Of a DNA stretch of 64,000 nucleotides, positions 1 through 64,000 are shown piece after piece. The notes under the pieces are model-generated. The model was given only the letters and a program-made list of their open reading frames with translations, searched no databases and was not told the DNA's origin. The DNA comes from Bacteroidales bacterium. GTDB taxonomy: Bacteria > Bacteroidota > Bacteroidia > Bacteroidales > UBA3824. A program made the translations under genes and the position numbers. The stretch spans positions 1-64,000 of the forward strand of contig JAGCVU010000205.1 in the NCBI GenBank assembly GCA_017962175.1, given 5' to 3'. Position 1 is the stretch's first letter, and the number at the start of each line of letters is the position of its first letter.

Positions 1-285
1 CCAGCGTTCTGTAACGTAAGGCATGTTGATAGCCTTAACCTTTTCTGCAACGATTTCCTTAGCCTGCTTTTTAGTAGCAACAAAAAGGATTTTTCTGCCC
101 GATTTAGCAATTTGTTTGATAGCAGCAGCTGCTTCTTCAAGTTTAGCTGCTGTTTTGTGTAAGTCAATTATGTGGATTCCGCCCTTTTCCATAAAGATGT
201 AAGGGGCCATTGCAGGATTCCATTTTCTTTTCAAGTGTCCGAAATGTACACCTGCGTTTAATAAATCTTCGAAATTTACTGCCAT
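1..285 (-). CDS. rpsB: 30S ribosomal protein S2 (partial, C-terminus beyond window)
   Basis: Structural protein of the small ribosomal subunit, bound near the S1 site. Only the first 95 codons are present; the gene continues off the left edge of the window. The translation begins MAVNFEDLLNAGVHFGHL, the typical S2 start, followed by the W-N-P-x-M-x-P-Y-I-F segment and the KAKEIV-type helix (residues 70-80). The start ATG is the complement of 283-285. It follows rpsI by about 105 bp in the order rplM-rpsI-rpsB, the usual Bacteroidota ribosomal block that continues to tsf. Identification is firm; only completeness is lacking. Confidence 0.96.
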   Translation of the reverse strand, partial: MAVNFEDLLNAGVHFGHLKRKWNPAMAPYIFMEKGGIHIIDLHKTAAKLEEAAAAIKQIAKSGRKILFVATKKQAKEIVAEKVKAINMPYVTERW

Positions 286-391
286 TTTAATTGGTGTTTT
301 TGTTTACGTTCTACTTAAAATCAACTGCCGGGTAGCAAAGGGGCAAATCTCTTGCGCCAATGGTCTCGTCAGTTTGGATACTAAACTAAAA

Positions 392-781
392 TTATCGCTT
401 ACTGAATTGGAAGCGTTTGCGTGCACCGGGACGACCGGGTTTCTTACGTTCTACAACGCGTGAATCGCGACGGAGGAAGCCTTCTTTTTTCAATGCAACG
501 CGGTCTTCGGGGTTGATTTCAACGAGGGCGCGGGCAATACCGAGACGAACAGCCTCTGCCTGACCTTTGAAACCACCGCCACAAACGTTAACCTTAACGT
601 CGTAGTTTTCAGCTTGGTTGATTTGTTCCAAAGCTTGAACAACTACTTTCTGAAACTGCGGCACTGTGAAGTACTCTTTGTAGTCTTTTCCGTTAACTTT
701 GATTTCTCCTTTGCCGGGAGTTACGAAAACGCGCGCGATAGCGGCTTTTCTTCTGCCTACTTTGTTTGTAACTTCTGCCAT
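392..781 (-). CDS. rpsI: 30S ribosomal protein S9
   Basis: Small-subunit ribosomal protein whose C-terminal tail reaches the P-site tRNA. At 129 residues it has the family's normal length. Diagnostic segments are the N-terminal GRRKAAIARVFV, the central VCGGGFKGQAEAVRLGIARA and the basic end KKPGRPGARKRFQFSKR. The start codon lies 2 bp after the rplM stop, so the two genes are co-transcribed and probably translationally coupled, as in most bacteria. Confidence 0.98.
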   Translation of the reverse strand: MAEVTNKVGRRKAAIARVFVTPGKGEIKVNGKDYKEYFTVPQFQKVVVQALEQINQAENYDVKVNVCGGGFKGQAEAVRLGIARALVEINPEDRVALKKEGFLRRDSRVVERKKPGRPGARKRFQFSKR

Positions 782-783
782 GA

Positions 784-1248
784 TTATCTAAGATCGTTTA
801 AGTTGATGAGTTTAGGCTGTTGAGCATCGTGAGGGTGCTGTTCGCCCTGATAAACTTTGAGGTTGTTGCGCAGGATGGCGTCGCCGAGTTTGTTTTTGGG
901 AAGCATACCTCTAACGGCTTTTTCAATGATGCGCTCAGGACCGGTGGTCTTCTTGAAGAAATCTTTTGCGATTTCAATTTTCTGGCCGCCCGGATAGAGA
1001 GAGTGGTGAACGTACTCTTTCTGAGCCCATTTGTTTCCTGTCAATCTAATTTTTTCTGCGTTGATGACAATCACATTGTCACCACAGTCTACATGCGGAG
1101 TGAAAGAGGCTTTGTATTTTCCTCTCAACAGCATGGCAACCTTAGACGCAAAACGTCCTAAGGTTTGGTTAGTCGCATCAACTAAAAGCCACTCTTTGTT
1201 CACTGTAGCCTTGTTGAGCGATACTGTTTTGTAACTTAATGAATCCAC
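784..1248 (-). CDS. rplM: 50S ribosomal protein L13
   Basis: Early-assembly protein of the large ribosomal subunit. The 154-residue product has the conserved WLLVDATNQTLGRFASKVA start, the GDNVIVINAEKIRLTGNKW core and the AVRGMLPKNKLG segment. It is the first gene of a minus-strand rplM-rpsI-rpsB operon. A plausible -7 element (TAATTTTG on the minus strand, 1326-1333) lies about 80 bp upstream, leaving a leader of roughly 70 nt, long enough for autoregulation, although I cannot show that from the sequence. Confidence 0.98.
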   Translation of the reverse strand: MDSLSYKTVSLNKATVNKEWLLVDATNQTLGRFASKVAMLLRGKYKASFTPHVDCGDNVIVINAEKIRLTGNKWAQKEYVHHSLYPGGQKIEIAKDFFKKTTGPERIIEKAVRGMLPKNKLGDAILRNNLKVYQGEQHPHDAQQPKLINLNDLR

Positions 1249-1398
1249 TTTGTTTTAACTTTTTAAATTTAACTTATTAATTTCTAACTACTTCTATCTG
1301 AAGTATGGATAATAAATCGGACGTGCAAAATTAGGTATAATATTTTTAATCTAAAAATAGTTTTTGAAATTTTTTTTGGGAAATAATTTAAAAAAGTC

Positions 1399-1430
1399 TT
1401 GATTTTGTGTATCATTTTTATTTATCTTTG
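1399..1430 (+). promoter_or_regulatory. Bacteroidota promoter for pncB
   Basis: A TTG (-33 element, 1399-1401) and TATCTTTG (-7 element, 1423-1430) are separated by 21 bp, matching the Bacteroidota sigma-ABfr consensus. They lie about 70 bp upstream of the pncB start and point towards it. Confidence 0.6.
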
Positions 1431-1502
1431 CGTTTGTGTAATATATACACAATGTATAAAAAACACACCTTATATATATAGCAACATTTAAAACTAATTA
1501 TT

Positions 1503-2666
1503 ATGATAATTAAACATTTTACCGACAACGACCTGTACAAGTTTACAATGCAGTACGGCGCGGTGTCGCTGTTTCCGAGCGACGTGGTGAGATACAGGTT
1601 CACCAACCGTGGAGGCGATGAGTTCCCCGAAGGGTTTGACAAGGCTCTGCGTCAAGAGGTGGAATCTATGGCACAATTGAAACTCACCAAAGAAGAGCAT
1701 GAATTTCTCAAAGAGAAATGCTATTATCTACCTCCGGCATACCTCGACTTTATAGCAGGTTACAGATTCGACCCCAACGAAGTGAAAATCAGCCAGGAAG
1801 GAGGAAAACTTGAAGTAATAATTGAAGGTCTGTGGTACAGAACCATTCTTTGGGAAGTGCCTCTGATGGCAATCATCAGCGAACTCTTCTTCAAGATGAC
1901 CGGCGCGAAACCTTACGACAAGTCAAAACGCACACAGACAGCCGACGACAAGATGAAACTCTACAGCAGCATGGGGTTGAAAATAGCCGATTTTGGCACA
2001 CGCCGCCGATATTCGTTTGAAAATCACGACGATGTGGTGGGTGCGCTCAACCGTTATGCAGGCAAGGGCTTTGTAGGCACAAGCAACGTTTATTTAGCAA
2101 TGAAATACAACACCACTCCCATAGGCACCCATGCACACGAATGGTTTATGTTTCACGCTGCCAAATTCGGTTACAAAATAGCCAACAAACTTGCGCTCGA
2201 AAATTGGGTAAATGTTTACCGTGGCGACCTTGGAATAGCACTTTCGGATACATTTACAACAGAGGTTTTCTTCAGAGATTTCGACACATTGTATGCAAAA
2301 CTATTCGACGGTGTACGACACGATTCAGGTTCGCCGCTTGAATTTGCCGACAAAACCATTGAGCATTACAAAAAACTAAGAATCAATCCGTTGAGCAAAA
2401 CCATAGTATTCTCTGACGCTCTCAATCCCGACATGGTAAAACAAATTGTGGATTACTGCAAGGGCAGAATAGGAATGTCGTTCGGTATTGGCACAAACTT
2501 TACTAACGATGTGGGAGTCAAGCCGTTGAATATGGTTATTAAAATTGATACTGTAATGGTAAACGGTGTTTGGACCAAGGTAGTAAAACTATCTGACAAC
2601 CCCATCAAACACACCGGCGGCACTGAGGCTGTGGAACTTGCAAAAAAATCTTTAGGCATAGCCTAA
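1503..2666 (+). CDS. pncB: Nicotinate phosphoribosyltransferase
   Basis: First enzyme of the Preiss-Handler NAD salvage route: nicotinate + PRPP (with ATP) gives nicotinate mononucleotide. The 387-residue protein starts with the YKFTMQYGA motif typical of the family (residues 11-19). It continues with FGTRRRYSFENHD, which carries the basic active-site patch, then GTHAHEWFM with the catalytic His region, and FSDALNPD / FGIGTNFTND in the PRPP/phosphate-binding part. Its 3' end overlaps the end of the convergent DUF2752 gene by 4 bp. It is a single-gene unit with its own promoter. Confidence 0.96.
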   Translation: MIIKHFTDNDLYKFTMQYGAVSLFPSDVVRYRFTNRGGDEFPEGFDKALRQEVESMAQLKLTKEEHEFLKEKCYYLPPAYLDFIAGYRFDPNEVKISQEGGKLEVIIEGLWYRTILWEVPLMAIISELFFKMTGAKPYDKSKRTQTADDKMKLYSSMGLKIADFGTRRRYSFENHDDVVGALNRYAGKGFVGTSNVYLAMKYNTTPIGTHAHEWFMFHAAKFGYKIANKLALENWVNVYRGDLGIALSDTFTTEVFFRDFDTLYAKLFDGVRHDSGSPLEFADKTIEHYKKLRINPLSKTIVFSDALNPDMVKQIVDYCKGRIGMSFGIGTNFTNDVGVKPLNMVIKIDTVMVNGVWTKVVKLSDNPIKHTGGTEAVELAKKSLGIA

Positions 2667-3055
2667 AAACCAAAAATATTCCTCGTAATCCAAAAGATGA
2701 ATATCGCCGCTACTGCAATTAGAGTGCTGAGATAGCCTTTGAGGGCAGTGGCGGTGCGAGGATATTTTTCGTTGAAACGGCGGCTTTTGTGTGCAAAAGT
2801 TAGCAAAATAATATACGGCACAGATAAAAATGCGAGTGCGTTTTGCTTAAAAGCTTCTAAAAAATCTCCTTGCAACAAGTGATGAAGAGCACGTTGTGTG
2901 CCACAACCGGGACATTTGTAGCCGGTGAGCACATAGAATCCACACTTAGGAAACCTCACCCCACTACTTTCGGGGTCGAACTTAGCATAAAAAAATATCG
3001 CCACTGCTACAAACAATATTGCAACAATGGCGAGAAATATCGTGTTTTTGTTCAC
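2663..3055 (-). CDS. DUF2752 family membrane protein
   Basis: Small membrane protein of unknown function. Four hydrophobic stretches are visible, with the family signature CGFYVLTGYKCPGCGTQRALH between the first two; the CPGCGTQRA motif defines DUF2752. The open frame reaches back to an ATG at 3109, but that would overlap the upstream gene by 50 bp. A GTG at 3055 lies 4 nt after the upstream stop and is the more economical start (about 130 residues). The partner upstream is a GYF-CD225 protein, a pairing often seen in Bacteroidota. Function is not known. Confidence 0.8.
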   Translation of the reverse strand: MNKNTIFLAIVAILFVAVAIFFYAKFDPESSGVRFPKCGFYVLTGYKCPGCGTQRALHHLLQGDFLEAFKQNALAFLSVPYIILLTFAHKSRRFNEKYPRTATALKGYLSTLIAVAAIFIFWITRNIFGF

Positions 3056-3059
3056 TGTA

Positions 3060-3578
3060 TTAATAGCTAGAATATGCGCCACTAAGTGCTCCCACAACAG
3101 CAAGACCAATATACAAAACCCAGAACAAAAGACCGATTATAAGTCCCACCATCGAGAGGGTCTTTGCAGTTTTGGCCTTTTTTTCAGCTTCTTCATAGTC
3201 GCCACGGTTGTAAGCCGAATCACTCATAATCGCCATAATGGTGGCAATAATACCGAGAGGCTGACATATAAATATACTGATAATAGCCATAACCAAGTGG
3301 TTGTTAGGCTTAGGAGGTTTAGCACTGATGTTTTCAGCATTGTAAGAGGTCTGATAAGAAGGTTGTGCTGGTTGTGCAGGCTGAGTAGGCGTAGCAGCTT
3401 GCTGATAAGTAGAGAGACCAAGTTGTGCCATAAGATCGGGCAACTGTGAAACAGTCTGCCAATTAGCCATTCCTTCTGACCAAACATATGTGTCAAGATT
3501 AACCGCGCCGCGCATTTGGTCGAGTGAAACAGGGCCTACTTGCTGTTCGCCCACGCGATAATAATAAGTCTTTTCCAT
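3060..3578 (-). CDS. GYF_2 domain - CD225/dispanin-like membrane protein
   Basis: The 172-residue protein has two parts. Residues 1-55 look like a GYF_2 domain (YYYRVGEQQVGPVSLDQM ... VWSEGMANWQTV), a putative peptide-binding module. After a Pro/Gln/Ala-rich linker (about 58-75), residues 95-170 resemble CD225/dispanin: a membrane helix with IISIFICQPLGIIATIMAI, a cytosolic loop ending in KKAKTAK, and a second helix. CD225 proteins include the vertebrate IFITMs; the bacterial members have no settled role. Co-transcribed with the DUF2752 gene. Confidence 0.85.
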   Translation of the reverse strand: MEKTYYYRVGEQQVGPVSLDQMRGAVNLDTYVWSEGMANWQTVSQLPDLMAQLGLSTYQQAATPTQPAQPAQPSYQTSYNAENISAKPPKPNNHLVMAIISIFICQPLGIIATIMAIMSDSAYNRGDYEEAEKKAKTAKTLSMVGLIIGLLFWVLYIGLAVVGALSGAYSSY

Positions 3579-3600
3579 TTTTTACTGAGTTTTTAATTTA

Positions 3601-4917
3601 TTAAAACAATATCGGAAGCACTTTGGGTTCTTCCAATAAGAGGTCTTTATTTAAAGATTTGATTTCTTCGATAGCTTTTTCAATCTGCTCAATGGTGCTT
3701 GAGGCAGTTTCAATAGAGAAATCTGCAGTAGCACCGCTAAAACGGTTGTGGCTTACTGTTTCGATATTAATCTGCTGATTACCTATAGCAGTGGTAATCA
3801 AGCCAGTAGTACCCGGAAGGTTCTTGGTTTTAAACGATACGAGGTAGGGAAACTGGATTTTTTTAGCATCACCCAAAGAGAATGAATTTTTCTCGGTATA
3901 AGTATCTGATTGTCCGTGGCGTGCTATAAACACGATATCTGATACAATCGACATTGCAGTTTCGCTGCTTCCGGCACCTTTGCCAATAAAGAAATGGGTT
4001 TTGGAATATTCAGCCTCAAGTTTCACAGCGTTAACGGCAAAGTTTACGCTTGAGAGAATATTGTCGTTCTTTACAGCCATAGGACGAACGGTAGCAAATA
4101 TTTGATTGCCCTCACGCTTAGCCATACAGATAAGTTTTATCGAAGCATTGATTTCGGAAGCAAAGTCAATATCGTTTTTAGTAATATTTTGAATACCAAT
4201 ACGCGACAATTGCTCCATTGATACGTCGATACCGAAAGCAAGTTTAATCAAAAGAATAAGTTTGTGGCTTGCATCGCCGCCATTGATATCGAGAGTGGGG
4301 TCGGCTTCGGCATATCCGTTTTGCTGAGCAAGTTTGAGAGCCGAGTCGAAATCGAGACCCTTCTGCTGCATCTGAGTGAGTATATAGTTGCTTGTGCCGT
4401 TGAATATACCGCACACCTCGTTGATGATGTCGCCGGTGAAACTCTCTTTGATACCTTTTATAATAGGAATAGCGCCGCACACTGCAGCCTCGTATCCGAT
4501 TTTAACATTTTGTTTTTCAGCCTCTTGAAAAATATCAACACCACGTTCGGCAAGAAGGGCTTTGTTGGCAGTAACAAGGTTTTTGCCATTGTGAACCACG
4601 CCGAAACAAGTGTCGTGAACAAAATTAGAAGTACCGCCCATGGTTTCTACCACCACATCAATATCGGGGTCGGTAAGCACTTTTTGAATATTATTGCCGG
4701 CATCTTCGCGGCTAACCTCTGAACCACCGCCAATAAAGTATTTTTTGTCGAGTCCAAAACGTTGGATGGCAGCTGGAGGATTAAGTTCAGCAATATATTT
4801 AAGGTTTATTTCGCGACCTGCGCGTTTTGAAAGCAATTCTTTCTGCTCGGTGAGTATTTTAGCTACACCGCCGCCTACTGTGCCGCAACCTAAGATTGCA
4901 ATATTTAACGGTTTCAT
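3601..4917 (-). CDS. hom: Homoserine dehydrogenase
   Basis: NAD(P)H-dependent reduction of aspartate semialdehyde to homoserine, on the route to threonine and methionine. The 438-residue protein starts with the Rossmann motif ILGCGTVGGGVA (residues 8-19), has NKALLAERG and GIFNGTSNYILTQM in the catalytic domain, and KLIL for the dehydrogenase core. The C-terminal ~80 residues (YLVSFKTKNLPGTTGLI...) form an ACT regulatory domain, as in threonine-inhibited monofunctional enzymes. It is not fused to aspartokinase. The divergent lipoprotein gene lies 240 bp away. Confidence 0.96.
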   Translation of the reverse strand: MKPLNIAILGCGTVGGGVAKILTEQKELLSKRAGREINLKYIAELNPPAAIQRFGLDKKYFIGGGSEVSREDAGNNIQKVLTDPDIDVVVETMGGTSNFVHDTCFGVVHNGKNLVTANKALLAERGVDIFQEAEKQNVKIGYEAAVCGAIPIIKGIKESFTGDIINEVCGIFNGTSNYILTQMQQKGLDFDSALKLAQQNGYAEADPTLDINGGDASHKLILLIKLAFGIDVSMEQLSRIGIQNITKNDIDFASEINASIKLICMAKREGNQIFATVRPMAVKNDNILSSVNFAVNAVKLEAEYSKTHFFIGKGAGSSETAMSIVSDIVFIARHGQSDTYTEKNSFSLGDAKKIQFPYLVSFKTKNLPGTTGLITTAIGNQQINIETVSHNRFSGATADFSIETASSTIEQIEKAIEEIKSLNKDLLLEEPKVLPILF

Positions 4918-5159
4918 GTTTTAGATACTGTAAAAAAATTTGGGTGCAATATACGAAGTTTTTTTCAGATATGACTATTTTTTTGAACAAAAAATCAAAA
5001 TAGAAATAAAAAACAATTTTAATTTCAAATTATTGCTGATTAATATATTTTTTGTATATTGCAATGGCAATCTAAATATGAAATATAGAATAGAAGTGTA
5101 TTATTATCAACTAATTGCAAATTTTGATTACTACTAAAAAACTCAAAAAGGACGGAAAA

Positions 5160-5672
5160 ATGGAAAAGAACAAACTTTATTTGGCAGTTGCGGCAGTGAT
5201 GCTGATATGGACTACCAGCTGCAGCAACCTTACAAACCAAACTGACAACGACGCCAATAAACCCGTTGAAAATCAAACGGCAGTCACCCCTGTTGACAAC
5301 GAAAATATGCTCGACAGCATCGACGAGTATGTCAACGAGATACGTATGAATGGCGACATGTTTGACATCGAACGCATAAAATCACAGTCGGGCGATGCGG
5401 TAATTTGTTCGCTCAATGGTGATATGGTAAAAATTTCGATGCTTGCCGACTCAGGTAATTCGGTATCAGCCGATTATTATATTCGAAACCACAAGCCGGT
5501 GTTTATGAACCGCTACGTGATATTCGATGTGGATTCATCGTATATGCAAGCGGTATATTACATCAACGGAGAGGTATTTAAGTATTTCAGCGACGGCGTG
5601 GAGGTTACCGATAGAGATTCGGTGAAGCTAATAGCCAACCTTACTGCTCACGACATCGCTGAAAAACTCTAA
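5160..5672 (+). CDS. Small lipoprotein of unknown function
   Basis: About 170 residues. The N-terminus MEKNKLYLAVAAVMLIWTTSC is a lipoprotein signal with Cys as the first mature residue, followed by a Ser/Asn/Thr/Asp-rich linker. The mature part has no motif I recognise; it contains repeated short beta-type segments such as DAVICSLNGDMVKISMLADSG and KPVFMNRYVIFDV. An upstream in-frame ATG at 5115 is rejected because it would add 15 residues before the signal peptide. Upstream, 5055-5061 (TATATTG) may be a weak -7 element. The ~240 bp between hom and this gene shows nothing else clear. Confidence 0.75.
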   Translation: MEKNKLYLAVAAVMLIWTTSCSNLTNQTDNDANKPVENQTAVTPVDNENMLDSIDEYVNEIRMNGDMFDIERIKSQSGDAVICSLNGDMVKISMLADSGNSVSADYYIRNHKPVFMNRYVIFDVDSSYMQAVYYINGEVFKYFSDGVEVTDRDSVKLIANLTAHDIAEKL

Positions 5673-5682
5673 AAAAATTTTG

Positions 5683-6411
5683 TTAACCCATAAGGCCGCC
5701 GGTGATAGAAATACATTCGCCGGTGATATATGCTGCTGCGTCAGAAGCAAGGAAAGAAACAAGTTCTGCCACTTCGTTGGGTTCGCCAAAACGTCCGAGA
5801 GATATTGTTTTTACTAATTCTTCCTCGGGCAATCCTTCTGTCATATCTGTGCGGATAAATCCGGGAGCAATGGCGTTTACAGTGATATTCTTTTTGCCCA
5901 CCTCTTTCGACAATGCTTTGGTGGCAGCAATGATGGCACCTTTAGAAGCCGAATAGTTGGTTTGTCCGGGTAAACCGATTACACCCGAAACCGAAGCCAT
6001 ATTGATGATACGTCCGTGTTTTTTGCGCACCATTTTGGGAAGAACGGCACGTGTAACGTTGTAAAATCCGTTGATAGTAATAGTGGTAACGGCAGCCCAG
6101 TCTTCCTTGGGCATAAGGGGAAGAAGATTGTCCTTGCGTATACCGGCATTGTTTACAAGCACGTCGATATATTCGCCCTTGTTGTCGTTCATCCATTTTT
6201 CGATGGCTGCGGTGGTTTCGTCGTAGTTAGCCACGTCAAATTTAATAAGTTCGCCTTCTTGACCGGCTTCCTTGGTCAGTTGAAGGGTCTCCTCGGCTTT
6301 TGCCTGATTAGATACATAGTTGATAAGCACCTTGTATCCTTGGCTTGCGAGTTTGATGCAGATAGCGCGTCCGAGTCCGCGGCTGCCGCCTGTTACTAAT
6401 GCGTATTTCAT
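5683..6411 (-). CDS. fabG: 3-oxoacyl-[acyl-carrier-protein] reductase
   Basis: NADPH-dependent reduction of 3-oxoacyl-ACP in fatty acid synthesis. The 242-residue SDR-family protein shows the cofactor motif TGGSRGLG (residues 7-14), the NNAG motif (87-90) and the catalytic set Ser (140/142 region), Tyr153 and Lys157 (YSASK). The C-terminal GFIRTDMT and ITGECISITGGLMG are typical of FabG. It lies 12 bp downstream of ftsX on the same strand and is probably transcribed with it. An SDR with another substrate cannot be excluded, but the length and motifs fit FabG best. Confidence 0.9.
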   Translation of the reverse strand: MKYALVTGGSRGLGRAICIKLASQGYKVLINYVSNQAKAEETLQLTKEAGQEGELIKFDVANYDETTAAIEKWMNDNKGEYIDVLVNNAGIRKDNLLPLMPKEDWAAVTTITINGFYNVTRAVLPKMVRKKHGRIINMASVSGVIGLPGQTNYSASKGAIIAATKALSKEVGKKNITVNAIAPGFIRTDMTEGLPEEELVKTISLGRFGEPNEVAELVSFLASDAAAYITGECISITGGLMG

Positions 6412-6423
6412 ATTGTTATGTTG

Positions 6424-7314
6424 TTAATAATAAAGTTCGTCTTCGTCGGCCATAATATATTTTCGAGTGTAAAACCAAGTGGTAACGAGGCAGAGTGCAA
6501 GCCCTGCGAGAGCCATCATTCCCAAAGTAGCCGGAAATGCCGAAATGTTAACCACTCCGTCAACAATTTTTTGAACATACCTTATTGTAATCGAAAGACC
6601 GATAATAGCAATCACAATAGACACACCTGCTTGAATTAATGCCCTCTTGAGATAAGGACGACTAATATTCCAATTGGTGGCGCCGATAAGTTTGGCAGTA
6701 CGAATGTCGAATCTATTGCCCGACATCTGCAAACGAACCGTGTTGCTTATAAAAAAAATAGTGATTATCAGCAGAATAACACTAACTGTAAACACAATAG
6801 TGGCAAATTTGGTAAGCACCGAAGTGGTATTGCGCCACACATTATGAGGAAAATTAACCTCGTCTACCACGGGATTTTTTTTCAAACGACTGCTCAGCGA
6901 CTTGATACTATCCACAGTGGCATATTTGTCGGCAAGTTTCACTTCAATACGCGACAACAACGGATTATTACCGTCAAGTATTGCCACAAAATCCTCACCG
7001 AGATCCTCTTTAAGTTCTTCGGCTGCAGTCTCCTTTGAAATGAATTGACTCTCGCGAACAAATGGATATGTGGCAAGAGTTTTTCTAAATTGTTCAATTT
7101 CTGCAAGACTGCGGTTGTCGTTGAGAGTGATGGTAAGTTTGATGTTGCTACGGAACATGTCGCTGATATTCTGAGTATTAAATAAAAGCATACAAAACAT
7201 TCCCGACATATAAAGCACCAACGAGATGCAAAGTGTAGTCGACAGAGTAGACATCATTAATTTGCGCCGGTAGAATTTTTTAGCTGCCGGGCGCTGGTTT
7301 TCTGTTTGTTCCAT
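6424..7314 (-). CDS. ftsX: Cell division protein FtsX (ABC-type permease)
   Basis: Membrane partner of FtsE; together they activate peptidoglycan hydrolases at the septum. The 296-residue protein has the FtsX layout: a cytosolic N-terminus, TM1 (about residues 26-47), a periplasmic domain (about 48-165) with the pattern SQFISKETAAEELKEDLGEDF, then three further TM helices. No ftsE is adjacent. A minus-strand promoter lies just upstream (7365-7399), back to back with the gmd promoter. First gene of a probable ftsX-fabG unit. Confidence 0.9.
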   Translation of the reverse strand: MEQTENQRPAAKKFYRRKLMMSTLSTTLCISLVLYMSGMFCMLLFNTQNISDMFRSNIKLTITLNDNRSLAEIEQFRKTLATYPFVRESQFISKETAAEELKEDLGEDFVAILDGNNPLLSRIEVKLADKYATVDSIKSLSSRLKKNPVVDEVNFPHNVWRNTTSVLTKFATIVFTVSVILLIITIFFISNTVRLQMSGNRFDIRTAKLIGATNWNISRPYLKRALIQAGVSIVIAIIGLSITIRYVQKIVDGVVNISAFPATLGMMALAGLALCLVTTWFYTRKYIMADEDELYY

Positions 7315-7364
7315 TTTTTGATTCCTTGTATTTTTCCTGACCTTCGAAGTTTTTCAATTTGTTG

Positions 7365-7399
7365 CAAATATAAACACATTTCTGTAAATTTGCGGCAAA
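7365..7399 (-). promoter_or_regulatory. Promoter for ftsX-fabG
   Basis: On the minus strand, TATATTTG (complement of 7365-7372) is preceded by TTTG (complement of 7396-7399) at 23 bp spacing. This is a Bacteroidota-type promoter about 50 bp upstream of ftsX. It shares the 130-bp divergent region with the gmd promoter. Confidence 0.5.
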
Positions 7400-7419
7400 A
7401 AGAGGAAAAATAATTTCCT

Positions 7420-7427
7420 TACCTTTG
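7420..7427 (+). promoter_or_regulatory. -7 element upstream of gmd
   Basis: TACCTTTG matches TAnnTTTG and lies 20 bp before the gmd ATG. A TTTG at 7389-7392 is 27 bp away, longer than usual, so the -33 element is uncertain. Confidence 0.45.
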
Positions 7428-7446
7428 TAAAAAAATAGTTGAAACC

Positions 7447-8580
7447 ATGAGCAAAACCGCATTAATAACAGGAATTACAGGACAAGACGGTGCATATTTA
7501 GCCGAGTTCTTGCTAAAAAAAGGATATATGGTACACGGAGTTAAACGCCGCAGTTCGCTTTTCAACACCGACCGTATCGACCACCTATACCAAGACCCCC
7601 ACGAAGAAAACCGTATGTTTAAACTTCACTACGGCGACCTTACCGACAGCACCAATCTTATTCGCATTGTGCAAGAAGTGCAACCCGACGAAATTTACAA
7701 TCTTGCCGCCATGAGCCATGTGGCAGTAAGTTTCGACACTCCCGAATACACTGCCAACGCCGACGGAATTGGCACTCTGCGATTGTTGGAAGCCATTCGC
7801 ATTCTCGGAATGGAAAACCATACTCGCATTTACCAAGCATCCACATCCGAACTTTTTGGCAAAGTGCAGAGTGTTCCCCAAAACGAAAAAACTCCATTTT
7901 ACCCCCGCTCACCATACGCCGCTGCAAAACTTTATGCATATTGGATAATGGTTAACTACCGCGAGGCTTACAACATATTTGCATCCAACGGAATACTCTT
8001 CAATCACGAATCACCCATACGCGGCGAAACTTTTGTAACTCGCAAAATTACCCGCGCCGTTGCCCGCATTGCTCTCGGCATGCAAAAAGAGTTGTATCTC
8101 GGCAATATGAGTTCAAAACGCGACTGGGGACACGCCAAAGATTACGTTAAGGCTATGTGGATGATTCTTCAACACAATAAACCCGATGATTTTGTGATTG
8201 CCACAGGCGTTACCACCGAAGTACGCGAATTTGTTAGAATGTCGTTTGCCGAAACAGGCGTTAATGTAATATTTAAAGGTGTGGGTGTTGACGAAATTGG
8301 CGTTGTAGACTCTGTAAGCGACGACCCGAAATACCGCGACATCAAACAAAATGTTCACGTAGGCGATGTTGTTGTAAGGGTTGACCCCCGCTATTTCCGT
8401 CCCACAGAGGTAGATTTACTGATTGGCGACAGCACCAAAGCACGCACCGAACTTGGTTGGCAACCCGAATACGACCTGCAAAAACTCTGCGCCGAAATGG
8501 TAAACTCCGACCTCAAACTTATGAAAAAAGACCGTTACTTACACGAAGGCGGTTTTAAAACTTTAAATTACTTTGAATAA
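7447..8580 (+). CDS. gmd: GDP-mannose 4,6-dehydratase
   Basis: Converts GDP-D-mannose to GDP-4-keto-6-deoxy-D-mannose, the first step to GDP-L-fucose. The 377-residue extended-SDR protein has the NAD(P) motif [14 protein letters not shown] near the N-terminus, the [15 protein letters not shown] segment characteristic of GMD, the catalytic region STSELFGKV, and the YxxxK motif in [12 protein letters not shown]. It is followed after 14 bp by fcl, so the two steps of GDP-fucose synthesis form one operon. Gut Bacteroidales use this pathway to fucosylate capsules and glycoproteins. Confidence 0.97.
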
Positions 8581-8594
8581 AACACTGAATATCA

Positions 8595-9722
8595 ATGAAT
8601 AAAGATAGCAAAATATATGTAGCCGGCAATCGCGGACTTGTGGGTAGCGCCATTACAGCCGCATTGCGCAAAAAAGGATACAACAATCTCGTTTTTACTC
8701 CTCACGCTCAATACGATTTAATTGATACCAAGACAGTTGAGGCTTTTTTTGAAAAAGAACGTCCCGAATATGTGTTCCAATCAGCCGCTCACGTGGGAGG
8801 CATTATTGCCAACCTTACCTATCGTGCCGACTTTATTTATCAAAACCTTATGATAGAGACAAATATCATAAATTCGGCATACAAATACGGAGCAAAAAAA
8901 CTTCTGTTTCTTGGGTCAAGCTGCATTTACCCCAAAAATCCTCCGCAGCCTATGACCGAAGACGTTCTCCTCACATCCGAACTTGAATACACCAACGAGC
9001 CATACGCTCTGAGCAAAATAGCCGGCATAAAACTCTGCGAAAGTTACAACCTGCAATACGGCACTAACTTTATTTCGGTAATGCCCACCAATCTTTACGG
9101 GCCTAATGACAATTACAATCTTGAAACATCGCACGTTTTGCCCGCAATGATACGCAAGTTTCACCTTGCCAAATGCTTAGAAAACAACGATATGGAGGCA
9201 ATCAAACGCGATCTCAACCGCCGCCCGATAGAAAGCATCAGCGGAGAATCTCCCCTACACCAACAATTAGAAATCATAAAAAAATACGGAATATCCGGCA
9301 CTGGTAAAGATGCCACGGTAGAACTCTGGGGTGATGGCTCTCCTCGTCGCGAATTTCTTCATTCACAAGACCTTGGCGAGGCGTGTGTATTTCTTATGGA
9401 AAACGTTGATTTCTCGGATATTCTTCGTAAACAGTTTAATATCAGCGATTTTAGCGTACCTTATACCAAAACCGAAGTTCGCAACACACATATTAATATA
9501 GGTACAGGCAAAGACCTCACCATTGCCGAACTTGCATCTATGGTACAAAAAACGGTAGGATTCACCGGCAAGGTAGTTTGGAACTCTGACAAACCCAACG
9601 GAACACCCCAAAAACTCTTGGACGTATCAAAACTTGAAAAACTCGGCTGGAAATACAGCATAGAATTAAACGACGGTATTACAACAAGTTACAACAATTA
9701 TTTAAACGAAGAGGTTAAATAG
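8595..9722 (+). CDS. fcl: GDP-L-fucose synthase
   Basis: Epimerises and reduces GDP-4-keto-6-deoxy-mannose to GDP-L-fucose with NADPH. The 375-residue protein has AGNRGLVGSAI (residues 10-20), the AAHVGGI motif, FLGSSCIYPK with the catalytic Ser/Cys, and the YALSKIAG YxxxK motif. It is about 50 residues longer than the E. coli enzyme because of an insert around residues 190-235, a common form in Bacteroidota. Second gene of the gmd-fcl operon. Confidence 0.96.
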   Translation: MNKDSKIYVAGNRGLVGSAITAALRKKGYNNLVFTPHAQYDLIDTKTVEAFFEKERPEYVFQSAAHVGGIIANLTYRADFIYQNLMIETNIINSAYKYGAKKLLFLGSSCIYPKNPPQPMTEDVLLTSELEYTNEPYALSKIAGIKLCESYNLQYGTNFISVMPTNLYGPNDNYNLETSHVLPAMIRKFHLAKCLENNDMEAIKRDLNRRPIESISGESPLHQQLEIIKKYGISGTGKDATVELWGDGSPRREFLHSQDLGEACVFLMENVDFSDILRKQFNISDFSVPYTKTEVRNTHINIGTGKDLTIAELASMVQKTVGFTGKVVWNSDKPNGTPQKLLDVSKLEKLGWKYSIELNDGITTSYNNYLNEEVK

Positions 9723-9770
9723 CAAAAACTCATTTAGCATTTATTAATTTTCGATTAAAAAATTTTTGTC

Positions 9771-9778
9771 TATATTTG
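9771..9778 (+). promoter_or_regulatory. -7 element upstream of the M23 peptidase gene
   Basis: TATATTTG matches the TAnnTTTG consensus and lies 22 bp before the ATG at 9801. No clear -33 TTTG was found at normal spacing. Confidence 0.4.
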
Positions 9779-9800
9779 CCGAACAAAATCAAGCACCAAC

Positions 9801-10652
9801 ATGGCAAAAGAAAAAAAACAACGAGACAACTACAAGATAATACTCTACAACGAGACCACGCTGCACGAAACCACATCGTTTCGTGTAAATATGCTCAACA
9901 TTGTGGCATACGCAGGCGTACTTATTATTGTTATTGCACTGCTCACGGCACTGCTATTCGTTTACACGCCGCTCAATTCGTTGCTTCCCAGAAAAGATGA
10001 CGAAAAAATGAAATGGGCACTCACCGACAACGCTATGCGAATGGACAGTATCAGCCGTGTGCTTACACAGCGCGAGGAGTATTTCGCCAAGATAAAAAAC
10101 ATTATGGATGGTCGCAACTTCGAAGAGTATGATGTGAAGGAAGACACCACCACAATAGAGCGTCAGCATGCCGACTTTACCAAATCAAAGCACGACAGCA
10201 TTGTGCGCACCCTTATCGAAGAAGAAACACAGCAGACACTCGCTCTCATAAATGCTTCGGGCAAGGAAAAATACAAAAAACACAATTTCTTTATGCCTGT
10301 GCACGGTGCCCTAACTTCTAAATTCAACCCCGAGAAAAAGCACCTTGGTATCGACATCGCCGGCAAAGAAGACGAGCCTATTTTGGCAACTCTCTCAGGC
10401 ACAGTAATTCTTGCCACATGGACAATCGAAACCGGCAATATCATTCAAATTCAGCACGACGACAACCTTATTTCTATCTACAAGCACAATTCTGTACTGC
10501 TTAAAAAGGTTGGCGACAAAGTGCAGGCAGGCGACCCGATTGCAATCATAGGCAACTCGGGTGAATTTACCTCTGGCACGCACCTCCACTTTGAAATTTG
10601 GCACGACGGAGTTCCCGTTAATCCCGAAGACTATATTATTTTTCCGCAATGA
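9801..10652 (+). CDS. M23 (LytM) family metallopeptidase, membrane-anchored
   Basis: Probable peptidoglycan endopeptidase or LytM-type regulator of cell division. The 283-residue protein has one TM helix at about residues 36-56 with a short basic cytosolic N-terminus, then a helical linker (about 70-150) and a C-terminal M23 domain. The zinc ligand pattern is intact: HLGIDIAG supplies His and Asp, and GTHLHFEIW supplies the final HxH. The stop codon overlaps the dxr start in an ATGA arrangement, so the two genes are translationally coupled. The chemistry of the bond cut cannot be told from the sequence. Confidence 0.88.
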   Translation: MAKEKKQRDNYKIILYNETTLHETTSFRVNMLNIVAYAGVLIIVIALLTALLFVYTPLNSLLPRKDDEKMKWALTDNAMRMDSISRVLTQREEYFAKIKNIMDGRNFEEYDVKEDTTTIERQHADFTKSKHDSIVRTLIEEETQQTLALINASGKEKYKKHNFFMPVHGALTSKFNPEKKHLGIDIAGKEDEPILATLSGTVILATWTIETGNIIQIQHDDNLISIYKHNSVLLKKVGDKVQAGDPIAIIGNSGEFTSGTHLHFEIWHDGVPVNPEDYIIFPQ

Positions 10653-11794
10653 AAAGAAGAATAGCAATTTTGGGCTCTACCGGCAGCATTGGCACTCAGA
10701 CCTTAGATGTGATAGAGCGTAATCCCGAAAAGTTTGAAGCCGAGATACTTACAGCGGGTTCTAATTGGGAACTTTTGGTAAAACAAGCCATTAAGTTTTT
10801 GCCAAACGCCGTTGTAATTGCCGACGAATCAAAATATCAGCAAACCCGCGACGCCCTTAAAGATTACCCTGTAAAGGTGTTCGCAGGCAGCAAATCTATT
10901 TCCGACGTGGTGGAATTCGACACCGTGGATATGGTAGTGGCCGCCATGGTAGGATATTCGGGACTTATACCCACTGTAAATGCCATTCGTCACAAAAAGC
11001 CCATTGCCCTTGCCAACAAAGAAACACTTGTGGCAGCGGGAAGCATAGTTATTCGCGAGGCATTAGAAAACCATGTGCCTATTCTGCCCGTCGACAGCGA
11101 ACATTCTGCAATTTTTCAATCGCTTGTGGGTGAAGGCGACAACGAAATAGAAAAAATTCTCCTCACCGCATCGGGAGGACCTTTCCGCGGACGAAATCAC
11201 GAGTTTCTTGCCAAAGTGAAAAAAGAACAGGCATTGAAACACCCCAATTGGAATATGGGTGCAAAGGTTACCATCGACTCTGCCTCGCTTATGAACAAAG
11301 GCTTGGAAACCATTGAGGCAATGCACCTTTTCAATGTTCCTGTAGACAAAATAGAAGTGCTTGTGCACCCTCAGAGCATAGTACATTCAGGCGTACAGTT
11401 TGAAGACGGCTCTATAAAATTTCAACTTGGCGTACCTGATATGCGATTGCCCATTCAGTTTGCCATTGGCTATCCCGAAAGGTTAAAAAGCACTTTCCCC
11501 CGTGTGGATTTCTTTTTACTCAAAAGTCTGACATTTGAAAAACCCGACCTGACAGTTTTCCGCAACCTTGCCCTTGCCATGGAAGCCGCTCGCCGTGGTG
11601 GAAACCTTGCCTGCGCCATGAATGCTGCCAACGAAGTGGCTGTAAAGCGTTTTCTTCAAGACAAAATCGGTTTCTTAGAGATGTCGGACCTCATCGAAAA
11701 CACCATGCAGCACACTCCTTTCATAGCCAATCCAACCTTAGATGATATCATCAAAACTCACGCTGAGGCGGTAAGGATTGCGGAAGGGATGTAG
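10649..11794 (+). CDS. dxr: 1-deoxy-D-xylulose 5-phosphate reductoisomerase
   Basis: Second step of the MEP isoprenoid pathway: DXP to MEP with NADPH. The 381-residue protein opens with ILGSTGSIGTQTLDVI (nucleotide binding). It contains ANKETLVAAG, the metal and substrate motif PVDSEHSAIFQ, LTASGGPFRG and the NMGAKVTIDSASLMNKGLE segment. All are conserved in Dxr. Its start overlaps the M23 peptidase stop by 4 bp, and it ends 8 bp from a convergent small gene, with no terminator hairpin visible. Confidence 0.97.
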   Translation: MKRRIAILGSTGSIGTQTLDVIERNPEKFEAEILTAGSNWELLVKQAIKFLPNAVVIADESKYQQTRDALKDYPVKVFAGSKSISDVVEFDTVDMVVAAMVGYSGLIPTVNAIRHKKPIALANKETLVAAGSIVIREALENHVPILPVDSEHSAIFQSLVGEGDNEIEKILLTASGGPFRGRNHEFLAKVKKEQALKHPNWNMGAKVTIDSASLMNKGLETIEAMHLFNVPVDKIEVLVHPQSIVHSGVQFEDGSIKFQLGVPDMRLPIQFAIGYPERLKSTFPRVDFFLLKSLTFEKPDLTVFRNLALAMEAARRGGNLACAMNAANEVAVKRFLQDKIGFLEMSDLIENTMQHTPFIANPTLDDIIKTHAEAVRIAEGM

Positions 11795-11801
11795 GGATTA
11801 A

Positions 11802-12245
11802 TTATTTCCTGATTACTAATGGACTTGAAACCAATTTTACATTCATTGTGGCAAGTTTTGCCATTTTGTTTCTATTCCTAATGTCGATGCCGGATGTTGC
11901 CACCCAATAGAATGGAAAATGTTTAATTTCGTTGAGTTTTTGGGCGGAGGTTTTGAGCCAACGTTTTAACCAATCGGCTTTTTTCATTACCTCGTCTATA
12001 TTTTTGGTATCGGCAGAATGAATTTCTACAAAATAAGATTGATTGTTGAAGCCTATAGCATAGTCCCATCGGCTCTGATTTTTGCCAAGTGGTTTATCTT
12101 TTAGACAGAAATCAATATCCACACTACCCTGACAATCTGCAACTTCCACCTTGCGTTTGTATTGATTGCTCAAAGCACCTTTGCCTTCGTGATACTCAAG
12201 GTCGGGCGTAGACAAAACTGCGGTTTTGAATTGGTTATCTGCCAT
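11802..12245 (-). CDS. Small nuclease-like partner of the AAA ATPase (uncharacterised)
   Basis: About 147 residues from the ATG at 12245; an in-frame ATG at 12281 lies inside the upstream gene. I do not recognise a named family. The pattern VDIDFCL ... SRWDYAIGF ... YFVEIHSADT resembles the D...ExK core of PD-(D/E)xK nucleases, with His where the Lys normally stands. This is followed by a helix DEVMKKADWLKRWL and a C-terminal strand FYWVATSGIDI. The start follows the ATPase stop by 2 bp, so the pair is translationally coupled. Two-gene ATPase plus nuclease cassettes are common in phage defence. The defence role is inference from this layout; a structural, non-catalytic partner is possible. 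Confidence 0.7.
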   Translation of the reverse strand: MADNQFKTAVLSTPDLEYHEGKGALSNQYKRKVEVADCQGSVDIDFCLKDKPLGKNQSRWDYAIGFNNQSYFVEIHSADTKNIDEVMKKADWLKRWLKTSAQKLNEIKHFPFYWVATSGIDIRNRNKMAKLATMNVKLVSSPLVIRK

Positions 12246-12247
12246 AA

Positions 12248-13273
12248 TCAGTCGTTTTTGTATTTTGCAATAGCATCGCAAATAAGTGCGTTAAAACTTG
12301 TAAGTTCACCCATTTGCGATACGTCGGGGTCGTTGCTCCAAGCATCAAGAGTGGAAATATCCTTGCTAATTCCGTTGTTGAAGAAATAGGTTTTGATGTT
12401 TTTGCGTGACTTATAAAGAACGTCAATGGCTTGACTATCAGCAATACCAGCCTCGGAGATTACATTCTTAAAACTCTCTTCTGTTGAATCTTGCATAGTC
12501 TTTATAGCCCACGCAAATTCAAGAAACACTGACGAATGTGTGGAGATAACAATTTTAAATCCTTTCGCCATCAGTAGCGACACCTCATTGATAAATCCAA
12601 TTATTGCCCTCGGGTGCAAGCCCATTTCGGGTTCTTCGATTACAATGTATTGAAATTTGGAAGTTTGGTCTTTTGAGATAAAATAATTTGCCATGCTAAG
12701 CGGCATATATTCTTTTTGACCTGCACTCCACGCCACAAACGGCAACGATGTTTCGCCGACACGAAGACGCATTTTTTGCGGACCCATACTCGAATCTATT
12801 TCTATTTTCCCATTATGGTAAATACTTGAAGGGCTGGCAATTGCGGATGCCATCTTTTCGGCATCGGGTGCAAAATTTTGTAGCAAATATTCACTAAATT
12901 GGCGCACAACGTATGGCGTTTCATAGTCAAATTCCATAAAACGTTTTGGTCTGCCATCGGCAATACAAAGCACACGCTGCGCCGGAATGTAGAATATTTT
13001 TTCGGTTTGATTTGATTGTGATGCGCCATCAATCTGTGGCATCTTCAAATTGTTGATACCGAAATAATGTTTCAGGATATTGTCGCCATCGGTGTTGTAT
13101 GAATAATTATTGAGGGTGTTTTTGATGCTAAGATAATCCTCACGCAGTTTCCAAGCCTGCAAAAAGATGCTTTTGCCACTTGCCTGTGGTCCCACAATAA
13201 AAGTCATATCGCCAAACTCTACTTCGGCAGCCTTTATCGGTCCAAAATTATTTAGTGTGAATGAGGTGTTCAT
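12248..13273 (-). CDS. ABC-type AAA ATPase (AAA_15/AAA_21-like), candidate defence sensor
   Basis: 341 residues. It has all motifs of an SMC/Rad50/OLD-type head: an N-terminal FTLNNFGPIKAAEVEF strand pair, Walker A GPQASGKS (residues 28-35), ABC signature WSAGQKEYMPL, Walker B YIVIEEPEMGLHP with the catalytic Glu, and the H-loop ISTHSS. There is no long coiled coil and no fused TOPRIM, so it differs from OLD proteins; the downstream small gene may supply the effector. A good minus-strand promoter (13299-13330) lies just upstream. Short ATPases of this type occur in defence systems such as PARIS and several Abi systems, but I cannot assign it to one. Confidence 0.8.
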   Translation of the reverse strand: MNTSFTLNNFGPIKAAEVEFGDMTFIVGPQASGKSIFLQAWKLREDYLSIKNTLNNYSYNTDGDNILKHYFGINNLKMPQIDGASQSNQTEKIFYIPAQRVLCIADGRPKRFMEFDYETPYVVRQFSEYLLQNFAPDAEKMASAIASPSSIYHNGKIEIDSSMGPQKMRLRVGETSLPFVAWSAGQKEYMPLSMANYFISKDQTSKFQYIVIEEPEMGLHPRAIIGFINEVSLLMAKGFKIVISTHSSVFLEFAWAIKTMQDSTEESFKNVISEAGIADSQAIDVLYKSRKNIKTYFFNNGISKDISTLDAWSNDPDVSQMGELTSFNALICDAIAKYKND

Positions 13274-13298
13274 ATTGATTTGTCAATGTTTTCACTTG

Positions 13299-13330
13299 CA
13301 AAAATAGTGAAAATGTTTTCTAAATGCAAA
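13299..13330 (-). promoter_or_regulatory. Promoter for the AAA ATPase / nuclease-like pair
   Basis: Minus-strand TATTTTTG (complement of 13299-13306) with TTTG (complement of 13327-13330) 20 bp upstream. The start codon is 26 bp further on. The spacing and both boxes fit the Bacteroidota consensus closely. Confidence 0.6.
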
Positions 13331-13578
13331 AAAATATTTTGCCGCCGCCATCGTGCCCGCCACCTCACACACACGGCTTGGCGATACCGTACCCCCCCGA
13401 ATACCAAACCTACATTCCCGCACTCTCATAACCATCTGAACCCAACATATTTACCCGCTTTTGGGGCATAAATCAAAACCTACAAAAAGTTGGTTTTGGT
13501 TGGATTTTGGTTGGATTTTGAGAGGAAAATGGAGGGGATTGTTTAAGATCTGTTTAATTTCCCTTTAATATTGCTTAC

Positions 13579-13602
13579 AGCCGTTTAAAAACGGCTTTTT
13601 TT
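13579..13602 (+). terminator. Orphan Rho-independent-type hairpin
   Basis: AGCCGTTT / AAACGGCT form a perfect 8-bp stem with a 2-nt spacer, followed by a run of T. It points to plus-strand transcription, yet no plus-strand gene ends upstream in this region. It may be left from an earlier neighbour or stop transcription entering the prophage. Confidence 0.55.
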
Positions 13603-13674
13603 GTGTCTAAACAGGTGCTAAAAATGCAGCCGATGGAGCACACGACATCAACCGATTTTTTGACAAAATATGCA

Positions 13675-13709
13675 AATGGGGTTACAATGGGGTTACAAAT
13701 GGGGTTACA
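13675..13709 (+). repeat. Three tandem AATGGGGTTACA iterons near the left prophage end
   Basis: Three copies of the 12-mer AATGGGGTTACA at 13675-13686, 13686-13697 and 13698-13709. A related sequence (AAAATGGGGCGGTTACC) lies in inverted orientation at the right end, 42905-42921. Iterated inverted sites at both ends would fit transposase binding sites (Mu attL/attR); repressor operators are the alternative. Confidence 0.5.
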
Positions 13710-13863
13710 TTTTTAACACTTTTTTCGACACATTAAACACCCTCTAAACACTTATTTTTGCAAGAATCACCCAAAAATAAAAGAGAATCTACCCCCTTTG
13801 CACGCTGCGTTTTTTTGCGAAAAAGACCCGTTATTTTTATTTAAAATGCTTATATACTGAGTT

Positions 13864-14253
13864 TTAACCATTATTAATGCGGTTTTTTAGATTTTTGACC
13901 TCCAATTCAAGCCGTGCTATCTCCAATGCCTGTTCCTTTATAATGCCTTTAAGAGTATTTAGAGCGGCGTTTTCTGTGTTTAAGGGCGGCGCATCTGACG
14001 GCTCGGTGGGGTTATCGGTCTTTAACATCGAACCTTCGCCGGTTAAAAGCCATTCTGCCGAAATACCGTATTTAATTACAATATTCTGTATTGGAATCAC
14101 ACCAACATTACTGCGCCCCTTGGTTATTTCGGTCATAAGTGAAGTACTAATGTCTAAATTCAAGGCTATTTCCTTCTTATCTTGGGCTCTTTTTTCTTTA
14201 ATAAGCCAAGATACTGTATCTAAAAACCGCATTGTAATATCATTTGAAGCCAT
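13864..14253 (-). CDS. Phage repressor, helix-turn-helix (Cro/C1 type)
   Basis: 129 residues. The N-terminal half is a lambda-repressor-like HTH: KKEIALNLDISTSLMTEITKGRSNVG (residues 26-51), followed by VIPIQNIVIKYGISAEWLLTGEG, a tail typical of Bacteroidota phage repressors. After a Pro/Asn linker, the C-terminus (about 100-127) is a coiled coil that would allow dimerisation. It is transcribed away from the early operon; the shared region contains three inverted repeats, the normal layout for a lysogeny switch. There is no LexA-type peptidase domain, so induction is not by simple RecA-driven autocleavage. Confidence 0.82.
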   Translation of the reverse strand: MASNDITMRFLDTVSWLIKEKRAQDKKEIALNLDISTSLMTEITKGRSNVGVIPIQNIVIKYGISAEWLLTGEGSMLKTDNPTEPSDAPPLNTENAALNTLKGIIKEQALEIARLELEVKNLKNRINNG

Positions 14254-14256
14254 AAA

Positions 14257-14341
14257 TACAAAATTTTGTAAAATTATTGCAAAAATATTTGGTAGTTATT
14301 ACAGATTTCTGTAATATTGCATCGTTTTCGATACCGAAAAC
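14257..14341. promoter_or_regulatory. Lysogeny-switch region with three palindromic operator candidates
   Basis: Between the repressor and the early operon are three inverted repeats: TACAAAATTTTGTA (14257-14270), ATTACAGA-TT-TCTGTAAT (14298-14315, perfect 8-bp arms) and GTTTTCG-N4-CGAAAAC (14324-14341). The early promoter, TTTG (14288-14291) with a 20-bp spacer to TAATATTG (14312-14319), overlaps the middle palindrome, so repressor binding there would block it. A minus-strand TATTTTTG (complement of 14280-14287) can serve the repressor. Confidence 0.6.
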
Positions 14342-14384
14342 AGCGCACTAATATAATAAATAAATAGACAAAAGCAATACCAGT

Positions 14385-14687
14385 ATGAAAAAAATTGAAA
14401 TCAACATCAAGTACCCTTACAAAAAGTACTTCGCTTTTAAGTCGTTGCGCAGCAATGTTGAGATGGTGTTCCCAAAATTGGAGATAGGCGACAATGACTC
14501 TGTAATCAGCACCATCAACCGCATCGATGATATTATGCACAATACAGAATACTACAAGCGCGGCGATATGCACTGTCGCTTTGATTGTGCTTACCATTGG
14601 CATTTTCTGCCCGAAAGATTTCACGCCGAAAGAATTGAGATCCAGAGCATCACCGGCAAGGAAGTAGGAACTATCACAATCAAATAA
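14385..14687 (+). CDS. Early phage protein, unknown function
   Basis: 100 residues, first gene of the plus-strand early operon and 9 bp before the next gene. No family recognised. It is basic at the N-terminus (KIEINIKYPYKKYFAFKSL) and mixed alpha/beta in appearance. Its place between the switch region and the transposase is where Mu has the ner regulator, but no HTH is visible here. Confidence 0.6.
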   Translation: MKKIEINIKYPYKKYFAFKSLRSNVEMVFPKLEIGDNDSVISTINRIDDIMHNTEYYKRGDMHCRFDCAYHWHFLPERFHAERIEIQSITGKEVGTITIK

Positions 14688-14695
14688 TCAAAGCA

Positions 14696-15073
14696 ATGGA
14701 AACAAAACGAGAAATAATGTTGCCGCATGGCGCACTTGCAAGGCTGACTTCCGCTCTCAAAGTTAGCGAGCCAACTGCAAGAAAAGCCCTCAGATTTCAA
14801 GAGGGAGGCAACCCCGACGAGATGACTCTTGCTCGCAAAATCCGCTACAATGCTGTAAGGCAGTTTGGCGGACTCGACACCGGCGCAGCCAATATGGAGA
14901 AAAAAGGCGACATCTGTTTTTGGGACTATCCCAACGGCGCACGTCTCGCAATCAACATCCGCAGCGGGTTTGTTACCATCACTTACGAGGGTAAGGTAAT
15001 AGATACCGCCGACAGCATCACAACAAAAGAAATCTACGACTGGCAACTCAAAGCCGAAAATTTAAGAGCGTAA
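14696..15073 (+). CDS. Early DNA-binding protein, HTH-like
   Basis: 125 residues. The N-terminal part, LARLTSALKVSEPTARKALR (about residues 15-34), reads as a helix-turn-helix; it also holds a DEMTLARKIRYNAVRQFGG segment and a C-terminal beta-rich part (NGARLAINIRSGFVTITYEG). It sits immediately before the transposase gene (2 bp gap), so a role in early regulation like Mu Ner is likely, though not shown. Similar genes occur at this place in Mu-like phages of Bacteroidales. Confidence 0.6.
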   Translation: METKREIMLPHGALARLTSALKVSEPTARKALRFQEGGNPDEMTLARKIRYNAVRQFGGLDTGAANMEKKGDICFWDYPNGARLAINIRSGFVTITYEGKVIDTADSITTKEIYDWQLKAENLRA

Positions 15074-15075
15074 CA

Positions 15076-17004
15076 ATGGAATATTCGGGCAAGATATTAT
15101 GTGCAACACACGCGGAACTTGCGGCGGTATTAACCGATAGCAACATCAAGGCTATGCGCAGCCGTGGCGTATTACAGCAAGTGCGCCGTGCGTGTCCCGG
15201 CTATGCCGCACTGTTTGCCGTTGACACTCTGCCCGAAAAGTATAAGAAACAAGTTTTAGCCATTTATCCTATGCCCGACAAAGAGATACAGAGCAATTTT
15301 GCCATTGTGCCCGACTGCGAGGCGGTGAGGTTTTTCGACACCTTTATATTAGACGACGGCCGCCATCTGCCCGAAACCAAGCGCAACGAACTTGCCAACA
15401 ATGCCGCCATACTCAACGCTCTTGGCAGGATGCTTGAACAGTCGGACACGTTAAACCTAAAAATAGGTCGCAAGGTGATAAACCGCACCGACTTTTGGCA
15501 ACGTGCAGCGCAGCACCTTCAAACCATTTCAGAAAACCATTCGTTGCCGCGCAATGCCCGTATGCTGCAACGCAAATACAACGATTACCGCGAAAACGGC
15601 TACACCGCGCTAATAGGCAGCAAGTGGGGCAACGGAAATGCCGCCAAGGTAAAAGACGACCTTTCGATCAGCACTCTCACACAGTTGCTCGCCATAAGCA
15701 ACAACCTCAACAACGCACAGGTGGCAGCCGCTTATAACCAATATGCCGCTGCCAACGGATGGAAACCCATCACCGACGGCACGGTGGCATTATGGCGTAC
15801 AAAAACCGACCTCACAACTTCGGCGGCAAGGCGTGGTACATCAAATTTCTTTAACGAAAAAGCAATGACAGTAAAGCGCAGCCGTCCATCGGCACCGTTC
15901 CTGATGTGGAGCTTAGACGGTTGGGATTGCGAGTTGCTCTATCAAGACACCAAAAACGGACGCACCACATATTACAACCGCGCAGTGTTGGAGGTGGTGC
16001 TTGACCCTGTAAACGACTATATAATAGGTTACGCCATTGGGTTGCAAGAGGATGCCGCCCTTATTACCCGCGCCATTAAAAACGCATTGACACATTCGCA
16101 GCAACTATTTGGCAGTATGCACCGCACCAACCAGATACAGAGCGACCATTTTGCGATGAGTTCTATGCGCCCGGTGTACGCCGCCGTTGCCGACAAGGTA
16201 ACACCTGCACGTGTGGGCAATGCCAAGAGCAAGCCGATAGAGAGGTTTTTCAACTATTTGAACCGTACATATTGCCAGATGTGCAGCAATTGGAGCGGTT
16301 TTGGCGTAACCACCGACCCATCGAAACAGCCCAACTCAGAGGCTATGAACCTAAGAAAAAAAGGTTTTCCCGACTATGAAGGAATTGTGGCACAGATAGA
16401 CGCAATGATAGCCGCCGACCGTGCCAAGAAACAAGCTGAATTTATAAAGCTGTATGCCAACCTTGCCGACGAGCACCGATTGGAAATGCCACGCACCGAA
16501 TATCTCCGCATATTTGGCGAAACCACCGGCCACACCAACCGACTTGCTGCCACAGGTCTAACGCCCACAATACTTGGCAAAAAACGCGAGTACGACTGTT
16601 TTGACATCAAGTTTAGAGAGTTGGCATTTACCGATTGGACGGTGAAATACGACCCCGACGACCTCAGCACCGTATTGGCAGTAAACGAAGACGGCACACA
16701 GGCATTTGTATTAGAAGAGAAATACATCCAACCAATGGCACTTGCCGACCGCAAAGAGGGTGATGCCGAACAGTTGCAGCGCATCCGCGACTATAACAAA
16801 GAACTTCACGATCATGTGGTGGACACCCTTGCCGACACTGCCGACAACGTGGCAAAGATTGTCCGCCTGCCACAATCTTACGACATACTCAGCCGTCTGA
16901 TGCTAACCGACAGCACAGGCGACCACAAAACAAATAAAAAAAGGGCAGCATTGGCAGCTGCATCACCCGACCCACCACCCGATCCCGATTATGATATGTT
17001 CTAA
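15076..17004 (+). CDS. Mu-type DDE transposase (MuA-like)
   Basis: Catalyses integration and replicative transposition of the phage. 642 residues, near the length of MuA. The N-terminal ~230 residues would hold DNA-binding subdomains. The rve-type catalytic core has Asp281 (SLDGWD), Asp357 (QSDHF) and Glu389 (KPIERFF), spaced as in a DDE integrase. A Mu-type C-terminal beta domain (about 500-560) follows, then a Pro/Asp-rich tail that may contact the MuB-like ATPase. The gene is followed by a short spacer of repeated TTTAAACACTTTTAAACAGC, then the MuB-like gene. It shows that the element is a transposable phage and not a tyrosine-integrase prophage. Confidence 0.92.
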   Translation: MEYSGKILCATHAELAAVLTDSNIKAMRSRGVLQQVRRACPGYAALFAVDTLPEKYKKQVLAIYPMPDKEIQSNFAIVPDCEAVRFFDTFILDDGRHLPETKRNELANNAAILNALGRMLEQSDTLNLKIGRKVINRTDFWQRAAQHLQTISENHSLPRNARMLQRKYNDYRENGYTALIGSKWGNGNAAKVKDDLSISTLTQLLAISNNLNNAQVAAAYNQYAAANGWKPITDGTVALWRTKTDLTTSAARRGTSNFFNEKAMTVKRSRPSAPFLMWSLDGWDCELLYQDTKNGRTTYYNRAVLEVVLDPVNDYIIGYAIGLQEDAALITRAIKNALTHSQQLFGSMHRTNQIQSDHFAMSSMRPVYAAVADKVTPARVGNAKSKPIERFFNYLNRTYCQMCSNWSGFGVTTDPSKQPNSEAMNLRKKGFPDYEGIVAQIDAMIAADRAKKQAEFIKLYANLADEHRLEMPRTEYLRIFGETTGHTNRLAATGLTPTILGKKREYDCFDIKFRELAFTDWTVKYDPDDLSTVLAVNEDGTQAFVLEEKYIQPMALADRKEGDAEQLQRIRDYNKELHDHVVDTLADTADNVAKIVRLPQSYDILSRLMLTDSTGDHKTNKKRAALAAASPDPPPDPDYDMF

Positions 17005-17049
17005 ACACTTTTAAACAGCATTTAAACACTTTTAAACAGCAATATTAAA
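17005..17049 (+). repeat. Tandem repeat between transposase and MuB-like gene
   Basis: Two near-identical copies of ACACTTTTAAACAGCATTTA-type sequence occupy the whole 45-bp spacer. The role is unknown; it could be an internal transposase or repressor site, or a simple slippage product. Confidence 0.4.
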
Positions 17050-17892
17050 ATGGAAAATACAGAAAAAATTATCAATGCTTTGAAGCAATTTGTAACGCTC
17101 AAAGGCAGTCAGAACAAAGCAGCCACCGCACTTGGCATATCGGCTGCAACATTAAGCAAAATCCTCAACGGCAAAACCGACGACATTGCCGACGAAATGT
17201 GGCGCATATTGGCAGCCAAGACCGGCTCAACCGGCAAACGCCAATGGTTTACCGCTCAAACAGGCTCGTACAATCAACTGATGTTTGTATTTGCCAACGC
17301 CCAAAACGATGCGCTTGCCTGTGCCGTATGTGGCGAGGCTGGATGTGGCAAGAGCACCGCCGCCGCCGAATACGCATCTACCCACGAAAACGTTGCATTG
17401 CTCACCTGTGCCGAGTATTGGAACAAACGCCAGTTCTTGTCGGCATTGCTGTCATCGTATGGCATAGGCAGCGACGGTCTTTCGGTGGGCGAAATGATGG
17501 ACACCGCAGTGGAGAACATCAAACGTATGGAAAACCCACTTGTAATCCTCGACGAAGCCGACAAACTCTCCGACAGCGTGCTGTACTTCTTTATAACGCT
17601 TTACAACCAGTTGGAAGATTGCGCCGGGCTTGTGCTTATGGCCACCGACTTTTTGAAAAAGCGCATCGAAAAGGGTGTAAAAAACTGTAAGAAGGGTTAC
17701 AAAGAAATCTACTCGCGCATAGGTCGCAAATTTATCTGCATACTCGCCGCAGGACGCGAGGATGTGGCAGCCGCCTGTGTAGCCAACTCTCTCACCGATG
17801 CTCAGGAGATCAACCGCATCTACGCCGATTGTCAGGGCGATTTCCGCCGAGTAAAACGCGCTGTATGGGCAACACTTAAAAAGGCAGCGTAA
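17050..17892 (+). CDS. MuB-like AAA ATPase, transposition target-selection protein
   Basis: 280 residues. The N-terminal HTH (QNKAATALGISAATLSKILNG, residues 21-41) matches the DNA-binding module of MuB. The ATPase core has Walker A GEAGCGKS (95-102) and Walker B LVILDEADKL with Asp168-Glu169. MuB proteins form ATP-dependent filaments on target DNA, stimulate the transposase and give target immunity. Its position directly after the transposase supports the assignment. Confidence 0.9.
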   Translation: MENTEKIINALKQFVTLKGSQNKAATALGISAATLSKILNGKTDDIADEMWRILAAKTGSTGKRQWFTAQTGSYNQLMFVFANAQNDALACAVCGEAGCGKSTAAAEYASTHENVALLTCAEYWNKRQFLSALLSSYGIGSDGLSVGEMMDTAVENIKRMENPLVILDEADKLSDSVLYFFITLYNQLEDCAGLVLMATDFLKKRIEKGVKNCKKGYKEIYSRIGRKFICILAAGREDVAAACVANSLTDAQEINRIYADCQGDFRRVKRAVWATLKKAA

Positions 17893-17934
17893 TGTGGAAT
17901 GTAGGCGGCTCGCCTGCCAAAAAACTATAATACA

Positions 17935-18561
17935 ATGAAACGAGCATTAACAACGAACAATATATTGGCTATGCGGTTTTACCCGGCACAGTTTGAGGGC
18001 GAGTGGCGCAAGAGTTTTGGCACGCCCGAATTGCACGGAATATGGCTTGTGTATGGCGCAAGTTTCAACGGCAAGACCACATTCTGCCTGCAACTTGCCA
18101 AGTATCTCACCAAGTTTGTAAACCGGGTACTGTTTAACAGCATAGAAATGGGCAACCGCTACCCCTACCAGTTGGCCCTGATGCGCAACAATATGGCGGA
18201 ATGTGGGCACAAGTTTCTCACCGCCGTAAAGGAGACACCGCAAGAGATCACCGAGCGACTATTGCGCAAACAGAGTCCCGACGTGGTAATAATCGACTCT
18301 TACAAATACTTTGAACGTCGCCGAATGGACGTGTACAAACGTCTTGAAGACGAGTTCCCGGAGAAACTATTCATAATCATAGCCCACGAAGACAAGAACC
18401 AGCTGCCCGATGGCGCACTCGGCAAAGAGCTTTACGCCTACGCCGATGTAAAAATCCGTGTTTCGGGTCGTCAGGCATTTATCAACAGCCGTCTTGGTGG
18501 CAGCTACGAACCATTTATTATCGACTCTGAATTTGTAGAGCAAGCAAATGCAGAGTTCTAA
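17935..18561 (+). CDS. RecA-like P-loop ATPase
   Basis: 208 residues. Walker A is GASFNGKTT (residues 41-49), Walker B is DVVIIDS (116-122), and the segment FIIIAHEDKNQLPDGALGKELYAYADV looks like the sensor strand of RecA/DnaB-type ATPases. The unusual Ser-Phe-Asn in the P-loop is also seen in small RecA-like proteins of Bacteroidales phages. It could help in phage DNA replication or transposition after the MuB-like step; no partner domain is present to specify further. Confidence 0.7.
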   Translation: MKRALTTNNILAMRFYPAQFEGEWRKSFGTPELHGIWLVYGASFNGKTTFCLQLAKYLTKFVNRVLFNSIEMGNRYPYQLALMRNNMAECGHKFLTAVKETPQEITERLLRKQSPDVVIIDSYKYFERRRMDVYKRLEDEFPEKLFIIIAHEDKNQLPDGALGKELYAYADVKIRVSGRQAFINSRLGGSYEPFIIDSEFVEQANAEF

Positions 18562-18594
18562 AATTGGAATTATAAACCATTAAAACAATACATT

Positions 18595-18738
18595 ATGGCA
18601 CAGACATCAGGAAAGTGGGACAATACCCGCAAAATTTGGATTGTAAAAGCCGTATGCAAAGGCGGCGGAGTAGTAACGGCAGCGGCGGCAACATGGGAAG
18701 CCGTGGTAATGCTTCTTAGAATGTTCGGCATAAATTAG
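18595..18738 (+). CDS. Small early phage ORF (47 aa)
   Basis: ATG at 18595, stop TAG at 18736-18738. The peptide starts MAQTSGKWDNTRKIWIVKA and has a Gly/Ala-rich hydrophobic middle that could be a membrane helix. It fills the gap between the RecA-like gene and the next gene with no overlaps. Function unknown; similar very short genes stand here in related phages, but I cannot confirm conservation. Confidence 0.5.
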   Translation: MAQTSGKWDNTRKIWIVKAVCKGGGVVTAAAATWEAVVMLLRMFGIN

Positions 18739-18750
18739 GAGGACCGCATT

Positions 18751-19002
18751 ATGGCAGCATTACAAGAAGACAAATTGCAAAAGCCGCTGTTAGCCCGATA
18801 TGAGTTCTACACCGACATTCTTGGACATACGCTCCACTACGTTGACGACGAAAAACTATTCAATGAGTTTTGCACAGTACGCAACCGATTGTCGATAAAA
18901 ATTCACATCCAACAAAGCGGCAAGAAACCCACCGAACGCGCACCGTTCGACAATTACACCATTGTAGACAAATCATTTATTAACACATTAAATATTAATT
19001 AA
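18751..19002 (+). CDS. Early phage protein, unknown
   Basis: 83 residues, preceded by AGGAGGACCGC-like purine-rich sequence at 18737-18745, one of few Shine-Dalgarno-like sites here. No family recognised. Contains a Tyr/His-rich stretch (YEFYTDILGHTLHYVDDEKLF). Co-directional with its neighbours; 1 bp before the next gene. Confidence 0.55.
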   Translation: MAALQEDKLQKPLLARYEFYTDILGHTLHYVDDEKLFNEFCTVRNRLSIKIHIQQSGKKPTERAPFDNYTIVDKSFINTLNIN

Positions 19003-19003
19003 A

Positions 19004-19246
19004 ATGGCTCAGAAATTAGAATCATTATTAGAACAACGTCGCCAACTTGACGACAAAATTATGGAACTCAACTCAAAGATTGAGATTAACAAAGCCGCTG
19101 CGCAAATGGCAGCCATCAAACAGGCAAGGTTTAAAAAGCTTGAAGATGGAGCAAGAGCAAGTTGCGACAAATACACAGCACTCCGCAACGAAACGCAAAA
19201 CAAGCGCGACGAACTTTCAAAACAGATTGAAACCTTTGAGGGATAA
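19004..19246 (+). CDS. Short coiled-coil early protein
   Basis: 80 residues, almost entirely helical with heptad spacing (LESLLEQRRQLDDKIMELNSKIEINKA and RNETQNKRDELSKQIETF). The Cys at residue 54 is the only break in the pattern. Probably an oligomerisation or DNA-packaging accessory protein; no family recognised. Confidence 0.55.
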   Translation: MAQKLESLLEQRRQLDDKIMELNSKIEINKAAAQMAAIKQARFKKLEDGARASCDKYTALRNETQNKRDELSKQIETFEG

Positions 19247-19295
19247 TTAAACACACAGTAAAACATTATTTATTAACGATTAAACATTTAATGCC

Positions 19296-19739
19296 ATGAC
19301 ACAAAAAGATTTAGAATTAATAATTGCAGACATCAATGTGGAATACCGCAAACAACAACACCAAGCCACCAAAGAGTTTTACGACCGCCGCGACAGCGTA
19401 ATGGCAGAGGCAGAACAGGCTTGCAAAGAACACATCGAAAAGTTTGAATCCAACATGAGTCGTCAAAAGGAACTCGAAGCCGAACTTGCCGAAAAAAGAC
19501 GTTACGGCATAGCCTCTTACAGTGTGGAATTTCAAACCATAAAACAACAGCTTGACGAGGTTGGAGCATCGAACCGGGAACTCAAAGAACAACGCCGCGA
19601 ACGCGAAAGTGCTCTTAAAACTACCCTTCGGGAACTGCACCGCGATTACGAAGATGGCTGCATCAAACGCCGCATCCACTTTGCCGAAAAGAAAAACGAG
19701 GCTGCACGCCGCTATAACGAAGAAAAAAACAATGCTTAA
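19296..19739 (+). CDS. Coiled-coil early protein
   Basis: 147 residues, highly charged and predicted coiled coil over most of its length (EAEQACKEHIEKFESNMSRQKELEAELAEKRR and ELKEQRRERESALKTTLRELH). It has a similar character to the preceding 80-residue gene and to the following DUF3164-like gene, suggesting related functions in the early operon. No catalytic motif. Confidence 0.55.
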   Translation: MTQKDLELIIADINVEYRKQQHQATKEFYDRRDSVMAEAEQACKEHIEKFESNMSRQKELEAELAEKRRYGIASYSVEFQTIKQQLDEVGASNRELKEQRRERESALKTTLRELHRDYEDGCIKRRIHFAEKKNEAARRYNEEKNNA

Positions 19740-19765
19740 TCAATCATTCTAAAAACATAATACCA

Positions 19766-20425
19766 ATGGAACAAACAAACATAACAATGACTGCCGCAGA
19801 ACTTAAAGAGTTTGAGGCATACAAGGCTGCAAAGGCAGCACAACAGGCAAAAGAGGAACGCAAAAAGAACCTCAACACCTACAACGCCATGATCGACGAG
19901 CAAGTAAACGAAACGATCCCGGAACTGCAATCGGTAAGTGAACAATTGTCGATGGTGAAAAAGGCTGTTTTCGACAATTTCCAATCGCTCTTGGATATGA
20001 AAAAAGACGTTATGAAAATAACCAAAGACGGACAGCGCAGCCACACATTTACCAACAGCGATGGCAATTCCCGCATTATACTCGGCTACCACGTGTTAGA
20101 CAACTACAAAGACACCGTGCAAGACGGTATCGACATGGTAAAAGAGTACATCACCAGTCTTGCCGAAAGCGACGAAACCAAATCGCTTGTAGACATGGTG
20201 CTTAAACTCCTTAGCAAAGACCAAAAAGGCAATCTGAAAGCCAGCCGCGTGTTGCAGCTCCGCCAGATAGCCGAAAAGGTAAACAACGAAAAATTCACCG
20301 AAGGCGTGGAGATCATTATGAACTCTTACGCTCCGACTCCCTCTAAAAAGTTTATTCAAGCCTTTGCCAAAAACGACAAAGACGAATGGGAAGTAATTCC
20401 ATTGAGTTTAACCGATGCAAAATAA
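19766..20425 (+). CDS. DUF3164 family protein
   Basis: 219 residues. The family is widespread in Mu-like phages (early region, after MuB) and its role is not established. The segments SVSEQLSMVKKAVFDNFQSL, NSRIILGYHVLDNYKDTVQDGI and FTEGVEIIMNSYAPTPSKKFIQ are characteristic. Helical, with a charged N-terminus. It may bind DNA or assist replicative transposition; this is an inference from position. Confidence 0.8.
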   Translation: MEQTNITMTAAELKEFEAYKAAKAAQQAKEERKKNLNTYNAMIDEQVNETIPELQSVSEQLSMVKKAVFDNFQSLLDMKKDVMKITKDGQRSHTFTNSDGNSRIILGYHVLDNYKDTVQDGIDMVKEYITSLAESDETKSLVDMVLKLLSKDQKGNLKASRVLQLRQIAEKVNNEKFTEGVEIIMNSYAPTPSKKFIQAFAKNDKDEWEVIPLSLTDAK

Positions 20426-20431
20426 TCAGCC

Positions 20432-20845
20432 ATGAAAAAGCAAGAAAACGACAAGGATTTAGTTGTGCGTATGATTTGGGAATACCGCACGTGGTATGCC
20501 AAACGTGTAGGACTGCCGGTGCAATACAGTAGCCAAAACGCCTACGTTATAGAGTATAACACAATGAAGGGCATTAAAAACATGCTCGAAGGTACTTACC
20601 GCTCAAAAAATCCAAACGTAATACCCGGCGACGATATCATTCTCGGCATGTGGAAGCGACTGTTGGAGTATCTCAAAGAGAAAAACAACTACTACTTCAC
20701 CACCGTTGGCAGCATCCACCGCAGTTACAACACCATTGTGGCTCAAATGATGCGACACGCCGAAAAAGAAAAGTTTGCCGCCGACAAAAAGAAGGCAGAC
20801 AGTATGCAAACCAAAATCAGTATCATTCAAGACATGATGCAATGA
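20432..20845 (+). CDS. Early phage protein, unknown
   Basis: 137 residues, 6 bp after the DUF3164 gene. No named family. The segment VRMIWEYRTWYAKRVGLPVQYSSQNAYVIEYN gives an aromatic-rich N-terminal half, and the C-terminus is Lys-rich and helical. Conserved neighbourhood suggests a replication or regulatory role, but nothing in the sequence proves it. Followed by a heptanucleotide repeat spacer (20846-20885). Confidence 0.55.
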   Translation: MKKQENDKDLVVRMIWEYRTWYAKRVGLPVQYSSQNAYVIEYNTMKGIKNMLEGTYRSKNPNVIPGDDIILGMWKRLLEYLKEKNNYYFTTVGSIHRSYNTIVAQMMRHAEKEKFAADKKKADSMQTKISIIQDMMQ

Positions 20846-20847
20846 TA

Positions 20848-20885
20848 ATTCATAATTCATAATGCACAATGCATAATTAATAATT
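20848..20885. repeat. Intergenic ATAATKC heptanucleotide repeat (copy 1)
   Basis: Several tandem ATAATTC / ATAATGC-type 7-mers between two genes. Related blocks occur in at least seven other spacers of the prophage. Confidence 0.6.
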
Positions 20886-21422
20886 ATGACAAAGGAAAAC
20901 TCTCTAACTACCATCAATGCCAACACGCTCCCGGCACTGCAACTGAGCAAAGAGGAATTTCTTAAAACCTTTTCGCCAGCCAAGTGCCTTCGGGCGATGG
21001 CAAAGTACAAAACACCGGTGCAGTGCTCGCTCGCCGCCGACGTGCCCACTATTGCAGCCGTGCGCAAAACCTACGGCGAGGAGTACATATCCGGCTATAT
21101 AAAGTTGTGGATAATGAACCTCTACGACTTTTTTGGCAAACAGCCTTTGAACGATATGCAGTTAGACGAGGCGGCGTTTCTCTGTATCGAAGGCCGCTAC
21201 TATCTCAACCTTGCCGACATCAACGCCGTGTTTACCATCCTAAAAAAATCGGCAGCCGACATCAACCCTCAAAAGATAGTAAAAGCCTTTGAAGATTACG
21301 ACATCCGCCGCGCCAAAGATTTTTACAACCACACCCTCACCACCGACGTGCACCCCGACTATGGCACACGAACGGCGGATTTGAAGCGATTGAAAATTGG
21401 TGATTATAAGCCTAAAAAATAA
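20886..21422 (+). CDS. Phage protein, unknown (possible DUF6633-like)
   Basis: 178 residues. Central part: CLRAMAKYKTPVQCSLAADVPTIAAVRKTYGEEYISGYIKLWI, then a helix-rich region ADINAVFTILKKSAADINPQKIVKAFEDYD. I believe this resembles a family found only in Bacteroidales Mu-like phages, but cannot verify the family name. It lies at the end of the early operon; the mainly helical fold and position could fit a replication accessory protein. Confidence 0.55.
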   Translation: MTKENSLTTINANTLPALQLSKEEFLKTFSPAKCLRAMAKYKTPVQCSLAADVPTIAAVRKTYGEEYISGYIKLWIMNLYDFFGKQPLNDMQLDEAAFLCIEGRYYLNLADINAVFTILKKSAADINPQKIVKAFEDYDIRRAKDFYNHTLTTDVHPDYGTRTADLKRLKIGDYKPKK

Positions 21423-21459
21423 AAAAAATGTTATATTTGCAACATAAAACTTTGGCGGT

Positions 21460-21687
21460 ATGGCTTACAACAAAAATAATTACCTATTACGAGTAAAAGA
21501 AGTTAACGAGACATACAAGAAATACGCTCTAAAAGGATATTTCAATGAGTATATCTACGCAAACTTCATAAAAGACCGTTTTCATATATCGCGCACCACC
21601 TTTTATAATTACCTGACAATCCCTTACGAAAGGCAGTTGAAACAGATACAAAAACGAGAGACAGCACAACAGTTGTCAATCTTTTAG
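21460..21687 (+). CDS. Small HTH-like protein, candidate late/middle regulator
   Basis: 75 residues. IKDRFHISRTTFYNYLTIPYE (about residues 39-59) reads as a helix-turn-helix, with Ser-Arg-Thr-Thr at the recognition-helix start. A TATATTTG -7 element (21432-21439) lies 21 bp upstream. Its place, as the last plus-strand gene before the minus-strand late block, is where Mu has the middle regulator Mor/C. The idea that it switches on late transcription is inference. It runs 12 bp into the convergent gene at 21676. Confidence 0.5.
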   Translation: MAYNKNNYLLRVKEVNETYKKYALKGYFNEYIYANFIKDRFHISRTTFYNYLTIPYERQLKQIQKRETAQQLSIF

Positions 21688-22188
21688 GGTTGTTTTCAGC
21701 CGTCCTTTTTTGAGGGTGAGGGTAAATTGCTCTTTGGAAACTTCGGGATAAAGGTCGTCGTCGAGTTCCGACTTGTAGAGGCAGCGGAACGTGAGCAAAT
21801 GGCAATAGAAAAAATCGTTTGGCTGCGGTTGCTCTTGATACAAAAGAAGTTTTCCAAAAGCCTTTCCCGGTATTTTAAGAGCATTTAAACAGCGTTTCAA
21901 TGCCGTTAAAAAATCGAAAAATCTTTCTCCGGCATCGCGGTTGGCGGCAAAATTCTCGGTGTCGTCTTCAAATTCTTGTACGGCATAGATATACACGTAG
22001 AGATAGTCGGCAGTGTAATCAATGCTATAATCGTAAAAAACGGCAGGCAGAAAAAACTCGAACTGATCGGGTGCGGTTTCTTGACTTAGGTGCACGTCGA
22101 AGGTTTCGGGAGGTTTTACACCGAGAATATTGAATTGAGCCGCGCGAGATTGTATGGCGGCATTGATTTCGTTAAATACCTTTTTCAT
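21676..22188 (-). CDS. Phage tail-associated protein, unknown (tail terminator-like position)
   Basis: About 170 residues (ATG at 22188; another at 22197). It overlaps the 3' end of the gpG-like gene. Contains a beta-rich middle (FEFFLPAVFYDYSIDYTADYLYVYIYAVQEFED) and a C-terminal basic strand (FTLTLKKGRLKTTLKD). Mu has gp37 (DUF1834) after the gp36 gene, and this protein's size and beta-strand pattern would fit a tail-terminator role, but similarity is too weak to name it. Last gene of the minus-strand late transcript. Confidence 0.5.
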   Translation of the reverse strand: MKKVFNEINAAIQSRAAQFNILGVKPPETFDVHLSQETAPDQFEFFLPAVFYDYSIDYTADYLYVYIYAVQEFEDDTENFAANRDAGERFFDFLTALKRCLNALKIPGKAFGKLLLYQEQPQPNDFFYCHLLTFRCLYKSELDDDLYPEVSKEQFTLTLKKGRLKTTLKD

Positions 22189-22654
22189 TGATAGCAAAGT
22201 TTAGTTCGTTGGTAATAAATTCGGTTAACAGGCGTGTAAGTTCGGCACTATCGCCCAAGAACCTACGGCGAGGCATTTTCATATGGCGAGTGTGGGCGCG
22301 AACTGTGCGACCTTTGCGCGAATGTGCACGTACCGATTGAATGCCATCGAAGCCGTCGTTGTGTATTTGGGCGTATGCTACATCGGTGCCAATGGTAACA
22401 GTGGCAGTGGTGGTGCTAACTATACGGATTGAACGTTTGAGCCGTCCTGAATCTACGAGTATAGCACCCTTTTGACGTTTTTTGCCACCGCGACGATTGC
22501 GTTTGCGAGGTTGCCACGGTTCGGCTGTGGTGTCGTGCCAATTTTGACTAACAAAACGTTGTTTGGCAAAGTTGACCGCCACTGTGCCTATCTGATTGGG
22601 CAATGTGGTAAGGCATTGGCTTAAGGCTTGCTCTATTTCTTTAAATGTTGCCAT
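22172..22654 (-). CDS. Phage virion morphogenesis protein (Mu gpG-like)
   Basis: 160 residues. Belongs to the phage virion morphogenesis family (Mu gpG): WQPRKRNRRGGKKRQKGAILVDSGRLKRSIRI and VAYAQIHNDGFDG are the typical segments, followed by a very basic PRRRFLGDS. In Mu, gpG acts in head-tail joining. The gene is flanked upstream by a heptanucleotide repeat and the tape measure gene, an unusual neighbour. Confidence 0.8.
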   Translation of the reverse strand: MATFKEIEQALSQCLTTLPNQIGTVAVNFAKQRFVSQNWHDTTAEPWQPRKRNRRGGKKRQKGAILVDSGRLKRSIRIVSTTTATVTIGTDVAYAQIHNDGFDGIQSVRAHSRKGRTVRAHTRHMKMPRRRFLGDSAELTRLLTEFITNELNFAINEKGI

Positions 22655-22660
22655 TGTTTT

Positions 22661-22695
22661 AATTCATAATGCATAATGCATAATTCATAATTGTC
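22661..22695. repeat. Intergenic ATAATKC heptanucleotide repeat (copy 2)
   Basis: Tandem ATAATGC/ATAATTC heptamers between the gpG-like and tape measure genes, continuing into a short GTCAACTGTCAATT stretch. Confidence 0.6.
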
Positions 22696-22704
22696 AACTG
22701 TCAA

Positions 22705-24903
22705 TTAATATGACATTTCGAGGTCGCGGATGGTGCGGAGTAGCATTTGTGTAAACCATTCGTCGATGTCGGTGGCTGATTTGCCGTTGAGACCTTGTGT
22801 GTTGCCGGCATTGATACCGCCTTTGTTGAAAGCGTCGATGTTTACAGTAATATTTTTGATTTGTTTTGCGCTGCCTGCCACTGCATCCGCGCCGCCGATG
22901 GCAGAACCGCCGCCGGAACTTGTGCCGCCTGTGGTGTTGCCATTCATACCTAATACTTCCATACCTTGCTCTAAAAACGACGGTTCGCTTTCGGATTCGT
23001 CGTCGGTTTTGTCGGATGCGGTTTGTGATTTTTCAGGATCGATCATATTGAGGTTGGCTCGCATATCCTTTATAAAGTCGAAACCTTTGGCGGCAAGTCC
23101 GCCCAAACCGGGCAATTCGCTCAACAGTTCGAGCAACTGTTGTACGGGATAGAGTATAACATCGAGCAATGCCTTGCCAATTTGTTTGATACCTTCGATA
23201 AATCCGCCGTTGGTAAACGCATCGCATATACTATCCCAATAGCGTTTGATAGTCATTACCACCTGTACTATCATACCAATAGGACCAAGAACCATAAGAA
23301 GCGCAGCACCCCAACGGTCGTAAGCCTTAACAGCGGAATACACCAAACCCACAAGTATAGCAATGGCAGCAATAATAAGTCCGATAGGGTTGGCATCCAT
23401 AGCGGCATTGAGTAGCCATTGTTTAACAGTGAGCACACCAGTAGCAATGCCGTGCGCCATAGTAGCCGCCGTGGCTGCAATGGTGTTTGCCTTCATAGCG
23501 GCAAAAGCCACACCTGCGGCAATAAGAACGGGATACCATTCGGCAATAAAGTTTTTTACGCCTTTTATTGCCGGGACTATTTTGCCTGTAAGATTGGCAG
23601 CCCATTCGCCCATTTTGGTAATCACCGGCAGCATATATTGCCCCGCCTGTATAAGAAACTTTTTGATGTTGTTGGCGGCAATGCCCCATTGGTCGCGTGC
23701 GGTAAGGCTGTTGTTGTAGGCGTTTTTCAATGCACCTTTTGAGTTTGCAGTACCTTCTAAGGTATCTTTAAACTTTTGCACATCCTGAGTCATAACGGCA
23801 AAAGCCGATGCCGATGTTTGATCAAGGCCGAGCGAAGCAAGTTTTGCAGCCTTTTGTTTGTCGGAAAGACCGTCGAGTTTGCCTGCAAGGTTTTCGATAA
23901 TATCACCCAACGGGCGCATATTGCCCTGTGCATCGTAGATCTGCACACCCATAGCCTTAAAGTTGCCGAGTAGTTTCGGGTTTGAAAGACTATTAAATGC
24001 GCCGTGAAGGAGTGTGGCGGCAGCGGAGGCACTTTGACCTTGTGCAGTCATAAAAGCAAAAGCACCGGCAGTTTCATTAAGACTTGCACCTGCATTACGC
24101 GCCACAGGCACAACAGTGGGAAGATATGCGGCAATTTCGCCCATGTTGGCAGCACCCTTTTGTAATGTAGCAAACAGTACGTCGTAAACGGTATTGATGT
24201 CTTTTCCCGACGAGTTCATAACATTAACACCGGCTTTTGCTACTGTTTCGATGTCAACAAAACCCGCCTTTGCCGCCTTTAATGTGGGGTCGAGAGCCGA
24301 TAGTGCTTGGTCGGCATTGAGACCGGCGGATATAATTTTGTTGAATGCACCCGGAACCTCTTCTAATGGTGCCACGTTTTTAGCACCGATATTGAGCATT
24401 GTGGTGCTTAGTTTTTCGAGTTCTTGTTGACTGAGCCCGGCAGTAACATTGATTTCTGCCATACCTTTTTGCCAATCCATAGCGGCGGATGCAGCCTTTT
24501 TGATAGTGCCGCCCACAGCCAAAGCACCTTCAACGCCAAGCACAATGGGGTTAGAGGCAAGTTTTATTGCCTTGTCGAGCATCGGGGCATTAGAGCGCAG
24601 TTCGTCGAAAGCCTTTTTTGCGGAGGTTTTAACGCCGTCAATCCGGGTTTTGAGGTCGCGCATAGCAATAAGCACACTTGCACGGCGATACGACGAATCG
24701 GTGAGGTATCGTTTTACGTTGGTAAATGCCGCCTGAGTGTTGCGATCGATCGTGGACGCAGCCTCGCGGAAACGGTTGCCCACCTCGCCGAGCGTGCGTT
24801 TCATACGCTGTGTAACCGATTCGGTGTTTTTGTCGGCATTTTTTAAGACGGCAGAATAGCGGTCTTTTAATGCAAGTAGCATTTCTATCTTAGTCTGTGC
24901 CAT
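22705..24903 (-). CDS. Phage tail tape measure protein (TP901 type)
   Basis: Sets tail length and is ejected with DNA. 732 residues: a helical N-terminus (1-110), then the TP901 core with MAEINVTAGLSQQELEKLS, LNADQALSALDPTLKAAKAG, GEIAAYLPTVVPVARNAGASLNE and LSDKQKAAKLASLGLDQ (about 145-385). Hydrophobic segments at about 470-570 include NPIGLIIAAIAILVGLVYSAV. The C-terminus is Gly/Ser-rich. Length would correspond to a tail of about 110 nm by the usual 1.5 A per residue. It is placed beside the holin-like gene and head genes on the minus strand, far from the other tail genes at 33.6-42.8 kb. Confidence 0.9.
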   Translation of the reverse strand: MAQTKIEMLLALKDRYSAVLKNADKNTESVTQRMKRTLGEVGNRFREAASTIDRNTQAAFTNVKRYLTDSSYRRASVLIAMRDLKTRIDGVKTSAKKAFDELRSNAPMLDKAIKLASNPIVLGVEGALAVGGTIKKAASAAMDWQKGMAEINVTAGLSQQELEKLSTTMLNIGAKNVAPLEEVPGAFNKIISAGLNADQALSALDPTLKAAKAGFVDIETVAKAGVNVMNSSGKDINTVYDVLFATLQKGAANMGEIAAYLPTVVPVARNAGASLNETAGAFAFMTAQGQSASAAATLLHGAFNSLSNPKLLGNFKAMGVQIYDAQGNMRPLGDIIENLAGKLDGLSDKQKAAKLASLGLDQTSASAFAVMTQDVQKFKDTLEGTANSKGALKNAYNNSLTARDQWGIAANNIKKFLIQAGQYMLPVITKMGEWAANLTGKIVPAIKGVKNFIAEWYPVLIAAGVAFAAMKANTIAATAATMAHGIATGVLTVKQWLLNAAMDANPIGLIIAAIAILVGLVYSAVKAYDRWGAALLMVLGPIGMIVQVVMTIKRYWDSICDAFTNGGFIEGIKQIGKALLDVILYPVQQLLELLSELPGLGGLAAKGFDFIKDMRANLNMIDPEKSQTASDKTDDESESEPSFLEQGMEVLGMNGNTTGGTSSGGGSAIGGADAVAGSAKQIKNITVNIDAFNKGGINAGNTQGLNGKSATDIDEWFTQMLLRTIRDLEMSY

Positions 24904-24913
24904 AGCCTAAAAA

Positions 24914-25231
24914 TTATTCGTTATCGATTTTTTTTTCGAGACGTTCGAGCACCACGGCAAAGCGGTTGAGCGCGGCGGCGTTATCTTTAAGCGCGGCGGC
25001 ATTTTCTTTGGCTGCCACGGTGCTTTCTTTGAGCGTGCCTGTAATTTCGACGTTAGACATCTGAATATACGAGATGTACTGGTCGCGGATTTTGATAGAT
25101 TCAGCCACGGTTTCGCGGTTGCTCTTTTCGTTGGATTTGTACATTTTCCACATGGCATATCCCATCACGATAACCATAGCGGTGGGAAACCCGAAGGTGG
25201 AGAAAATGTTTATGATTTCAGTGGTTTCCAT
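24914..25231 (-). CDS. BhlA/UviB-like holin candidate
   Basis: About 105 residues from the ATG at 25231; an in-frame ATG at 25273 would add 14 polar residues ahead of it. One N-terminal TM segment (FSTFGFPTAMVIVMGYAMWKMY) is followed by a charged helical domain ending in LERLEKKIDNE. This is the layout of BhlA/UviB-type holins. No endolysin gene was recognised in the prophage, so lysis assignment rests on layout alone; a tail-chaperone or membrane-anchor role is possible. Confidence 0.55.
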   Translation of the reverse strand: METTEIINIFSTFGFPTAMVIVMGYAMWKMYKSNEKSNRETVAESIKIRDQYISYIQMSNVEITGTLKESTVAAKENAAALKDNAAALNRFAVVLERLEKKIDNE

Positions 25232-25261
25232 TTTGTATAGTGTTTTTTTATTGTCTTTTTG

Positions 25262-25292
25262 TTTGTAAAACAATTATTTGTTTGTATATTTG
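25262..25292 (+). promoter_or_regulatory. Promoter for the dinD homologue
   Basis: TTTG (25262-25265) and TATATTTG (25285-25292) at 19 bp spacing, a near-perfect Bacteroidota promoter. Its start site would be near 25299, which rules out the ATG at 25259 and supports the ATG at 25325. Confidence 0.65.
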
Positions 25293-25324
25293 TGCCGTTT
25301 TCAAAATCAAAAACGGGATTGAAT

Positions 25325-26140
25325 ATGTGCAATACAACAGAAGAAATAGTATCATTTGAAGATTTTAAAAATCAAAATGGCATCGTTTATTGGTGGGCTT
25401 CGGAAATAGCCGTTATGTTTGGCTACAAAGACCTTAAAAGTTTTCAAAAGGTTATAGACCGAGCAACCAAGGCAATGATGTCGCTTAATATTTCGTATTT
25501 TGATAATATTATTGCGGTTCAAAGAGAGGATAGCAACGGGGAATCGTTTCAAGATTTTAAACTTACACGATTTGCTTGTTACCTTGCCGCTATGAACGGT
25601 GACCCTAAGAAAGAAGAAATTGCGCAGGCTCAGTTGTATTTTGCCCAACAGACTCGCAGTTTTGAACTTCTTGTTGAGAAAAGCAATGATATAGAAAGAT
25701 TGCTTATTAGAGAAGATATTTCCGAAGGAAATAAAAGTCTTGCCTCTGTTGCTAAGTCTGCGGGAGTTGTTGATTATGCAAAATTCCAAAATGCCGGATA
25801 CCTTGGTATGTACAATATGAGGAATTGGGAACTTGCTGAAAAACGCCACGTTGACAAAGCCAAACTCTTTGATAGTATGGGCCGGGCAGAACTCGCAGCC
25901 AACTTGTTTAGAATTACCCAAACTGAGGGTAGAATTAAGAACTATGGCATTTCTGGTCAGAACGCATTGGAACAAGCCCATCGTCTCGTTGGACAAGAAG
26001 TTAGAAAAATTGTACAACAGAACTACCGTACTAATCCTGAGAATTTTCCACAAGAGCGCAGTTTGCCCGAAGTTAAGAAAGATCTGAAAATAGATTATAA
26101 AGGAATAAAGGACGTGGATAATCCTAAAAAGAAAAAATGA
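25325..26140 (+). CDS. dinD: DinD-like DNA-damage-inducible protein (phage cargo)
   Basis: 271 residues. The N-terminus is a BRO-N-like domain (VYWWASEIAVMFGYKDLKSFQKVIDRA, residues ~20-45), and the C-terminal half matches E. coli DinD closely (GYLGMYN, LFDSMGRAELAANLFRITQTE). E. coli DinD is SOS-induced and inhibits RecA filament activity. Here the gene is an autonomous unit with its own promoter, on the strand opposite to the surrounding late genes, and clearly more AT-rich than them. A phage could gain by tuning host recombination or SOS. Start chosen from promoter position; the longer frame to 25259 is not likely. Confidence 0.88.
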   Translation: MCNTTEEIVSFEDFKNQNGIVYWWASEIAVMFGYKDLKSFQKVIDRATKAMMSLNISYFDNIIAVQREDSNGESFQDFKLTRFACYLAAMNGDPKKEEIAQAQLYFAQQTRSFELLVEKSNDIERLLIREDISEGNKSLASVAKSAGVVDYAKFQNAGYLGMYNMRNWELAEKRHVDKAKLFDSMGRAELAANLFRITQTEGRIKNYGISGQNALEQAHRLVGQEVRKIVQQNYRTNPENFPQERSLPEVKKDLKIDYKGIKDVDNPKKKK

Positions 26141-26167
26141 TTTCTTTTTGAGTATCGTTTTTATATA

Positions 26168-26199
26168 TTTGTCTTTTTTCATAACTTTTCGTATATTTG
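26168..26199 (+). promoter_or_regulatory. Promoter for the acidic 66-residue protein
   Basis: TTTG (26168-26171), 20-bp spacer, TATATTTG (26192-26199); the ATG follows at 26229. Strong agreement with the consensus, and separate from the dinD promoter. Confidence 0.65.
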
Positions 26200-26228
26200 C
26201 AACGTTAAACCATAAAAATAATATTACA

Positions 26229-26429
26229 ATGGATTTGTCTTTAATAAATAATATAGATGATGTACTCGAACACCTCGAAGATTTAACTGACGATGACCTT
26301 GTTAAACTTCGCGAGATGGGTGTTTACGAACCTTTATCTGTTGAAGACCCTGATATAGATGAAATCATAACAGATAAAGATATTGAATCTGATCTTGGAA
26401 ATATACCTATGCCAGAGGGGTGGAAGTAG
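26229..26429 (+). CDS. Small very acidic protein beside the MuF toxin-like tip
   Basis: 66 residues with 21 Asp/Glu against 4 Lys/Arg, and the aromatic end MPEGWK. No family recognised. Its stop codon lies 2 bp from the stop of the MuF gene on the other strand. Two readings fit: an immunity protein or antitoxin for the C-terminal domain of the MuF protein, or a DNA-mimic anti-defence protein. Own strong promoter suggests expression in the lysogen. Neither function is shown. Confidence 0.7.
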   Translation: MDLSLINNIDDVLEHLEDLTDDDLVKLREMGVYEPLSVEDPDIDEIITDKDIESDLGNIPMPEGWK

Positions 26430-26431
26430 TA

Positions 26432-28027
26432 TCATTTATTATTTATCTCTATCTTTTTTAATTTTTGCTTTAGATAACGTAACATTCCTTTACATTGATA
26501 ATTTTGAGGGTTTAAAACTGCATTCCAGTTAGAGCCTTGCAAATAAGGTTTGTATTTTTTTATACCAAGTTTCTGCATTGGGAATGGCTCTGTATCTTTT
26601 TTCTTCCCTTTTTGATAGAAGTTATCGATGATATTCATACCATCTTTAACATCTTTGTTATCAAATCGGGACAAAACTATTTTTTCTGCCTCCGCTCTAT
26701 TTTTTGCATAATATCCAATTCGAGCCCAAGTGTAACCACCTGAAGTTAAATTTGGATCAGCGTAAACCTTTGTTATTCCCATTGTTCTATATTGTTTTAA
26801 TAATTCAAGAGATATTATAGATCCCATTCCCGTTCCAGATGGATTTATGGAAATATATTTATGTATAACAGTTTTTTTATCTTGATCAAAACATATTATC
26901 AGTTTAAAATCATCTCCTAAAATTTTTAACATAATACCATCGTTTTTGGTTTTTATAATACTTCGACGTGTATTATTCCACGCTTTTTCAAGTTCTTTGT
27001 CAGTAATAATGTTTACACTATCTGATATTATTCGACAAAGTCGTACTGCATCGAATTTTTCAAAAGAAGTGTTCTGTAAATCTTTTAGTGATACTTCCGA
27101 TTTATAGATTTTTAATAGTTGTTCGTATTTTGATTCGTTTATCACATATTTTGGTGCAGGTGCAAAGTTTTTCCATTCATATTTTTCAACCTCTCTTTGA
27201 AATAACAATCTTCCTTCCACACACGCCGCGCATTGCGGTTTTAATGCCAAACTTTGCGGCGTGCCATTGCACCTCTGACATTGGCTCATAAAATACGGAT
27301 GGCCTTTGGGGAAGATAACGCCTTTTTTGCCGACGTTGACTTGAAACATGGGGGCTACTTTGCAGTGCTTTAAATCCATGTCCGGCGTTTCTTTGTGGTT
27401 TTTGCCGGGTAGTTGGATAACTTCGCAGCGGCAGCCCCAACCGTTTGGCGGATAGTATTTGTCCCAAAAGTCAGAATCTATGCGTTTGATTACTCCATTA
27501 AGCGCAGCGTGTTCGGGTCGGGTGTTGTTGTCCATCACGGCTTGATATTGGAGATACGGCATAGATTGGGAACGGGAAACTTGCTCAGTCCAACGCGCTG
27601 CACATTGCGAAGCGGCAACGGCGTGGTTGTATTCGGTACGCAACCAATTGCCATTGTATTGAAGGTTCATTTTGTCAACCTCTTTTTGAAAGTCGGAGAA
27701 AGAGCGTAGTTTGCCATCGGTATCTTTGAGGGCAAGGGTCATATCTTGCAAGATGTGAAAATCTTTTGATGCCGAAAATTGGAAAACGTTTTCGGTGAGT
27801 TTGCGAAGCGTGTTGAAGTCGGGCGTATCGTAGTCTACATCTGAGAGCGATTTGCCGTAGCCTGTTGTCATAGCGGTTAACAAGGTGGTGGCAGTAGAGG
27901 CTAACAGTTCGGGGTCGTAGGTGATACGTTCACCTTTGAATATACGCTTGGCAAGATTGTTGACAATGCCGGAGAGCCTATTTTGTGGCGGCAGTTCTGC
28001 GTTGGCTTGGGCAGAACTGCCTAACAA
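26432..28027 (-). CDS. MuF head morphogenesis protein with C-terminal toxin-like domain
   Basis: About 531 residues from a TTG at 28027 that overlaps the portal stop (TTGTTAG). The frame stays open to 28135, inside the portal gene, but those codons look like a shadow. Residues ~1-235 are a Mu gpF/MuF minor head domain (YNHAVAASQCAARW, DNNTRPEHAALNGVIKRID, YYPPNGWGCRCEV). A CxxC...CxxC zinc-knuckle-like element (about 245-265) follows. The last ~265 residues are AT-rich and foreign-looking, with SINPSGTGMGSIISLELLKQ and a following Y-T-W-A-R-I-G-Y-Y pattern that resemble the acetyl-CoA loop and core of a GNAT fold. MuF fusions to polymorphic toxins are known in temperate phages. Toxicity is inference. 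Confidence 0.8.
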   Translation of the reverse strand: MLGSSAQANAELPPQNRLSGIVNNLAKRIFKGERITYDPELLASTATTLLTAMTTGYGKSLSDVDYDTPDFNTLRKLTENVFQFSASKDFHILQDMTLALKDTDGKLRSFSDFQKEVDKMNLQYNGNWLRTEYNHAVAASQCAARWTEQVSRSQSMPYLQYQAVMDNNTRPEHAALNGVIKRIDSDFWDKYYPPNGWGCRCEVIQLPGKNHKETPDMDLKHCKVAPMFQVNVGKKGVIFPKGHPYFMSQCQRCNGTPQSLALKPQCAACVEGRLLFQREVEKYEWKNFAPAPKYVINESKYEQLLKIYKSEVSLKDLQNTSFEKFDAVRLCRIISDSVNIITDKELEKAWNNTRRSIIKTKNDGIMLKILGDDFKLIICFDQDKKTVIHKYISINPSGTGMGSIISLELLKQYRTMGITKVYADPNLTSGGYTWARIGYYAKNRAEAEKIVLSRFDNKDVKDGMNIIDNFYQKGKKKDTEPFPMQKLGIKKYKPYLQGSNWNAVLNPQNYQCKGMLRYLKQKLKKIEINNK

Positions 28028-29199
28028 AAATTTTTGTAGAGAGGTGTGGGGGCGGACATGTCCGTAGACGAGCCGTCCGCGCCCCAGTTGGGACGTTTGC
28101 CGGTGATGGGAACGTTGAAGGTTTGGGCAAGCCATTTTTCGTCAACGTCGTAGCCTTGCACAATCATTTGGTTTACTATGTTCCAGTGCTCGGTTAATGG
28201 CAACTCAAACGAGGCATTGAACTGAAATTTGTCGGTTTCGGGATTAAATGGGTATTTAAACCTATTTAAAAGCGGTATTAACTGACCGTTTACAACAAAT
28301 GAAATCATGCGACGGTCGGCCTCGGAAAGTTTGTCGTCGAGGTTGCGTTCGTGAACTTCGGATTGCGACCGGGAACTGCCGTCGTCGGTAACCATTGTGC
28401 CGCCTGTAATGGGTTTTGATATTTCGGCATTGATACGGTCTATTTGGCTGTCGTAAACCTTGTAAGCGTCGGACCCGGCAAAAGGTGTAACGTTGATGGT
28501 GGTGCCATCGGGCAGAACTGCGCGGGCAGACTCGCCAAGTTCGGCAAGCATAGTGTCTAATTGGCGGATGTCGGCAGGCGAAGTTTGCGAAGTGGTGGCT
28601 GTGATGAGCGGCATACCAAAACGCTCGGTAAACTCAGCCCACGACTGTTGGGCGTTTCGTTTCCAAATCAATTGACCGCAGAGATCTGCCATAAGTCCGA
28701 GGTCGGAGGGCTTGCCAACTTTTATTAGCGTGTTTTGATACTCCTTTGCATTAAAGTTGATGCCTTTATTGTCGCTAATATCGCGCTGCACAATACCAAG
28801 AGTGCCTACCACATTGCGGCGCGGTATCACTTCAAAAGTCAGGTTTTTGGGGTCGGTAAGTTCTATAAGGGTAAACCCTTTGAATATGCTGTCTAAGGCA
28901 TAATCCAAAAAGATGAAAAACCATTCGCCGGAAAAGAAATCGGTTTTTTCTTGGTTTACTTCGCCGGTCTTTTTGTCGATTATGGAAAAGCCATAACCCG
29001 AAGTTGCGGTTTTTCTAAGTTCTTTTTGTGCCAAGTAATGACCATCGCTGTCAAGATTGTCGTAAAGGTCTTGCAACGGGTATGAACGCGGATTAATAGG
29101 CGACTGTGCAAGGGCAAGGGCATTGCGCCATTTTTGGATGTCGGCTCTTGTTTGGTCTTTGAAGCCTGCAATTATATGTTCAAAAATACTCTGTTTCAT
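28021..29199 (-). CDS. Phage portal protein (DUF935, Mu gp29-like)
   Basis: Forms the dodecameric ring at the capsid vertex through which DNA enters and leaves. 392 residues; DUF935 signatures include the N-terminal RSYPLQDLYDNLDSDGHY, FDYALDSIFKGFTLIEL-type segment (FIFLDYALDSIFKGFTLIEL), QLIWKRNAQQSWAEFTERFGMP and DRINAEISKPITGGTM. Follows the gp36-like gene in the order terminase-gp36-portal-MuF. The 3' end overlaps the start of the MuF gene by a few bases. Confidence 0.9.
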   Translation of the reverse strand: MKQSIFEHIIAGFKDQTRADIQKWRNALALAQSPINPRSYPLQDLYDNLDSDGHYLAQKELRKTATSGYGFSIIDKKTGEVNQEKTDFFSGEWFFIFLDYALDSIFKGFTLIELTDPKNLTFEVIPRRNVVGTLGIVQRDISDNKGINFNAKEYQNTLIKVGKPSDLGLMADLCGQLIWKRNAQQSWAEFTERFGMPLITATTSQTSPADIRQLDTMLAELGESARAVLPDGTTINVTPFAGSDAYKVYDSQIDRINAEISKPITGGTMVTDDGSSRSQSEVHERNLDDKLSEADRRMISFVVNGQLIPLLNRFKYPFNPETDKFQFNASFELPLTEHWNIVNQMIVQGYDVDEKWLAQTFNVPITGKRPNWGADGSSTDMSAPTPLYKNFC

Positions 29200-29207
29200 G
29201 GCTTTAA

Positions 29208-29242
29208 AAATTCATAATGCATAATTCATAATGCATAATTGG
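29208..29242. repeat. Intergenic ATAATKC heptanucleotide repeat (copy 3)
   Basis: ATTCATAATGCATAATTC-type heptamers repeated between the portal and the gp36-like gene. Confidence 0.6.
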
Positions 29243-29662
29243 TTAATACTTGTAATTGTTTGGGGCGTATTTGGATTTGATGACAATGCGACCTTGGTAT
29301 TCGTCGGGAGGCAGTTGCGGAAGTGCAGACTGCATTTTGCCTGATCCAACATCTTTGAGCCAATCAAGAGCATCTTGGTAACGAGAGGCGCGGTATTCGG
29401 GAATTTTGCGCGGAGCACGTTTTGCCCAAAGGTGATAAAGAAGGATGTCGATGGTGATCATTACAATAAAATGGTCGCGCTGGTTGTCGGTGGCTGCAAA
29501 GATGGTGGCACAGTCGTATTTGCCGCCAATGTATTGAGTAATTTGGTCGGTGGCCATACGCTCAGCAAGTGCGATGGCTGACTGTTCGTCGCTGTCGTCG
29601 AGCAAGGATAAGATCTCTTGCCTTACCTGTACGTCAAAATCGTTTTCTGTTAAGAATTTCAT
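29243..29662 (-). CDS. DUF1320 (Mu gp36-like) protein
   Basis: 139 residues. The family, including Mu gp36, lies in the head-tail region of Mu-like phages. Seen here: N-terminal LTENDFDVQVRQEILSLLDD, central QITQYIGGKYDCATIF, and the ITIDILLYHLWAKRAPRKIPEYRASRYQDALDWL helix pair. Probably a head completion or connector protein. Located between the terminase large subunit and the portal; 1 bp gap upstream. Confidence 0.85.
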   Translation of the reverse strand: MKFLTENDFDVQVRQEILSLLDDSDEQSAIALAERMATDQITQYIGGKYDCATIFAATDNQRDHFIVMITIDILLYHLWAKRAPRKIPEYRASRYQDALDWLKDVGSGKMQSALPQLPPDEYQGRIVIKSKYAPNNYKY

Positions 29663-29663
29663 A

Positions 29664-31196
29664 TTAGTACCAATGTTTACGTTGCTCCTTGCGGCTGTGC
29701 ATCACCACAGGGAACGAGTTGATTTTATACATTCTATTGAGTTGCCAAATGGCAGATTCTACGGCATCGGGAACATCGTCGTGGGCTCGGCTGCCCTTTT
29801 GAAACGATAGCATTTGGTCGATAAGCACAATGGTGCCGGGTTCGTCTTGTATCTTGTCGGAGATGATAACAAGGCCTCGTTCCCAAAGTGGCTGCATAGC
29901 CTCAATACGGGCAAACTTATCGCCTTTTTGTCGTTTGTCGCCAATGATAGGTATTTGAAAACCAACGGCAGCACCCTCTTTTTTAAACTCGTCTAACAAG
30001 AGGTCTTGCATAAAGTTGGCTTCCATCATAAAGCGGACATTTACGCCGCGTGTCATTTTGTGTATGATGTAATGCCATTTTACCATTTCGGACACTGAGG
30101 TTTGAGCGGCAAACACCTTTAATATATGGTAGAAACCATCTTCGGTGATACCCACAAGTACGGTGGCCTTATAGTCGGCAGTGGCAGACGATTTAAAAGA
30201 AGGGTCGGTGTAGCACACAATTGCTTTGTATTGTGATAGGCGAAGTGTAGGCCCAAAAATTATGTCGGATTTGCGGAACACCGAGCCTTCTATAATGGGA
30301 TTGTTCATATATTCTTTTTGGTAAGATCGGAAGCCCATGAACTGTTGACGCTCTTTGATTTTTTCGGGAGTCCACAGTTCAGGCCACGATGGACGACCTT
30401 TGCTGTCGGTGATGTTTACCTTTGATACTGTTACGCTCTCGGTATCCATCATGTTTTTGAGTACAGAGTTTTTGGCAATAAGGTTGCCCACCATAATAAA
30501 GCGACCACCATTGGCACCGAAACAACCAAAGAGAGCCTCTTTTACCCAATTGGTAAGGTCGGAAACTCGCTTTTCGTTGCGGCACAGTTCGTCGTCGTCG
30601 AGGTCGTCGATAACAATATAATCGGGACGGTTGCTTCGGTAGCGCAAGCCACGGGGACTTTGACCGCGACCAAGGGCAAAGAAAGCAATGCCGTCGGAGG
30701 TAACAAACTGTCCGTCTTGCCAATCACCGGCATTGTATTTAGAGCCAAAATCGTAGATATAGCGGTTGTTGAATTGGAGTTCTGCCTGTAAGTCGCCAAG
30801 AAGAGTGCAGGCATTGTCTTCGGATTTGCCCACAAGCACCATAACATTGAGTTGTCGGCGATCTTGAATCATCAACCACATAGGAATAATAATATCCATG
30901 TAAGTGGATTTGGCGTGTCCGCGCGGCCATTGAAACACGGCACGAAAGTCGGCATGGGCAAGAACCTTGTGCGCTGCCTGTATGTGAAATTTGGCAGGCG
31001 GGATTGTTTTGCCCGAAGCATTGTCGGTGCAATAGTGGGGGAAATAGTAAGATACAAAGAAAGCAAAATCGGATTTTGCCTTACGTATACGCGCAAGTTT
31101 TTCTGCCGTATCTTCGGATGTGTTTACCGTAGACATAGCATTGATATTGTCGCCCAATATCTTCCATCGCTTAAATGCTGCCTTTGTGTTTTCCAT
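29664..31196 (-). CDS. Terminase large subunit (Mu gp28-like)
   Basis: DNA-packaging motor with ATPase and nuclease. 510 residues. The Walker A-like motif PRGHAKST is at 91-98, Walker B YIVIDDLDDDE at about 190-200, and the coupling motif VGNLI nearby. The C-terminal RNase H-like nuclease has Asp in VCYTDPSFKS, Glu in MMEANFMQD and Asp in DDVPDAVES. Like Mu gp28 it would package headful from a transposed copy. Five bases separate it from the small subunit gene. Confidence 0.93.
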   Translation of the reverse strand: MENTKAAFKRWKILGDNINAMSTVNTSEDTAEKLARIRKAKSDFAFFVSYYFPHYCTDNASGKTIPPAKFHIQAAHKVLAHADFRAVFQWPRGHAKSTYMDIIIPMWLMIQDRRQLNVMVLVGKSEDNACTLLGDLQAELQFNNRYIYDFGSKYNAGDWQDGQFVTSDGIAFFALGRGQSPRGLRYRSNRPDYIVIDDLDDDELCRNEKRVSDLTNWVKEALFGCFGANGGRFIMVGNLIAKNSVLKNMMDTESVTVSKVNITDSKGRPSWPELWTPEKIKERQQFMGFRSYQKEYMNNPIIEGSVFRKSDIIFGPTLRLSQYKAIVCYTDPSFKSSATADYKATVLVGITEDGFYHILKVFAAQTSVSEMVKWHYIIHKMTRGVNVRFMMEANFMQDLLLDEFKKEGAAVGFQIPIIGDKRQKGDKFARIEAMQPLWERGLVIISDKIQDEPGTIVLIDQMLSFQKGSRAHDDVPDAVESAIWQLNRMYKINSFPVVMHSRKEQRKHWY

Positions 31197-31201
31197 AATT
31201 G

Positions 31202-31648
31202 TTAGTTGATTGCAGTTGTAGACATTTGTTCGTTGATAAACTTGTCTTGATAGTGGTAAGTTTTTTTGAGGAAGTCGGCATCAAGGTCGGTGTCGATTTC
31301 GGCGCGTTTGGCAAGCCAACTTTGATAAGCGGTAAACACCTCAATAATGGTGACGACGTTGGTTTGCTTGTCGAGTTTAGAGATAGAATTTGCCACCATA
31401 GCCACATCTTGCGGTCGCCATTCGCCCTGAGAGATTTTTTTGTCTAATTCCTGCAACATTTTGAGTACAAGTTGCGGACGGGTGATGGTTCGGGCGGCGC
31501 GTTCTTCTTGCCAATTGTATTTTTGCGCCCATTTGCCTATTGAGTTGGCAGACACCTCAATCTTATCTGCAATATCCTTGATGGGCATTCCTTGCAAGAA
31601 TAGGATTTTGGCGAGCGATTGTTTTTGTTCACGTTCTACTGTTTTCAT
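31202..31648 (-). CDS. Terminase small subunit-like DNA-binding protein
   Basis: 148 residues. Residues 10-40 (LAKILFLQGMPIKDIADKIEVSANSIGKWAQKYNWQ) form an HTH of the kind found in phage terminase small subunits and DUF1804-like Mu proteins; the rest is helical and charged. First gene of the minus-strand late transcript, immediately upstream of the large subunit. It would select phage DNA ends for packaging. Confidence 0.8.
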   Translation of the reverse strand: MKTVEREQKQSLAKILFLQGMPIKDIADKIEVSANSIGKWAQKYNWQEERAARTITRPQLVLKMLQELDKKISQGEWRPQDVAMVANSISKLDKQTNVVTIIEVFTAYQSWLAKRAEIDTDLDADFLKKTYHYQDKFINEQMSTTAIN

Positions 31649-31665
31649 TTTTATTGGTTTTTGTA

Positions 31666-31698
31666 CAAAAGTATCTTATAAGAGAGCCTACTGCCAAA
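31666..31698 (-). promoter_or_regulatory. Late promoter, minus strand (terminase block)
   Basis: Minus-strand TACTTTTG (complement of 31666-31673) with TTTG (complement of 31695-31698), spacing 21 bp. The terminase small subunit starts 18 bp further on. It shares a 157-bp divergent region with the capsid-side promoter. Confidence 0.55.
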
Positions 31699-31744
31699 AA
31701 AACGTGCAAGGGTTGTATTGAACCGTCCGAGCGTTGTACAGATA

Positions 31745-31776
31745 TTTGTAGAAGGGATTTTTCGCTGTTACATTTG
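31745..31776 (+). promoter_or_regulatory. Late promoter, plus strand (protease/capsid block)
   Basis: TTTG (31745-31748), 20-bp spacer and TACATTTG (31769-31776), 30 bp before the protease gene. With the divergent minus-strand promoter it forms the centre from which both structural blocks are transcribed. Confidence 0.6.
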
Positions 31777-31805
31777 CAAACAATCAACACAAAAAACACA
31801 TAAAA

Positions 31806-32720
31806 ATGACAGTAGTACTTTGCGACAGCGAAACAGTAAACAGTTACGGATTTAAGACCGATGTAAAAGGCATTGACCTTACACGGTTTGAGAAAAACCC
31901 CGTAATGCTCTACAACCACGACCCCGAAAAAGTGATAGGCCGATGGGAAAACATTTCAGTAACCGACACCCTAACAGGACACACCATATTGATAGCCGAG
32001 CCGGTGTTTGACACCGACGATCCGTTTGCCGCCGAAATAGAGCGAAAGGTAAACGAGGGTTTTATCAAAGGATGCTCAATGGGAATGATGGTGAAAGAAG
32101 TTTCACGAATCGACGGCGTAGACATAGCCACCAAAAGCGTATTGTTGGAAGCCTCGATTGTAAGCATACCCGCCGACGAAAATGCCCTTGTGGTATACGC
32201 CGACGAAACCAAGAAACAAAAACTCAGTATCAACGAATTTAACAAACTCTTTTACAACATGGAAAACCAAGAAATTGAATTAAGCCAACGCAACGTAGAG
32301 TTGCAGGCACAGATTGACCAAAAAGACGAGCAAATAAAGGCTCTTACTACTCAAATTGACCAACTTAAATGCGAACTTGCCGAACGCGACTATCACGAGG
32401 CAGAAGCATTTGTAGACAAAGCCATTGCCGACGGCAAAATTACCGGCGAGGTAAAAGACGAGGCAATGAGTTTTTACCTCTCGTTCCCGAAAGAGACAGA
32501 AAAACTGTTTGGTGCTATCAAAGCACAGAGCGGCACGGAGGGTATTGAAACCCCAACACAGAGTCTCTCGGCACAAATCAATACCGCTACACCCATTGCG
32601 CAAACTTGGGACGAGTTAGACCACATTCCCGGTGCGCTGCGCAAACTCAAAGACGAAAACATTGAAGAGTTTAAACGTCTTTACCGCGACAAATTCCACT
32701 GCGAGTGGACACGGTTTTAA
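31806..32720 (+). CDS. Prohead protease with C-terminal scaffold
   Basis: 304 residues in two parts. Residues 1-135 match an HK97-type serine protease: YNHDPEKVIGRW gives His38, GFIKGCSMGM gives Ser91, and LLEASIVS gives a candidate third residue Glu115. Residues ~152-304 are coiled coil (ELSQRNVELQAQIDQKDEQIKAL) and resemble a scaffold. An internal ATG at 32259 (Met152, MENQEIEL) could give the scaffold alone, as Mu makes Z from within I. First gene of the plus-strand late block. Confidence 0.82.
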   Translation: MTVVLCDSETVNSYGFKTDVKGIDLTRFEKNPVMLYNHDPEKVIGRWENISVTDTLTGHTILIAEPVFDTDDPFAAEIERKVNEGFIKGCSMGMMVKEVSRIDGVDIATKSVLLEASIVSIPADENALVVYADETKKQKLSINEFNKLFYNMENQEIELSQRNVELQAQIDQKDEQIKALTTQIDQLKCELAERDYHEAEAFVDKAIADGKITGEVKDEAMSFYLSFPKETEKLFGAIKAQSGTEGIETPTQSLSAQINTATPIAQTWDELDHIPGALRKLKDENIEEFKRLYRDKFHCEWTRF

Positions 32721-32752
32721 TGCAGAATGCATAATGCACAATGCATAATCAA
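32720..32752. repeat. Intergenic ATAATKC heptanucleotide repeat (copy 4)
   Basis: Tandem ATAATGC/ACAATGC heptamers between the protease/scaffold gene and the capsid gene. Confidence 0.55.
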
Positions 32753-32793
32753 TCCTTAATTAGTAATTTAATAATCTTTAAATATAGAAAATC

Positions 32794-33579
32794 ATGGCAT
32801 TAAACAAAGAAATTTGGGCAAACGACATTCAAACATTACTCTTGCCCGACAACAGTTTTATCACCAAAGGCACCGACTATTCAGTTTTTGCCGACAACAA
32901 CAAAATACACATTCCCGTAGAGGCAGGTGAAGTAAACACCGAAAAAGACCGCTCGGTATTGCCTGGCACAGTGGCACAAAGCAACGACACCGAAAAGGTG
33001 ATTACTATGCACCACTACACTACCGACCCTGTAAGTGTATTCAATCCCGAAGATGTGGAACTCAGTTACGACAAACGTCAGGTAATTACCAAAAAGATTG
33101 CTGACAGCCTCAACAAAAAGATGGCAGAAAGCGCATTGGAGGCACTTTTGACAATTGGCGCACAAAACGGCACGGCAAGCACTTCGATTGTTACCGTATT
33201 GCGCAACGTGGCAAAAACCTTTGACCAAGGCGACTATCCCGAAGAGGATCGCTTCGTATTGCTCAACGCCGAGTCGTACTCAAAATTGCTCAAAGAACTC
33301 ACCGACGCACAAACCAACGCATTTTTGGCAGTTGCCGATGCAAAGAGCGGCGTAATAGGTCAGATCTTTGGTCTCAACATCCTCAAACGTTCATCATTTG
33401 GCAGCAACAGCACCGCTGTGGCAGTGGCTTGGCACAAACGCGACTATATGTTTGCACTTGCACCTGTGCAAACCTACACAAGCGAAGGCGACCCCACATT
33501 CTACGGCACAGTGCTTTCGGCAAGTGCACGATTTGGTTGCTACGTGCCTGAGGCTACACAACCCGCTACCGGCGACTAA
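32794..33579 (+). CDS. Phage major capsid protein (HK97-fold, probable)
   Basis: 261 residues. Position after the protease/scaffold gene and the sequence pattern (IHIPVEAGEVNTEKDR, DPVSVFNPEDVELSYDKRQVITKKIADSLNKKMAESALEAL with a spine-helix look, ERFVLLNAESYSKLLKEL, YMFALAPVQTYTSEGDPTFYGT) fit a capsid subunit of Bacteroidales Mu-like phages. It is shorter than most HK97-fold capsids and has no decoration domain. A second structural protein (tube, head fibre) cannot be ruled out by eye, but no other gene fits the role. Confidence 0.75.
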   Translation: MALNKEIWANDIQTLLLPDNSFITKGTDYSVFADNNKIHIPVEAGEVNTEKDRSVLPGTVAQSNDTEKVITMHHYTTDPVSVFNPEDVELSYDKRQVITKKIADSLNKKMAESALEALLTIGAQNGTASTSIVTVLRNVAKTFDQGDYPEEDRFVLLNAESYSKLLKELTDAQTNAFLAVADAKSGVIGQIFGLNILKRSSFGSNSTAVAVAWHKRDYMFALAPVQTYTSEGDPTFYGTVLSASARFGCYVPEATQPATGD

Positions 33580-33633
33580 TGCACAATGCATAATTTATAA
33601 TGCATAATTTATAATCATAATCAGTAATTAATT
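33580..33633. repeat. Intergenic ATAATKC heptanucleotide repeat (copy 5)
   Basis: Spacer filled with ATAATGC, ATAATTT and ATAATCA-type heptamers between the capsid and sheath genes. Confidence 0.55.
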
Positions 33634-34908
33634 ATGGCATCACTAAAAGGAGTAAACATAAAGCGCGGCACCATAGGTGCAAGCGTAATCGACAACAAGG
33701 ACGCGGTGTGCGGCTTGCTATCGTGTGGAACGGTGGTGGCTGCCAACCCCGACAAAGGCATTACAGGTGTAGAGTTTAACACAACCTATCGTCTTACCTG
33801 TATGGCCGACCTTGAAACGCTCGGCATTACCGAGAGTTACGACCAGAAATTTAGCATTTACCGCCACGTAAGCGAGTTTTACCGTATTGCAGGCGAAGGC
33901 AATGTGCTTTACCTACGAATTTACAGCGGTACAATGTCGCAGGCATTTCCACAGGCAAAACAAATGGTTGCCGATGCCGATGGCGAAATACGCATACTCG
34001 CTATTGCAGGCGCAGAATCAGAAAGCAACGTTACAGCCACCAACGGATTGCCCAAACAGGTGTACGATTCGATACCTTTGGCACAAGAGTTTTACGATTG
34101 GACATTTGAAACCTTCCGTCCGTGTCAGGTAATTTTGGAAGGATACCGATTTAGTGCACAGTCGGCAAGCAAAGCCGCCGACCTTCGCAACCTGAAACTT
34201 ACAGGCAACGTGGTGTTGGAAGCATTTAAAGTATCGGTATGCATAGGTCAAGACTATGCCGCAGTAGACAATCTTGCAGCCGACGATGCACGCCGCTATC
34301 GTGCCGATATTGGCACAATGCTCGGATCACTTGCTTATCGACAGGTAAACGGCAACATTGGCGAAGTGTCGGGCGGATGTCTTACCAACGCTGCCAAAGG
34401 CGTATGGCTCAAAGCCGGACTAAGCAACCATCAAGAGATTGCAGTATGGGACCCGCAGTTGGAACAATTAGACGAAAAAGGCTACATCTTCGGCATTCAT
34501 TACGCCGGAATGTCAGGTTTCTTTTGGAACAACGACTACACCTGTACTCCCGTAGTGCAAGACAAAGACGGATACTTCAACGAGTACACAATTTCGTATG
34601 GCAGAGTATTAGACAAAGCCGTGCGCGACCTCAGAACCGCACTTTTGCCCTACGTAAAAAGTAGCATTTCAGTAGACCCCGACACCGGCAAACTACCCAA
34701 AGCCACGGCAGCATACTTTGAGGCTGTGGGCGACCAAGTGTTTGAACGTATGGTAGCCGCCGGAATAATCACCGCCGGCAAAACCACAGTAAACGCCGAC
34801 AGCAACCTGTTGGTGTCGCCGCGCGAGTTGGAAGTATCGTTTGTGATAGTGCCCACCGGCTGTATCGAAGAGATCAAAGGAACAATCAACCTTAAAACTA
34901 ACCTCTAA
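33634..34908 (+). CDS. Tail sheath protein (DUF2586)
   Basis: Contractile-tail sheath subunit, so the phage is a myovirus like Mu. 424 residues with the DUF2586 layout: MASLKGVNIKRGTIGASV at the start, GNVLYLRIYSG, KPCQVILEGYRF-type strand, VSVCIGQDYAAVDNLA, GTMLGSLAYRQVNGNIGEV, and a C-terminal LEVSFVIVPTGCIEEIKGTINLKTNL. The tube gene follows directly. No domain insertions that would suggest decoration. Confidence 0.88.
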   Translation: MASLKGVNIKRGTIGASVIDNKDAVCGLLSCGTVVAANPDKGITGVEFNTTYRLTCMADLETLGITESYDQKFSIYRHVSEFYRIAGEGNVLYLRIYSGTMSQAFPQAKQMVADADGEIRILAIAGAESESNVTATNGLPKQVYDSIPLAQEFYDWTFETFRPCQVILEGYRFSAQSASKAADLRNLKLTGNVVLEAFKVSVCIGQDYAAVDNLAADDARRYRADIGTMLGSLAYRQVNGNIGEVSGGCLTNAAKGVWLKAGLSNHQEIAVWDPQLEQLDEKGYIFGIHYAGMSGFFWNNDYTCTPVVQDKDGYFNEYTISYGRVLDKAVRDLRTALLPYVKSSISVDPDTGKLPKATAAYFEAVGDQVFERMVAAGIITAGKTTVNADSNLLVSPRELEVSFVIVPTGCIEEIKGTINLKTNL

Positions 34909-34920
34909 TTCGTAATAGAT

Positions 34921-35337
34921 ATGATTATAGTTAAAAACGGACAAACCATAGGCGCAGGCGATGTGCAGATTTCGGTATTTGGCGACCTCAATATGGAAGT
35001 TACCAAACTATCGTATGGCGTAAAACAGAGCCACAAAAGCAACTATTCGCTTGGCAGTGTAAACCCTACGAGTTACAGCGTAGGCAAAAAAGAGTATTCG
35101 TGTACGCTTGGACTAAGGTTTAGTAGTATTACAAGCCTTGAAAAAGCGGCAGGCGGTTCGCTCTTAGACATCAAGCCTTTTAACATTATTGCCACATACG
35201 TAAACGAGGAAAACGAGATTGTAACCGACCGTATGTTGGTGAAATTTGCCGACCAAGGTCGCGAAATCACCACCGACAGCGAAGACGTTACACGCGAGTT
35301 TGAAATGTTTTGCCTTGGCATTGAATTTAACAAGTAA
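34921..35337 (+). CDS. Tail tube protein
   Basis: 138 residues immediately after the sheath gene, where the tube subunit stands in Mu-like phages. Beta-rich sequence with GAGDVQISVFGDLNMEVTKLSYG, SSITSLEKAAGGSLLDIKPFNIIATYV and a closing EFEMFCLGIEFNK. The lengths and the loop pattern fit tail tube proteins of contractile tails. Assignment leans on gene order. Confidence 0.7.
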   Translation: MIIVKNGQTIGAGDVQISVFGDLNMEVTKLSYGVKQSHKSNYSLGSVNPTSYSVGKKEYSCTLGLRFSSITSLEKAAGGSLLDIKPFNIIATYVNEENEIVTDRMLVKFADQGREITTDSEDVTREFEMFCLGIEFNK

Positions 35338-35378
35338 TGCATAATGCATAATTAGTAATTCTTAATTCGTAATTAAAA
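35337..35378. repeat. Intergenic ATAATKC heptanucleotide repeat (copy 6)
   Basis: Spacer of ATAATGC/ATAATTA/TTAATTC heptamers between the tube and chaperone genes. Confidence 0.55.
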
Positions 35379-35717
35379 ATGAAACCACAAGAATTAAAAG
35401 ACGGCATCACCCCTGAGATGGTGAAAGCCATGAAAGAACGCTACGGCGACGACAAAGTAAAGATAGCATCATTGCCCAAAGACGAGGATGCCACCGAGTT
35501 CTTAGACGTATTGGTGCGAGTTCCCGACCGCAAGACACAAGGCGAGTTTGAAAAATGGCTCGACAAAAGTCCCGACAAAGCCAAAGAGATTCTCGTGAAC
35601 GCCTGTGTGCTCACTTCAAAAGAGCAAGTAAAATCCGACGACGGATTGTTTGCCGGTGCTATCGACGCACTTAGCAAATTGCTTGTAGTAAGAACCGCTA
35701 TCATAAAAAACTGTTAA
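35379..35717 (+). CDS. Tail assembly chaperone, short (0-frame) product
   Basis: 112 residues, first part of a two-product locus. The sequence has DGITPEMVKAMKERYGDDKVKIASL, a helical middle and LSKLLVVRTAIIKN at the end. In dsDNA tailed phages the gene between tube and tape measure makes two chaperones through frameshifting (lambda G/GT, Mu gp41/gp42). Here the slippery heptamer A-AAA-AAC lies four codons before the stop. In this phage the tape measure gene itself is elsewhere, so the chaperone has lost its usual neighbour. Confidence 0.7.
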   Translation: MKPQELKDGITPEMVKAMKERYGDDKVKIASLPKDEDATEFLDVLVRVPDRKTQGEFEKWLDKSPDKAKEILVNACVLTSKEQVKSDDGLFAGAIDALSKLLVVRTAIIKNC

Positions 35718-35926
35718 CGACCTGCCCGAAAATTGACGGCGGGGAATATCCAACGTTAACCGACGAAATACGCAAAGGCAACGCCCTAATGTCGCTCTAC
35801 TTTCATATACCGTTTCCGGAAAATCTTCCGGACGGTGTGTGGGTAGAAAAATTTAGGCAGATAGAATGGCTTGCCGACAAAGGACTATTAGGCGCAAAAC
35901 AGCCGCAGACAGAGTATAATGCATAA
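35379..35926 (+). CDS. Tail assembly chaperone, -1 frameshift product
   Basis: Slipping -1 at 35705-35711 continues reading in the next frame from CTG at 35711 to TAA at 35924-35926, with no stop between. The extension is about 71 residues: LLTTCPKIDGGEYPTL, then MSLYFHIPFPENLPDGVW, then a helix ending KQPQTEYNA. Total about 182 residues. Together with the 0-frame product this fits the G/GT pair of tail assembly chaperones. The internal ATG (MSLYF) could instead start a separate short protein; the heptamer in the right register makes the frameshift the better reading. Confidence 0.65.
35705..35711 (+). other. Programmed -1 ribosomal frameshift site A-AAA-AAC
   Basis: The heptamer AAAAAAC is read in the zero frame as ATA AAA AAC, giving the X-XXY-YYZ register. 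Its downstream -1 frame is open for 71 codons. The zero-frame stop is only two codons further on. Confidence 0.7.
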
Positions 35927-35952
35927 ATCACAATTCATAATGCATAATTGAG
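35915..35952. repeat. Intergenic ATAATKC heptanucleotide repeat (copy 7)
   Basis: ATAATGC, ACAATTC and ATAATGC heptamers around the end of the -1 product and before the next gene. Confidence 0.55.
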
Positions 35953-36657
35953 ATGATTACAATTGACTTAAACGAACGTTACAAAAAAGCCTTTGGTTAT
36001 GTGGCAAAGGTGTCGGCAGAGGGTTTTACCAACAAAGTGGTAAGGCACAACACCGAACAGGCAGCGCATCACCTTGCGGCAAATGTGATTCATACTCAAA
36101 TAGACAAAGGTCTGTTGGCTATAAGTCAGGCAAAAGGTAATTCAGTTAATAAAAGTTTCAACGGCAAGGTAGAAGTGATGGTTTATGCCGGCGACTATAC
36201 CTTTGCCGACCTGAAACTAAAATCTGCCAACGACGGCAAGGTGTACGAGTTCCGAAACAGCCTGTTAACCGATGGCGAAAATGGCGTATTTGCGGCAAGT
36301 CCGATGTTGAAGTTCGACCGAAATAAAAAAATCACCGCCACGGCAATTGCAGGCAGTGATAATACGGTGGTAGAAGATTTCGGAATGGAGCCGTGGACAA
36401 TAACATTAGATGGTCTTTTGATTGATTTAGACAATCACCAATATCCATCAGCGAAAGTACAGACGTTTAGACAGATGTTTGAAACGCCCGACACATTCGA
36501 GGTATTAGAGTGTCAGCCGATGCTTGATTTGGGTATTACGGCATTGTACTTTGAAAGTGTAAAAAACTTGGCTATTGTGGAAGATTATCCCGATACGGTA
36601 AAATACCAACTATCAGCCAAGAGCATACAACCGCCTGAGTTTACAATTAGCGATTGA
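35953..36657 (+). CDS. Phage tail/baseplate protein (DUF6046-like)
   Basis: 234 residues. The start ITIDLNERYKKAFGYVAKV, the segment VMVYAGDYTFADLKLKSANDGKVYEF and FGMEPWTITLDGLLIDLDNHQYP resemble a family I associate with Bacteroidales Mu-like phages (DUF6046). Position between chaperone and hub gene equals that of Mu's gp43 tail protein, but length and sequence differ. Its C-terminus overlaps the convergent septoil-like gene by 11 bp. Confidence 0.6.
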   Translation: MITIDLNERYKKAFGYVAKVSAEGFTNKVVRHNTEQAAHHLAANVIHTQIDKGLLAISQAKGNSVNKSFNGKVEVMVYAGDYTFADLKLKSANDGKVYEFRNSLLTDGENGVFAASPMLKFDRNKKITATAIAGSDNTVVEDFGMEPWTITLDGLLIDLDNHQYPSAKVQTFRQMFETPDTFEVLECQPMLDLGITALYFESVKNLAIVEDYPDTVKYQLSAKSIQPPEFTISD

Positions 36658-37000
36658 TGTGTGGATTAAAAGTTCTAACCTCAACAGTTAAATCGGGATT
36701 ATGGTCTACAAGTTCAACTCGCAAATCGGGATTATGGTCTACAAGTTCATATTCGCCGCAATTACTTGGATAGTGTTCCATAACATAAACATCGGGGTTA
36801 TGGTCAACAATCTCTACCCTCAAATCGGGGCTATGGTCCACAATCTCTACTCTGCCATGCAGAGGAAAAGTTTTGCCATCGGCTTTTCGTGTAATAGTGC
36901 AGTTGTTTTTGTCGATGGTAAACTTGCCAATATCTATGGTTTGGGCAGCGGCGGCGTAGCATATTAACGCCATTGCAAATGATAAAACGAACTTTTTCAT
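36647..37000 (-). CDS. Secreted VDHNPDL-repeat protein (possible 7(1) septoil-knot/DUF6150-like)
   Basis: 117 residues on the strand opposite to the tail genes. The N-terminus MKKFVLSFAMALICYAAAAQ is a signal peptide with an Ala-Ala-Gln cleavage region. The mature part has four near-identical strands, (V/Y)E(I/L)VDH(N/S)PD(L/V), at residues 51-61, 62-72, 84-94 and 95-105. The spacer between copies two and three contains a Cys that could pair with Cys34. Alternating VDxxPD strands of this kind occur in the DUF6150 family, which has been described as a 7(1) torus-knot fold. This gene is a moron: expressed alone, secreted, unrelated to tail assembly. Its function (surface change, exclusion) is unknown. 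Confidence 0.7.
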   Translation of the reverse strand: MKKFVLSFAMALICYAAAAQTIDIGKFTIDKNNCTITRKADGKTFPLHGRVEIVDHSPDLRVEIVDHNPDVYVMEHYPSNCGEYELVDHNPDLRVELVDHNPDLTVEVRTFNPHINR

Positions 37001-37053
37001 AGTGTTTAAACGGTATTTAAAAGGTTATTAACTACGGTGTAAATATACAAAAA

Positions 37054-38073
37054 ATGTACTATTCTGCAAAAGCCGAGGCAACAATCGGCAAAATAAAAAT
37101 AGAGGGCATAACAGAAGCCGAGTTTGAAAGTAGCGTAGACGAAATTGGCGGCACTGCCAAAATAACGTTGCCACGCCGCTTTATCAACAAAAACGGCAAA
37201 GCGCTGTTAGACCTTATTCACACCGGCGACCGCGTAACCTTGAAACTTGGATACAATGGAAAACTTGAAACCGAGTTTACCGGCTATCTTGCCCACATCG
37301 GCGACGGTACTCCGCTTGTGTTGGAATGCGACGACGATTGGTACAAGTTTAAAAAGGCGGCACATATAACCAAAAGTTACACAAGTGTAAGCCTTAAAAC
37401 ACTATTGCAAGACCTTTGTCCCGGATATGCAGTTGAGTGCGTAGACTTCACCTTTTCGGGCGGATACATTATCAAAGACGTTACGCCATACACAGTAATC
37501 AAAAAGATAAAAGAAGAGGTTGGGTTCTGTGCCAAGTTAGACGAGCAAAACAAACAAATATCTTGCTTTTGGCCATTCGATTTTAAAGGGTTTGCAAAAC
37601 ATACCTACGTATTCGGCACAAGAAACGGCACACTGTTGAAAGAGTTGCGCGACAAACGTCTTGCGCCAAACATTGCATCTTGCGCACTTAAATTTATACG
37701 CAAAGAAGACCGAAAACTGCAAATAACAGGCAAGGCAAAACAGAAAAAAGGCAAGCCGATAACCGCAGTGGTAGGTTGTATGGAAGCCGATGCCGAAAAA
37801 CGCACAATGAACTTTGGTTCGGACGTAACATCAGAGGCAGAACTTAAAAAGCGAATCCAAACCGAACTTGAAAACAAAAGTTTCGACGGTTACGAGGGCA
37901 CAATCACAGGATTTGGCACACCACAAACAAAACCCGGCGACACACTAAAACTTGTAGACCGCGAGAACCCGGAACGCGAAGGCGAATACCTTATTAAAAA
38001 GGTGAAAGTAAAATACTCGCAAAGTGGATTTAGACGAGAAAACGAACTTAGTTATAAAATGCATTATTCATAA
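37054..38073 (+). CDS. Baseplate hub protein (gpD / Mu gp44-like)
   Basis: 339 residues. Late control gene D type: the N-terminus forms split-barrel strands (GTAKITLPRRFI, LIHTGDRVTLKLGYNGKLETEFTGYLAHIG), followed by LVLECDDDWYKFKK and, near the end, GTPQTKPGDTLKLVDRENPEREGEYLIKKVKVKYS, typical of hub proteins that hold the spike. The spike gene follows after 5 bp. No glycosidase domain is present. Confidence 0.8.
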   Translation: MYYSAKAEATIGKIKIEGITEAEFESSVDEIGGTAKITLPRRFINKNGKALLDLIHTGDRVTLKLGYNGKLETEFTGYLAHIGDGTPLVLECDDDWYKFKKAAHITKSYTSVSLKTLLQDLCPGYAVECVDFTFSGGYIIKDVTPYTVIKKIKEEVGFCAKLDEQNKQISCFWPFDFKGFAKHTYVFGTRNGTLLKELRDKRLAPNIASCALKFIRKEDRKLQITGKAKQKKGKPITAVVGCMEADAEKRTMNFGSDVTSEAELKKRIQTELENKSFDGYEGTITGFGTPQTKPGDTLKLVDRENPEREGEYLIKKVKVKYSQSGFRRENELSYKMHYS

Positions 38074-38078
38074 TTGAA

Positions 38079-38582
38079 ATGGCAGCGGGAGATATACTTG
38101 TAAAATTGATAGAGGAAGTATTAGCCAACTACGGCAACGATGGCTTTATATGTGGCGAGGTGGTAAAGGTAGACAAAAAGAACCTCACCTGCGACATTAA
38201 GTTAGACGAAAATCTTACACTGCCGGGTTGCCGACTTAATGCCGTGGAAATGCCAAATAGCACAAACCACGTAACGGTATTCCCAAAGATTGGCAGTTAT
38301 GTAAGCGGCATTGCCACTGCCGACCTTCGCGATGTGCTTATTGTAAGCATTAGCGAGGTAGAAAGCGTTGAAATCAAAGCCGACAAGGTAATAATCAACG
38401 ACCTTAAAACGCAATTGAATAAGATGAGCGCACGTATCGACGGCATTATTGATGCACTTGAAAATTGCGGTTCAAACAACTATGGAGGTGCTCTGCAAGC
38501 AAATATTAAAAGGGCATTAGATCAATTAACCGACAAAGAAATCTTTAACACCTTGTTTGATTATGAAAGCAATCAGTCTTGA
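38079..38582 (+). CDS. Baseplate spike / gpV-like protein
   Basis: 167 residues. Short OB-fold part at the N-terminus (FICGEVVKVDKKNLTCDIKLDENLTLPGCRLNAV) followed by VFPKIGSYVSGIATADLRDVLIVSISEVE, as in Mu gp45 / P2 gpV-type spikes. The C-terminus is helical instead of a beta-helix, so the tip may be incomplete or provided by another protein. Overlaps the next gene by 20 bp. Confidence 0.7.
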   Translation: MAAGDILVKLIEEVLANYGNDGFICGEVVKVDKKNLTCDIKLDENLTLPGCRLNAVEMPNSTNHVTVFPKIGSYVSGIATADLRDVLIVSISEVESVEIKADKVIINDLKTQLNKMSARIDGIIDALENCGSNNYGGALQANIKRALDQLTDKEIFNTLFDYESNQS

Positions 38583-38838
38583 CACCAACTACGACTTACA
38601 GGCGCAAAACGGCACATTGTTGTTGGGTATTACCGACGAGCAAAACGCCGCCTTGATAGTCAACACCGAAAAAGGCGAGTGGAAAGAACATCCGCAAATG
38701 GGCGCAGGTCTCAGGCACTTGATTAAAACGCAAAACACCGACCGCGAGATAATACGTCAAGTGTCGGTGGCACTAACATTCGACGGTATCAATGCCGCCG
38801 TAACAATCGAAAACGGAAAACTGAATATATCACTATGA
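38563..38838 (+). CDS. Baseplate wedge protein (gpW/gp25-like)
   Basis: 91 residues from the ATG at 38563; an upstream in-frame TTG at 38557 is less likely. The pattern ISLDTNYDLQAQNGTLLLGITDEQNAALIVNTEKGEWKEHPQMGAGLRHLI is that of T4 gp25 / P2 gpW / Mu gp46-type wedge components. Overlaps both neighbours, so this stretch is translationally coupled. Confidence 0.75.
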   Translation: MKAISLDTNYDLQAQNGTLLLGITDEQNAALIVNTEKGEWKEHPQMGAGLRHLIKTQNTDREIIRQVSVALTFDGINAAVTIENGKLNISL

Positions 38839-39119
38839 ACATAACAGCGGCAGATAGGCAGACACTTTTGGACATTGCATTGCAACAATACGGCAATGCA
38901 GAGGCGGCAATGGACCTTGCCATTGCCAACGATAAAAGCATATCGCAAGACATATCGGCAGGCGAATCTATAACCCTACCCGAAACGTTGCAAAACCGCC
39001 GCATGGTAAAATATTACGACATAAACTCAATTATGCCCGCCACTGCAATAAGCCCAAGCACAATAGTAAACGGCGGCATCAACTATATGGGCATTGAAAT
39101 CGACTTTATAGTATCATAA
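38835..39119 (+). CDS. LysM-like small tail protein
   Basis: 94 residues. TLLDIALQQYGNAEAAMDLAIANDKSISQDISAGESITLP is a LysM-type pattern, as in P2 gpX/Mu small tail proteins. In phage baseplates such proteins bind other proteins and not peptidoglycan. Overlaps the preceding gene by 4 bp (ATGA) and is followed after 2 bp by the baseplate J-like gene. Confidence 0.6.
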   Translation: MNITAADRQTLLDIALQQYGNAEAAMDLAIANDKSISQDISAGESITLPETLQNRRMVKYYDINSIMPATAISPSTIVNGGINYMGIEIDFIVS

Positions 39120-39121
39120 CT

Positions 39122-40012
39122 ATGGCACGCACAGTAGACGAAATAAAAGAACAAATGGCAGAGCGTTGGATGCACAACGCCGACCTTAAAGAGTTGTACG
39201 GATGGGAACTTGACGAAAACAGCGAGCCTCCCGCCTTCAATGCCTATTACTCAAAAGCGAGTATCGAAAACATCTTGCTCTACATAGTGGCATATTGCGG
39301 CTATGTTATAGAGGTGATAACCGACAACATAAAGGCAGAAATTGAGGCAGAAATGGCCACCAAAGTACCCGGCAGTCTTCAATGGTATGTAACCAAAATC
39401 AAAGAGTTTGTGTTTATGACATCGCTCAGTATAGACGACCGCGACAAAGTGGTATTCGACGACAATACAGGTGAATACATTATCGACAATACTTTAAACG
39501 ACGATGCTCTAACAAAAGCCCGATTGGTAAAACACGCCGTTGCCATCGACGACAATGTAGACAGTGTGCTACTGTTAAAAGTGGCAGGCGAAAACGAAGC
39601 CAAAGCACTTGTGCCGCTGTCAGAACCGCAAGCCGAAGCCTTAAACAACTACATATCACGAATAAAATACGCCGGTGTAAAAACCAAACTAATCAATGAA
39701 CCCGGCGACCTGTTTAACTGCGAGGTGGATATATGGTACGATGCCCTATATACCGAAAGCGAAGTAAAAACCGCTTGCGAAAAAGCCATCGGTACATATA
39801 TCAAGAGTCTGCCGTTTAATGGCGAATACTCAAATATGGCACTTGTGGATAGTTTGCAAGGAGTAAAAGGCGTAAAAGTGGCAGAATTAACCAAAGCCGG
39901 TTACATAATACCAAACGACGGTCGCGAGGAAAGCATTGATGCCAAAGTGCGACCATACGCAGGATATTTTAACGTTGGTACACTCACATTAAAAATGCAC
40001 TGTTATGAATAA
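39122..40012 (+). CDS. Baseplate assembly protein J-like (Mu gp47-like)
   Basis: 296 residues, position and length close to gpJ. Seen: N-terminal MARTVDEIKEQMAERWM, a long helix IENILLYIVAYCGYVIEVITDNIKAEIEAEM, KVPGSLQWYVTKIKEFVF, and a C-terminal domain VDSLQGVKGVKVAELTKAGYIIPN that matches the baseplate-J end. It would link the wedge to the fibre network. Confidence 0.7.
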   Translation: MARTVDEIKEQMAERWMHNADLKELYGWELDENSEPPAFNAYYSKASIENILLYIVAYCGYVIEVITDNIKAEIEAEMATKVPGSLQWYVTKIKEFVFMTSLSIDDRDKVVFDDNTGEYIIDNTLNDDALTKARLVKHAVAIDDNVDSVLLLKVAGENEAKALVPLSEPQAEALNNYISRIKYAGVKTKLINEPGDLFNCEVDIWYDALYTESEVKTACEKAIGTYIKSLPFNGEYSNMALVDSLQGVKGVKVAELTKAGYIIPNDGREESIDAKVRPYAGYFNVGTLTLKMHCYE

Positions 40013-40544
40013 TGCCATTTTGAGAATCGATTTTGGACGTTTGGCTGTGATGCTCTTGCCCGAAATGCTACGCCCACCGCGCATAATAGCATTGTTGGGT
40101 ATATTGGTAAAACCATTTGCGGCATTGCTAACAACGCTTACCGATTTTCGCACCGACAAACTGCAACGGCTAAAATACAACGGACAGGTGTGTAAGTTGG
40201 AATATTGCCTAAACTATCGATTTGGAAGTCGCGACAACATCAACGATTTAACCTATCCAAAGCGAATCCGCATATTAGACGGCACCGACAGCGACGGCAA
40301 ACCATACATAATATATTGTCGCGAGGTAAACGCAGTATACGATAAGCCCAAACAGCGAGGCGAACGCAACCAAATAATACTCAACCGCAGAAGTGTCAAC
40401 AATCAACGGTTTTACAACTTTATTGTGGAATGTCCGCGCGAATACATCAACGACAAACGAGGCGAAAATATCGAGAAAGAGTTTGCCGCCGTGGTAAACA
40501 CCTACAAAACACAGGGCAAAACTTGGGAACTTAGAATTATTTAA
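40005..40544 (+). CDS. Phage tail protein (position of Mu gp48)
   Basis: 179 residues, overlapping the J-like gene by 8 bp. Hydrophobic N-terminus (LAVMLLPEMLRPPRIIALLGILVKPFAALLTTL) followed by a mixed region FRTDKLQRLKYNGQVCKLEYCLNYRFG. It stands where Mu gp48 (tail protein I-type) does, and the RLKYNGQVC / LNYRFG segments would suit a small tail connector. Direct similarity was not recognised. Confidence 0.55.
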   Translation: MNNAILRIDFGRLAVMLLPEMLRPPRIIALLGILVKPFAALLTTLTDFRTDKLQRLKYNGQVCKLEYCLNYRFGSRDNINDLTYPKRIRILDGTDSDGKPYIIYCREVNAVYDKPKQRGERNQIILNRRSVNNQRFYNFIVECPREYINDKRGENIEKEFAAVVNTYKTQGKTWELRII

Positions 40545-40580
40545 TGCACAATTCATAATTCACAATTCATAATTGAACCA
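40545..40580. repeat. Intergenic ATAATKC heptanucleotide repeat (copy 8)
   Basis: ACAATTC/ATAATTC heptamers between the gp48-position gene and the fibre gene. Confidence 0.55.
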
Positions 40581-41552
40581 ATGGAAAAAGACTTTTCAAA
40601 ACATACGGTCTACGGCAATTTTTGCAGTATGGACAATCGGGCATTCCCGATCGATTGCGAAACCCTTGCCGCATTGCAGTCGAACGCCAAAAAGATGGCA
40701 GCCTTGGCACTGATAGCGGGATGCAGTAGATTAATTCTTACAGGCTGTAAGGTATCGGGAAGTAAACGCACCGAGGGATATGTATTCATTGTCAACGCCG
40801 ATAATCCTCTCACCGGCGAAGTAATCTATCACCCCGAACAAACCAAAGCCGATTATTGCTACATCAAAGAAGATCCCGTGCTTGTAGAAGCCGATGGCAA
40901 GAAATATCCCGAAGCCTACGACATCCGCTACATTGTAGACGGCAGAATCGACGGCGCATGGGCGTGGTCATCGTTTACTAACATTGCAGACATAAGTAAT
41001 GCAGCATTAAAAGAGGGGTTAACAAATGACATTAACAGCAAAGATGCGGCATTACGCACACTTATTGAACAAAAAACCACATCAAGTTCGGTTATCTTTG
41101 TTAGTGGAATGATAATGATGTGGAGCGGTGCCGCAAACGCTATTCCAAGCGGATGGGCATTGTGCGATGGTAAAAATGGACGACCAAATTTGATAGACAA
41201 ATTTGTACTTGGCGCAGGAGGTATTTATACCCCAGAAGGCGGTGCTATATCGCAGAGTATTACTCTTGAAGAAGAAAATCTCCCAAGACACAGGCATTCA
41301 GGATCAACCTATTCTGCTGGTTCTCATAAACACACAATCACACATCGAGGGTTTTATGACTGCAAAGGAAATGATAAAAGGTGTATGTCATTTAGTACCA
41401 TTAATACAGACGACGAAACAGCATCTTTTACCTGTTCTAAAGAAGGTAATCATACCCATGATTTTGTTACAGATTATACTGGTAGTGGCAAATCTTTTAC
41501 TGTCAACACGATGCCACCCTACTATGCGCTATGCTTTATAATCAAGCTTTAA
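40581..41552 (+). CDS. Tail fibre protein with tail-collar domain and HxH repeats
   Basis: 323 residues. The N-terminus (to about 170) is a phage-type attachment part with a helix of IADISNAALKEGLTNDINSKDAALRTLIEQ. The second part is a tail collar domain: GMIMMWSGAANAIPSGWALCDGKNGRPNLIDKFVLGAGG and closing TMPPYYALCFIIKL. Between them lie HRHSG, HKHTITH and HTHDF, the metal-binding HxH pairs known from T4 gp37/gp12-type fibres. The collar part is more AT-rich than the baseplate genes, consistent with exchange. Likely receptor-binding. Confidence 0.8.
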   Translation: MEKDFSKHTVYGNFCSMDNRAFPIDCETLAALQSNAKKMAALALIAGCSRLILTGCKVSGSKRTEGYVFIVNADNPLTGEVIYHPEQTKADYCYIKEDPVLVEADGKKYPEAYDIRYIVDGRIDGAWAWSSFTNIADISNAALKEGLTNDINSKDAALRTLIEQKTTSSSVIFVSGMIMMWSGAANAIPSGWALCDGKNGRPNLIDKFVLGAGGIYTPEGGAISQSITLEEENLPRHRHSGSTYSAGSHKHTITHRGFYDCKGNDKRCMSFSTINTDDETASFTCSKEGNHTHDFVTDYTGSGKSFTVNTMPPYYALCFIIKL

Positions 41553-41579
41553 TAATTCACCTTATAATATATAACAACT

Positions 41580-42806
41580 ATGACTGGAACAAAAAAAGAC
41601 AGGGAAGCCCTTAAAAACAGATACCGCAAGGGCATGTATCCCACCGAAAACGACTTTGCCGACGTATTTGAAAGTTACGTTCACAAAGACGACGACATTC
41701 CAATGTCGAAAGTAGTGATTACAGACGGCGACGGCAATCCAACCACACTCAGCGGCGAAATCGACAAAAAGGCCGACAAGACCACTTTGCAAACATTTAT
41801 CGACGAAACCGAAACCATCTTGCAAGTGGTGCGCAACGACAACAACCAAATTGCCTCAACCGCCATCGACAATTTGCTTTCTCGAATCCAAGCCGCCGAA
41901 GATGACATCGACACCGCCGAAGACAATATTTCCGGACACGAAACACGCATTGTTACCCTTGAAAGTTCAAAAACTGACTACGAAGCATTCAAAGAGCGTG
42001 TCCGTGCCTTTTTGGAAGATGCCGATGCCTCCGATGCTACCATCAATCGTTGGCACGAAATTGAAACCTTTTTGCAAGGCATCACCGACACCGAAACTCT
42101 CACAGGCTTACTCAACGACCTCAAAAACGAAATTCTCGCTGCCATTCCCTCTCCCCAATCCGGCAACTTCATTGAGTACACCACCGACCTCGACGCCATC
42201 ACCGATGCCCCCAACGGCAAAATTATGCAGTATTGGGGTCAAAGCAACAACAAGTACAAAAGAGGTCAGTTTTATGAGAGGGTGGAAGGAAAAGAGATAA
42301 TGATACAAACAGGAACCGAAGGAAGATCTGTTCATCCTTCATCAATCCAGACGGGATTTGAAACGTTTGAAAGTCGCCTTGTTATTTTTCCGACCGGTGT
42401 CGTATTAGAGGGCTACGCAACACGTAATTCTACAGGCGAAGCAAATTTGACCGAATTTGTAATAGGAAAAGTAGTTGCAGGGAATTATGCTTATATGGAT
42501 GAAAAATGTGAAATAACATCTCCTTATGAAGGTGCATTTTATATTCATGGTCATGTAGGGCCATTTGAGTGGAATGTCCCTATTAAAATTGAAGTTTGGA
42601 TCAGTAAGTCTGGTAAAACTATCTACAAGCCAACAAAGATGGATGGTACATCATCTCCCAAAGATTATTATAGGCAAGAAGTCGATGGAAAATATATTGA
42701 AAGCACTGTTGGCGATTATGTGACAATCCAAGCAGAGCAAGATATTGTCTATGGTGAATCACCCTCCTCTTGGCAACACATTCACGTAGACGAGGTAATT
42801 GACTAA
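41580..42806 (+). CDS. Second tail fibre/receptor-binding protein
   Basis: 408 residues, last gene of the late block. The N-terminus is hydrophilic and helical with a long trimer-forming region (FIDETETILQVVRND, AAEDDIDTAEDNISGHETRIVTLE). The C-terminal ~180 residues begin at FYERVEGKEIMIQTG and are beta-rich (VGPFEWNVPIKIEVWISKSGKTIYKP). Base composition shifts to AT in that part. No lectin or depolymerase motif seen. It ends just before a bidirectional terminator. Confidence 0.65.
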   Translation: MTGTKKDREALKNRYRKGMYPTENDFADVFESYVHKDDDIPMSKVVITDGDGNPTTLSGEIDKKADKTTLQTFIDETETILQVVRNDNNQIASTAIDNLLSRIQAAEDDIDTAEDNISGHETRIVTLESSKTDYEAFKERVRAFLEDADASDATINRWHEIETFLQGITDTETLTGLLNDLKNEILAAIPSPQSGNFIEYTTDLDAITDAPNGKIMQYWGQSNNKYKRGQFYERVEGKEIMIQTGTEGRSVHPSSIQTGFETFESRLVIFPTGVVLEGYATRNSTGEANLTEFVIGKVVAGNYAYMDEKCEITSPYEGAFYIHGHVGPFEWNVPIKIEVWISKSGKTIYKPTKMDGTSSPKDYYRQEVDGKYIESTVGDYVTIQAEQDIVYGESPSSWQHIHVDEVID

Positions 42807-42824
42807 ACAATTCTCAAACTAAGC

Positions 42825-42862
42825 AAAAAAAGGCGACTATCAAATGATAATCGCCTTTTTTT
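42825..42862. terminator. Bidirectional terminator at the end of the prophage late block
   Basis: An A-run, then GGCGACTATCA / TGATAATCGCC (11-bp arms, one mismatch, 2-nt spacer), then a T-run. It would stop transcription from the fibre gene and also transcripts from the other side. Confidence 0.75.
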
Positions 42863-42948
42863 GTAGGATTGGTTTTGGAAATTTGTAGATTTTGTTTTTT
42901 GGGTGGTAACCGCCCCATTTTGGCTCATTTTATAGCCGCGCGTTTTTC
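42863..42948. other. Probable right prophage boundary
   Basis: 86 bp between the terminator and the TIR-STAND stop codon. The inverse of GGTAACCGCCCCATTTT (42905-42921) resembles the left-end iterons AATGGGGTTACA. The phage right end likely lies here, but a target duplication was not found. Confidence 0.45.
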
Positions 42949-45750
42949 TTATTTTTTTGGAGAACTGAGGGCAAGGCGGAAGCCACAATTCAAAGTACGA
43001 ATAAATCGATTGTGGTAACTATATATACGTTCAATAACACGCTCATCATTATCAAAAGAACCGCCACACAGAACTCCATTTACCGAATTATTAGTCAAAT
43101 TAGAACACCACTCCCAAACATTACCAAACATATCGTACAAGCCTAAAACATTGGCTTCCATTTGTTTTACAGGATGAGTAATATCACGAGAATTCTTTGA
43201 ATACCAAGCTACATCTTCTAATTTATCACTTCCACTGTATTTAAATTTTGGGCTAAATACACCACCACGTGCAGCATACGTCCATTCTGCCTTGGTCGGG
43301 AGTCGAAATATAAGACCTGTCAATTCATTTAATTTAATAATAAATTCCATACAATCGTACCAAGATGTCATTTCTACTGGATAATTATCACCAAATTTGA
43401 ATTGACTACAATTACTATCATTTCCCATTACAGCATTCCACAATCCTTGCGTAACTTGAATTTCGCAAATATAATAATCTTCTGTTATAGATACAGGATG
43501 AATATCATTGTCATCATTATCTTCTTCTTCATCAGCCATATGAACAACCCCTTTCTCTATTATTACCATCTTAAAAGAATATTCTTTTTCATCAGGAGCT
43601 TTAAACTTAATCACTCCATCTGCTGGTATAATGCCTGTGCAACCAGTTTGAGATGCAAGCCAATCGTAGTACACTAAATGGGATGATTTTTCTTTATATT
43701 CACCGTTCAACTTGTCATATATTTCTTTACCTGTAAAATTGTACATTTTTTTTAACAATTTCGACTTGTATGCAATTTCATATAAATCAGGAATACGTTT
43801 AATGTACGCCAAACCATACAAGAACAACAAATCCTCATACACTGAAAGATCTTTTTCATTGATAAACAGCTCAAGAGGTGTTGCGTCTATGCATGATTGA
43901 GTATAACCATCTAAACTATCACCTTCTGTTTTGATAATATTCTTGACATTATTAACATACACAGAATAATATGGTAGTATGCCTTCGACATTATTTTCCT
44001 TAAAAATTTGTTTATAAAACTGATCTTTAATAATATCATGAATTTTAAAACATCGTGTATTCCCTTTATCCATTGAATCTAAGACACATTTGTCAACAAG
44101 GGTATTTAAACAATCATCCACCGCAGTAACAAATCTCGGATTAGAATCATCAACATCAGACATAAATTGTCGAATTAACTTTGCGCTATAATAATCTGTC
44201 GGCCATATAACAAGTAATCGAACAATTTTTTGAGAACTCTCATCCAAAGAATCTAAGCGCATCAACAACGAGAGAAATTCACGAATTTTCTCGTATTGTC
44301 GAAACCACATTTTATGGTCTTCAAAACCATCACCAAGATATTTCCAAATGAAGTCAAACGAACGTGCCTCGCTTGCTTCTCGTAGGTAATAAGCCAGATG
44401 TTCAATCAATATTGGCAAATGACCAAGTTTGAGAAACAACTTCTTTAATTGCTCTCGAGAAAAAGAATACCTATTATCACCTTTTAAATATTTATTGAAA
44501 ATATCTTCCAAAACAGAAAAATCGACTTTATCAGTTTCCAATTTCAGAGGATCGAAATGAACACGTGCCGATTTCATTTTTTCTCTTGAAACCACCAATA
44601 TTTTCCAATTTTTCAACCTTTGATTATCACGCAAATTATCAAGTGCATTTTCAATTATATCATAATCAGCATGCTCGTTTATATCAATTATCAACAAATT
44701 AAATTTGTTTCCATCTTTGGGATACATTTCTAATTTATCAATAATCACGTCGTATGTCATTTCGTCAATATTTAATGATATTGATGTAGGCACATCGTCA
44801 CCAATAGCATGATAACCTATATTAAAAATTTTTGAATACGTTGCACTAATCTCACGATAATAATAGTAATTGATAAACAAACCTGTCTTTTGATTAAAGG
44901 CATCGCTGTATATATTGACAAAAGATTCCGTTATAGTTGTTTTGCCACAACCGCCGACACCTATTAGGTTAACTATCTGATTATGTTCAAATAACCGCAT
45001 GATTTCTTTGGCTTCAATAGGTCTTGGCACAATGTCTTTACGAGTATCAAAAGACAAAATCGGCAGAGAAGTTACCTGAGTTTGTTCCGATTCAGTAAAA
45101 GAAGAATCATTGTGCTGATAATTAGACGTTGAATTAAGTTCATCTATACGCGACTTGATTTGATTTAGTAGTTCATCATAATCAAACTTTTCAAGTTTCG
45201 GAACAGATCTGTCGTGAAAATATTTTGAAATCAAATGCAATTCTCTTTTAAACGCATCACGACCCAAATTAAGCACAAATTTATCAGCGTCGGTCAATTG
45301 GTCTGGATATTCAACCTCTTTATCTGCAAGTTCATCATAGTTTTTGTCAAGTATTTTATCTAATTTGCTTGTACGGATTTCATCTTTTAATCTATCTCTA
45401 ATATCGTCCAAGTATATTGGGAAAATGCGTTTCTTATAGTCATTCGAATTATGAACAATATTATACCATTCGTACATACAATGCCACGAATTCAAATATT
45501 TTATGCTGAATACGACAACGACAATGTCCCCTCTGCCGATTTCCTCTTCCGAATCCATCATTGGACGACGATAAGTGAACGTTGATTTGCCATTCACCTT
45601 ATAATCACGATAATCAATATTCGCTTTATCCAACCTTTCCCTGAGTTCCTCCACGGGCTTCTCCGATTCATTATCGACTTCATTATTGCCCGAATAAGAA
45701 AAATATACAGGATGATTTGGATTTAAATATGTTTTCGTTTCCTCTGCCAT
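42949..45750 (-). CDS. TIR - STAND NTPase - FGE-like fusion protein, candidate anti-phage sensor
   Basis: 933 residues in four parts. A TIR domain (about 14-150) starts VYFSYSGNN, with the WHCMYE motif placing a candidate NADase Glu at 94. A STAND/NB-ARC NTPase follows: Walker A GVGGCGKT (264-271), Walker B LLIIDI with Asp356, sensor VVSRE (386-390), then a winged-helix/helical part (about 430-690). The C-terminal ~180 residues (about 755-928) form an FGE-sulfatase-like domain: EIQVTQGLWNAVMG, RLPTKAEWTYAARGG (816-830), LYDMFGNVWEWC (871-882), CGGSF and GFRLAL. I see no clear FGE catalytic Cys pair, so the fold may act as a ligand sensor. The gene follows the SLATT-like gene by 12 bp. Defence role is inference from domains. 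Confidence 0.85.
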   Translation of the reverse strand: MAEETKTYLNPNHPVYFSYSGNNEVDNESEKPVEELRERLDKANIDYRDYKVNGKSTFTYRRPMMDSEEEIGRGDIVVVVFSIKYLNSWHCMYEWYNIVHNSNDYKKRIFPIYLDDIRDRLKDEIRTSKLDKILDKNYDELADKEVEYPDQLTDADKFVLNLGRDAFKRELHLISKYFHDRSVPKLEKFDYDELLNQIKSRIDELNSTSNYQHNDSSFTESEQTQVTSLPILSFDTRKDIVPRPIEAKEIMRLFEHNQIVNLIGVGGCGKTTITESFVNIYSDAFNQKTGLFINYYYYREISATYSKIFNIGYHAIGDDVPTSISLNIDEMTYDVIIDKLEMYPKDGNKFNLLIIDINEHADYDIIENALDNLRDNQRLKNWKILVVSREKMKSARVHFDPLKLETDKVDFSVLEDIFNKYLKGDNRYSFSREQLKKLFLKLGHLPILIEHLAYYLREASEARSFDFIWKYLGDGFEDHKMWFRQYEKIREFLSLLMRLDSLDESSQKIVRLLVIWPTDYYSAKLIRQFMSDVDDSNPRFVTAVDDCLNTLVDKCVLDSMDKGNTRCFKIHDIIKDQFYKQIFKENNVEGILPYYSVYVNNVKNIIKTEGDSLDGYTQSCIDATPLELFINEKDLSVYEDLLFLYGLAYIKRIPDLYEIAYKSKLLKKMYNFTGKEIYDKLNGEYKEKSSHLVYYDWLASQTGCTGIIPADGVIKFKAPDEKEYSFKMVIIEKGVVHMADEEEDNDDNDIHPVSITEDYYICEIQVTQGLWNAVMGNDSNCSQFKFGDNYPVEMTSWYDCMEFIIKLNELTGLIFRLPTKAEWTYAARGGVFSPKFKYSGSDKLEDVAWYSKNSRDITHPVKQMEANVLGLYDMFGNVWEWCSNLTNNSVNGVLCGGSFDNDERVIERIYSYHNRFIRTLNCGFRLALSSPKK

Positions 45751-45762
45751 AGGTTATATCCT

Positions 45763-47922
45763 CTACTTCTTATCTTTGTCGTCATTATCTTTTTTATCAC
45801 CCTTTCTGCCGAGTTTTCGTTCTATTATCTTATCCAACTGCTCTTCAAAATTGGCAAGGGCAATCTTGCGAGCGATAAAGTCATCAACGTCCTCAGCAAT
45901 AATGCCTTCTGTATTGTTAACAAACACAAGGTCTCGATAATCCAGTTTATTATTTGAATTATCACCATCGGACTTTTTATCGGCGAAATCGCCTTTTTGT
46001 AATTTGAACTCTATGATTACAGCCTGAATATCGCGATAGTAGAAATGGCGGTTCAGCCAAAACTTATCGTTTTCAGCGATAAACGAAAGTTTATCTACCA
46101 GTTTTTTCTCCGACGAAGAAAGTTCTTCATCCTCGAAAGAGGAGTATTCTCCGTCAGAACGCACGTAATTGGATATTTCCTCAGTGAGCCTACGATAGCA
46201 TTTATACCTGCCCGGACCATTCTTGTGGTGAACAGCAATCTCATTGACACGCTGCAAGAAATACGCTGTACGATCATTGATAGCGAAGTAATCTTCCATT
46301 GTTTCAAAATTTTCTATTTCATTGACAATCGCCTCCTGCAATTTATGCAAAAAGCCATCAGCTTCTTTGTTAATTCTTCTGATACGCGACAAGAACAAGC
46401 CTGTCTTATAATATACATTGTTAGAATTGAGGTGAAGAATCAGCTTAAAATCGCCTTCACCATTCTGGAATGCAGAGATTTCCTTGCTAATCTTGCCCAA
46501 TAGTTTTTTGTCCAAATGCGATGCCTCAACTAAGTTGTCTATTTTTTTAAACATCTTATTGCAATTATCTTGAACAATGTTTTCACATTCCGCTTTTTGT
46601 TTGGTAATCCTATTATAAAGGTCGCACAACAAGTTTTTGCTTGTTTCGGCTTGTTTAATCAACTTCTTGTAATTGTCAAACAAACTTTTTAATCTTTCCG
46701 CAACTTTTTTATTGACTTCGTCCTTATTATTCTCTGCTTCTTTTTGGTTCTTTGAAACTTCATTACAAAGGTTGTCCAACAATTCTTTGTAAGTATCAGC
46801 AAAACTAACAAGTTCCTTGATTTCGTCGAACAATTTCTTGAAACAATCAGAACAATTATTTTTTACTTTTTCCTTTAAAATCTGAATCTCATCAACATTG
46901 TCCAGAAATTCCTGATTTGATTCTGCGCTTTCTTCTATTTTTTTGAGATTATCAACTAACAAGTTGAAATATCCTATTCGTCGCTCAATTTCTTTTGAAT
47001 ACTCGGTGTTAATGCTGTCAATTTCATTCAGAAATTCTTCCTTAAAATCCTCAATCTGTTTTTTTGAATTCGCCTTTTCTTCATCCATTTCTTTCTGATG
47101 CGTAACTTTCAATTCTTCCACATCTTTCTGATGCTTAGAATTTAAGGCTTCAATGTCGTTTTCATATTTAGCCCTTAACTCATCTATTGAAATATGCTGT
47201 GTGGATGTTGTTTCCCTGTGGGCGTTTTCTATGGTAACATTGGCAAATGCGAATGAAGTTAACGAAGGTGGATTTGGCAATTGAGGCTTAGGAGATTCAG
47301 AACTTTCAGTACCGGCATCGTCATCATTATTGCCATCTTTTTGATTATCATTGTCTGCGTTTTGTGTCTTCTTTTCTGTCTTTTCATATTCTCCTGCTCC
47401 TAAACGGTATAGACAATACTCCCTTTTGAGCCGCTCCGACGCTTTACGATTCTTTATCCATTCTTCTCGGTACTGCATAAATTTATCAATACTTGTAAGC
47501 ACAACTACAAGCATAGTCAGCAATGCACAAACAATTCTATTATTAAACCATTTATCAGTGATAATAGCTTTTGCTTCGCCTTCCATTTTTATAGTTCCAA
47601 AAACCTCATCAAAGTTTATCGCAAGCACTGCCGCAGAAATTGCACTAAGTACTATAATCCAAATCTGCATACGCTGATATATACTCTTCATTTTAGCAGA
47701 CTTGTTGCTGAAAAACTCTCGTTGATCGCGCCATCGCTTGTCGATATAGCCTTCAACATCACCATTCTTAATGGCTTGTTCTCTTGCCTTGGCGCGATAA
47801 GCCTTTCGACCTATGCCGAGATAAAGTCCCAAGAAATTGAGATTACAATTCTCGGTTTCAAAGCCATTTCTTTGAGACTGTCGGCGAAGGCAAAAATAGC
47901 GGTTGAATAATTGAAATATCAT
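45763..47922 (-). CDS. SLATT/DUF4231-like two-TM protein with long coiled coil, candidate membrane effector
   Basis: 719 residues. Residues ~58-180 resemble DUF4231/SLATT: a helix DKRWRDQREFFSNKSAKM, TM1 at about 86-103, TM2 at about 129-145, then DKFMQYREEWIKNRKASERLKREYCLYRLGAGEY. SLATT proteins are predicted pore-forming effectors of nucleotide-triggered conflict systems. A polar linker (about 180-240) and heptad-rich coiled coils (about 245-470) follow, then a charged C-terminal domain (about 480-700) without recognised motif, ending in a Lys/Asp-rich tail. It has its own promoter 26 bp upstream and is the first gene of the operon with the TIR-STAND protein. I expect oligomerisation through the coiled coil and membrane action; this is inference. 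Confidence 0.8.
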   Translation of the reverse strand: MIFQLFNRYFCLRRQSQRNGFETENCNLNFLGLYLGIGRKAYRAKAREQAIKNGDVEGYIDKRWRDQREFFSNKSAKMKSIYQRMQIWIIVLSAISAAVLAINFDEVFGTIKMEGEAKAIITDKWFNNRIVCALLTMLVVVLTSIDKFMQYREEWIKNRKASERLKREYCLYRLGAGEYEKTEKKTQNADNDNQKDGNNDDDAGTESSESPKPQLPNPPSLTSFAFANVTIENAHRETTSTQHISIDELRAKYENDIEALNSKHQKDVEELKVTHQKEMDEEKANSKKQIEDFKEEFLNEIDSINTEYSKEIERRIGYFNLLVDNLKKIEESAESNQEFLDNVDEIQILKEKVKNNCSDCFKKLFDEIKELVSFADTYKELLDNLCNEVSKNQKEAENNKDEVNKKVAERLKSLFDNYKKLIKQAETSKNLLCDLYNRITKQKAECENIVQDNCNKMFKKIDNLVEASHLDKKLLGKISKEISAFQNGEGDFKLILHLNSNNVYYKTGLFLSRIRRINKEADGFLHKLQEAIVNEIENFETMEDYFAINDRTAYFLQRVNEIAVHHKNGPGRYKCYRRLTEEISNYVRSDGEYSSFEDEELSSSEKKLVDKLSFIAENDKFWLNRHFYYRDIQAVIIEFKLQKGDFADKKSDGDNSNNKLDYRDLVFVNNTEGIIAEDVDDFIARKIALANFEEQLDKIIERKLGRKGDKKDNDDKDKK

Positions 47923-47947
47923 ATCTTTGAGTTTTTAATATTACACC

Positions 47948-47977
47948 CAAAGATAAGAAAATATAATTATATATCAA
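47948..47977 (-). promoter_or_regulatory. Promoter for the SLATT-TIR/STAND operon
   Basis: Minus-strand TATCTTTG (complement of 47948-47955) and TTG (complement of 47975-47977) at 19 bp spacing. The start codon at 47922 follows the expected transcription start by about 20 nt. Confidence 0.6.
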
Positions 47978-48018
47978 GTATCTCACAACACTTTTTTTAC
48001 CTTCCCCAAAAACAAAAA

Positions 48019-49173
48019 TTACATACTCTTCCCCTTCCTACTCCCGCTGTAAAGTTCAAAACACTCTAACTTGCACTCAATAGCACCGTTATAGAGTTTC
48101 ACCTTACGCGAAGGATGAAGTCCGAGATTTTTCAGTGCGCCGAGGTTTCCGCTCAGCACCCACACCTTGCTGTCGGTGTACGAAGCCTTCAGACGGTTGC
48201 CGATATTCTTGTAAAACTCTGTCATCTCGGCGGCATCTTCCAGACGTTCGCCGTAGGGAGGATTCATTATCACAAATATATTGCGGAAAGGTTCTTCGTT
48301 TTTGAAGAAATCCATACGGTCAAAATCGATAAAATCTTCCACACCGGCCTTGTCGGCATTGCGTGAAGCGGCGTCGAGTGAAGCCGGGTCAATGTCGTAA
48401 CCAATGATACGTGTGTTAGATTCACGTTTTACTGCATTCTTAGCCTCTTTTTTAAGTGCCGACCAAATCTCGTGGTCGTAATTGTTCCATTTTTCAAAAG
48501 CGAAATTGCGGAAAGTGCCCGGAGCTATGTTGCGAGCCATCAGACAGGCCTCAATCGGAAACGTTCCCGAACCGCACATAGGATCGAGAAGAGTCTGCTG
48601 ACCGTCCCAACCAGCTATTTTTAAAATTCCGGCAGCCATCACCTCGTTGAGCGGGGCAAAAGTCTGACGAACCTTGTATCCGCGTCGGCTCATAGGCACG
48701 CCGGTGCTGTCGAGCGATACGATACATTCGCTGTTGTAGATATGGAGGTTGAACCTGATGTCGGGATATTCGGTGTCCACATCGGGACGTTTGCCACGGC
48801 GATCGCGAAAATAATCGCAGATGGCATCTTTCATTTTTAGCGATGCATATTTGCTGTGGGTAAACACAGTGCCGCTTACCACTGGATCGATAGCAAAGGT
48901 CTGATTTACTGAAAAATATTTTTCCCAATCGGTTTTGTATATTTGGTTGTAGAGAGCACGTTCGTCGGGAGCATTAAACTTGACAATTGGCACAAGCACT
49001 TTGAGGGCAGTTCTAAGCCAAAGATTGCATTTATAAAGCAATTCGGTGTCGCCACGAAACATTACAGCACGGTTCAACACACTAATATCCTTAGCGCCAA
49101 GGGCTTCAAGTTCGTCTTTAAGTACATTTTCCAATCCGAAAAATGTAGTTGCTGTAATATCAAATAGTTCCAT
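48019..49173 (-). CDS. THUMP-domain class I SAM RNA methyltransferase (RlmL-like)
   Basis: 384 residues. N-terminal THUMP domain (about 1-160), then a Rossmann methyltransferase with DPMCGSGTFPIEA (motif I region), GYDIDPASLDAASRNADKAG and the NPPY catalytic motif (IVIMNPPYGERL-type). NPPY indicates N-methylation of an RNA base, as in RlmL (23S rRNA m2G2445) or Trm14. Only the N2-methyltransferase half of E. coli RlmL is present, the usual form outside gammaproteobacteria. Its end is 97 bp from the defence operon; it belongs to the host. Confidence 0.9.
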   Translation of the reverse strand: MELFDITATTFFGLENVLKDELEALGAKDISVLNRAVMFRGDTELLYKCNLWLRTALKVLVPIVKFNAPDERALYNQIYKTDWEKYFSVNQTFAIDPVVSGTVFTHSKYASLKMKDAICDYFRDRRGKRPDVDTEYPDIRFNLHIYNSECIVSLDSTGVPMSRRGYKVRQTFAPLNEVMAAGILKIAGWDGQQTLLDPMCGSGTFPIEACLMARNIAPGTFRNFAFEKWNNYDHEIWSALKKEAKNAVKRESNTRIIGYDIDPASLDAASRNADKAGVEDFIDFDRMDFFKNEEPFRNIFVIMNPPYGERLEDAAEMTEFYKNIGNRLKASYTDSKVWVLSGNLGALKNLGLHPSRKVKLYNGAIECKLECFELYSGSRKGKSM

Positions 49174-49179
49174 TATATT

Positions 49180-49626
49180 TTAGTCTAAATAATAAGTTTC
49201 GTTCACTACGTGTAGTTTGTCGCCTTCTTTGCGCACTTGATATTTTTTTAGAGGGTATTTTGAAGAGCCGCTCTGCACCGCACCTTGCAACAGTACGCTG
49301 TATTGCGAATCGCAGTTTTTATCGGTGTCGGTATGATATAGACAGTGAGTTTTTTCGTTGTAAACCAATGCAGTATGATTGCGATTGGCAGGGCAAGCAC
49401 GGTCGTAGGCGTAATATGTGGAGCAATCGAGATTATAAATAAAAATACCATTGTAACCACCTGTTACATAGCACCATCCTCCGGGATTTTGAAGAGCCGA
49501 AAATCTTGCGTCGCCCAACGGAATATAGAAATCAACGCTCACAGCGGGCACAGGTTGCTCAGAATGTTCGCACGAAGCAAGCAGAAATCCAAAAAATACA
49601 ACTATATATAACAATTTAGTTTTCAC
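49180..49626 (-). CDS. Small lipoprotein, possibly Rieske-like fold
   Basis: 148 residues. Signal LLYIVVFFGFLLASC gives a lipid-modified Cys. The mature part (VSVDFYIPLGDARFSALQNPGGWCYVTGGYNGIFIYNLDC, YYAYDRACPANRNH) resembles Rieske-like lipoproteins of Bacteroidota, but the paired CxH...CxxH cluster ligands are not evident, so it may have lost the metal. It is followed downstream by the THUMP methyltransferase gene on the same strand. No function assigned. Confidence 0.65.
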   Translation of the reverse strand: MKTKLLYIVVFFGFLLASCEHSEQPVPAVSVDFYIPLGDARFSALQNPGGWCYVTGGYNGIFIYNLDCSTYYAYDRACPANRNHTALVYNEKTHCLYHTDTDKNCDSQYSVLLQGAVQSGSSKYPLKKYQVRKEGDKLHVVNETYYLD

Positions 49627-49642
49627 AGCGTTTTATTTATTG

Positions 49643-49661
49643 TAATTTTGCTGCAAAATTA
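49643..49661. promoter_or_regulatory. Overlapping face-to-face -7 elements in a palindrome
   Basis: TAATTTTG (plus) and its mirror on the minus strand lie in the perfect palindrome TAATTTTG-CTG-CAAAATTA. They would serve the divergent Lys-rich protein gene and the lipoprotein gene. Neither has a clear -33 element. Confidence 0.4.
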
Positions 49662-49676
49662 TTAAATAAATTTCAG

Positions 49677-50813
49677 ATGAAGCCATTATACATAAAAACA
49701 ATATTTTTAGCCCTAATAATTCTGATAACATCGCTCACAGTAGCCGAGGCGCAAGATTATGGAAAATTCTCGCCCTCTGCCGACATTGCTCCGAGCGGTA
49801 GTCAATACTCGCAAGACGGTTTTTTGATTGAAAAAGGCTTGTCGAACAAAAAGAAAAAGAAGCTCAGCAAAAAATACAAGAAGAAAAAAGCCAAGATGGA
49901 AAAAAAGAAGGTGAAAAAGGAGAAAAAAGCAGCCGAAAAAGCCGAAAAGAAAGCCATCAAGGACGCACAAAAAGCCGAAACAGAACTCGATGAAAACGGC
50001 GAACCCAAACTTTCGAAAAAAGAGCAGAAAGCTCTGAAAAAGAAAGAGAAAGCCGAAGCCAAAGGCAAAGATGTAGAAGAAGAAGGCGGCGAAGAACTCG
50101 ACAAAGCCGCTCTTAAACAAAAGGCTAAAGAGGCAAAAGCCAAAGAGAAGGAAGAAAAAAAGAAGGCAAAAAAAGGCGGCACCACCGAACCCGAAGATGA
50201 TGTGGTACAAGACCTCGATGCCGACTTCCGCTCCGAAGAAGAGTTTGTGAGCGAAGGCGAAAGTCTCGAATTTGAAAACGTAGACCGCACTCCCAAAAAG
50301 AAGATAGTGGTAGAAGAACCCGTGGAGGTGAACAAAAAAGCCGAAAAGAAAGAGGCAAAAGAAGTAAAGAAGGAAGCCAAGAAAAAGAAAAAAGATCTTT
50401 CGCCCGAAGAACTCGAAAAGCAGAAAAAAATCAAGAAAGCAACCAAAGAGTTTAAGAAACATGAAGGCGACGGACATATCGACCACGAGAAAAACGCCAA
50501 ACTACGTGAAAAACAGGCTAAAAAAGAACATAAGGCACAAGTAGAAGAAGATCGCAAAAAAGAACTGCGTTTGCGTGCATCGCAAGGTGGCGAACTGAAA
50601 ACCAAGGAGAAACGCGAACTTGAACGCGAACAGCGCAAACAACGCATTGCCGATGCCAAGCACTACAAAAAAGCCAAAAAGGCGCTTCTTCAGATTCAGG
50701 ACAACAAAACCATGAAAAAGATGAAAAAGCACCACAAGGAAACAGACAAAAAGATGAAAAACCAATACAAAAAGAAAAAGAAACGTCATATATTTAAAAA
50801 CTTTTTTAAATAA
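49677..50813 (+). CDS. Secreted, extremely Lys/Glu-rich low-complexity protein
   Basis: 378 residues. Signal peptide at residues 1-25 (LALIILITSLTVAEAQ), then QDYGKFSPSADIAPSGSQYSQ. From about residue 55 to the end the protein is dominated by Lys, Glu and Ala in patterns such as KKKKLSKKYKKKKAKMEKKK. The middle has a more acidic part (GGTTEPEDDVVQDLDADF). No family or catalytic motif seen. Probable role as a flexible, highly charged envelope-associated filler or nucleic-acid/polyanion binder; this is a guess. Next gene follows after 9 bp. Confidence 0.7.
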   Translation: MKPLYIKTIFLALIILITSLTVAEAQDYGKFSPSADIAPSGSQYSQDGFLIEKGLSNKKKKKLSKKYKKKKAKMEKKKVKKEKKAAEKAEKKAIKDAQKAETELDENGEPKLSKKEQKALKKKEKAEAKGKDVEEEGGEELDKAALKQKAKEAKAKEKEEKKKAKKGGTTEPEDDVVQDLDADFRSEEEFVSEGESLEFENVDRTPKKKIVVEEPVEVNKKAEKKEAKEVKKEAKKKKKDLSPEELEKQKKIKKATKEFKKHEGDGHIDHEKNAKLREKQAKKEHKAQVEEDRKKELRLRASQGGELKTKEKRELEREQRKQRIADAKHYKKAKKALLQIQDNKTMKKMKKHHKETDKKMKNQYKKKKKRHIFKNFFK

Positions 50814-50822
50814 TACTCAAAA

Positions 50823-51191
50823 ATGAACGGATCAGCATTTGCTTGTATAATGATTATCATCATTGCGGCATTTATAGCGGCAATGGTGTTTGTGCTCAAA
50901 AAAAACAAGTCGGACGACGAAGAGGAACACACTATAGAAAAACAAGACCTCAACGACTTTAGTGCCACGCTCAACCACATAACCCTTGAACGCGGAATGA
51001 CTCCCGAGGAGAAACAACGCCGCGAAGAGGCTCGTGCCGCCGAGCAAAAACGTCTGCAAGAAATCAAATTCAAGAGCGACAACCCTATCAAGGAAATTCA
51101 AGCCAGAAACCATATGCGCAAGTCGCCTGCCGACGAATATTTTGAACGTATGAAACTGGCCGCAGCCGAGGTAATCAAACCCAAAAAATAA
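50823..51191 (+). CDS. Small membrane protein with charged tail
   Basis: 122 residues. One TM helix (ACIMIIIIAAFIAAMVFVL, residues ~7-25) followed by a long charged helical region (EEKQRREEARAAEQKRLQEIK). It is co-transcribed with the preceding Lys-rich secreted protein. No family recognised. Confidence 0.6.
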   Translation: MNGSAFACIMIIIIAAFIAAMVFVLKKNKSDDEEEHTIEKQDLNDFSATLNHITLERGMTPEEKQRREEARAAEQKRLQEIKFKSDNPIKEIQARNHMRKSPADEYFERMKLAAAEVIKPKK

Positions 51192-51205
51192 CTATTATTG
51201 GGGGT

Positions 51206-51235
51206 TTTGATTATTAGGTATTATTTGTAACTTTG
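51206..51235 (+). promoter_or_regulatory. Promoter for rbfA operon
   Basis: TTTG (51206-51209) and TAACTTTG (51228-51235) with an 18-bp spacer, 22 bp before the rbfA ATG. Confidence 0.6.
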
Positions 51236-51257
51236 CGGCGTTTCAAATTGATTTTAA

Positions 51258-51617
51258 ATGGACAGCACACGACAAAACAAAATCAGCCGTTTGGTTCAGA
51301 AAGAAGCGGCTTCATATTTCCTGACACATCAAACCGATTATCAGGGAGTTATAATTTCGGTTACTGAGGTTAGGGTAACACCCGACTTAGACGAGGCACG
51401 CATTTTTGTCAGCATTTTCCCCACCGAAAAGCGCATTAAAACTATGGCAAAAATCAACGCAGACCTCAAGCAGATACGTTTTGAATTAGCAGCCAAAATG
51501 CGTCACCAATTGCGACGTATTCCAAACTTGCTATTCATTACCGACGAATCGCTCGACTATGCCGAACGAATCACATCTCTGTTAAACAAAGACAAAAACC
51601 TTAACCCCGAACAATAA
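51258..51617 (+). CDS. rbfA: Ribosome-binding factor A
   Basis: Small 30S maturation factor that binds 16S rRNA near the 5' helix. 119 residues with the family pattern RQNKISRLVQKEAASYF, VRVTPDLDEARIFVSIF and RFELAAKMRHQLRRIPNLLFITDESLDYAERI. The stop overlaps the following methyltransferase start (TAATG), so the genes are coupled. Confidence 0.93.
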   Translation: MDSTRQNKISRLVQKEAASYFLTHQTDYQGVIISVTEVRVTPDLDEARIFVSIFPTEKRIKTMAKINADLKQIRFELAAKMRHQLRRIPNLLFITDESLDYAERITSLLNKDKNLNPEQ

Positions 51618-52429
51618 TGCAATACGATCCTGTAAAACGATCTCTCGGAAATGTTTTTAACAAAACCCCGTGGTTACGCAAACTTTTTTACAAACTTCTT
51701 GATATTCTTCTACTTAGAGCGTGGTATATAAAACGCGAGATTAAGAAACTATATTCTAAACGTCGCGGCGAAGAAGTTGCCGTTTTAGATGCCGGTTCGG
51801 GATTTGGACAGTATAGTTTTTTTGTTTCATCATATCTTCGCAAAGCTCAGGTACTTGGCGTTGACGTTAAAGAAGAACAAATCGAAGATTGCAACAATTT
51901 TTTCGGCAAAATAAACCGCGCCGACCGCGTGAAATTTCAATATGCCGACCTCACAAAATTTACCGACCCCGACAAATACGATTTAGTGTTGTCGGTAGAT
52001 GTTATGGAGCATATCTTAGAAGACGAATTAGTATTTAAAAACCTCTGCACCAGCATGAAACAAGGCGGAGTGTTGCTAATTTCCACACCTTCCGACCAAG
52101 GCGGTAGCGATGTTCACGACGAAGACGAACACTCTTTTATCGACGAGCATGTGCGCGACGGCTATAATATCAACGACATTGAACAGAAACTTCTCCGCGC
52201 CGGATTTTCAAAGGTAGAAAAACGCTACTCATACGGCACTCCCGGCAGCATTGCTTGGCGTTTGAGTATGAAATGGCCTATCACTATGCTCAATTTCAGC
52301 AAATTGATGTTTATTTTGCTGATTCCATATTACATAGTTACATTTCCGTGGGCGTTTTTGCTCGATTGGATCGACACTGTTGGCACTCACAGCACAGGCA
52401 CGGGACTTATTGTTAAGGCTATAAAATAA
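51617..52429 (+). CDS. Class I SAM-dependent methyltransferase
   Basis: 270 residues. Motif I is VAVLDAGSGFGQYSFFV, motif II LGVDVKEEQIE, with a later DLVLSVDVMEHILEDE typical of UbiG/small-molecule-type enzymes. The C-terminus has a hydrophobic helix pair (MFILLIPYYIVTFPWAFLL) that may anchor it in the membrane, unusual for this class. Substrate unknown. Starts within the rbfA stop codon and is followed by a LolC/E-type permease gene after 6 bp. Confidence 0.75.
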   Translation: MQYDPVKRSLGNVFNKTPWLRKLFYKLLDILLLRAWYIKREIKKLYSKRRGEEVAVLDAGSGFGQYSFFVSSYLRKAQVLGVDVKEEQIEDCNNFFGKINRADRVKFQYADLTKFTDPDKYDLVLSVDVMEHILEDELVFKNLCTSMKQGGVLLISTPSDQGGSDVHDEDEHSFIDEHVRDGYNINDIEQKLLRAGFSKVEKRYSYGTPGSIAWRLSMKWPITMLNFSKLMFILLIPYYIVTFPWAFLLDWIDTVGTHSTGTGLIVKAIK

Positions 52430-52435
52430 ATTGTT

Positions 52436-53635
52436 ATGAATCTGCCGCTACTCATTGCCAAACGATACCTTTTTGGCGGAAAACGAAATTTGGTAAACAT
52501 TATCACCAAAATTTCGATTTTCGGAGTGGCAGGAATGACCGCTGCCCTGATTGTAATACTGTCGGTGTTCAACGGATTTGATATGGTAGTAAGCAGTTTG
52601 CTCAATCAGGTAGACCCCGACCTCAAAATTGAACCCGCCAAAGGAAAAAGTTTTGTAATCGACAGTCTCAAAAAGCAGCAAATACTCAATATCAAAGGCG
52701 TAAAATACTTTGTAGAAAACATCGAAGAAACAGCCCTTTTTCAATACGAAAAACATCAAAACATATCTGTACTCAAGGGCGTTGACTCCAATTACGTGCA
52801 TTGCAACGGCGTGGCAGATGCCACTTTTGCTGGTGCGTTTATGCTACGCGACCAGTTTAACGAACCAATGTGCATCATTGGCAGCGACATAGCCGGAAAA
52901 CTCAATGTTGTGCTCAACGGTTTTCACTATCTCAAAATCTATGTGCCAATACGCAACAGCAGAATCACACTTATCCCCGAAGAGGCTTTTCGCAGTGCTT
53001 TGGCAATGCCGTCGGGCATTTTTCACATTCATCAAGATTATGATTCCAAATTTGTTTACGTGCCAATAGATTTTGCTCGTCAACTGCTCGGATACGCCAA
53101 AAACGAAGTGTCGTCGATTGAGATTTTTGTTGACGAAGGATTCAACACCGACAATCTTGCATCCGAAATTAGCGATATTATGGGCAATGATTTCACCGTG
53201 AAAAACCGTTATCAGCAGCAAGACCTCCTTTACAAAATAATGAAAAGCGAAAAACTTTCCATCTTTGTAATGCTGATGTTCATATTTATTATAGCTTCGT
53301 TTAATATTATCGGTGCGCTCACAATGCTCATCATCGACAAAAAAGGCGACATCGAAACACTTTCGCACATTGGCGCCGATTCAGTTTTTATCCGTCGCGT
53401 ATTTGTAGGCACGGGACGACTTATCACTCTCATCGGTTCGGTGTCGGGCATATTGGTTGGTTTAGCGTTGTGCCTGATACAGAAATATTTCGGTGTTATA
53501 GAGTTTCCCGATGGATCGTTTATCATCGACACATATCCCGTTGACATTCGTTTTTGGGATGTGGTAGCCACATTCGTAGGCGTTACCATTGTGGGTTTTA
53601 TAGCCGCAATAATTCCGGCACGCAGAATACGTTAG
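52436..53635 (+). CDS. LolC/LolE-type ABC transporter permease
   Basis: Inner-membrane permease of a lipoprotein-export-like (Lol) ABC transporter. 399 residues: an N-terminal AKRYLFGGKRNLVNIITKISIFGVAGMTAALIVILSVFNGFD helix, a large periplasmic domain (about 50-270), then three TM helices with FNIIGALTMLIIDKKGDIETLSHIGA, the FtsX coupling segment. No ATPase gene is adjacent. Its last bases overlap the end of the convergent gene at 53632. Confidence 0.88.
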   Translation: MNLPLLIAKRYLFGGKRNLVNIITKISIFGVAGMTAALIVILSVFNGFDMVVSSLLNQVDPDLKIEPAKGKSFVIDSLKKQQILNIKGVKYFVENIEETALFQYEKHQNISVLKGVDSNYVHCNGVADATFAGAFMLRDQFNEPMCIIGSDIAGKLNVVLNGFHYLKIYVPIRNSRITLIPEEAFRSALAMPSGIFHIHQDYDSKFVYVPIDFARQLLGYAKNEVSSIEIFVDEGFNTDNLASEISDIMGNDFTVKNRYQQQDLLYKIMKSEKLSIFVMLMFIFIIASFNIIGALTMLIIDKKGDIETLSHIGADSVFIRRVFVGTGRLITLIGSVSGILVGLALCLIQKYFGVIEFPDGSFIIDTYPVDIRFWDVVATFVGVTIVGFIAAIIPARRIR

Positions 53636-54600
53636 TAGAGCTCCTCTCCTACCCACTTATCCACGGCAGCGTCAAATGCGGCTTGTCCTTTGTGATACTC
53701 GGAATATAAATCGTAGGTTTGTTCTATTATAGTGTCGATATTGGTACCAAAATCAAAAACAGCATTTTTGAAACTATTTACATTGATATCCATACGCTTA
53801 ACCTCATCGAATTTCATATCGGCAAAGCCAATAACATCAGGTGCCGACGGCGAAAAATCAAAATTGCATCCGTCAAGTGTTACCTTATCGGCATCTACAC
53901 CTTGAAGCCACGATTCAAACAAACGCTCCGACTCATTGATATTCAGTGTAGTAATCGATTTAAAGTTTTTAAGATAAACACTCGCATTGGTAAGCACACT
54001 ATTCACCAAGGCAACAATTTTTTCTTGGTCGCAGATGTTCCAACCTATTATATAAAAGGTGTCGCCACGGTTTAAAAGCAAGATTTCAAAATCATCGCAA
54101 GGTATCAGCAAAGTTTTTTTTACGGGCGAATGTCGCAACACACCTTCCATTATTGCAACAGGCTTAAAACCAATACCGGGAGTTGATTTTTCGGCAAAAG
54201 AGATTTCACAGCCGTTTTGTTTCAATGTGCGCAGGGCAGACACCCAAAGTCGCGAATAATTAACACGATAAGCGGGAGCAGATTTTAGCGTAAAACCCGA
54301 CGAAAGGGTCACACCGTCTCTAAACACCTCTGAAGATTCTTTTGAAGCCAAACTACCAAACGAAAAGAGAGCCCTTATTCCACCTTTGACGGCAATATAA
54401 GCCTTTTCGCCGTACACAAGGTTGGGCGCCAATCGGTGAATGGTTTCGGCTGCCGCCATATCTGTCTTAGTTTTGGCAAAGGTCACAAACCTCAATCCGC
54501 CTTTTGCAAGTTTTAGCGGAGCAATTATATTTTTTTTCTCTTTTTGAGCCGTTGCGGCAAACAATTCGCAAAGCGGTGTATAACAGTTATTTGTCTCCAT
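53632..54600 (-). CDS. Uncharacterised protein
   Basis: 322 residues, soluble, no signal peptide. No recognised family or conserved motif; segments such as KLAKGGLRFVTFAKTKTD and DDFEILLLNRGDTFYIIGWNICD are beta-rich. Convergent with and overlapping the LolC/E-type permease gene by 4 bp, and divergent from the large lipoprotein gene. Nothing in the sequence supports a function. Confidence 0.6.
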   Translation of the reverse strand: METNNCYTPLCELFAATAQKEKKNIIAPLKLAKGGLRFVTFAKTKTDMAAAETIHRLAPNLVYGEKAYIAVKGGIRALFSFGSLASKESSEVFRDGVTLSSGFTLKSAPAYRVNYSRLWVSALRTLKQNGCEISFAEKSTPGIGFKPVAIMEGVLRHSPVKKTLLIPCDDFEILLLNRGDTFYIIGWNICDQEKIVALVNSVLTNASVYLKNFKSITTLNINESERLFESWLQGVDADKVTLDGCNFDFSPSAPDVIGFADMKFDEVKRMDINVNSFKNAVFDFGTNIDTIIEQTYDLYSEYHKGQAAFDAAVDKWVGEELY

Positions 54601-54707
54601 CTGTTTTTAACAAATTGTGAAATCCTGATTATTGAAGCATTTTATTAGCCGATAAATGCCGTTTTTTTGTTTTCTTTGCCAAAAATATCAAAAATTGCGC
54701 AATTAAG

Positions 54708-57677
54708 ATGATTATTGACAAAAACAAATTAATATTTTCAATTAAAACCGCCATCGTAATGGCTATGACAGCGGTATTAATGTACTCTTGTGCCCAGATG
54801 GGAAACATCGAGGGCGGCGACGAAGACGAAGACCCTCCAGTGCTAAAACGCTCTAAACCAAAAATCTATTCTGGCGATTTTCACAAAAAAAAGGTAAAAA
54901 TGAAGTTCGACGAGTTTTTTACTCTCGAAAAAATCGACCAAAAATTTTTAATGTCGCCACCTCAATTTGAAAAAGCACCCAAAATCAAAGAACGCGGCAA
55001 AAAGATAATTGTTAAGTTTAAAGAGCCGCTTCGCGACGATACTACATACACGTTGCAATTTTTCGACTGCATTCAAGACTATCACGAGGGCAACCACGAA
55101 CCAAATTTCGATTTTGTTTTCTCCACCGCGGCTGTGTGCGACTCTTTTGCCGTTAGCGGTACTGTGCGCGATGCCGAAACCCTTGCCAAAGAAGACAATA
55201 TCCTCGTGGGACTATATTCCGAAAACGTTATCGGCGAAGATTCGTGCGTGATTAAATACAAACCAAATTACATCACACGAACCGATACTGCAGGTCATTT
55301 CTCGGTAAGAAACATTGCCCCAGGACGTTACAAAATTTTTGTGCTAAAAGATATCAACGAAACACAAAAGTTTGACCTTGAAAACGAGAAAATTGGTTAC
55401 ATCAATACAGTTATTGAACCTGAAGCTCAAACAGTTACCAAAATTGACTCGCTCCCTGCCGGAACAGTGCTCCACTCAGGCACTCCCGGACACAAAATTA
55501 TCGACACTCTCCAAAACGATACTGTTATTATTCAAAACCTGCTTTACACCACGCCAAACAATATCACTTTATTCGCTTTCAATCAGATAAAAACTATCCA
55601 ATATATCACCGACCGTCAGAGAGACCTTCGCACAAGATTTTTGTTATGTTTCAACAAATCGGTAACAAACGACACTGTGTTAATCACTTACGTAGAAGAC
55701 ACTCTCAAATCGCCGCAGATGATATACGATTTTAACTACAACCGCGACAGTTTGTTTGTGTGGCTTATGGACACCGCCGACGTGCGCAACGATACTCTGC
55801 AATTGCGTGTTACATTCTCCACAATCGACTCGCTGCTTAATCCCACCACCGAAACCGACACCATTCGCCTGCGTTACTCGGTTAAGAAGGCAAAAGCTGG
55901 CGACAAGAAAACCAAAGCCAGCGCCAAACCGCCTATCGACTCGCTCAACTTCACAGTAAAATCTAATTTCAGCGGCGACTTTGACCAAAACGGATTGGCA
56001 AGCATACAGATTCCTATTCCCACGGTTAAAATTGATTCATCTAAAATTCATCTTTACCAACTGAAAGACAGCACGTTTGATGACGATATGAATCAAAAAC
56101 TCTTAAAGGCAGTGCGTTTAGATAGCACACATTTCCGTTTGGTATTTAAACGAGGTATCAAGGGCGACATCATCTTCTACCCCACCGACACTGTGGTAGA
56201 TAAAAACTGGTTTTCAGCCAATTACAGCCCGGAACGCGACACTGTAGACATCACTATCACCGACACGTGTATAGCCAAGAAGGGCAACTTCAAAAATATG
56301 CTCAAATACTACAACGACTATTATCTCGGCGAAGTGCAAAAACTGCGCGACACCGTGCCCACCACCATTGTGTCGCAAAAAATGCTCAAATACGAACGTC
56401 CATCGCGAGATTCTATCAAAATCGTTTTTGAGAAACCTCCTGTTCGCAATTTGGAACTTTCTGCCATCAATGTATCAACCACTTACGACACTTGGTACGA
56501 AACATATCCCAACGGTTTTAATATGACAGTCATACTTCGCGACACAGCGGCAGTATATAAAGATACTCTCGCCATAAAACTCACTACATTCGACCGTTAC
56601 CTTTTCTCAAAAAAGAACAACAAGATAATCGAGCGCACTTTTAAAGATACATTGTTTGCCATCTACAACATCAAAATGCAGAAAATCAAGAAAACAGAAC
56701 GCATTTCGGCTGATACTATGCAATTTGTGTTTGCATATCCGCTCAAAGACCGTCCGTTTCTTAAACTCACCGACACAGTTTACAACAACTCTTGGTACAA
56801 CATTCAATTATCTGAAAATAAAGACACTATGACGGTGGCATTAAACGATTTTGCTGCCAAATTAGACACGTTGCGCTATTCTATTTCTTACCTCAGCGTC
56901 GACCGTCTTGAAAACGAACTTCTTAAAACCGACACTCTAATGTCGTTAAAACCGATTGTTGTTACCAATCAGGCTCAGCCCACCGATCGTCGACGCCGCA
57001 GCGACTTAGGTCTCGATGCTCAACGCAAACAAGAAGAAACCAAGAAAAATCAAGTGAATGCCACTTTGCGTATTCCGGTGCCGTATCAAATTATCGACGA
57101 CACTCTCCACCTTCGCGATAAACTTATAAAATACAACTGGGAAGCCGCCAAAGAATACGAATTAGTAGTTGACGACTCTGTGTTTACAAGTATTCTTAAC
57201 ACACCCAACCTCTATTTTTCCAGCAAGGGCAAAATTCGCGAAGACGACTACTACGGCAGTATGAATATAAAACTGATCAACACAGGCAATATTGAGCAAT
57301 ATCCCGACATCGACGAAGACCTTCCGCCGTTTAAGGATATTGACACCGCTCGTGTACGCGTTCGCAAACGTGCACCTTTGATAACCGATTCCACTGCCAA
57401 TTTCACCGCACTATCGTCGGGCTTGTTGATTGTATGCCTTTGCAACGACAACGGTGATATACTTTACTCAAAAACAACTAATTGCGACGGCAATGTGGTA
57501 TTCGACTACATTTTGCCTGCCGATTACACTCTCAAAATTATTCACGACCGCAACTCAAACAAAAAGTGGGACACCGGCGACTATCTAAAGCATCAGTACC
57601 CCGAACGTGTGGTACAATATCCGCGAAAACAGTCGGTGAAATCTAAGTGGAATGTTGACGTGCTGTGGAAATTATAA
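54708..57677 (+). CDS. Large lipoprotein with Ig-like (Big_5-type) domain
   Basis: 989 residues. Signal with MTAVLMYSCAQMG gives a lipid Cys at about 28. The region after it (PPVLKRSKPKIYSGDFHKKKVKMKFDEFFTL) and TYTLQFFDCIQDYHEGN are typical of an N-terminal Big_5 Ig-like domain found in Bacteroidota lipoproteins. A prealbumin-like repeat (VSGTVRDAETLAKEDNILVGLY and ITRTDTAGHFSVRNIAPGRYKIFVLKDIN) follows at about 145-230. The rest is composed of repeated beta segments with many Asp/Thr residues. No enzymatic motif; likely a surface-exposed structural or assembly protein. Confidence 0.75.
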   Translation: MIIDKNKLIFSIKTAIVMAMTAVLMYSCAQMGNIEGGDEDEDPPVLKRSKPKIYSGDFHKKKVKMKFDEFFTLEKIDQKFLMSPPQFEKAPKIKERGKKIIVKFKEPLRDDTTYTLQFFDCIQDYHEGNHEPNFDFVFSTAAVCDSFAVSGTVRDAETLAKEDNILVGLYSENVIGEDSCVIKYKPNYITRTDTAGHFSVRNIAPGRYKIFVLKDINETQKFDLENEKIGYINTVIEPEAQTVTKIDSLPAGTVLHSGTPGHKIIDTLQNDTVIIQNLLYTTPNNITLFAFNQIKTIQYITDRQRDLRTRFLLCFNKSVTNDTVLITYVEDTLKSPQMIYDFNYNRDSLFVWLMDTADVRNDTLQLRVTFSTIDSLLNPTTETDTIRLRYSVKKAKAGDKKTKASAKPPIDSLNFTVKSNFSGDFDQNGLASIQIPIPTVKIDSSKIHLYQLKDSTFDDDMNQKLLKAVRLDSTHFRLVFKRGIKGDIIFYPTDTVVDKNWFSANYSPERDTVDITITDTCIAKKGNFKNMLKYYNDYYLGEVQKLRDTVPTTIVSQKMLKYERPSRDSIKIVFEKPPVRNLELSAINVSTTYDTWYETYPNGFNMTVILRDTAAVYKDTLAIKLTTFDRYLFSKKNNKIIERTFKDTLFAIYNIKMQKIKKTERISADTMQFVFAYPLKDRPFLKLTDTVYNNSWYNIQLSENKDTMTVALNDFAAKLDTLRYSISYLSVDRLENELLKTDTLMSLKPIVVTNQAQPTDRRRRSDLGLDAQRKQEETKKNQVNATLRIPVPYQIIDDTLHLRDKLIKYNWEAAKEYELVVDDSVFTSILNTPNLYFSSKGKIREDDYYGSMNIKLINTGNIEQYPDIDEDLPPFKDIDTARVRVRKRAPLITDSTANFTALSSGLLIVCLCNDNGDILYSKTTNCDGNVVFDYILPADYTLKIIHDRNSNKKWDTGDYLKHQYPERVVQYPRKQSVKSKWNVDVLWKL

Positions 57678-57696
57678 CTCACCTAAACTATTGACA

Positions 57697-59073
57697 ATGA
57701 AGCAAAAAAACGTATATATATGTCAAAACTGCGGTGCGGTATCGCCTAAATGGGTGGGCAAATGTCCATCGTGCCAACAGTGGAACACCTACGTGGAGGA
57801 AATTGTGACCTCAGGTCCAAAAAACGGTCTGTCGCCTAACGCCTTCAACGAGGTAAAGCCTGTAAAAATATCTGAAATTCAAACCAATACCGCCGAACGC
57901 ATCGACACCAACAATACAGAGTTTAACCGTGTGCTCGGTGGCGGCATTGTACCCGGCTCTGTGATTCTTATCGGCGGTGAACCGGGCATTGGCAAGTCTA
58001 CCCTATCAATTCAGATTGCACTCAACATACCGCAAAAAACATTATACGTTTCGGGCGAGGAAAGCGCATCGCAAATCAAACTCCGCGCTGATAGAATCAA
58101 AAAAACATCCGACAACTGTTTGATACTATGCGAGGTAACTGTTGAAATCATAATACCAGCCATACGTCAGGCAAATCCATCGCTTGTGATTATCGACTCG
58201 ATACAAACATTGCGCACACAAAATGCCGAATCAGCTCCGGGCACAGTTACTCAGATACGCGAATGTGCCGATATGCTCATACGCTTTGCCAAAGAAAACA
58301 ATGTGCCCATAATTCTCATCGGACATATCAACAAAGACGGCAACATTGCAGGTCCAAAAATACTCGAACATATGGTAGACACCGTTCTACAGTTTGAGGG
58401 CGATAGTTCGCACGTTTACAGAGTGCTTCGCGGAATCAAAAACCGTTTTGGCACAACATCCGAAGTGGGCATTTTTGAGATGCTCAGCGATGGTCTCCGT
58501 CAGGTTTCAAACCCCGGTGAATTGCTCATACACCATCACGACAACGACACACCGGGCGTAACAGTAACAGCTGCAGTTGAAGGATTGCGCCCGTTTTTAA
58601 TTGAGGTTCAGAGCCTTGTAAGCACAGCGGCATACGGAGTGCCACAGCGAAGCACCACAGGATTCGATGCCAAACGTTTAAATATGCTTCTTGCTGTTTT
58701 GGAACGCCGTTGCGGATTTCGGCTCAATACCAAAGATGTATTCTTAAACATTGCCGGCGGCATCAAAATCAACGACCCCGCAATGGACCTTTCGGTGATA
58801 ACTGCAGTTTTGAGCAGCGACCTCGACATTGCCATCGCTCACGATGTGTGCTTTGCCGGCGAAGTTGGTCTCACCGGCGAAATTCGTCCGGTATCAAGAG
58901 TGGAGCAGCGAATTGCCGAAGCCGAAAAGATTGGATTCAAAAAAATCATCATCTCATCGGCTCACAAAAAAAATATTGAAAACATTCGCCATACCATTGA
59001 TATTACCACAGTTTCAAAAATCGAAGAGGTTTTTCGTCTTCTCTTTGTACGCAGAAAAACCGTTCAGGAATAG
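57697..59073 (+). CDS. radA: DNA repair protein RadA
   Basis: RecA-like helicase that promotes branch migration in recombination. About 458 residues from the ATG at 57697 (the frame is open further upstream, but that would overlap the lipoprotein end). N-terminal C4 zinc finger (CQNCGAVSPKWVGKCPSCQQW), Walker A GGEPGIGKST, KNRFG motif (GIKNRFGTTSEVG) and the C-terminal Lon-like domain (DLSVITAVLSSDLD, GEVGLTGEIRPV). The sequence agrees with RadA throughout. Confidence 0.97.
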   Translation: MKQKNVYICQNCGAVSPKWVGKCPSCQQWNTYVEEIVTSGPKNGLSPNAFNEVKPVKISEIQTNTAERIDTNNTEFNRVLGGGIVPGSVILIGGEPGIGKSTLSIQIALNIPQKTLYVSGEESASQIKLRADRIKKTSDNCLILCEVTVEIIIPAIRQANPSLVIIDSIQTLRTQNAESAPGTVTQIRECADMLIRFAKENNVPIILIGHINKDGNIAGPKILEHMVDTVLQFEGDSSHVYRVLRGIKNRFGTTSEVGIFEMLSDGLRQVSNPGELLIHHHDNDTPGVTVTAAVEGLRPFLIEVQSLVSTAAYGVPQRSTTGFDAKRLNMLLAVLERRCGFRLNTKDVFLNIAGGIKINDPAMDLSVITAVLSSDLDIAIAHDVCFAGEVGLTGEIRPVSRVEQRIAEAEKIGFKKIIISSAHKKNIENIRHTIDITTVSKIEEVFRLLFVRRKTVQE

Positions 59074-59088
59074 TTCTCAGCAGCATTG

Positions 59089-59152
59089 TTCACATTTGTA
59101 CCGACGTTTACAATTATAGACAATACGCTAATTATCATAATACAAATGTGAA
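59089..59152. repeat. 12-bp inverted repeat downstream of radA
   Basis: TTCACATTTGTA (59089-59100) and TACAAATGTGAA (59141-59152) are perfect inverse copies separated by 40 nt. It could be a protein-binding site or RNA stem. Confidence 0.45.
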
Positions 59153-59251
59153 ATATAGATTTAAAAAGATAAAGTATTGAGAAATAATAACTATGGAAAT
59201 AATACAATATGTAATGTATAATATTATTTTGAATAATTTTAAAGCAACAAA

Positions 59252-59872
59252 CTAATACATTATATAATCCTTATATTTTGATTCATCCACATCTTTCCAG
59301 AGGAGTTTGCCCATTTTACAGATTCTGCCCATTAGGGTGATAATATTGTTTGCCAATGAGATACGACTTTCGCTGTCGATTTTGCGTTCGGAATTGAGTC
59401 TTTGAAGCAATTCCACTTGAGTTTTAAAATCGTTGATAAGTCCGTTTAAAGTACCTGTAAGTGTAGCCGACACTCCCATAGAACAAAGATTAATGCTAAA
59501 ACTCTGTATCTGACGCATTCCATCAAGGAAAACAGCATCAGTAACATTGTGCACCTTTATATTTTTAAGTAGATGATAAATATCAGTTTGCTGTTTTCCA
59601 AGAATTTCAAGACGGAGTTGAATAATACGTATCTGTTTGATAATCTCTTTTTTAATGGTCTTTCGTTTGTCGGTTAGGGCAGCAATCTCTTTCAAAATTC
59701 CACGGTCGGGATTCATTCTCATAAAATCGGCGTTCATTTCGGTAAGGTTTTTGAGCATATCGGAGGTGAAACCAATGCCGGTAAGTCGCGACAAATCGCG
59801 CTCACACGCCGCTGAGAGCTTTAAGGCTCGGTTTATAAGTTGCTGTTGGCTAAAACAAAAGTTGCGTTTCAT
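59252..59872 (-). CDS. Uncharacterised helical protein
   Basis: 206 residues, almost fully helical (LINRALKLSAACERDLSRL, ERKIDSESRISLANNIITLMGRICKMGKLLWKDVDESK). No signal peptide and no known motif. Single gene in an AT-rich region between radA and accA. The ~295 bp after its start (59873-60167) shows only the accA promoter. Confidence 0.6.
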   Translation of the reverse strand: MKRNFCFSQQQLINRALKLSAACERDLSRLTGIGFTSDMLKNLTEMNADFMRMNPDRGILKEIAALTDKRKTIKKEIIKQIRIIQLRLEILGKQQTDIYHLLKNIKVHNVTDAVFLDGMRQIQSFSINLCSMGVSATLTGTLNGLINDFKTQVELLQRLNSERKIDSESRISLANNIITLMGRICKMGKLLWKDVDESKYKDYIMY

Positions 59873-60100
59873 AACACTTAGTTTTGGCCATAAAGTTAAA
59901 CAACAATTACGAATTTACAAAAAAAATTTACAAATACGGCAAATCCACTAAACGACTTGCTAAAAAGAATAGCAAAATATAAAAATTGTTTAGCATAATA
60001 TTATAAAAGATAAATAACATAGAAATATATTATAAAAACAACAATTATTAGCAATTGTATTATAAAAGAATATAGCAACTAAATTGCCTAAAAAATTTCG

Positions 60101-60128
60101 TTGTTTTTACCGATTTTTATTAATTTTG
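60101..60128 (+). promoter_or_regulatory. Promoter for accA
   Basis: TTG (60101-60103) and TAATTTTG (60121-60128) with a 17-bp spacer, 40 bp before the ATG at 60168. Confidence 0.5.
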
Positions 60129-60167
60129 CACACCAACACAAAAAGTAAATTATTAAAAAGAAAATAT

Positions 60168-61121
60168 ATGCAACTGCTTGAATTTGAACAACCAATACAG
60201 GAATTAGAAAACCAGTTGGCAAAAGCCAAGGAGATTAAGGAGGCAGGATCTGTCGACATCGACAAAACCATCACCGACTTGCAAAACAAAATAGAAACTA
60301 CCCGTAAGGAGATTTACGAAAATCTCACTCCGTGGCAGAGGGTTCAAGTTTCAAGACATCCCGAACGTCCATACACTTTGGCATACATCAATGCTATTTG
60401 CGACGACTTCATCGAACTGCACGGCGACCGTCAAATCAAAGACGACACCGATATGGTAGGCGGATGGGGAACTATCGGCAATCAGAGCATTATGTTTATT
60501 GGTCAGCAAAAGGGTGTCAACACCAAAATGCGTCAATACCGCAACTTTGGTATGGCAAATCCCGAAGGCTACCGCAAGGCTCTCCGTCTTATGCGCATGG
60601 CAGAAAAATTCAACAAACCTATTGTAACATTTATAGATACTCCCGGTGCATACCCCGGTGCTGAAGCTGAAGAACGCGGACAGGCTGAAGCCATTGCTCG
60701 CAACATATACGAAATGTTTCGTATCAAAGTGCCTATCATATGCATAGTTATCGGCGAAGGTGCTTCGGGCGGTGCTATAGGCATAGGCGTTGGCGACAAA
60801 GTTTTCATGCTCGAAAACACTTGGTATTCGGTAATTGCGCCCGAATCTTGTTCAAGCATTCTTTGGCGTAGTTGGGATTTCAAACGCGACGCCGCTGAAG
60901 CTCTCAAACTGTCGGCTGAGGATATGTTTAAAAACAAACTCATCGACGGCATTATCAAAGAACCATTGGGCGGAGCTCACAACAATCCCGACGAAATATT
61001 CAAGACAGTAAAACGCACTATAATCGAAAATCTCGAAGCACTTAAAAAATTACCTACAGAGCAACTTCTAAAAGAGCGTCTCGATAAATTCGCCGGAATG
61101 GGCGTATTTTGTGAAAACTAA
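60168..61121 (+). CDS. accA: Acetyl-CoA carboxylase carboxyltransferase subunit alpha
   Basis: Transfers the carboxyl group from biotin-BCCP to acetyl-CoA to form malonyl-CoA. About 317 residues from the ATG at 60168; the frame extends to 60084, but the promoter lies inside that part. Signatures: [88 protein letters not shown]. Length is normal. Followed after about 16 bp by dnaB, with no clear terminator. Confidence 0.96.
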
Positions 61122-61137
61122 TTATTAAAACTGCGCA

Positions 61138-62733
61138 ATGCCATCTTTCAACAATCAAGGTTCGAAAAAGAAACAGCAGGACATCATTGACATCAACGCC
61201 CAATACGGACGCAAGCCACCCGAGGCTGAAGAACTCGAAGGCTTGGTGCTCGGTGCTATAATGCTCGAGAAGGGTTCCGAAATTGAGGTGATGAACATTC
61301 TCAAGCCCGAAAGTTTCTATTCCGACAAACACCGAAAAATATTTGAGGTAATTGTTCAGTTATCTACCGAACATTTGCCCATAGATATTTATACCGTAAG
61401 CGAGCGACTCAGAGCCAAAGGTGACTTAGAAGACATTGGCGGCGCATACTACATTGCATCGCTTACCGAACGCGTAGGTAGTGCAGCTCACTTAGAGTTT
61501 CACGCACGAATCATTGCGCAAAAATACATTCAACGCGAACTTATAAAGGTAGCCTCCGAAATCGAAAACAAAGCTTACGACCTTAGTAGCGATGTTGACG
61601 ACCTTCTGAATTTTTCGGAGAAAAAAATCTTCGACCTCGCCTACGGCAATATAAAAAACGACACTCAGAGCATGGATCAAGTGCTCAAAGAGGCGATGGC
61701 GCAGTTAGAGGAGGCAAGCAAACGCACCGACGGTCTCAGCGGCGTGCCGTCAGGTTTTACATCGCTCGACCGCATTACACAAGGATGGCAACGAAGCGAT
61801 ATGATTGTGGTAGCAGCGCGTCCGTCAATGGGTAAAACGGCGTTTGTGCTGTCGATGGCTCGCAATATGACTGTTTACCACAAAGTGCCGGTGGCAATAT
61901 TTTCATTGGAAATGTCGGCTGTGCAGTTGGTAAACCGTTTAATTGTGTCAGAAACAGAGTTACCGGCCGACAAAATCCGCACCGGCAAACTCGAGGATTA
62001 TGAATGGATACAGCTTGAAAGCAAAATCAAAAACCTCGAAGGTGCACCATTATATATCGACGACACAGCAGGTATTTCGCTTTTTGAACTACGTGCCAAA
62101 TGTCGCCGCTTAAAAATGCAGCACAATATAGAAATGGTAATAATTGACTACCTGCAACTTATGACTGGTCCGCCCGAAGTACGAGGCAACCGTGAGCAGG
62201 AGGTTTCCACCATTTCGCGTGGTATCAAAGCCATTGCCAAAGAGCTGAACATACCAATTATAGCACTTTCGCAGTTGAGCCGTCAGGTAGAAATGCGTGC
62301 CGGCGACAAGCGTCCTCAGTTGAGCGACCTTCGTGAATCCGGTGCTATAGAGCAGGATGCCGATATTGTATGCTTTATTCACCGCCCCGAAAAGTTCGGC
62401 ATTATGCAGGACGAGGAAGGCAATTCTACACAAGGTCTCGGACAAATTATCATTGCAAAACACCGTAATGGTGCTTTGGAAGATGTTAACCTAAGATTCC
62501 GTGCCGAATTTGCTCGATTTGAAGAACAAGATTCTGGAGGTCTCTTAACATCTGACGACACAGGAATTACATTTGGAAGTAAAATAAACGGCGGCTCATC
62601 ACCTGCCAACGACCCGATGGCAGGAATACCTATGATGCCCGGAATGCCAGATATAGGCGGATACGACCCATATGCTCCACCTGCTCAAAACTATGGTTCG
62701 CCAATGCCAAACAATGGCGACGTACCATTCTAA
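61138..62733 (+). CDS. dnaB: Replicative DNA helicase DnaB
   Basis: Hexameric 5'-3' helicase of the replication fork. 531 residues: N-terminal helical domain (EELEGLVLGAIMLEKGSEIEVMNIL), linker, RecA-like C-terminal domain with Walker A ARPSMGKT (VVAARPSMGKTAFVL), AIFSLEMSA, MVIIDYLQL (Walker B) and SQLSRQVE. The C-terminus has an extra Gly/Pro/Asn-rich tail of about 40 residues, a common feature in Bacteroidota. No intein. Confidence 0.97.
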   Translation: MPSFNNQGSKKKQQDIIDINAQYGRKPPEAEELEGLVLGAIMLEKGSEIEVMNILKPESFYSDKHRKIFEVIVQLSTEHLPIDIYTVSERLRAKGDLEDIGGAYYIASLTERVGSAAHLEFHARIIAQKYIQRELIKVASEIENKAYDLSSDVDDLLNFSEKKIFDLAYGNIKNDTQSMDQVLKEAMAQLEEASKRTDGLSGVPSGFTSLDRITQGWQRSDMIVVAARPSMGKTAFVLSMARNMTVYHKVPVAIFSLEMSAVQLVNRLIVSETELPADKIRTGKLEDYEWIQLESKIKNLEGAPLYIDDTAGISLFELRAKCRRLKMQHNIEMVIIDYLQLMTGPPEVRGNREQEVSTISRGIKAIAKELNIPIIALSQLSRQVEMRAGDKRPQLSDLRESGAIEQDADIVCFIHRPEKFGIMQDEEGNSTQGLGQIIIAKHRNGALEDVNLRFRAEFARFEEQDSGGLLTSDDTGITFGSKINGGSSPANDPMAGIPMMPGMPDIGGYDPYAPPAQNYGSPMPNNGDVPF

Positions 62734-62747
62734 ATACTTTTTGTAAT

Positions 62748-64000
62748 ATGAAAATTATTGCCGCCATATTATTGTTAATAGTTTCGGCACTACCATCTGC
62801 TGCAATGAAAATTCTCATTCCGATGGACGAGTCGCAAACCAACCATCTCAAAGCATATGGCGTTACCTACACCATATTGGAGGCAGGATATACGGCAGAA
62901 TGGCTACTCAATTATCGTGGAGGCAGTTTTCTTACCGACTACACCGATCAAATAGCCACAATATGCCGTGTGCGCAACGTTAGTTTTCAGCAAATTCCCG
63001 ACGCTGCAGCCGACAATATTTTGGCTCAAATATCACGCAATGATGTTAATATGGAGCATATCAAATTAGAAAAAGCTCCAAAAATCGCAGTCTACGCACC
63101 CAAAACCTACAAACCGTGGGACGATGCCGTGATGCTTGTGCTCACCTACGCCGAAATACCTTACACAGTAGTTTACGACGAGGAGATTCTCACAGGCGAA
63201 CTATCTAAATACGATTGGCTACACGTTCACCACGAGGATTTTACAGGTCAGTTTGGCAAATTTTACGCATCGTACAAAAACGTACCGTGGTACAAAAATC
63301 AAGTGATTGAGTTCAACGCATTGGCACAAAAAATGGGCTACACAAAGGTATCAAAACTAAAACTTGCCGTAGCTAAAACCATAAAGCAGTTTGTAGAAAA
63401 CGGAGGATTTATGTTTGCAATGTGCAGTGCCACCGATAGTTTCGACATTGCACTTGCTGCCGAAAACACCGATATTTGTCAATCAATGTTTGATGGCGAC
63501 CCGATTGACCCCAACTGTCAATCAAAACTCGATTATTCTGCCACATTTGCATTCAAAGATTTCAAACTTGAATTAAACCCCAACGTGTACGAATACAGCG
63601 ACATAGACGCCACCACCACTCGACGGGTACAAAAAGAAAACGATATTTTCACACTATTCGATTTTTCTGCCAAATGGGACCCTGTACCCACTATGCTCTG
63701 TCAAAACCACGAAAACATTATTGATGGATTCATGGGGCAAACCACATCGTACCGCAAAGAAGTTTTGAAAAGTTCGGTATTGATTATGGGCGAAAACAAA
63801 GCTGCCAACGAAGCTCGCTACATACACGGTGAATACGGCAAAGGCACTTGGACATGGTACGGCGGACACGACCCCGAAGATTACCTTCACTACGTAGGCG
63901 ACCCTCCTACCGACCTTGATTTACATCCAAATTCTCCGGGATACAGACTGATTCTCAACAATGTACTTTTTCCTGCGGCGAAAAAGAAGAAGATGAAGAC
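62748..64000 (+). CDS. Secreted protein, 'asparagine synthetase B' annotation group (partial)
   Basis: At least 417 residues; the frame has no stop to the window end. The N-terminus MKIIAAILLLIVSALPSAAM is a signal peptide, then KILIPMDESQTNHLKAYGVTY and EWLLNYRGGSFL, typical of Bacteroidota proteins often called asparagine synthetase B by automated annotation. There is no glutamine amidotransferase Cys2 motif after the start, so the name is not supported. Probably a periplasmic protein with alternating aromatic strands. Begins 14 bp after dnaB. Confidence 0.75.
   Translation, partial: MKIIAAILLLIVSALPSAAMKILIPMDESQTNHLKAYGVTYTILEAGYTAEWLLNYRGGSFLTDYTDQIATICRVRNVSFQQIPDAAADNILAQISRNDVNMEHIKLEKAPKIAVYAPKTYKPWDDAVMLVLTYAEIPYTVVYDEEILTGELSKYDWLHVHHEDFTGQFGKFYASYKNVPWYKNQVIEFNALAQKMGYTKVSKLKLAVAKTIKQFVENGGFMFAMCSATDSFDIALAAENTDICQSMFDGDPIDPNCQSKLDYSATFAFKDFKLELNPNVYEYSDIDATTTRRVQKENDIFTLFDFSAKWDPVPTMLCQNHENIIDGFMGQTTSYRKEVLKSSVLIMGENKAANEARYIHGEYGKGTWTWYGGHDPEDYLHYVGDPPTDLDLHPNSPGYRLILNNVLFPAAKKKKMK

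Follow-up and report, generated by a model that had tools for sequence, protein, structure and literature searches.

An antisense septoil-knot-fold gene of Bacteroidales prophages, its exchange with a baseplate domain, and a possible role in superinfection exclusion

Throughout, the window denotes the whole stretch of 64,000 nt of DNA, from a rumen bacterium of the Bacteroidales, that was analysed. It holds a prophage in which a gene that we call SEPT (septoil-knot-fold) lies antisense among the tail genes. Sequence comparisons indicate that SEPT and the domain of the adjacent DUF6046 baseplate protein are swapped as one module between phages that are otherwise 97-100% identical, that SEPT alleles differ by a coherently repeated loop motif, and that hosts of three species carry arrays of intact divergent alleles, all of which is new here. 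Our confidence in the anatomy is very high. As to function, we tentatively propose, with somewhat less than even confidence, that SEPT excludes superinfecting phages in an allele-specific manner, with the incoming tube/hub as its target.

The prophage is Mu-like: genes resembling MuA and MuB occupy 15076-17892, those for portal, terminase and capsid lie at 28-33.6 kb, and contractile tail genes extend to ~42.8 kb. The reverse orientation within the tail block that the earlier note had described is as stated, i.e., SEPT is found on the minus strand between two plus-strand baseplate genes (Table 1).

Other genes in and around the prophage are given here as side observations. The MuF head protein (26432-28135, minus strand) has a variable, polymorphic-toxin-like C-terminal domain; opposite to it (25259-26429, plus strand) lie a Bro-N gene and an acidic ORF of 93 aa that is possibly an immunity gene, and position 25278 has a strong promoter-like site. 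Two genes immediately upstream of the prophage (11802-13273, minus strand) match the PADLOC candidate defence pair PDC-M56A/B (E=2e-96, 2e-40). Just past the tail end, a 933-aa protein (42949-45750, minus strand) combines TIR, an NB-ARC-like NTPase and a C-terminal FGE-sulfatase; it looks like a STAND-type defence protein, and it is not in PADLOC. Its gene is adjoined by one for a 719-aa protein with weak ZorA/MotA-like similarity (45763-47922, minus strand).

Table 1. Features of the SEPT locus in the window (positions of the whole stretch)
Feature	Coordinates	Strand	Basis or remark
SEPT (septoil-knot-fold) gene	36647..37000	-	117 aa; phrog_6462 match, profile/fold kinship, dN/dS
SEPT signal peptide	36944-37000	-	signal-peptide part of the ORF
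SEPT mature chain	36650-36943	-	remainder of the ORF after the signal peptide
SEPT strand-repeat core, model residues 29-90	36674..36859	-	superposes on Q9PR55 35-89
Predicted SEPT promoter, Bacteroidetes-type TTTG-N19-TATATTTA	37040..37070	-	motif and positional conservation
DUF6046 baseplate protein gene	35953..36657	+	3' end overlaps the SEPT gene end
DUF6046 domain, predicted tube-initiator/tail-tube fold	36289-36651	+	structure model
GPD-type baseplate hub gene	37054..38073	+	phrog_4930 E=4e-50
Exchange module: DUF6046 domain and SEPT up to its start codon	36315..36980	.	divergence from G003/G005

The SEPT product starts MKKFVLSFAMALICYAAAAQ-TIDIGK..., and the signal peptide that the earlier note had read in it was confirmed from sequence as an export signal of type I (MKKFVLSFAMALICYAAAA/QT) without a lipobox cysteine. 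Four strand repeats had been claimed, and four full, near-identical (E/D)(I/L)VDH(S/N)PD copies are indeed present; two further degenerate ones (EHYPS, TFNPH) had been missed. The near-identity of the repeats at the DNA level is likewise real, with a period of 33 nt and a self-identity that was reached by 0/2000 codon shuffles. Compared with a 91%-identical allele of another phage, SEPT shows a dN/dS of 0.05 with synonymous sites near saturation, and the values within its allele class are 0.03-0.05. This pattern of substitutions indicates purifying selection within the allele class. Given the low dN/dS at near-saturated synonymous sites, we take SEPT to be a selected protein, so that the overlapping plus-strand ORF is unnecessary to explain it; a reading as an antisense regulator or spurious ORF is ruled out by the same ratio. 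The -33 box of the predicted promoter falls within the first codons of the hub gene. In the window by itself, this promoter is not significant (shuffle p 0.09) and is identified by motif only; its position upstream of SEPT is conserved in most phage alleles and array copies, and the motif is perfect in four array copies.

Regarding family, SEPT is a member of PHROG 6462 by HMM (phrog_6462 E=1.1e-15), an entry that itself carries neither function nor structure. When a profile of 52 SEPT relatives was compared with the PDB, Q9PR55 (8iwa, 8iwb, 8jrm) was found at E=2e-12, and the next-best sequence had 0.3. The single SEPT sequence by itself gives no match. Structure prediction, which the earlier note had suggested as a check, agrees: the AF2 model reaches a pLDDT of 94.4, and Foldseek returns Q9PR55 as its sole significant match (8iwa E=6.6e-5, prob 1.00). 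The model superposes on Q9PR55 with Z 6.2 and 1.1 A over 49 residues, with no unrelated chain close, and a BFVD fold search with it gave nothing significant. By profile and model, SEPT is kin to a 7(1)-knot protein and is predicted to share its fold.

No knot more complex than 7(1) has been reported in a protein. Q9PR55 (UU089.1 of Ureaplasma; PDB 8iwa, 8iwb, 8jrm), in which the 7(1) knot was solved, is related to SEPT over the strand repeats, and the SFPD loop repeat that it carries is also the one most often found in the SEPT family. SEPT differs from it by export, by an extra N-terminal region (residues 1-28) and by an identity of 22-26%. Q9PR55 is not known to us to have a phage link or a function, and we found no reported function for any member of the septoil-knot family. 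The knot type of SEPT should not be assumed to be 7(1), since a Q9PR55 homologue was predicted as a 5(1) knot (PMC9278004); AlphaFold is also able to misjudge topology (PMC10672856).

The earlier note had placed SEPT within DUF6150. Its knot-family claim stands for the kinship and fold similarity to Q9PR55 and falls for this membership, i.e., SEPT and 51 relatives all score below the Pfam gathering cut-off of PF19647 (27 bits). Profile-profile comparison of the SEPT family with DUF6150 yields a probability of 86% (E=5e-6), which at the sequence level points to distant sister families. They share about six 11-residue strand repeats, a central G-x-W element, export and occurrence in Bacteroidales, and differ in the loop motif. 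Weak matches to Pfam Filamin, DUF6767 and others as well as to NCBIfam were below cut-offs and inconsistent between members, and no PADLOC model matches the SEPT protein. Short matches from Planctomycetes and others (L154-L178) extend over fewer than 60 residues in the N-terminal part and were dismissed as chance.

We assessed the insertion among relatives sought by the hub protein, i.e., independently of SEPT. Seven prophages of the genus, including that of the window, have hubs at least 77% identical, and SEPT is found at the same site and in the same orientation in 7/7. Three more phages agree on the site, namely two IMG/VR contigs and a Paludibacter prophage (hub 47%), which form a biased sample as they were fetched via SEPT itself. 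In a divergent phage (G020), SEPT also lies between the DUF6046 and hub genes. The next relatives (hub 33-40%; L179-L182, L197) lack SEPT and show a DUF6046-hub gap of at most 21 nt or an overlap; DUF6046 and hub are likewise adjacent without SEPT in L114, L116, L117, L193 and L198. These empty sites bear out the moron claimed by the earlier note, which had also named homologues in other prophages as a test. Gene order indicates that SEPT is a phage moron, i.e., an extra gene in opposite orientation with its own predicted promoter.

A second SEPT subclass, also antisense, is found on the other side of the hub in G282 and G316. It has four members in 393 genomes, i.e., these two, L045, where it lies beside a truncated hub, and an island in the window's own genome; its placement indicates that it entered phages independently on the hub's other side. 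In L045 (1395-2795), SEPT genes of the two subclasses lie on either side of the hub fragment. The island (L098, G000:C161, 1433-3896) combines the second-subclass SEPT with a CdiA_C-like ORF. Searching IMG/VR with SEPT yielded two contigs only, and a hub search there yielded nothing.

Comparing the window with the prophages of G003 and G005 delimits the exchange. The tail block is ~97-100% identical except for 36315-36980, with first sparse mismatches at 36253-36282; within this module, SEPT is 43% and the DUF6046 domain 78% identical. The reverse is observed for a phage contig (IMG1), where tube (56%) and DUF6046 N half (57%) are divergent from the window and DUF6046 domain (82%) and SEPT (84%) are similar. 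Over seven independent phages, SEPT similarity tracks that of the DUF6046 domain (Mantel r 0.45, p 0.016) but not that of the DUF6046 N half, tube, hub or J protein. The GPD hub is not the matched partner of SEPT, since G003 and the window have different SEPT alleles and the same hub. The joint travel of SEPT and DUF6046 domain could possibly reflect neighbour linkage alone; that the breakpoint lies within the DUF6046 gene, close to where the domain starts, mildly favours a functional pair. The DUF6046 model (pLDDT 72.6, the domain itself mostly >84) resembles the tail-tube/tube-initiator ring in baseplates of Mu, R2 pyocin and diffocin.

SEPT loops include the types DHNPD, SAPD, SFED, DAFPD, NFPD and DSYAD. 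Within a protein, the loops at the four strand turns are far more alike than by chance (0.66 vs 0.37 +/- 0.01), and therefore an allele can be described as a coherent set of repeated loops.

Tandem chromosomal SEPT genes occur in three species of the genus, with three copies in G011:C56, three in G015:C152 and two or more in G002:C191. The array genomes are metagenome assemblies from three projects, and two of them share the chromosomal flank: the G011 and G002 arrays adjoin the prolyl-tRNA synthetase gene, next to which no array was found in other genus members with sequence reaching far enough downstream. An array unit comprises a hub 5' stub with the promoter, SEPT in full length, and the 3' stub of a DUF6046 gene. 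In two array species, the two stubs are the only phage remnants; in G015, two units also have truncated MuF genes whose tails differ and whose DUF6046/MuF junction is identical. That intact divergent SEPT genes are kept while capsid and tail genes are lost implies that the arrays benefit the host. As side observations, array spacers (L084 13974-16500, L086 300-1700, L085 2740-4850) show a promoter-like TTGTTTGTAYATTTGC, ~100 nt and a hairpin like that of an intrinsic terminator, from which it is possible that they encode small RNAs; Rfam and ARAGORN gave no match on these spacers. The L085 array is bordered by two copies of a terminator-like aaacgggcggtagggttaccgtccgtttttt (1245-1285 and 6010-6050).

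Most SEPT relatives are ordinary chromosomal Bacteroidales genes without phage context, so the ancestral function of SEPT need not concern phages. Gene context of the chromosomal relatives revealed no conserved functional partner. A second kind of tail cluster beside SEPT, considered for L091, L092 and L101, was rejected, as the neighbours turned out to be genes for BatA/BatD and housekeeping functions. In this lineage, the relatives derive from uncultured Bacteroidales of rumen or gut, and a tblastn search of GenBank phage records found no SEPT match; this could account for the lack of a known phenotype.

We propose the following course of exclusion. In the lysogen, SEPT would be transcribed from a promoter of its own while the tail operon on the opposite strand is silent, and the Sec pathway would carry the product out to the periplasm or the cell surface. 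At that location, it is predicted to adopt a compact beta structure resembling a torus knot, in which acidic, allele-specific loops are lined up in a row. When the tube-end/hub complex of a related infecting phage reaches the periplasm, SEPT would bind to it and thereby block DNA entry. The best candidate partner is the DUF6046 tube-initiator domain, since it travels with SEPT as one module. The proposal also builds on analogy with the Ltp superinfection-exclusion lipoproteins of Streptococcus thermophilus phages, which are exported, carry acidic repeats, are encoded by a moron and have an allele-dependent range, as we propose for SEPT. The acidic repeats of Ltp target the tape measure protein, alleles differ in target range, and a secreted, non-lipidated derivative also works (PMC3952083). 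On the other hand, no sequence kinship of Ltp and SEPT is seen, and Ltp is lipid-anchored, is found in the lysogeny module and has the tape measure protein as target. A wider version, an exclusion system with matched alleles in which phages swap a module of tube-initiator domain and exported knot protein and bacteria collect knot genes in chromosomal arrays as a heritable exclusion bank, we regard as conceivable yet somewhat unlikely.

Exported SEPT might instead give the lysogen an altered surface or envelope (adhesion, protease resistance, stress) with no anti-phage role. We consider such a host-fitness moron unlikely, though SEPT homologues often occur as solitary chromosomal genes in Bacteroidales, and in one host lineage a lipoprotein with a SEPT domain is paired with a secreted SEPT (L014 86-1156, 1177-1569). 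It leaves unexplained that phage copies lie directly beside the hub gene, on one side or the other, that alleles swap with a baseplate domain and that hosts stack several divergent alleles. Exclusion is favoured over a generic host interaction because of the allele swapping and the host arrays.

SEPT could also bind the phage's own tail parts or receptor and keep progeny off lysogens and debris. The module linkage to the baseplate domain also fits this, but phage-free host arrays would bring no gain; being a special case of the exclusion model, it is hard to tell apart from it, and we deem it improbable. To a pairing of SEPT, as secreted weapon or immunity factor, with the phage's MuF polymorphic toxin, such that arrays are toxin/immunity banks, we likewise give little credence. 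Bacteroides MuF toxins do have cognate immunity genes (PMC11699363), two array units in L085 join SEPT to different MuF toxin-like tails at the same junction, and SEPT lies near the CdiA_C-like ORF in L098. However, SEPT has a signal peptide whereas characterised MuF toxins act in the cytoplasm, the L084 and L086 arrays retain SEPT without MuF, and the two genes are 9 kb apart in phages. A structural or assembly part of the tail, as the fixed site between two baseplate genes might suggest, is very hard to reconcile with antisense orientation, signal peptide and the lack of SEPT in relatives with otherwise the same tail operons.

With these findings, a branch of the 7(1)-knot family is placed in a setting that constrains its function, i.e., beside the tail hub, with allele exchange and host hoarding. 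An exclusion system with matched alleles, if true, would give the septoil-knot fold its first biological function, and host arrays would then amount to phage exclusion that is acquired and inherited in a simple form. The setting of SEPT could thus link protein knots to an envelope role in gut bacteria.
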